From a virus, in the IMG/VR virus record IMGVR_UViG_3300038548_000042, positions 1 through 21,727 of that record: a stretch of DNA of 21,727 nt, one strand, 5' to 3'. Shown here in pieces: positions 1-21,727 of this stretch. Position numbers and translations under genes: made by a program. The first letter of the stretch is position 1, and every line of letters begins with the position of its first letter. The notes beneath the pieces were generated by a model. That model made no database searches. It had not been told where the DNA came from and saw only the letters and a program-made list of their open reading frames with translations.

Positions 1-623
1 GCAACCGAGGTCTAAATTTCTCTGAAGGCGTCCAAGGTACGGATGCTGTTAACCTAAATCAGGTTACAGCAGTAGCTACTAGCATAGCACAGACCGTATT
101 GGCAGGATCATCGGGACAAGGCCAGACAACTGGCGATCCGATCACTTTTAACTTCAATACAGCTACTGGTTCCCAGCTAACCGTTGGTAGGACCGTAGCA
201 GACCTGAATGTTCTATTCGGTGTCCAGGAATTCCTGGGATTGACTGTGATGATCAACGGTGTCTTCCAGATACCAGGTTTGTCTTATTCAGTTACGGATA
301 CTACAGTAGTTACGTTCTCTGAAGCACTAGACCCATCTACAGACGTTACCTTCATCTACGGGGACCTTTCCCCAACTCCTGTCTTCTCTAATATCAATGC
401 TTCGTTGCCTGAGACGACTGCTACGGCTACAGCCGGGCAAACAGTCTTCACGGCACCAACGTACATCATTGGAGATAACCACCTACTGGTGCATATCGAT
501 GGGATCATGCAATCTCTAAACTTTGCAGACTATGCAGAGACGAGTACTACATCTATTACGCTTGATGAAGCCATGGTTGGCGGAGAGCGGATAGTTATTA
601 GAAACATCACAGGTACACCATAA
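1..623 (+). CDS. Tail fibre protein, C-terminal part (5' end cut by window edge)
   Basis: The reading frame is open from the first complete codon at position 3 to TAA at 621-623, so the gene begins outside the window; the TTG at 99 is not a convincing start. 206 residues are visible. The first residues include the pattern GTDAVNLNQV, like the 'DAVN-x-x-Q' phrase common in phage tail-fibre proteins after the virion-anchoring domain. The rest contains two copies of a beta-rich unit of 41 residues, at nt 240-362 and 483-605, each with a 'V-x-I-[ND]-G-[VI]-x-Q' core followed by alternating T/S-rich strands. Such repeats are frequent in fibre and tailspike shafts. It is probably a virion-attached host-recognition fibre. 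It is first in a run of fibre-like genes and its stop codon overlaps the next start (TAATG). The class is fairly sure; the receptor is unknown. Confidence 0.7.
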   Translation, partial: NRGLNFSEGVQGTDAVNLNQVTAVATSIAQTVLAGSSGQGQTTGDPITFNFNTATGSQLTVGRTVADLNVLFGVQEFLGLTVMINGVFQIPGLSYSVTDTTVVTFSEALDPSTDVTFIYGDLSPTPVFSNINASLPETTATATAGQTVFTAPTYIIGDNHLLVHIDGIMQSLNFADYAETSTTSITLDEAMVGGERIVIRNITGTP

Positions 624-757
624 TGCCACAGCATACACAGGCAGAGCGACGTAAAGCGGCTGCTGAAGCGCGTAGGCTAGAAAGAGAAAAGGCCAAGCGT
701 AAGAAAGATAAGCGTAGCACTAAGCGTAAGAAAGACAAGCGTTCGACTGCGCGATAA
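623..757 (+). CDS. 44-residue lysine/arginine-rich protein with a tandem 9-residue repeat
   Basis: The ATG at 623 overlaps the stop of the upstream fibre gene (TAATG) and its own TAA at 755-757 overlaps the next ATG, so it sits in a translationally coupled chain. The 44-residue product has 20 Lys/Arg against 6 Asp/Glu. Its C-terminal half is two exact copies of KRKKDKRST, encoded by 27-nt units at 695-721 and 722-748. The two units differ at the DNA level (GAT/GAC for Asp, AGC/TCG for Ser) without changing the protein, which favours a translated gene over a chance frame. The N-terminal half, rich in A/E/R, would form a helix. I recognise no family. A nucleic-acid- or membrane-binding role would fit the charge but is a guess. 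The length is below usual gene-calling cut-offs. Confidence 0.6.
   Translation: MPQHTQAERRKAAAEARRLEREKAKRKKDKRSTKRKKDKRSTAR
695..748 (+). repeat. Two 27-nt in-frame tandem repeats
   Basis: Units 695-721 and 722-748 both encode KRKKDKRST. They differ at four bases (one Asp codon wobble and a complete AGC-to-TCG serine codon change) and none changes the protein. Confidence 0.9.
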
Positions 758-993
758 TGGCTAGTCCGAGACGAACAAGAGAGTCAAGCACTTTTAATCT
801 TTCAACCGGTTCTGGAAGGATGGCAGCTAGGTTTGCTATCTCTGCTGTTTCAGCAGTGAACCCGAAGAAAGGTAAGCGAATGATCTCTGAAGCTATCTCG
901 ACTAATCCACAGAAGCCTACTAAGAAAGCTACGGGTAGTCCGATGTTAGACATTACCCAGCCATCGCGTGGGAAGATTCAAAGGAATAAATAA
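757..993 (+). CDS. Small basic hypothetical protein (78 aa)
   Basis: The ATG at 757 overlaps the preceding stop (TAATG) and the TAA at 991-993 overlaps the ATG of the next gene in the same manner. The protein is basic at both ends (PRRTRES near the start, several Lys/Arg-Pro clusters in the last 35 residues) with a short alanine-rich stretch in the middle that could form one helix. No signal peptide, membrane segment or known motif is visible. Its place between two fibre genes and the overlapping junctions argue that it is real and co-expressed with the fibre locus. Possible roles are an assembly helper or minor virion component, but nothing in the sequence shows this. Confidence 0.55.
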   Translation: MASPRRTRESSTFNLSTGSGRMAARFAISAVSAVNPKKGKRMISEAISTNPQKPTKKATGSPMLDITQPSRGKIQRNK

Positions 994-1709
994 TGCCACT
1001 AACTAAGGCACAACCGCCAGTCACAGCTATCAGCGAAATGATCTTCGGAACTACGAATGTTGAAATTCTTAGCTCTGGTGGTGACATCGATGTTAATGTA
1101 GGCGGTGCTGATGTAATTGATCTCAGCTCTACTGAGATTACCGTAGACGATCTAATTACTCTTATTGCGAAGAAGCTGACTACGGAAGTAATGACCGTAG
1201 CTACGACTGCTGGCGCAGACGGTGTTGTTAAGACCGACGCGACTAAGATGCAGGTAGGCTCAACTGATGCAAGCCCACTAGAGATCCTTGTCAATAACAT
1301 TGCTAGAATGACTGTAGGTACAGACGGTAAGGTAGCCCTTGCCACTGTAGGTACAGCATCTGATGAGCTAATCGATAAGGACTATGTTGATACTGGTGAT
1401 GCCAGTGCAGCTACTATCACGAACACCCTTACTACTATCGGAGCTTCGAGCCTCGATGATGGTACCGGTGTACTCCTCCTTAAGTGGGGCGTGATTGCAG
1501 GTGCAGGCACTCCTACTCCTGTGACGTTTGCAATAGCATTCCCGAATGCGCTGTTCACTGTGTTCCTAACTCCGGAAGATGCAGGTACTGCTAACTCGGA
1601 TGGTTGGGCAAACACGACAGCACGAAGCGTAACAGGCTTTGATATTATTCCCGCTGGTAGAGGCGGGGCTTACACAGGCAACTGGAATTGGTTCGCAATT
1701 GGTAACTAA
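993..1709 (+). CDS. Tail fibre protein with gp53-like receptor-binding C-terminus
   Basis: This 238-residue protein starts at the ATG in a TAATG overlap. Residues 1-150 are rich in V/T/D/G with beta-type periodicity and include a shaft-like phrase at 107-133 (VGTDGKVAL followed by a segment ending DKDYVD) that is common in trimeric phage fibres. Residues 163-238 match by eye the compact C-terminal tip seen in many fibres (gp53-like C-terminal domain): LLKWG, then a T/P-rich strand, FAIAFPNALFTV, a long loop, TGF, and the closing WNWFAIGN. That family forms the distal receptor-contacting tip. There is no obvious N-terminal virion anchor, so the protein may attach to the partly seen fibre upstream. 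The last 11 nt overlap the TTG start of the next gene. Confidence 0.7.
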   Translation: MPLTKAQPPVTAISEMIFGTTNVEILSSGGDIDVNVGGADVIDLSSTEITVDDLITLIAKKLTTEVMTVATTAGADGVVKTDATKMQVGSTDASPLEILVNNIARMTVGTDGKVALATVGTASDELIDKDYVDTGDASAATITNTLTTIGASSLDDGTGVLLLKWGVIAGAGTPTPVTFAIAFPNALFTVFLTPEDAGTANSDGWANTTARSVTGFDIIPAGRGGAYTGNWNWFAIGN

Positions 1710-2901
1710 ACTTTCAGATACTGTCATTGAAACGCAGATGGAAGGAAGCTTCCAGCACAACCCTGCGACTACTACTGGTCTCACCTTTGGGATGAAGACT
1801 GGTGATTATAATACCAATGACAATGATACTGTCTTTATAGACCCGACAGTTACCCTAGTCGATGATGCAGTTAACACTGTGTTCATTGATGCAGGAGCTG
1901 ACGGTACGGCTACCCCTGTGCTTAAGGCGCAGACGGCTGGCAGTGAAGACGCTGCTGATCTGAGACAGATCCTCTTTACAGTTACGACTGTGAGTGGAGA
2001 GATCACAGCTATCGTAGATCACAGGACTGGAGCATTGACTCCCTTCCTATCGTCTGCTGGCGGGAGCGGTTCTGCTACTCCGGCTGGAGTAGACAATACA
2101 GTCTACTCTAATCACCTGTTTAATTACTATAGACCAGATGTTTACTATCCTTGTAACGAGGCTAGTGGCGACATACTGTTTGATCAAGCGTCTGGTGCTC
2201 ACGGGATGTATCCGAAGCCTGGTGCGATTGTCTTTCAAGCAGCCGGGCCAAGTGATAACCTACCACACTCATTCGAATCTACTTTAGATGAATGGGCTGG
2301 AGCTGTTCTACCTTATCGAATGCCTCGTACAATGGCCAGTTCAAACAGTAATGTTAACATGGGAGGCATTGTAGCCTTCTGGGTATACTGGCCGACACAG
2401 ACTGAGACAGAAGATTCCTTTCTTTGGGGCTATCGTCAAACCGACCCGAACACAACGAGTGGGTTTGGTTTACTCTCTTATGATGAATCAGCAGATACGC
2501 TTGTTCTGAATAGTCGACTTTCTGGTGAGAGTATAGTAACTTATACTTCAGATCCTGGTATTAGAACTGATGTTATGCCTTATGATGACTGGCATATGAT
2601 CTGGTGGGACTTTCAGATTGATCGTTATAGTATTAGTATTAATGGTAAACATATTATACTAAATCAAATTAACACAGGTCCAGAAGGACTCGGTGTTGCC
2701 TTGTGGCAAAAGGGTGGATTCGGTATTGACATTGATGATGAGCATGTTAACGGTACACAGAATACAGATGCAGGAATGCCTATCAAAAGGATGAGTGCTC
2801 TAGCTATATGGGATAAACCTGTCTCGTTTCATTCGTGGGGAAGCTCCGCAGCATATGATCTTTATCAAGTTGGAAGAAATATAGGACAAGAAGCACCATA
2901 A
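1699..2901 (+). CDS. Putative adhesin: shared N-terminal module plus LamG-like domain
   Basis: The gene encodes 400 residues. I chose the TTG at 1699, inside the end of the upstream gene, because it gives a gap-free match to the start of the paralogue at 4627: both begin M-[VI]-T-K, have Phe18, and have TTGLTF at residues 25-30. The ATG at 1738 would cut this module. Residues 1-112 are the shared module, ending in an 'ILFTVTTVSGEITAIVDHR' strand pair. A G/S-rich linker at 119-131 leads to a C-terminal domain (about 138-395) with LamG/concanavalin-A-like features: a tryptophan strand (AFWVYW), DDWHMIWWDF, a 'YSISINGKHI' hairpin and the closing 'MSALAIWDKP'. Such domains bind glycans or proteins. 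The LamG-coding half is AT-richer than the capsid genes. It is likely a virion adhesin or decoration; the target is unknown. Confidence 0.65.
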   Translation: MVTKLSDTVIETQMEGSFQHNPATTTGLTFGMKTGDYNTNDNDTVFIDPTVTLVDDAVNTVFIDAGADGTATPVLKAQTAGSEDAADLRQILFTVTTVSGEITAIVDHRTGALTPFLSSAGGSGSATPAGVDNTVYSNHLFNYYRPDVYYPCNEASGDILFDQASGAHGMYPKPGAIVFQAAGPSDNLPHSFESTLDEWAGAVLPYRMPRTMASSNSNVNMGGIVAFWVYWPTQTETEDSFLWGYRQTDPNTTSGFGLLSYDESADTLVLNSRLSGESIVTYTSDPGIRTDVMPYDDWHMIWWDFQIDRYSISINGKHIILNQINTGPEGLGVALWQKGGFGIDIDDEHVNGTQNTDAGMPIKRMSALAIWDKPVSFHSWGSSAAYDLYQVGRNIGQEAP

Positions 2902-4325
2902 TGGCATTTGCTACATTAGACAGTACAATCAATGGAGCTAACTTTACGTACAGTAACGGTGACCTTACCGTTGAGAAAACGTCTGGAGTTGTTGCCTTAT
3001 CTACACAACTTAATCAAAGCTTTAAGTATAACTACAAACGATATTATTTCGAAGTAGTTGCAGATGTACTAGATGCTACTAATCCCTTCACAGGTAAGAT
3101 GCACTTCGGTTTAGTGCCAGAACTACGAGCTGATGATACAGACTCGCTAGAGAGTTCTCGCCCCGTTGGAAGCATGTTCTTCCTGAACAGCACTTCAGCT
3201 TCAGGAGCCGAAGCCGTTACCTTTGACGTTCTATCAGATGAGTCTGTTGATATACCTACTGCTGACTTTGCTAGTCATCCTATGACTGGTGCAGGTTGGG
3301 ATGATACAGATGTACTCGGGTGTGTTATTGATGAAGTTATCCCTGGCGAAACTACGGGCGATGGCCTTATACAAGTTTCTTTCTATCTTAATGGTACGCA
3401 TATTAGTACCGTCGATAGTGGGACTTATAATTGGCGTGGTCTTAGCTGGACTGTGGCGCTATCACTTATTGATGCAAACGATAAGATAACTATTCGTACA
3501 GACCCGGCGGACTGGACACAAATCGTACCTCATTACGAAGTGTTCCCTCTTGCTACTGGTGCTCAGGCTATCAGACAGACTAGTGTAGATACTAACTATA
3601 CTAGGATGACGAGCGGCCCGTGGCCTTTGTCTCATAGGAATAAACGAAATATATCTAATGATACAGATGATCCTAATCTCGAACAGATGTTATGGGATGA
3701 TAGTAGAGATCGTTTAGCAGTTTTTAATCCTAAGACTACCAGCAGTATTGTATATTCTCCTGAAGCATTTGCAACTAAAGGACATTCACGAGGCAAGTTT
3801 TATTTTGAAGTAACCCTTAGTGGAACTAATTGGTTTGCTTCTCCTCCAGCTTGGAATATAGGATGGTTCGGAGGTCCAGCTATGACTGGTCCACAAGCTG
3901 GTGTTAAAGATAGTTGGTCATACAAACTTGATACTAGAGCTTTTCAAAACGCCTTTGCAGGAGTTACAGGTATAGGATCTGTAGGCATTCCTGCTAATGG
4001 ATCTGTCCTTGGATTTGCATGTGACTTAGATCGTCAAGATGTAGATACAGGTACTTGGGAGAATGCTTGGTATCTTAATATTGATGGAACTTGGGAAGTA
4101 GATCCTGATAGTGATGCTGTTGGATCTTGGTTCGGCGGACTTGGAATGGGCGCCGGAGCTACAAAAGGACTTAACTTTTATAACTGGGTACCTGGAATTA
4201 AACTAAATGCTTTTACTCCAAATGGAGCTGAAGTGGCTACGTTTAACTTTGGTGCTACAGCTTTTTCCTTAGGTACACTACCAGTTGGTTTTGTTGCTTG
4301 GGACAGTACAGGCATACCCGCATGA
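2901..4325 (+). CDS. Tandem SPRY-like domain protein, putative adhesin
   Basis: The 474-residue product starts at the ATG overlapping the previous stop (TAATG). It has two SPRY-type halves. The first (about 14-205) shows YKRYYFEVVADV, the 'HFGLVPE' strand, DVLGCVID and SFYLNGTHIS. The second (about 265-472) shows RGKFYFEVTLSG, WNIGWFG, WSYKLDTR, NGSVLGFACDLD, WYLNIDGTW and the classical closing pattern FNFGATAF...PVGF. These are the landmark strands of SPRY/B30.2 domains, which share the concanavalin-A-type jelly roll with LamG and bind partners through surface loops. The protein lacks the N-terminal module of its two flanking paralogues, so it must attach to the virion differently. Parts of the second half are AT-rich (43 G/C in the 120 nt at 3661-3780 by hand count), suggesting separate acquisition. 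Confidence 0.65.
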   Translation: MAFATLDSTINGANFTYSNGDLTVEKTSGVVALSTQLNQSFKYNYKRYYFEVVADVLDATNPFTGKMHFGLVPELRADDTDSLESSRPVGSMFFLNSTSASGAEAVTFDVLSDESVDIPTADFASHPMTGAGWDDTDVLGCVIDEVIPGETTGDGLIQVSFYLNGTHISTVDSGTYNWRGLSWTVALSLIDANDKITIRTDPADWTQIVPHYEVFPLATGAQAIRQTSVDTNYTRMTSGPWPLSHRNKRNISNDTDDPNLEQMLWDDSRDRLAVFNPKTTSSIVYSPEAFATKGHSRGKFYFEVTLSGTNWFASPPAWNIGWFGGPAMTGPQAGVKDSWSYKLDTRAFQNAFAGVTGIGSVGIPANGSVLGFACDLDRQDVDTGTWENAWYLNIDGTWEVDPDSDAVGSWFGGLGMGAGATKGLNFYNWVPGIKLNAFTPNGAEVATFNFGATAFSLGTLPVGFVAWDSTGIPA

Positions 4326-4630
4326 GTAGAACTGTACCTCTTAGCTATGGAGCTGTGATAGATAGCCACGTCAATTCTAATTTTTTAGTTAACGCGGCTA
4401 CAACTACCGGCTTGACCTTTGGAGTCAAGGCAGGAGAGATTATCAATGGAGTACTTGTTACCGCGGTCGGGGCTGGAACTATTGCTCTGGCTGATGATAC
4501 CGTTGACCAGCTTGTATTTATTTCTGCTGGTGTTCTCGCACTTGGATCGGGTGACTTCCTACTGTATGAAGTTACTACGGCGTCTGGTGTGATAACTGTA
4601 ATTAATGACAAGAGAGCAGCATACCCTTGA
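4322..4630 (+). CDS. Stand-alone copy of the fibre N-terminal module (102 aa)
   Basis: The ATG at 4322 forms an ATGA overlap with the upstream stop. The whole protein corresponds to the N-terminal module of the genes at 1699 and 4627. It carries ATTTGLTFGVKAGE at 26-39 (three residues later than in the paralogues, with the upstream Phe also shifted by exactly three) and ends in LYEVTTASGVITVINDKRA. It is beta-rich and hydrophobic between residues 42 and 90, with no membrane or signal segment. It stops where the paralogues continue into a linker and LamG domain. It could be the head of a fibre that lost its tip, or an adaptor on which the larger proteins assemble. Its stop shares the TTGA sequence with the next gene's TTG start. 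Confidence 0.65.
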   Translation: MSRTVPLSYGAVIDSHVNSNFLVNAATTTGLTFGVKAGEIINGVLVTAVGAGTIALADDTVDQLVFISAGVLALGSGDFLLYEVTTASGVITVINDKRAAYP

Positions 4631-5841
4631 TTACTAAGGTTAGAAATTTAAGACAAGCTACAGAGTATGACTCTAACTTTGAGCAGGATATTCTCAATAC
4701 AACCGGCTTGACGTTTGCGTTCTTTGCTGGTGAAACCTATCTAGGTAATAGCTTAGTCGATGTTGCAGCCGGTACTGTTACTGTACCCGTTGGAGACTTT
4801 GTGATCTGGCTTGACGTAACTACTGTTACTGTGCCTGCCATGAAAGCAACCAACGTACCAGGCGTAGCAGCTACTGATTCCATAATTCTATACACTGGTA
4901 CTTCTACTACTACAGATATTGATCAGAGTACTGTAGTTGATCATCGTTCTTTTACGACAGGGCATAGAGGCCCTTCTGCTAGTGTAAGCGACGTTGTACA
5001 AACTCAAGACCCTGAGGAAGCTCCTGGTAATGCCTACTGGGTTATGAGATCTAAGATGGCAACGTGGGATGATGTCCATCAAGATTGGAATACTGGCGGC
5101 GATGAGGTCGCAAACGAAAGGCAAACTGTTAATCTCATTATGGATGACGCCGCTGCTCCTCTAAGAGCGATCGGTGTAGCAAATGATGATTATACTATTA
5201 CTGGTTCTCCAGGCTTTGGAGAAGTAGGCCCGACCTTCTTAACAGGTCAATCTCTCGGTGCTATGTCCTTTGATGGTACTAATGATTATATTACCATAGA
5301 TGTTAATACTTTCTCTGCCGCACTACAAGGTGTTATTTGGGGATGGTTCTATACATTCGCTGCTGGTGCTGGTGGTGGACGACAGATCATAGCACAGTCT
5401 AATGCAGCTTCTAGTGTTAGTTGTGAAGTTCTAGTGAGCGGTGCTAATAAATTAAGTTATAATAACTTTACGACAACCAGTCAATATAGACTTGATGTTG
5501 ATCCTACGCCCTCTAATGATACTTGGCATTTTGTTACTATCGTTCAACGAGCTGATACCAACGGAGTTCAGATAACTCTGGATGGTGTCCTATATAATAA
5601 AGATACGGGTAATACTACTGAAACTCTTAGTGGTACTGGAAGCAGAGACGATTTTTATAGTAAGACTTGGAATGCCCTTGGTAGACAAGGAAGATATGCA
5701 GCTCGTGGAAATACCTCAGCATCTTTTAAATGGGAAGGCAGACTTTACGACGTAGGAATAGCTGTACCTAATCCAACAGAGTTTCCTCTAGTCTGGTCAG
5801 CCGCTAACGTAGCGAAGTTACACCGTTGTGCTGGATTCTAA
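4627..5841 (+). CDS. Putative adhesin: shared N-terminal module plus LamG-like domain, second copy
   Basis: This 404-residue protein starts at TTG 4627, overlapping the preceding TGA (TTGA). The start is supported by the position-for-position match with the gene at 1699 (Phe18, TTGLTF at 25-30). Residues 1-112 form the shared module, ending near VVDHRSF. A linker with TWDDVHQDWNTGG follows, then a clear LamG-like domain at about 185-395: AMSFDGTNDYITI, GVIWGWFYTF, DTWHFVTIVQR, VQITLDGVLY and 'FKWEGRLYDVGIA'. This set of strands is typical of Laminin_G_3/concanavalin-A-like lectin domains in secreted and virion proteins. The LamG domain looks much more canonical than the one encoded at 1699, and the two C-termini do not align well by eye, so only the head was duplicated. 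It is a probable receptor- or glycan-binding appendage. Confidence 0.68.
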   Translation: MITKVRNLRQATEYDSNFEQDILNTTGLTFAFFAGETYLGNSLVDVAAGTVTVPVGDFVIWLDVTTVTVPAMKATNVPGVAATDSIILYTGTSTTTDIDQSTVVDHRSFTTGHRGPSASVSDVVQTQDPEEAPGNAYWVMRSKMATWDDVHQDWNTGGDEVANERQTVNLIMDDAAAPLRAIGVANDDYTITGSPGFGEVGPTFLTGQSLGAMSFDGTNDYITIDVNTFSAALQGVIWGWFYTFAAGAGGGRQIIAQSNAASSVSCEVLVSGANKLSYNNFTTTSQYRLDVDPTPSNDTWHFVTIVQRADTNGVQITLDGVLYNKDTGNTTETLSGTGSRDDFYSKTWNALGRQGRYAARGNTSASFKWEGRLYDVGIAVPNPTEFPLVWSAANVAKLHRCAGF

Positions 5842-6412
5842 TTATCACATAAACTTTCTTGGGTTCGGTAATCCTGACAAGGACCGTACTCATCTTAAAG
5901 ACGTTGGTGGTAGGTATCGTACGAATATATTCTGCGATTTTAATACTACACGCCACGAGAAGTACCCTCCGTTATATACGATGAGGGAAGCTCCACATAA
6001 GGGGCTACCCAGTGCATACCAGATCTATATGTACTCCGAGAGTGAGTATAATGCAGCGATGAAGCTGGTCGGATCGTGGGCACACTGGCAAAGATTACTT
6101 GCTTGCCCAGCTTTCATGAAAGGTCCTGAAGACGCATTTAGTTGGACGGGACTAGAAGACTGGAGAACGGAGAAGGAACTTAGGGATCAAGCTAACGCAT
6201 ACATGCAGCTCAAGGAAGCTGCTGAGAGTGGAAACGTGCAAGCACAAAAGTTAATATACGAAGGGAAGGGAACCGCTAGCAAACGAGGCCGTCCTAGTAA
6301 AGCTGAAATTAAGGCGGCAGCCGAAGAGGCTGCTCAACATGCCAAAGACATCAAGAACGATGTCAAGAAATTAAAGTTAGTAATCAATGGCGACAAAGCA
6401 GGAAGTAATTGA
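5828..6412 (+). CDS. Terminase small subunit
   Basis: The 194-residue product lies immediately before the large terminase gene and overlaps it by 26 nt. The frame has an upstream TAG at 5810-5812, and GTG 5828 is the first plausible start; it overlaps the preceding gene by 14 nt and has only a weak ribosome-binding site. The N-terminal half has no motif I recognise but is rich in aromatics. Residues 111-145 are helical and charged. Residues 152-158 read KRGRPSK, an AT-hook-like GRP element, followed by an alanine/lysine helix to the end. Small terminases bind phage DNA at the packaging initiation site and regulate the motor ATPase. Assignment rests on gene order and this C-terminal DNA-binding style tail, since small subunits diverge strongly. 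Confidence 0.72.
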   Translation: MLDSNYHINFLGFGNPDKDRTHLKDVGGRYRTNIFCDFNTTRHEKYPPLYTMREAPHKGLPSAYQIYMYSESEYNAAMKLVGSWAHWQRLLACPAFMKGPEDAFSWTGLEDWRTEKELRDQANAYMQLKEAAESGNVQAQKLIYEGKGTASKRGRPSKAEIKAAAEEAAQHAKDIKNDVKKLKLVINGDKAGSN

Positions 6413-7952
6413 TATATGCGCGAAGCATCTCTTTGCATTTGCAAAGCTGATCAACCCGCACTATCAATACGGAGACCTACATGAGAAAGTATTTGCCTTA
6501 CTGGCTGATCCGAGGGCTAACAAGAGACAACTGTTTCTGTTACCCCGTGGACATCTCAAGTCTCATTGTATTGCTGTGTATTGCGTTTGGCGCATTACTT
6601 TTCAGCCTTGGATAACGATATGTTATCTATCCGCTGGAGAGGACCTGGCGAAAGACCAGATTTACGCAATCAAGAATATGCTTACGAGCGAGACATATAC
6701 TCGCTACTGGCCGGAGATGCTAAACGATGACGAAGGACGAAGAGAACAATGGTCTGCGTTCTCATTCAATGTTGACCACCCTGATCGAAAGAGGCGGGGT
6801 ATACGGGATCATACGCTCATCGTCAAGACTGTTAAGTCGAACGCTATCGGACTTCATTGTGATCTGCTTATACCAGACGATGTGGTTATCCCTCAGTTTG
6901 CTGATACGGCTACTGGGAGAGGAGAAGTCAATCGCTCCCTTGCGCAGTTCACCTCCATCCTCAACCCCGGTGGTGAGATTAAAGCGGTGGGCACGCGATA
7001 CAATCCGGCGGATGCCTATCAGGATATGATCGATGCTCGGTATTCCGTATGGGATGCTGAGAAGCAAGAGTTCAATGGCACCGCACCGATGTGGGATGTC
7101 ATGGAAGAGGTGGTAGAAGATAAGAGTGATGGGACAGGAAACTTCCTATGGCCGAGAGTCTTCTCACCAGAGACTGGAGAAGGATACGGATTTGATCCAG
7201 AGATACTTGCGATTATCAGAGCAGACTATGAGTCAAAAGGACAACATGTTCAATATTTTTGTCAGTACTATAATGATCCTAATGCGATTGATCTCCAATA
7301 TATTAATCGGGGTAGCTTTCAGTATTATGATCGTGGTTCTGTATCTGTTTCTAGCGGTAGGGTATCTATTGGAAACAAAAACCTTAACACCTTTGCGGCG
7401 ATGGATGTCGCGTGGACGGACTCTTCTGGGTCGGATTACACGGCAATTCTAGTTATCGGAATAGACTCCGATGGCTTTATCTATGTTCTAGACAGCTCAC
7501 AGTTTAAGACTAGTAACTTCGCTGTCTACTATGATGAAGTTATAGCTCTCCATTACAAGTGGGGATTCAAGAAGATCCGAGTTGAGACTAACGCAGGTGG
7601 CCAGTTTGTTAAGAACGAACTAGAGCGCCTGATCAGACAGAACGGGAATATCCTGGCTGTCGAAGGACGCTCGGTTACCAAGAGTGCAGGTACCAAGGCG
7701 GAAAGGAAAGCAGCAACTCTCCACTGGAGATACGAAGCCAAAACCATTTGGCATTATCGGGGGGGATACACCCCTGATCTAGAAGATCAAATCATTCTGG
7801 ATAGACCCAGACATGACGATCTAGTTGACGCACTAATTGCTGCTATTGAAATTAGCAAACCACCCGGTAAGAGAATGCAACAACAACCTCAAACTGAAAG
7901 TAACGTAGTTTATGATACCCGCTTTGGCGGGCGTAGGAGCAGAGTAGCATGA
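6387..7952 (+). CDS. Terminase large subunit (packaging ATPase/nuclease)
   Basis: The 521-residue protein has both terminase domains. ATPase: Walker A-like LLPRGHLKSH at 51-60 (Arg54 and Lys58-Ser59), Walker B-like CDLLIPDD at 158-165 with the acidic pair Asp164-Asp165, and the coupling motif VGTRYNPADAY at 201-211. Nuclease (RNase H-like fold): Asp340 in FAAMDVAW, Glu400 in RVETNAGG, and the terminal HDDLVDALIAAIE at 476-488. These are the expected metal-binding acids. It pumps DNA into the prohead through the portal and cuts the concatemer. The length is a little below T7 gp19 (586). The start is ATG 6387 within the end of the small-subunit gene; the stop shares ATGA with the portal start. 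The assignment is very secure; the Walker A has Leu where Gly or Ala is more usual. Confidence 0.95.
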   Translation: MATKQEVIDICAKHLFAFAKLINPHYQYGDLHEKVFALLADPRANKRQLFLLPRGHLKSHCIAVYCVWRITFQPWITICYLSAGEDLAKDQIYAIKNMLTSETYTRYWPEMLNDDEGRREQWSAFSFNVDHPDRKRRGIRDHTLIVKTVKSNAIGLHCDLLIPDDVVIPQFADTATGRGEVNRSLAQFTSILNPGGEIKAVGTRYNPADAYQDMIDARYSVWDAEKQEFNGTAPMWDVMEEVVEDKSDGTGNFLWPRVFSPETGEGYGFDPEILAIIRADYESKGQHVQYFCQYYNDPNAIDLQYINRGSFQYYDRGSVSVSSGRVSIGNKNLNTFAAMDVAWTDSSGSDYTAILVIGIDSDGFIYVLDSSQFKTSNFAVYYDEVIALHYKWGFKKIRVETNAGGQFVKNELERLIRQNGNILAVEGRSVTKSAGTKAERKAATLHWRYEAKTIWHYRGGYTPDLEDQIILDRPRHDDLVDALIAAIEISKPPGKRMQQQPQTESNVVYDTRFGGRRSRVA

Positions 7953-9781
7953 GCCAAGGTAACGGTATAGATCTGAGTGTCGCCTTTGGTGGCCCCCAGG
8001 ACACCCGCGCTCAACAGATTTCAGCTAACTGGATGCAGTGGTCTTCGGCCCGGCACAGTGCTGCGACGTTGTGGGATGAGGTGTACCGATATGTATTCGC
8101 TACGTCCACCCGAGACACCACTAATGAAACGGTTACTAATTGGAGTAACACTACCCACAGGCCCAAGATGGGCAACCTCTATGATACTCTTACTATCAAC
8201 TATGATCGTAGGTTGTTTCCTAATGCTGACTGGCTGAAGTTTAAAGGTGGTGACCAAGAGGCGGTCACTAACGAGAAGCGCAGGATCGTAGAGTCTTACA
8301 TGAAGACGAAGCACAGTCTTCGAGCTTCAGGGTTTCGTGATACCATGCGTGTTCTCGAAGCTGACTGGGTATTATTCGGTAACGCTTTCGCAAGCGTAGA
8401 CTATGTTAATGAGTTAGTCTTAGATCCGAGAGTGGGTCAATCTACTACAGCTTATGTAGGACCTAAGGTTAATCGTCTTGATCCAAGACGAATCGCATTC
8501 TTACCTATGGGCACTACGTTTAAGAAGACACCTAAGATTGTACGGAGTCTCTTTTCAATCGCCGAGCTTCACCGCATAGCGGAAGAGAATCCCGATCAAG
8601 GACACTTCAAAGAGATCTTGGAAATCGCTATCCAGAACCGGAGTGCCATCAGGCAGTTCGATCAAGGCGATCTCCTTATTGATAATGAACTTGCTTTCGA
8701 TGGCTTTGGTACTCCGATGGAGTATCTTAATAGTGGCCTTGTAGAAGTCTTAGACTTTTATGGGGACATGTATATAGCCGAGACTGGAGAGTTCTTTAAG
8801 AATCATGTACTCACTACTGTCGACAGATGGCAGACGGTACGTGATGAGCCCATTGATACTTGGGATGGTACCGCACCGATCTACCATGTCGGCTGGCGGT
8901 CACGTCCAGGTAACCTGTGGGCACAGGGTCCGCTTGACAACCTGGTGGGATTGCAGTATCGCATGGACCACCTTGAGAATGCCCGAGCGGATGCCTTTGA
9001 CCAGATGCTGGACCCGGATATTCTATTCGCTGGTGATGTTGAAGACATCATGCAGGTGGGTGGTGCGAAGCACTACTACATGCCAGAGCAAGGTAATGTT
9101 GTTCACCTGCGACCTGACACGACGGTCCTTAACGCTGATCTCCAGATCAACGAACTTCAGAGTACGATGGAGCTGTTCGCTCTAGCGCCACGAGAGGCAC
9201 TAGGCGTACGGTCACCCGGAGAGAAGACTAAGTTCGAAGTTCAGGAGTTGGCTACCGCAGCATCTAAGGCATTCGATCATAAGGTACTTATCTTCCAGGA
9301 ATTCGTGGAAGAAATTGTTAATGGAGAACTAGAGGCAGCCGTTCGTAATCTGAACTCTAAGGATATAATTGAGATCACAGATGACGACCTCGGCGCTGTC
9401 GAGTTCTTGACCATTACTAAGTCTGATCTAACTGCCAATGGTAGACTTATACCAGTTGGTGCCCGACACTTTGCACGCGAAGCTCAGCTCGCACAAGAGC
9501 TAGCACAACTACAGCAAGGCCCGCTACAAGACCCTGAAGTGGCACAACACTTCAGCTCACGTAAGCTGGCTGAGATCTGGGGTGAGTTGCTTGAGCTAAG
9601 CGGAGTAAGTCTCGGTGTGGTCCAACCCTACGTTCGTATCTCTGAAAGGCTTGAAGCCCAGCGGAGAACGCAGGTTGCAGAAGACCAGGCACTTGAAGAG
9701 TCTCAGACTCAACCGCTCTTAGGAGGAGAGGATATTGGACAACAGATACCGGCAGATGCCGGAGGAACAGGGATCGGTTAA
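7949..9781 (+). CDS. Portal protein (head-to-tail connector)
   Basis: The 610-residue protein follows the large terminase with an ATGA overlap. It has the composition and landmarks of podovirus portals: an N-terminal helical region (residues 20-55), the segment GPLDNLVGLQYRMDHLEN at 327-344 followed by ADAFD, and PREALGVRSPGEKTKFEVQEL at 414-434 leading into a long helix that ends near 470. The C-terminal 90 residues are Q/E-rich and probably form the crown/barrel. Portals form a dodecameric ring at one capsid vertex through which DNA enters and leaves, and the ring nucleates scaffold and capsid assembly. T7 gp8 is 536 residues, so this is slightly longer. The 3' end contains the strong ribosome-binding site of the next gene. 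Confidence 0.92.
   Translation: MSQGNGIDLSVAFGGPQDTRAQQISANWMQWSSARHSAATLWDEVYRYVFATSTRDTTNETVTNWSNTTHRPKMGNLYDTLTINYDRRLFPNADWLKFKGGDQEAVTNEKRRIVESYMKTKHSLRASGFRDTMRVLEADWVLFGNAFASVDYVNELVLDPRVGQSTTAYVGPKVNRLDPRRIAFLPMGTTFKKTPKIVRSLFSIAELHRIAEENPDQGHFKEILEIAIQNRSAIRQFDQGDLLIDNELAFDGFGTPMEYLNSGLVEVLDFYGDMYIAETGEFFKNHVLTTVDRWQTVRDEPIDTWDGTAPIYHVGWRSRPGNLWAQGPLDNLVGLQYRMDHLENARADAFDQMLDPDILFAGDVEDIMQVGGAKHYYMPEQGNVVHLRPDTTVLNADLQINELQSTMELFALAPREALGVRSPGEKTKFEVQELATAASKAFDHKVLIFQEFVEEIVNGELEAAVRNLNSKDIIEITDDDLGAVEFLTITKSDLTANGRLIPVGARHFAREAQLAQELAQLQQGPLQDPEVAQHFSSRKLAEIWGELLELSGVSLGVVQPYVRISERLEAQRRTQVAEDQALEESQTQPLLGGEDIGQQIPADAGGTGIG
9721..9726 (+). promoter_or_regulatory. Strong Shine-Dalgarno that decides a TTG start
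   Basis: AGGAGG lies 8 nt before the TTG at 9735, inside the last codons of the portal gene. It is the most complete Shine-Dalgarno I see in the window and supports TTG 9735 as the start of the small downstream gene. Confidence 0.75.
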
Positions 9782-10040
9782 ACAACCGAAGTCTGTAGTA
9801 GATCATCGTCTTGTGAAAGGCATGAACGATGACGAGAGGAAGAAATTTGAGGGAGCTTACCTACGAAGTAAGCGAGTATTAAAAAGACTGAATGAGCTTG
9901 CGGAAGTGGGGATGGAACACAAGCTGGATCTGATGAATGATCCCGCACAGTTCCAAGTACCTGCACACAGTGAATACATCGCTTGGTGTGCTGGCTTTAG
10001 GAACGCGATGCAAGTCATGCAACAGTTGACCAGGACTTAA
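9735..10040 (+). CDS. Hypothetical protein between portal and scaffold (101 aa)
   Basis: It starts at TTG 9735 behind an AGGAGG site and overlaps the portal gene by 47 nt. The product is 101 residues, charged and mainly helical (residues 29-70 are rich in K/R/E/L), and ends in a short aromatic/methionine segment (HSEYIAWCAGFRNAMQVMQQL). No signal peptide or membrane segment is visible. A small protein in this slot is common in podophage head operons, but I cannot name a family. A role in head assembly is plausible from the position only. Confidence 0.7.
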   Translation: MDNRYRQMPEEQGSVKQPKSVVDHRLVKGMNDDERKKFEGAYLRSKRVLKRLNELAEVGMEHKLDLMNDPAQFQVPAHSEYIAWCAGFRNAMQVMQQLTRT

Positions 10041-10041
10041 C

Positions 10042-10761
10042 ATGAGCAATGATGAATTTGGAAGTACCGGTGATCCCGGTACCAGTAAGGAAAGCTTCGA
10101 TGCCAAGCCCGCTGACCAGGCGGATGGAAACAAAGAAGTAATTACACCGGAAGAGTTGAACGCACTACAGAAACGCGATGAGAATGCCCAAACGCATATC
10201 CCGCAACTGGAAGGCGAGAACGAACAGCTTAGGACGAAAGTAGCTGAGCTAGAGACGAATCTCGCAAGTGCCACGGCTTTGGACGATGTACTAAAACATC
10301 TGGATAAAGATAAGGAAGGTGGTAACACCGAAGTTATTGATCCGGATGAGCTTGCAGCTAAGGTAGAGGACAGGCTGCAACGGAAAGCACAAGAGAAAGT
10401 TTACCAGGATAATTGGGACGGAGTTGTAACTAACTTGACGGAATCATTCGGGAAGTTCGAAGACGCAGACGTAGCCATTCAGGCTAAGTGTGCTGAACTC
10501 GGAATGGCCGTGAGTGAAGCCACAGAGTTAGCTAGAAAGTCTCCCAAAGCATTCTATAAGATTTTTGAAATGGAACAAGCTAGTCCTCAGACTACAGTAG
10601 CTTCGCAAGCTACTCAACAAACATCAATTGTCGATCTTGGTGTCGGTACGAAACATGACAAAGCATACTACGATGAGATGCGTAAGAAGAACCCACGCGA
10701 GTGGAATAAAACTTCTACACAAGCTCAGCTTAGGCGCGATGTCTACGGTGCCGGTACCTGA
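10042..10761 (+). CDS. Capsid assembly scaffolding protein
   Basis: The 239-residue protein is charged, with a disordered acidic N-terminus (residues 1-45), a coiled-coil-like heptad region at about 55-80 (LEGENEQLRTKVAELETNL), a second charged region to about 125, and a basic C-terminal tail rich in K/R (DEMRKKNPREWNKTS...RRDV). This layout, helical with a short basic C-terminus that contacts the capsid, is typical of phage scaffolds such as T7 gp9. It lies directly before the capsid gene, as expected. The ATG at 10042 has AGGA at 10032-10035. The gene ends with adjacent in-frame TGA TAA stops. It directs coat subunits into a prohead and is removed before or during packaging. Confidence 0.85.
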   Translation: MSNDEFGSTGDPGTSKESFDAKPADQADGNKEVITPEELNALQKRDENAQTHIPQLEGENEQLRTKVAELETNLASATALDDVLKHLDKDKEGGNTEVIDPDELAAKVEDRLQRKAQEKVYQDNWDGVVTNLTESFGKFEDADVAIQAKCAELGMAVSEATELARKSPKAFYKIFEMEQASPQTTVASQATQQTSIVDLGVGTKHDKAYYDEMRKKNPREWNKTSTQAQLRRDVYGAGT

Positions 10762-10775
10762 TAAGACATTCAACC

Positions 10776-10793
10776 ATAACTAAAGTGAGTTAT
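10776..10793 (+). promoter_or_regulatory. Small inverted repeat around the capsid gene ribosome-binding site
   Basis: In the 36-nt gap before the capsid ATG (10798), ATAACT (10776-10781) and AGTTAT (10788-10793) form a perfect 6-bp inverted repeat with the loop AAAGTG. The loop contains the only Shine-Dalgarno-like sequence (AAGTGA) for the capsid start. It could present the site in a hairpin loop, or be a dyad binding site; it may also be chance in an AT-rich gap. Confidence 0.35.
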
Positions 10794-10797
10794 TAAA

Positions 10798-11817
10798 ATG
10801 CCTGCAATGGATAGTGTATGGGGTGCCGATCACCTCAAACGCAACGAGGTATTCAACGATCAACTCAAGGAGATGTTCGAAGACCAACTGTTCGCAATGA
10901 ACTTGGTCAGCTTCATCGATAACTTTGGTGATGGAGACAACTGGAAAGTTTCGTCTCTTGGTGAATTGCCGATTGACCAAATGTCCGAAGGCGTGTCGCT
11001 CCCAGAGCGGCGTCCTGACACTGGTCAGTTTGTGTTCAACATTAACGAATTTCCCGGTGTGAAAGTCCCCTTCACTGACAAGTTCCTTGAGGACGACTTC
11101 CTTGCTCCGGCGGCTGTCGCTAGCCTGCCGCGCAAGATGAAGCGCGCCTTCGATGAATACTTTGAAACGCAGACTTACAAGCTACAGCGAGTGCAGACTG
11201 CTAATGATGGTAACATCATCAACACTGCTCGCCACCGTATCGTGGCCTCGGGCGACAGCGCTTCAACGCCTGCCGAACCGAATGACACGGTTACGTTGGA
11301 AGATTTCGCTTACGCTAGGTATGCGGTTCAAAAAGCTAAAGGCCCCCTGACCGGAATGGTCGCCGTGGTGGACCCGAGCTTTGAATTCAATACCAACCTC
11401 ACTGCCACAATCGTTGATATCTCGAACAACCCACGTTGGGAAGGAATCATCGAAACTGGTATTGGGTCTGGCGATGGTATCCGCTTCTTGCGGAACATCT
11501 ACGGCTGGGACGTTTTCGTGTCGGATTATCTCGATACGCTTACTGCCGCTGAAGCCGGTCTCACGACCTACGATGGAACTGCACCGGCTGGCGCTGGTGG
11601 AGGCCAAGTGGGTTACAAAGCTAACCAATTCATGACGGTTGCTGACGACGACGCGAAGCCTTACATCGGCTCGTGGCGACGTGCGCCTCGTATTGCATCG
11701 TGGAGAGACGATGACATCGAGACGGAATACCATCAGTTGTCCGCTCGTTTTGGTCTCAACCTGTGGCGTCCGGAGAGTCTCATTACGATTCTTTCTGCTA
11801 CGACGCTACGTTCTTAA
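10798..11817 (+). CDS. Major capsid protein
   Basis: The 339-residue protein is close in length to T7 gp10A (345) and lies directly after the scaffold, as in T7-like head operons. Sequence features agree with an HK97-fold coat: a charged N-terminal arm (residues 1-45), an E-loop-like region around FNINEFPGVKVPFTDKF (78-95), a helix with RKMKRAFDEYFETQ (about 111-124), a central domain with DGIRFLRNIYGWDVFVSDYL, and a C-terminal strand region ending LWRPESLITIL. GC is higher here than in the fibre cassette (66 of 120 G/C at 11041-11160 by hand count), as expected for a highly expressed gene. I see no frameshift signal of the T7 10A/10B type at its end. It builds the icosahedral shell. Confidence 0.88.
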   Translation: MPAMDSVWGADHLKRNEVFNDQLKEMFEDQLFAMNLVSFIDNFGDGDNWKVSSLGELPIDQMSEGVSLPERRPDTGQFVFNINEFPGVKVPFTDKFLEDDFLAPAAVASLPRKMKRAFDEYFETQTYKLQRVQTANDGNIINTARHRIVASGDSASTPAEPNDTVTLEDFAYARYAVQKAKGPLTGMVAVVDPSFEFNTNLTATIVDISNNPRWEGIIETGIGSGDGIRFLRNIYGWDVFVSDYLDTLTAAEAGLTTYDGTAPAGAGGGQVGYKANQFMTVADDDAKPYIGSWRRAPRIASWRDDDIETEYHQLSARFGLNLWRPESLITILSATTLRS

Positions 11818-11834
11818 ACTAGAGGTAATATAAA

Positions 11835-12362
11835 ATGGCGCGTGGAAATACCGCAACCCTTGACGGCCTCGAAGTTGGATATGGGACCAGGGATAGTGTT
11901 AACGAATATGATGCCGTCGTACATACGTATGGCCGTATCAGTCAAGCCGAGATTCGTGTGGATCATACAAACATCGCAAATTTTGCTGATGCTGTAGATC
12001 CCCTTTCGAAGCATTTTGAGATTCCAGTCGGCTCTGTCGTACTGACTTCTCAGATTGTAGTGGAAGAGACGTTTCTGAACTTGACGAGTCTTGTTGTTGG
12101 TCTCAAAGAGACTGACGGTACGACTGTTGACCCTGATGGTCTCCATGCCGCGATTCTTCTCGCCGCCCTTACGGACGGTGATGTTGAGGACGGTGCGGGA
12201 GCATTGGTTGGCACGGAACTTGCACAAGACAGTGTTCTGAGTATTACCGTAACTGGTACTGCCCCGACTGCTGGCAAGATGGCTGTACTCATTGAGTACC
12301 GCGAACCCCTGCCTGCCGAAGATGCCCCGGCTGTTATCACCGGAATCATCGGAAGCCTGTAA
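11835..12362 (+). CDS. Putative capsid decoration/structural protein (175 aa)
   Basis: The gene follows the capsid gene after 17 nt, with AGAGGT at 11821-11826 as ribosome-binding site. The product is acidic and beta-rich: an N-terminal segment with LDGLEVGYGTRDSV, a central strand region (HFEIPVGSVVLTSQIVVEE) and a C-terminal VLSITVTG...MAVLIEYREPLP hairpin. No transmembrane or catalytic motif is visible. A small beta-rich protein directly behind the coat gene is typically a decoration or head-stabilising protein, but I do not recognise the family, so the role is inferred from position and composition. The gene is followed by a strong hairpin, so capsid and this gene may share an mRNA 3' end and be made in similar high amounts. 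Confidence 0.6.
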   Translation: MARGNTATLDGLEVGYGTRDSVNEYDAVVHTYGRISQAEIRVDHTNIANFADAVDPLSKHFEIPVGSVVLTSQIVVEETFLNLTSLVVGLKETDGTTVDPDGLHAAILLAALTDGDVEDGAGALVGTELAQDSVLSITVTGTAPTAGKMAVLIEYREPLPAEDAPAVITGIIGSL

Positions 12363-12369
12363 TTAGCAT

Positions 12370-12397
12370 GGTGGGAGGGGCTTCGGTCCTTCCCACC
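12370..12397 (+). terminator. 12-bp UUCG-capped hairpin after the capsid genes
   Basis: Nucleotides 12370-12381 pair with 12386-12397 to give a 12-bp G/C-rich stem with two G-U pairs and a TTCG tetraloop closed by C-G, one of the most stable RNA loops. It sits in the 51-nt gap after the capsid/decoration genes, the place where T7 has its late terminator. The downstream sequence (TACTTAGGATAAA) has no proper U-run, so it could be a weak or partial terminator or an mRNA-stabilising 3' structure that sets capsid transcript levels. Confidence 0.65.
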
Positions 12398-12413
12398 TAC
12401 TTAGGATAAATAA

Positions 12414-12917
12414 ATGCCTGCCGTACAACACAGCTCATTCCCTCATGCAGAGGTTCATGAGCCTAGACATATCTCAATTAATGGTACCGGTCAAAGCGGT
12501 CAGGTCATTACGAACTCGCCGTCTGTTGCTGGTACTTCAGAGTATCGGAATCTTAAACAGTCGGATATCGATGAAGTAGATGAGATACTGATGGTGATGG
12601 AACTTACTTCCACCTCCGTACAGACTCACTACCTCCCTATGGACTTTAGTGGGACCATCCTCAGATGGATTGCTGTTGTAACACAGCCACTGGTTACTGC
12701 TGCCAATACCTATGAACTTAGGGTTGACGGTGTACAAGTAACTAGTACCCCTATCACGTTTGCCATCTCTGGCTTAGCAGGAGACCAAGAGTCTGCCACT
12801 GCTACCGGAGCTAATACTTTCAACCCAGGTGCTAACATCGAAGTTGTAGGTACTACAGTTGGCAACACTGATGCTACAGTCGACACTCGATTCTTAGTTA
12901 CTATTCGGAGAGCGTAA
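12414..12917 (+). CDS. Putative virion decoration protein (167 aa)
   Basis: It starts at ATG 12414 with AGGA at 12403-12406, just past the hairpin. The N-terminus (HAEVHEPRHISINGTGQSGQV) resembles the 'HEP[RK]' opening followed by a Gly-rich phrase that recurs in small phage structural proteins. The rest is a beta-sandwich-like sequence rich in T/V/G, ending TRFLVTIRRA, with no membrane segment. It lies between head and tail-adaptor genes, so it probably decorates the capsid or neck. No enzymatic motif is visible. The stop overlaps the next ATG (TAATG). The family resemblance is from memory and uncertain. Confidence 0.55.
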   Translation: MPAVQHSSFPHAEVHEPRHISINGTGQSGQVITNSPSVAGTSEYRNLKQSDIDEVDEILMVMELTSTSVQTHYLPMDFSGTILRWIAVVTQPLVTAANTYELRVDGVQVTSTPITFAISGLAGDQESATATGANTFNPGANIEVVGTTVGNTDATVDTRFLVTIRRA

Positions 12918-13738
12918 TGGCTAGCGGGAAACTAACACTCCTTCAGGTAGTTCAGAGAACATTAGAGGCCCTTGGGTCAGATGCGGTTAGTTCTATTTCT
13001 GATTCTGTAGAGGCTCAGCAGATTGCTGCGCTGGCTGAAGATGCTTACTACGAACTGCTTAACCAAAAGGATTGGCCGTTTCTAAATAAGCTTACTCAGC
13101 TAGACTCACTAGCTGATGTACTCTTTCCAAACTATCTAAGAATTCCAGATGACGTGGTGAGGATCACCCAGATACGGTACGATTGGACCGACCTGGTAAC
13201 TGACCCCACTGCCTCAATAGATATTAAAGAGTTAACGTGGCTAATGCCACAAGATTTCCTAAGAAAGGTACAAGGTAGGAATTCAATATCAAGTAACATC
13301 GATACAATCGTGTCTAAGCAGGGAGTAACATTGTTGATTATCAACGATGCTCCGGCAGCGACATGGACTTCTTTCGATGATGAATTTGTAGTATTTGATT
13401 CGTACGATCAAGACTTTGAGAGTACCTTAGAGGGGAACAATTCGCAGGTACTTGCCAAGATCCTGCCAACATTTCAGATTGCAGATAGCTTCACACCTGA
13501 TGCTACTGCTAATTTCTTTCAGTTGTGGCTAGCGGAAGTAAAAGCCACAGCTTTTGTTTATCTCCGTCAAGAGGTCTCCCCTAAGGATGAGCAACGCGCT
13601 CGTCGAGGGTTGGCCGTACTGCGGAGGGATGCTTCGAGGACAAATCAAAGTGACGGAAAAGTTAAATTCGGACGACCTGCTACTGGAAGTCGTGGAACAA
13701 CCGGAGACCCCAATCTCTGGAGATCAAGAACTAGTTAA
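12917..13738 (+). CDS. Head-tail adaptor / tail tubular protein A-like
   Basis: The 273-residue product starts at the ATG in a TAATG overlap. The opening (LLQVVQRTLEALGSDAVSSI followed by AQQIAALAEDAYYELLNQKDWPFL) is the helical start typical of podovirus tail tubular protein A and P22 gp4-like adaptors: a helix, a turn, then a conserved aromatic W/P segment before the first strand. RIPDDVVRITQIRY follows, a usual strand in this family. The C-terminal half has an 'LWLAEVKATAFVYLRQEVSPKDEQRARRGLAVLRRDA' helical region and a basic, probably disordered tail. These proteins form a dodecameric ring below the portal. It is longer than T7 gp11 (196). Its position just before the gp12-like nozzle gene supports the call. 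The last 89 nt are shared with the next gene. Confidence 0.75.
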   Translation: MASGKLTLLQVVQRTLEALGSDAVSSISDSVEAQQIAALAEDAYYELLNQKDWPFLNKLTQLDSLADVLFPNYLRIPDDVVRITQIRYDWTDLVTDPTASIDIKELTWLMPQDFLRKVQGRNSISSNIDTIVSKQGVTLLIINDAPAATWTSFDDEFVVFDSYDQDFESTLEGNNSQVLAKILPTFQIADSFTPDATANFFQLWLAEVKATAFVYLRQEVSPKDEQRARRGLAVLRRDASRTNQSDGKVKFGRPATGSRGTTGDPNLWRSRTS

Positions 13739-14078
13739 TGATACTTACACGATGTCTCCTGAAGAGGAGCAGGCTCAGTTAGAACAGATTCTGGGGAAAG
13801 ACGCGGCTGCGGAAGCACCCACTCTTAACCGGGAAACTGAAATCAAGACGGATTGGGAAGGGCGACCTGTCAATCCGCACAACAAACCTATGCACCCTAG
13901 TGTAACTGCTAAGTTCTACACTGAAGGTGGTAAGGAAGTCAAGGCAGTACACGATGAGATGGGTACGCTTTGGCATATTGAATTCTCGCCAGGCGGTCAA
14001 CTCCCTGAAGATCTAAAGGGTAAGTTTACCAACGAGACGATGGCCAAAGATGCCATCAAACTTTATCTGGCTAAATAA
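13650..14078 (+). CDS. Small acidic hypothetical protein overlapping the tail adaptor gene
   Basis: The frame is open from further upstream. I favour GTG 13650 (142 residues, MTEKLNSDDLLLEV...) because GAGGA at 13636-13640 lies about 9 nt before it; the ATG at 13629 abuts its purine run with no spacing, and the ATG at 13752 has no ribosome-binding site. Residues 1-60 are acidic and probably disordered. The C-terminal half (TDWEGRPVNPHNKPMHP, then alternating charged strands, then a helix ending IKLYLAK) looks like a compact domain. No known motif is visible. It lies between the two tail tubular-like genes, so it could be a minor tail or assembly protein. Confidence 0.6.
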   Translation: MTEKLNSDDLLLEVVEQPETPISGDQELVNDTYTMSPEEEQAQLEQILGKDAAAEAPTLNRETEIKTDWEGRPVNPHNKPMHPSVTAKFYTEGGKEVKAVHDEMGTLWHIEFSPGGQLPEDLKGKFTNETMAKDAIKLYLAK

Positions 14079-14091
14079 TCGGAACAAGTAA

Positions 14092-16458
14092 ATGGCTGTA
14101 GCTGAACAGACTAAGAACTTTGTCAACCTTACGGGTGGTCTTAATACAGATGCGCCCAAGCTTAGCTTTCCTGACAACGCTGCTACCGACCTTGATAATG
14201 TAGATATCTTCCGTACCGGAGACGCTAAGCGTCGCCTCGGTGCTGACTTTGAAGATGCTTATTCACTTAGTAACCAAGACTTTGAGCCTGGTTCTATTGA
14301 TACAGCGGGGATGTCTACCCATGAGTGGCTGTCAGTAAACGGCAGAGGTGACCTTAACTTCTTAGCTGTACAAGTAGGCTCGGATATTATCTTTCACGAT
14401 CTCGGTATTGACCCTGTGTCAGGCTCCGTGATCGGACAGATCAGTCTTGAGTCTTTCGCCAAGGGGAATGGAGTACCCGGAGATTCCTTGATGGACTCTT
14501 CGTTTGGTGAGGGGATTATGATCTTCACCAACCCAAACATGCAGACTGTTATCATCGAGTATGATGAAGACACGACTACATTTTCAGCTACGGGTATTGA
14601 AATTCAGATTAGAGATTTCGATGGAGTCGATGACGGACTTGATGTACAAACTCGTCCACTCGACCTCAGTAATAAACATAAGTATAACTTAAGAAACCAG
14701 GGATGGCCAGTAACTGCTACTGTAAATTTATCCCGAGGTGGAGCAGACGGAGTTTCGCAAGGTATAGATCCAATCGAGGCTACCAAGAGTATCACTCAGG
14801 ATCTGAGGATTGGGAGACTAGTTATCCCCGGCGTTCCGGGCGAGACAACGACAACTCTCGGAGTCTATCCATCTAATGCAGATATTATTTACGCAGCAAA
14901 AGCACCATCAGCCAAGACAGGGAAAGAGGAAGTAATTGGCTCTTACAGTCCTTTCCATTTGGACGACGTAATTCTCGGTAATACACCCGCACCCAAAGGA
15001 CACTTCTTAATGGATGCCTTTGACCAGGACAGGACTGCTGTTTCTGGTATCGCAGGACTAGACAAGGTTGTTACGACAACTCGACCTTCAGTGACTGCAT
15101 TTTATGCAGGTAGGATTTGGTACGCTGGCGTAGCAGATGTTAACCTAGCAGGAGATGTATTCTTTAGTCAAAGTCTGACCGACATTAAATTTGCTGGTAA
15201 GTGTTATCAAGAGTTTGATCCCACAGCCGAAGATCTGAATGTTCTGCTGGCAACTGACGGTGGTGTGATACACATCGCTGACATGGGCCGCGTATACAAG
15301 ATGACTCCGGTTGGCCAGGACCTTGTGATTGTAGCAAGTAATGGTGTGTGGGCTATCTCTGGTACTAATGGTGGTAACTTTACAGCCGTAGACTTTACCG
15401 TTCGTAAGGTTACTGACGTAGGCACTACCTCTCGTGACAGCATAGCAGTGGCCGATGGCATACTGTACTACTGGAATGAGGGTGGCATCTATGGAGTGCA
15501 AGGAAGCCAGATTAATACAGAGGTCTCTGTTGTAAGGATTACCCGAGACAAGATCCAAGAGTTCTATGATCCTATCCCGGAAGCTGCCAAGGCGTATGTA
15601 CGCTCTTGGTATGACTCTTACGATAAGAAGATCTATTGGTTCTATAATGATACGGGCGGGTATGATGGTATCAGTTTCCGGTTTAATTACAACCGGGTCT
15701 TGGTACTAGATCTTACCCTGCAAGCATTCTATCCCTACACGATTAGCGACCTTGATACTAATACTCCCTTCATAGCTGGTATGACTCAGAAGAGTCCTGG
15801 CAGCGAAGACATCATAACCTACGATGTGGTTGATAGTATCAGTAATCCGGTAGAGCAGGGAGGAGATAATGTTGTAGAAGATATAGCGTTCCCTGTGTTC
15901 ACGAATGCTAAGCTGAAGCTGCTTACGTTTGTTATAAACGAAGACAGCAAGTATGAGTACACCTTCTCAGAGTTCAAGTCCCGTACCTTTACGGACTGGA
16001 TTACCTGGGATCAGTTCATTAATGATGTTACCAATACCGGTGCTGACTATCTAAGTCTCATCCAGGTGGGGTGGCAGAACTTTGGTGACCTCGTACGAGA
16101 TAAACATATCACGCACATCACTCACTTCTTTAATCTGACAGAGACAGGATACTCTCTTGACGTTCTAGGAGATATAGTATTCGATAACCCGTCTGGTGTG
16201 ACAGCACAGATGCGGTGGGAGTGGACTGAATTAGATGTGGGCAGATGGACAGCCAAGCAAGAAGCTTATAGGCTAAACAGAAACTACATACCAGAAGATG
16301 AGAACGATCCCTTTGACTACGGGTTCGAACTAGTTAAGACTAAGCTAAGAGCTAGGGGGAAGGGAACCGCCTTCTCGCTGCGTTACGAGTCTGAGACCGG
16401 TAAGGACTTCCAGTTGCTAGGATTCGCTATCAACATTAGGGCCGGTGCAAAGGTCTAA
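14092..16458 (+). CDS. Tail tubular protein B-like (tail nozzle)
   Basis: The 788-residue protein is nearly the length of T7 gp12 (794) and follows the adaptor genes. The N-terminus (NFVNLTGGLNTDAPKLSFPDNAATDLDNVDI...RRLGAD) has the expected nozzle-family phrase in which a Gly-Gly turn is followed by a Pro- and Asn-rich segment and an Arg-Arg-Leu-Gly. The body is beta-rich with many aromatic strands, fitting the propeller-like folds of these nozzles (for example HIADMGRVYKMTPVGQDLVI and GVWAISGTNGG at about 395-425). It would form a hexameric ring at the distal tail end, holding fibres and gating DNA exit. The ATG at 14092 has GGAA 7 nt upstream. The stop overlaps the next ATG (TAATG). Confidence 0.85.
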   Translation: MAVAEQTKNFVNLTGGLNTDAPKLSFPDNAATDLDNVDIFRTGDAKRRLGADFEDAYSLSNQDFEPGSIDTAGMSTHEWLSVNGRGDLNFLAVQVGSDIIFHDLGIDPVSGSVIGQISLESFAKGNGVPGDSLMDSSFGEGIMIFTNPNMQTVIIEYDEDTTTFSATGIEIQIRDFDGVDDGLDVQTRPLDLSNKHKYNLRNQGWPVTATVNLSRGGADGVSQGIDPIEATKSITQDLRIGRLVIPGVPGETTTTLGVYPSNADIIYAAKAPSAKTGKEEVIGSYSPFHLDDVILGNTPAPKGHFLMDAFDQDRTAVSGIAGLDKVVTTTRPSVTAFYAGRIWYAGVADVNLAGDVFFSQSLTDIKFAGKCYQEFDPTAEDLNVLLATDGGVIHIADMGRVYKMTPVGQDLVIVASNGVWAISGTNGGNFTAVDFTVRKVTDVGTTSRDSIAVADGILYYWNEGGIYGVQGSQINTEVSVVRITRDKIQEFYDPIPEAAKAYVRSWYDSYDKKIYWFYNDTGGYDGISFRFNYNRVLVLDLTLQAFYPYTISDLDTNTPFIAGMTQKSPGSEDIITYDVVDSISNPVEQGGDNVVEDIAFPVFTNAKLKLLTFVINEDSKYEYTFSEFKSRTFTDWITWDQFINDVTNTGADYLSLIQVGWQNFGDLVRDKHITHITHFFNLTETGYSLDVLGDIVFDNPSGVTAQMRWEWTELDVGRWTAKQEAYRLNRNYIPEDENDPFDYGFELVKTKLRARGKGTAFSLRYESETGKDFQLLGFAINIRAGAKV

Positions 16459-16907
16459 TGTTAACCTTTCAGGAAGAGTACTGGGATGCAGTTGAAGAGA
16501 TTAAAGAATATCTTGAAACACACTACGAAGAGGCAGGAGTTTTTGACCTCCCTCTCGAACCAGCCTGGGATCTTTATGAAGAAGGAAGTCGAGCAGGAAA
16601 GTATATCATCCTCACAGCCCGAGACGAAGAACAATCGCTCGTTGGCTATACGACTTGGTGGATTGGCTCTCACAGTTATCATAGTGGGTATATTGTGGCT
16701 GTATCTGATATGGTCTACTTAGCCCCTGACTACCGAGGACCAGACTCTATGGAGTTTATCCAGTGGAGTGAAGAGGAGCTATACGCTAGACACGGTGCAG
16801 ATATAATCAGCATAGGGATGCATGTTAAGAAAGACTTCTCTAGTATGCTAGAACATTTGGGTTATGAAAAGACTGCTATCGTTTGCAGCAAACACTTAGG
16901 AAATTAA
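16458..16907 (+). CDS. GNAT-like protein at the T7 gene 13 position
   Basis: The 149-residue product starts in a TAATG overlap. It has the order of a small GNAT fold: an acidic helical start (4-45), strands around YIILTARD and LVGYTTWWIG, then the strand-loop-helix AVSDMVYLAPDYRGPDSMEF at 81-100 in the place of the acetyl-CoA pyrophosphate loop, and a final strand-helix-strand (IISIGMHVK, MLEHLGYEKTAIVCSK). The loop has Arg93-Gly94 but Asp96 where the usual R/Q-x-x-G-x-G/A pattern has Gly, so cofactor binding is uncertain. Similar small GNAT-like proteins lie before the internal virion genes of several podophages, where T7 has gp13 (139 residues). It may help virion maturation or have lost catalysis; the sequence does not decide this. 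Confidence 0.6.
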   Translation: MLTFQEEYWDAVEEIKEYLETHYEEAGVFDLPLEPAWDLYEEGSRAGKYIILTARDEEQSLVGYTTWWIGSHSYHSGYIVAVSDMVYLAPDYRGPDSMEFIQWSEEELYARHGADIISIGMHVKKDFSSMLEHLGYEKTAIVCSKHLGN

Positions 16908-16908
16908 T

Positions 16909-17385
16909 ATGGGACCTCCCGCTATTGCAGCTCTCACACTAGCAGCCACCGTAGGTGGTACTGTAGCAAGTGTGGCAGCACAGCGTAGGTCTGCTAAAGA
17001 CCAGGAAGAGGCACAGAAGCTAGCCCAACGACAAGCTGCCATTGAAAATCAAAGGGCAGTTCGCCAGGCGATTGCAGCAGCTAGACAAGATAGGGCTCAA
17101 CTAATCGCATCCGGTCAAGCACAGACTGGTGGATTCAGTTCGTCTGGTATACAAGGTGGTGTTGGTGCTGCTGATACTCAGATAGCGGCTAACGTCGGCT
17201 TTGCTAGACAGACTCAAGCGTTCAGTTCTGCTATCAATCAACGACTGCAACGAGCTAACAGAGCACAAGGTGCTGCTGGTTTAGGTCAAGCAGTGGCTGG
17301 TTTACCTGGTGCATTTGGTATGACAGTTTCAGGTGCTATTGAAAACCTTGGTTCTAGAAGTACCGATCTGGATAGGAGCCGATAA
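16909..17385 (+). CDS. Internal virion protein, T7 gp14-like
   Basis: The 158-residue protein begins 1 nt after the previous stop, with TAGGAA 8 nt before the ATG. It has a hydrophobic alanine-rich N-terminal segment (residues 4-25, AIAALTLAATVGGTVASVAA), then a Q/A/R-rich helix (26-70), a glycine/serine patch (GGFSSSGIQGG) and a second Q/A/R helix with another hydrophobic glycine-rich stretch near 120-140. This pattern is characteristic of podovirus gp14-type proteins, which are stored in the head or core and ejected first to form a channel in the outer membrane. T7 gp14 is 196 residues. Its place just before a giant virion protein fits the T7 gene 14-15-16 order. Confidence 0.75.
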   Translation: MGPPAIAALTLAATVGGTVASVAAQRRSAKDQEEAQKLAQRQAAIENQRAVRQAIAAARQDRAQLIASGQAQTGGFSSSGIQGGVGAADTQIAANVGFARQTQAFSSAINQRLQRANRAQGAAGLGQAVAGLPGAFGMTVSGAIENLGSRSTDLDRSR

Positions 17386-20300
17386 TGGTTAGTACTGTAG
17401 TAGATAGTCCAATCTTTGATCGGGATGAGAACGATCAACCTATCTTAGACTTTCAAAATCCAGTACCTTCTGAAACTCCGGAGACGTTTAATCGTCGGAG
17501 AATGGAAGCAGCTTCAATCATTGCTGGCGATGACAATAGTGAAGACTTTGTTAATGCGTACAAGGGATTGATTGCTGGTCCTGAGACTACAGGCTTTGAG
17601 CTACGCGCTGAGGCTACTGCTAATGCGTATCAGAGAGTTACTAACAGTAACATCGAGGCCCTCCAAGGGCTCCTCATAAGCGCACCTGAGCAGGCTAACA
17701 GTGCTATACAAGCCTTTAAGGAGAGAGAGAACGAGATAGCTGAAGAGGCTTCTGCCCCTGAAGCTCCGTATAAGGTACTCATGCAGCAAATTGGTGATCC
17801 TACCAAGCTGTCTGAGCAAGACATAGAGGAACTGGCAGTCCGAGCAATGCTCGCTGACCAGATAGAGGAGATCGTGAGTAGCATGACCGGCGCTGAGCTG
17901 GCTGGTGACATTGCACTCGAACTAATCCCCTTCAAGTTCCTTACTGATATCGTTCAAGTTACGGGTGAGTTCAATGTCTTTGAGACTGAAGATGCCATCC
18001 GTAGTATCATCGGTAACTTCCGAGCGTTGACCCCGAAGCAGAAGCTGATACAGTTCCCGATTATCAAAGAGGACCTGTTGGATCAGGTGCCCAAGTTCAG
18101 GGCGGCTGCTATCCTCGGTGCTATGCTCGACCCCTCGGCAGAAGAAGATGTAGCCTTCGAGTTTGGCCCTCTGGCCATCATCGATGCTGCTGCTATGTTC
18201 GCTGGTCTCTTGCAGATAGCGAATAAAGCCAGGGTTGCATTCAACTTTCCTAAGATAGCTAGCAAAGTAGGGAACCCCAAGATAGGGGCAAGGGTAAGCA
18301 CAACCGTTCTTGCAGATAAGACCGGTGAAGTTGCTGACGCTGTTGGTATCGATAGACTCACAGCACTGAATAGCTCTTTGCCTTTTAAGACTAGTGAAGA
18401 AGGACTACAGGGTGGTACCTTTCTAGATGCAGCGGCAGATAATACTCTGTCCGGTGCGGCACAGAATGACCTCATTAACTTTACTGAGCAACTGAATCAA
18501 GCGCTCACGGCTATTGATGCACGGACTTCCTTCATCGCTGAAGGTATCCTAAGTGACATTGACCGGCCAGCGGCCATCAATCGAATTGATAACCTCTTCG
18601 TTAACCACGTTGAGGGGATACGAAACGGACCTAAGATCGTACAGGTCACTGATGTCAAAGTCGGGGCTCTCAAGTTTATTCCTGTTGATGATGCTGATGG
18701 AGTCGGACTTGTAGTCCGTCGTCCAGGCAGTAAGACGAACCTCGGTGCTATCGAGGCAGATGTCAAGAAAGGAGTAGCTACGATTTTCAACGTCAGCCTA
18801 GCACCTGAACTCCAAGGGCAAGGGCTGGGGATACAGCTATACAAGCGATTCATTGCCAAACAAGTAAGGCTCGGTAATCGAGTTGTCAGTGATAACTCTG
18901 TCTCCGAATCCGCTATCCGTGTGTGGGAATCTCTTGAACGCCAAGGCTTCAAGATTAAGCGTAACCCGAACTTCGAGGACACCCCAGGTGGTATCGGCGG
19001 CGGGTTCCAACGTAAGACCATAGACGATAAGCCCCTGTTTGAATTAGAAAAGGTCCCCGAGAGTTTCGACCTTCGTCAATTCGACGAGGGGATCAGCGAA
19101 GTTCAAGATGTAGAGCGACTGGTAAGTACTAGGGGAGTAAAATTTAACTTCGTCGTCCGCGATTCGGAAGGCGTAGAAGAGATAGGTACGTTCGAACGGA
19201 CGTTTGACCTCAACGACATCGGGCACTATGAGAATATAGCTGAACCCGGTGCTTTGGCTAACTTCCTCGGGTCTCAGAAAGCTCGTGCCTTTGGCACAGA
19301 CCTGGCTCCGGAGGTAGAGACTGCACTACGGTTAGACTTCATTGAAGCCGCAGCACAGAATCAACTTGCTAAGCTGATGGTAGAGGCTGTCAAGCCTATC
19401 GCTAAGCTTAGACCAGGACGGAAGGATAGAGTTAGGCAGGTTTCAGATGTACTCCTTTATGGAGACAACCCCGGCGGGTCAGGGAAAGGTATTGTATTTA
19501 CGCCTTCTGAGTTACGCTCTGGTGTTAATGGGATTAGGCTGGACGACGATCAAATTGTTACTTATTATAATGTACGTAATCTATTTGATGGTATAGGACA
19601 GCTTAGGAACAATGCCAAGGTACGAGAGTTTGTAGCTAGGAATGTCAAGACTGTGTTCCATGGGGGCAAGCCCCTCAACTTTGGATCAGTTGCTGAAGAA
19701 GTGTCTTCTGCTCAGCGTATCCTAAATAACCAACCTACTGCTAATCAAGTATATGATCTGGTTAACAACACTCCTATTAATATTCGAGACATAGACCTGG
19801 AAGATTTATATGCTAATGGCAAGCGCCTAATTCAATTAGAAGATTCAACGATCCTGAACAAGGGCCGTTGGAGCCTTGTAATTACAGATGTAGACTCTAT
19901 TAAAGCATTGCCTACCACAGTTCTGGACCTTAAGGTGGGGTATGTCCCTCGTCTTAACCCCAAAGCTGCTTGGTTTGCACAAGCCTTTACTACTAGTACG
20001 ATCAATGGCGCTAAAGGCGTTACTCGGAAGGTAGTGCGGGCGTTTGATAATAAGAAAGAGGCAGATGCCTTCGCTAAAACCTTCCAAGCGGAAGTAACGG
20101 CGGGCAATACTGACCTCCTACGCTCAGCTAAGATCGAAGTCCTTGAAGATAAAGCATTAGAGGCGTTTAGAGCAGGAGATAGCGGAATCGGAGCTTCACG
20201 CGGACTGATCTATGGTCCAAGAGCAGAGAAGCCGGTACCTTTTGGCCTGCCAGCCGACGAACTAGAGAATGTCAGACTAGGAGCTTTCGAATCCCTGTCC

Positions 20301-21727
20301 CTTTACCTGGAGAATACGAAGAACTTCGTGACCAGGAACGAGTGGCGGATGGGAATGCGTCGCAGGTGGGAGAACACTGCGCGCAAGATGCTGTTCAATA
20401 AGAATATTACCTATGACAACCCCGGATCTGCCTTAGAGAACGGTGCGCTCCGCACCTGGCGTGATCAGATCAACATCTGGTCAGGCTATCTAGACAAATC
20501 TGAGAGGTGGTGGGATGATCTCGTGCAGAAATCGTACGAGGGTATCGTTGGTAAGTTCGGTAGAAGCAGAGCGACGGAGTTTGTGCATAATCTCAAGCAC
20601 AAAGATCCCTTTACTCAGCTCAAAATTGCTACCTTCCACTCACTGTTGGGTGCATTCAACCCCATTCAGTTGATAGTGCAGGCGTCAGGCTCGGCTGTGG
20701 CTCTGTCACAGAACCTCCTGCGTCCTGACAAGCTAGCAAACTTCCTGTTCAGGCAGAACGCTCTCCGTTTGGTGGAGAACATGGAGCCTGGTTCCAAGGC
20801 ATTCAACACAGCGGCTCGGTCGTTTGGTTGGAAGCCTGCAACTCTGGCTAAATACCGTGAGTTGTGGAAGAAGACGGGCTTGTTCGAGTCAACGCTCACC
20901 AATGCTGACTACCAAGCAGCAGCGGCGGGGTTCGCAGTAACAGCCTCTGGTGTCAGAAAGGCTCTCAACGGGAGTCTTATGTTCTTCAGAGAGGGGGAGT
21001 TGTTTAACCGACGTATCGCCTTCATGACCGCTATCGATAAGCTCGGTGGAATCGAGAAGATAGCCAAGAACGAAAATCTCCAACGTAAAGTACTCTCAAT
21101 GGTGAGTGATTTTACACTAGCATTAGGCCGGGGTAACCGAGCTTGGTGGCAGAGAGGCCCCCTAAGCGTACCCACACAGTTCCTTCAGATTATCTCGAAG
21201 ACTGTAGAGGCTATGCTCGGTATCAATGGCAGCCTCGCAGGTGGGGTTGCAGGAATTGGTAACCGACTCAAGATGCTCATCACCCAGATGGGTCTTTACG
21301 GAGCAGCAGGTATCCCCGCAGGAGCGGCTATCGCCAAAGGCATAGCTGATATGATGGGTATCACACAGACTGAGCTGAATGAAAGGCCGGACCTAGTTCG
21401 CTGGGTTAACGGTGGTGCCATAGACGGCATGTTCTACTCATACCTGAATGTAGATGCAACCATCTCTGACCGTCTCGCACTAGGAAACGGGCTCGGACAG
21501 ACCATGCTCGATTTCTTCGAGGATGAACAGCCGCTATTTGACCTTGCGACTGGGCCAACTGGGGGCGTAGCTAAGAGAATCTATAATAAGGCTGGTGCAA
21601 TGTCTTCTTATTGGGCTCGATACATCGACCCTCAAGAGATGGCAATTGTAGTTCGAGAAGATGAGATACTTGAGACTGTAAAGTTCCTCTTGGAAGACAC
21701 AGTTGAACTCGTCACATCCGGGCTATC
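17385..21727 (+). CDS. Giant internal virion (DNA-ejection) protein, 3' end cut by window edge
   Basis: From the ATG in a TAATG overlap at 17385 the frame stays open to the last base, giving at least 1447 residues. It occupies the slot of T7 gp15/gp16, and one protein may cover both. Residues 1-200 are acidic and helical. Residues 426-530 form a GNAT-like domain: a strand VGALKFIPV, TIFNVSLAPELQGQGLGIQL with the Q-x-x-G-x-G loop at 477-482, and SESAIRVWESLERQGFKI. Later parts are mostly helical, with segments such as NPIQLIVQASGSAVALSQNL near 1090 and an alanine/glycine-rich hydrophobic stretch near 1305-1325. I see no lysozyme or transglycosylase motif in the visible part, unlike the N-terminus of T7 gp16. 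The role would be ejection with the DNA to span the envelope. Confidence 0.75.
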   Translation, partial: MVSTVVDSPIFDRDENDQPILDFQNPVPSETPETFNRRRMEAASIIAGDDNSEDFVNAYKGLIAGPETTGFELRAEATANAYQRVTNSNIEALQGLLISAPEQANSAIQAFKERENEIAEEASAPEAPYKVLMQQIGDPTKLSEQDIEELAVRAMLADQIEEIVSSMTGAELAGDIALELIPFKFLTDIVQVTGEFNVFETEDAIRSIIGNFRALTPKQKLIQFPIIKEDLLDQVPKFRAAAILGAMLDPSAEEDVAFEFGPLAIIDAAAMFAGLLQIANKARVAFNFPKIASKVGNPKIGARVSTTVLADKTGEVADAVGIDRLTALNSSLPFKTSEEGLQGGTFLDAAADNTLSGAAQNDLINFTEQLNQALTAIDARTSFIAEGILSDIDRPAAINRIDNLFVNHVEGIRNGPKIVQVTDVKVGALKFIPVDDADGVGLVVRRPGSKTNLGAIEADVKKGVATIFNVSLAPELQGQGLGIQLYKRFIAKQVRLGNRVVSDNSVSESAIRVWESLERQGFKIKRNPNFEDTPGGIGGGFQRKTIDDKPLFELEKVPESFDLRQFDEGISEVQDVERLVSTRGVKFNFVVRDSEGVEEIGTFERTFDLNDIGHYENIAEPGALANFLGSQKARAFGTDLAPEVETALRLDFIEAAAQNQLAKLMVEAVKPIAKLRPGRKDRVRQVSDVLLYGDNPGGSGKGIVFTPSELRSGVNGIRLDDDQIVTYYNVRNLFDGIGQLRNNAKVREFVARNVKTVFHGGKPLNFGSVAEEVSSAQRILNNQPTANQVYDLVNNTPINIRDIDLEDLYANGKRLIQLEDSTILNKGRWSLVITDVDSIKALPTTVLDLKVGYVPRLNPKAAWFAQAFTTSTINGAKGVTRKVVRAFDNKKEADAFAKTFQAEVTAGNTDLLRSAKIEVLEDKALEAFRAGDSGIGASRGLIYGPRAEKPVPFGLPADELENVRLGAFESLSLYLENTKNFVTRNEWRMGMRRRWENTARKMLFNKNITYDNPGSALENGALRTWRDQINIWSGYLDKSERWWDDLVQKSYEGIVGKFGRSRATEFVHNLKHKDPFTQLKIATFHSLLGAFNPIQLIVQASGSAVALSQNLLRPDKLANFLFRQNALRLVENMEPGSKAFNTAARSFGWKPATLAKYRELWKKTGLFESTLTNADYQAAAAGFAVTASGVRKALNGSLMFFREGELFNRRIAFMTAIDKLGGIEKIAKNENLQRKVLSMVSDFTLALGRGNRAWWQRGPLSVPTQFLQIISKTVEAMLGINGSLAGGVAGIGNRLKMLITQMGLYGAAGIPAGAAIAKGIADMMGITQTELNERPDLVRWVNGGAIDGMFYSYLNVDATISDRLALGNGLGQTMLDFFEDEQPLFDLATGPTGGVAKRIYNKAGAMSSYWARYIDPQEMAIVVREDEILETVKFLLEDTVELVTSGL
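18651..18975 (+). other. GNAT acetyltransferase-like domain inside the giant virion protein
   Basis: Residues 426-530 of the gene starting at 17385 have the GNAT strand order. A beta strand precedes PELQGQGLGIQLYKRF, whose Q-x-x-G-x-G loop (Gln477, Gly480, Gly482) is the acetyl-CoA pyrophosphate-binding signature, followed by a helix. VVSDNSVSESAIRVWESLERQGFKIKR then gives the final strand, the Asn/Ser-containing helix and the GF closing strand. The match to the textbook motif is better than in the separate GNAT-like gene at 16458, so cofactor binding is credible. The substrate is unknown. Confidence 0.7.

Follow-up and report, generated by a model that had tools for sequence, protein, structure and literature searches.

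Four consecutive genes lying between a tail-fibre-like gene and the small terminase gene of a podophage probably form an accessory adsorption (tail-fibre) cassette, which would encode short fibres with a common attachment module and separate jelly-roll tips. According to this model, the phage already had the fibre gene g993, and the cassette was inserted between it and the gene for the small terminase. The products of g1699 and g4627 would be virion proteins, i.e., short fibres or spikes that an N-terminal shoulder module attaches to, and probably trimerises on, the tail, and their C-terminal jelly rolls would act as receptor-binding tips contacting the cell surface, possibly through its glycans. 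The g2901 protein would be a tandem SPRY adhesin that lacks its own anchor and probably depends for attachment on an adjacent shoulder protein. The bare shoulder g4322 is a possible adaptor for g2901, a guess made from adjacency alone. We favour tail appendages because the locus is homologous to that of Vibrio phage ICP2, because tail-fibre genes flank it, and because the module matches a solved tail-fibre anchor domain.

Gene order around the cassette

The window, i.e., the whole 21.7 kb stretch of DNA that was analysed, is an IMG/VR fragment of an uncultured Zobellviridae-like podophage. From position 5828 on, it encodes in order TerS, TerL, the portal, a gene in scaffold position, the major capsid protein (MCP), tail proteins, and a large internal virion protein. 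TerL shares about 42-47% identity with TerL of Zobellviridae (GX1-k141_326647, Vibrio phage ICP2), and the gene order matches. Our assignment of the phage as Zobellviridae-like is based on this TerL homology and on the order from TerS-TerL-portal to MCP, tail, and internal virion protein, as far as the fragment extends. The position of TerS directly before TerL is kept in nearly all TerL relatives. Scanning bacterial genomes with TerL and with the module-bearing phage record L004 gave no confirmed match.

Table 1. Cassette genes, flanking genes, and terminase genes in the window.
Gene	Position	Strand	Length	Assignment	Evidence
g0	3..623	+		3' part of tail-fibre gene; flanking, outside the cassette	phrog_2710 tail fiber protein, 1.6e-9; homolog at corresponding place in L009/L010
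g993	993..1709	+		Tail-fibre-like, Gp53-like C-terminal domain; left cassette boundary	PF21882 Gp53-like_C, 1.3e-11
g1699	1699..2901	+	400 aa, TTG start	Shoulder module (residues 2-111) and probable jelly-roll C-terminal region, LamG-like suggestive only	Module: own family profile, E 1.9e-45
g2901	2901..4325	+	474 aa	Two SPRY-like jelly-roll domains in tandem; without shoulder module	
g4322	4322..4630	+	102 aa, ATG start	Stand-alone shoulder module	Family profile, E 3.2e-34
g4627	4627..5841	+	404 aa, TTG start	Shoulder module (residues 2-110) and C-terminal LamG (~residues 203-330)	Module: family profile, E 5.9e-43
TerS	5828..6412	+		Probable small terminase; right cassette boundary	phrog_8035 (function unknown), 3.7e-28
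TerL	6387..7952	+		Large terminase, phylogenetic anchor	phrog_38, 1.2e-79

A preliminary description of this DNA had placed four consecutive overlapping genes at 1699-5841, upstream of the terminase genes. This layout is real: the genes run head-to-tail on the plus strand, fill the interval between g993 and TerS without gaps, and overlap each other and both neighbours by 1-14 nt, with the sequences TAATG at 2901, ATGA at 4322, and TTGA at 4627. For g4322, the ORF tool proposed an upstream extension starting at TTG 4298; we prefer ATG 4322 because it creates the ATGA overlap with g2901. For g1699 and g4627, the two TTG starts support one another, since the N-termini that they produce match (MVTK and MITK).

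The shared shoulder module

A module of approximately 100 residues forms the N-terminus of g1699 and g4627 and the entire length of g4322. The stand-alone module named, but left unexplained, in the preliminary description is thus the same domain as these two N-termini. BLAST aligned g1699 with g4322 at E 2e-9, g1699 with g4627 at 1.5e-8, and g4322 with g4627 at 3e-5, and over the aligned stretches g4322 is 39-40% identical to the N-termini of the other two proteins. A profile of the module retrieved all three window copies and one copy in the relative L008, and gave no match in 34 other records searched alongside the window and L008. In the window proteins, Pfam did not recognise the module. 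Comparison of the four cassette proteins with GenBank phages by tblastn yielded a single module match, in L004, and scans of IMG/VR with g1699, g2901, g4627, or the module yielded no relatives.

Searching the PDB with the whole cassette proteins produced no match at sequence level. When the module profile was compared with 177,635 PDB sequences, the sole significant match was 8KEC (residues ~60-145), with E-values of 6.9e-6, 5.6e-5, and 4.7e-6 for module profiles made of 5, 6, and 11 sequences, respectively. The 8KEC entry is of gp34, the long tail fibre made by Anabaena phage A-1(L). The shoulder domain of gp34 (residues 1-155) is anchored to the baseplate wedge, and the arm binds host cells (PMC10966104). 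By profile comparison, the module is homologous to part of this shoulder region. Attachment of the module to the tail is suggested by homology to the fibre of a contractile-tailed phage, with the match covering part of the shoulder only. Prompted by the presence of Mtd_N in L004, we also considered a link to the Mtd intermediate domain but do not propose one, as the module profile gave no Mtd match in the PDB.

In g1699 and g4627, as in proteins of L004, L169, L217, L218, L220, and L221, the module is placed towards the N-terminus and followed by a variable distal part. It occurs together with Mtd_N in L004, precedes fibre repeats in L169, lies towards the N-terminus of a tail protein in L217, and in L220 and L221 stands directly behind a tail protein (Rcc01698/Phage-tail_3). 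One gene of L218 contains two modules in tandem, along with DUF2793, and the overlapping next gene encodes a Pfam SPRY protein (1.7e-16). Directly behind its shoulder gene, L221 carries a LamG-like gene (Pfam scan, 0.0067; single-record search, 3.7e-6). A SPRY gene after the shoulder in L218 and a LamG-like gene after it in L221 show that the pairing of shoulder and jelly roll recurs outside this phage.

The four proteins could also assemble into one hetero-oligomeric branched adhesin, with g4322 as the core adaptor, g2901 plugged into it, and g1699 and g4627 as side arms. The absence of gaps between the overlapping genes and the position of the bare shoulder g4322 next to the anchor-less SPRY protein would fit such a complex. 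Likewise, the stand-alone module of L008, an ORF of 118 aa located directly before TerS, follows another protein gene, and branched complexes of several receptor-binding proteins exist in Ackermannviridae. However, the three window modules are only 24-36% identical over the alignment, and we regard a single branched structure as possible but doubtful.

It is unlikely that g4322 is a decayed fibre which has lost its tip and its function. At 102 aa only, it is indeed a bare module amid genes with tips, but its reading frame is intact, its start and stop overlap tightly with the neighbouring genes, and L008 also has the module as a stand-alone ORF.

Jelly-roll domains of the LamG and SPRY families

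Neither Pfam, at its gathering cut-offs, nor PHROG gave a direct LamG or SPRY match for any of the four cassette proteins. The AlphaFold2 models, with a pLDDT of 30 for g2901 alone and 29 for g4627 with two relatives, were not used. Because there was no direct Pfam match and no usable structure model, the fold assignments rest on sequence profiles. These profiles were phage-derived and built from domains that Pfam recognises (10, later 21, for LamG and 17 for SPRY). The controls were 1384 background ORFs, 200 shuffled versions of each query, and, for hhalign, 150 random ORFs. The background ORFs include some true family members which, as expected, scored highest.

In these comparisons, the C-terminal region of g4627 was identified as LamG and both halves of g2901 as SPRY, as the preliminary description had proposed. 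For g4627, hhalign returned 86-88% with a score of 44-46, versus ~25 for the best unrelated control, and the 18.5-19.1 bits obtained with the phage LamG profile lay above all non-LamG ORFs among the 1384. The N-terminal and C-terminal halves of g2901 reached 73% and 83% in hhalign, with scores of 37 and 41 versus 23 for the best unrelated control; in hmmsearch with the SPRY profile they scored 7.4 and 19.7 bits, respectively. The C-terminal half also matches phrog_10080 (E 0.006), a SPRY-bearing family that the Pfam-SPRY protein of L218 matches at 1.2e-30.

The LamG domain likewise proposed for g1699 is suggestive only. Its C-terminal region scored 9.0 bits (E 0.06), a value that none of the 200 shuffles reached, and hhalign gave 5%. 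This score rose from nothing as the profile grew, and the outcome therefore depends on the profile. The proposed row of jelly rolls from two families stands for g4627 and for both halves of g2901, with g1699 as a candidate. On a broader level, a row of adsorption-type LamG/SPRY proteins beside podophage terminase genes is supported.

Some of the jelly rolls might be enzymes of the glucanase or depolymerase type instead of lectins, a reading that we consider very unlikely. Glucanases occur in the concanavalin A-like superfamily, and depolymerase-type beta-helices and a SASA esterase are encoded upstream of the terminase genes in TerL relatives. However, a search for glycoside hydrolase profiles gave no match among the four proteins, and SPRY domains are binding modules. 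Glucanase activity was rejected since the GH16-type ExDx(x)E motif is absent from all four.

Origin of the cassette and comparison with known systems

Both flanking genes could be read in five close relatives (L005, L006, L007, L009, and L010; TerL 63-72% identical to the window TerL), and in all five the g993 homolog directly precedes TerS; the cassette is therefore absent from them. L007 keeps only the end of the g993 homolog, with the junction to TerS still visible. L006/L007 and L009/L010 are near-duplicates, so that the five relatives represent about three lineages. The cassette genes also differ in composition: GC3 is 0.35 for g1699, 0.27 for g2901, 0.34 for g4322, and 0.28 for g4627, compared to 0.40 for g993, 0.43 for g0, and 0.44-0.57 for the six genes measured from TerS to the internal protein. 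Overall GC is 43.6% in the cassette versus 48.1% elsewhere. The cassette was probably acquired recently, bearing in mind that low GC3 can have other causes.

Upstream of their terminase genes, other TerL relatives encode beta-helices, collagen-like fibres, a beta-propeller, or a SASA esterase, and L042 has one clear LamG gene at this place. The preliminary description had also raised the idea of a capsid decoration that helps the particle stick, for which surfaces or mucus would be conceivable targets. Ig-like and lectin-like proteins are known to decorate the capsids of other phages, and the cassette adjoins the head genes. However, relatives carry fibre genes at this locus, fibre genes flank it, and the module matches a tail-fibre anchor; we found no evidence for capsid decoration and regard it as highly improbable.

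As an adsorption cassette, the four genes probably alter which cell surfaces the virus sticks to, and host range may change with them. More tentatively, and with considerable doubt, one may picture a phage in which copies of a small attachment module, either free-standing or fused, multiply and offer docking sites to separately encoded SPRY/LamG proteins, so that tips would be swapped as whole genes and not by recombination within one fibre gene. If the cassette model is right, podophages could add several short fibres in one step by taking up a gene cassette, and such a gain would be a host-range route distinct from exchanging the terminal part of one fibre. The ~100-residue shoulder module would, moreover, provide a sequence handle for receptor-binding proteins of uncultured phages, whose tips diverge beyond recognition.

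The cassette combines known parts in a new way. Our searches, which relied on shallow profiles and on pattern-based scans and so miss distant relatives, found no other case of several small separate genes with a common anchor module. A positional counterpart consists of the tail-fibre/receptor-binding genes 22-25 of Vibrio phage ICP2, which occupy the homologous position directly upstream of TerS/TerL. ICP2 differs in having few large proteins at this locus, and profile searches of ICP2 detected neither the shoulder module nor Laminin_G_3. A review reports that mutations in ICP2 gp25 and gp23 alter the use of the OmpU receptor, which makes this a host-range locus (PMC10264812).

Both jelly-roll types of the cassette are also found in phage virion proteins of the phrog_10080 type (L193-L213), but there they are parts of one ORF of 440-1308 aa. 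SPRY and LamG shared one ORF in 14 of the 16 viral ORFs retrieved by one SPRY query, a fraction that is biased since the query protein itself carries both domains. The shoulder module was found in none of 11 SPRY+LamG contigs tested. Given this co-occurrence, the earlier statement that a row of lectin-like proteins is unusual was too strong; what is unusual is the split into small genes around a repeated anchor.

The gp34 fibre of Anabaena phage A-1(L) resembles the cassette in the residues (~60-145) within its baseplate-anchoring shoulder that match the module. It differs in belonging to a contractile-tailed phage, in its T4 gp37-like arm, which is not of the LamG/SPRY type, and in being a single long fibre as opposed to several short proteins. 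The tailspikes of Ackermannviridae are large and beta-helical and carry XD adaptor domains. In these phages, several receptor-binding proteins are joined via their N-terminal domains into branched complexes (PMC11414711, PMC8825819). The cassette resembles them in that several receptor-binding proteins are encoded side by side, and in N-terminal attachment, which for the cassette we infer.

Shoulder modules and SPRY in other viral records

Tandem copies of the shoulder module, a domain of about 100 residues found in three of the four cassette genes, occur in record L218 together with DUF2793, and this stretch is followed by an overlapping gene with a Pfam SPRY domain. LamG and SPRY are carried on a single polypeptide in 14 of the 16 viral ORFs retrieved by the SPRY query (L193-L213), a set biased towards the query's own architecture.

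Coordinates of features and their family matches
Record	Positions	Feature	Match
L218	3602-5748	tandem shoulder modules, DUF2793
Window	757-993	78 aa ORF
Window	16458-16907	gene	phrog_1249 acetyltransferase family, 2.6e-7
L009	1806-2924	beta-propeller-like gene	WD40, 2.6e-5
L015	4409-5911	domain	SASA sialate O-acetylesterase, 2.6e-10

Genes outside the cassette

The small, basic ORF between g0, the 3' part of a tail-fibre gene, and the tail-fibre-like g993 had no family match in Pfam and PHROG scans; a 63 aa ORF occupies the equivalent position in L006, a close relative without the cassette. The acetyltransferase-family gene lies between a tail appendage gene and internal virion genes.

Upstream genes in TerL relatives

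The beta-propeller-like gene of L009, likewise a close relative without the cassette, sits amid fibre genes, and the SASA domain gene of L015, a more distant TerL relative, lies within the block upstream of TerS.
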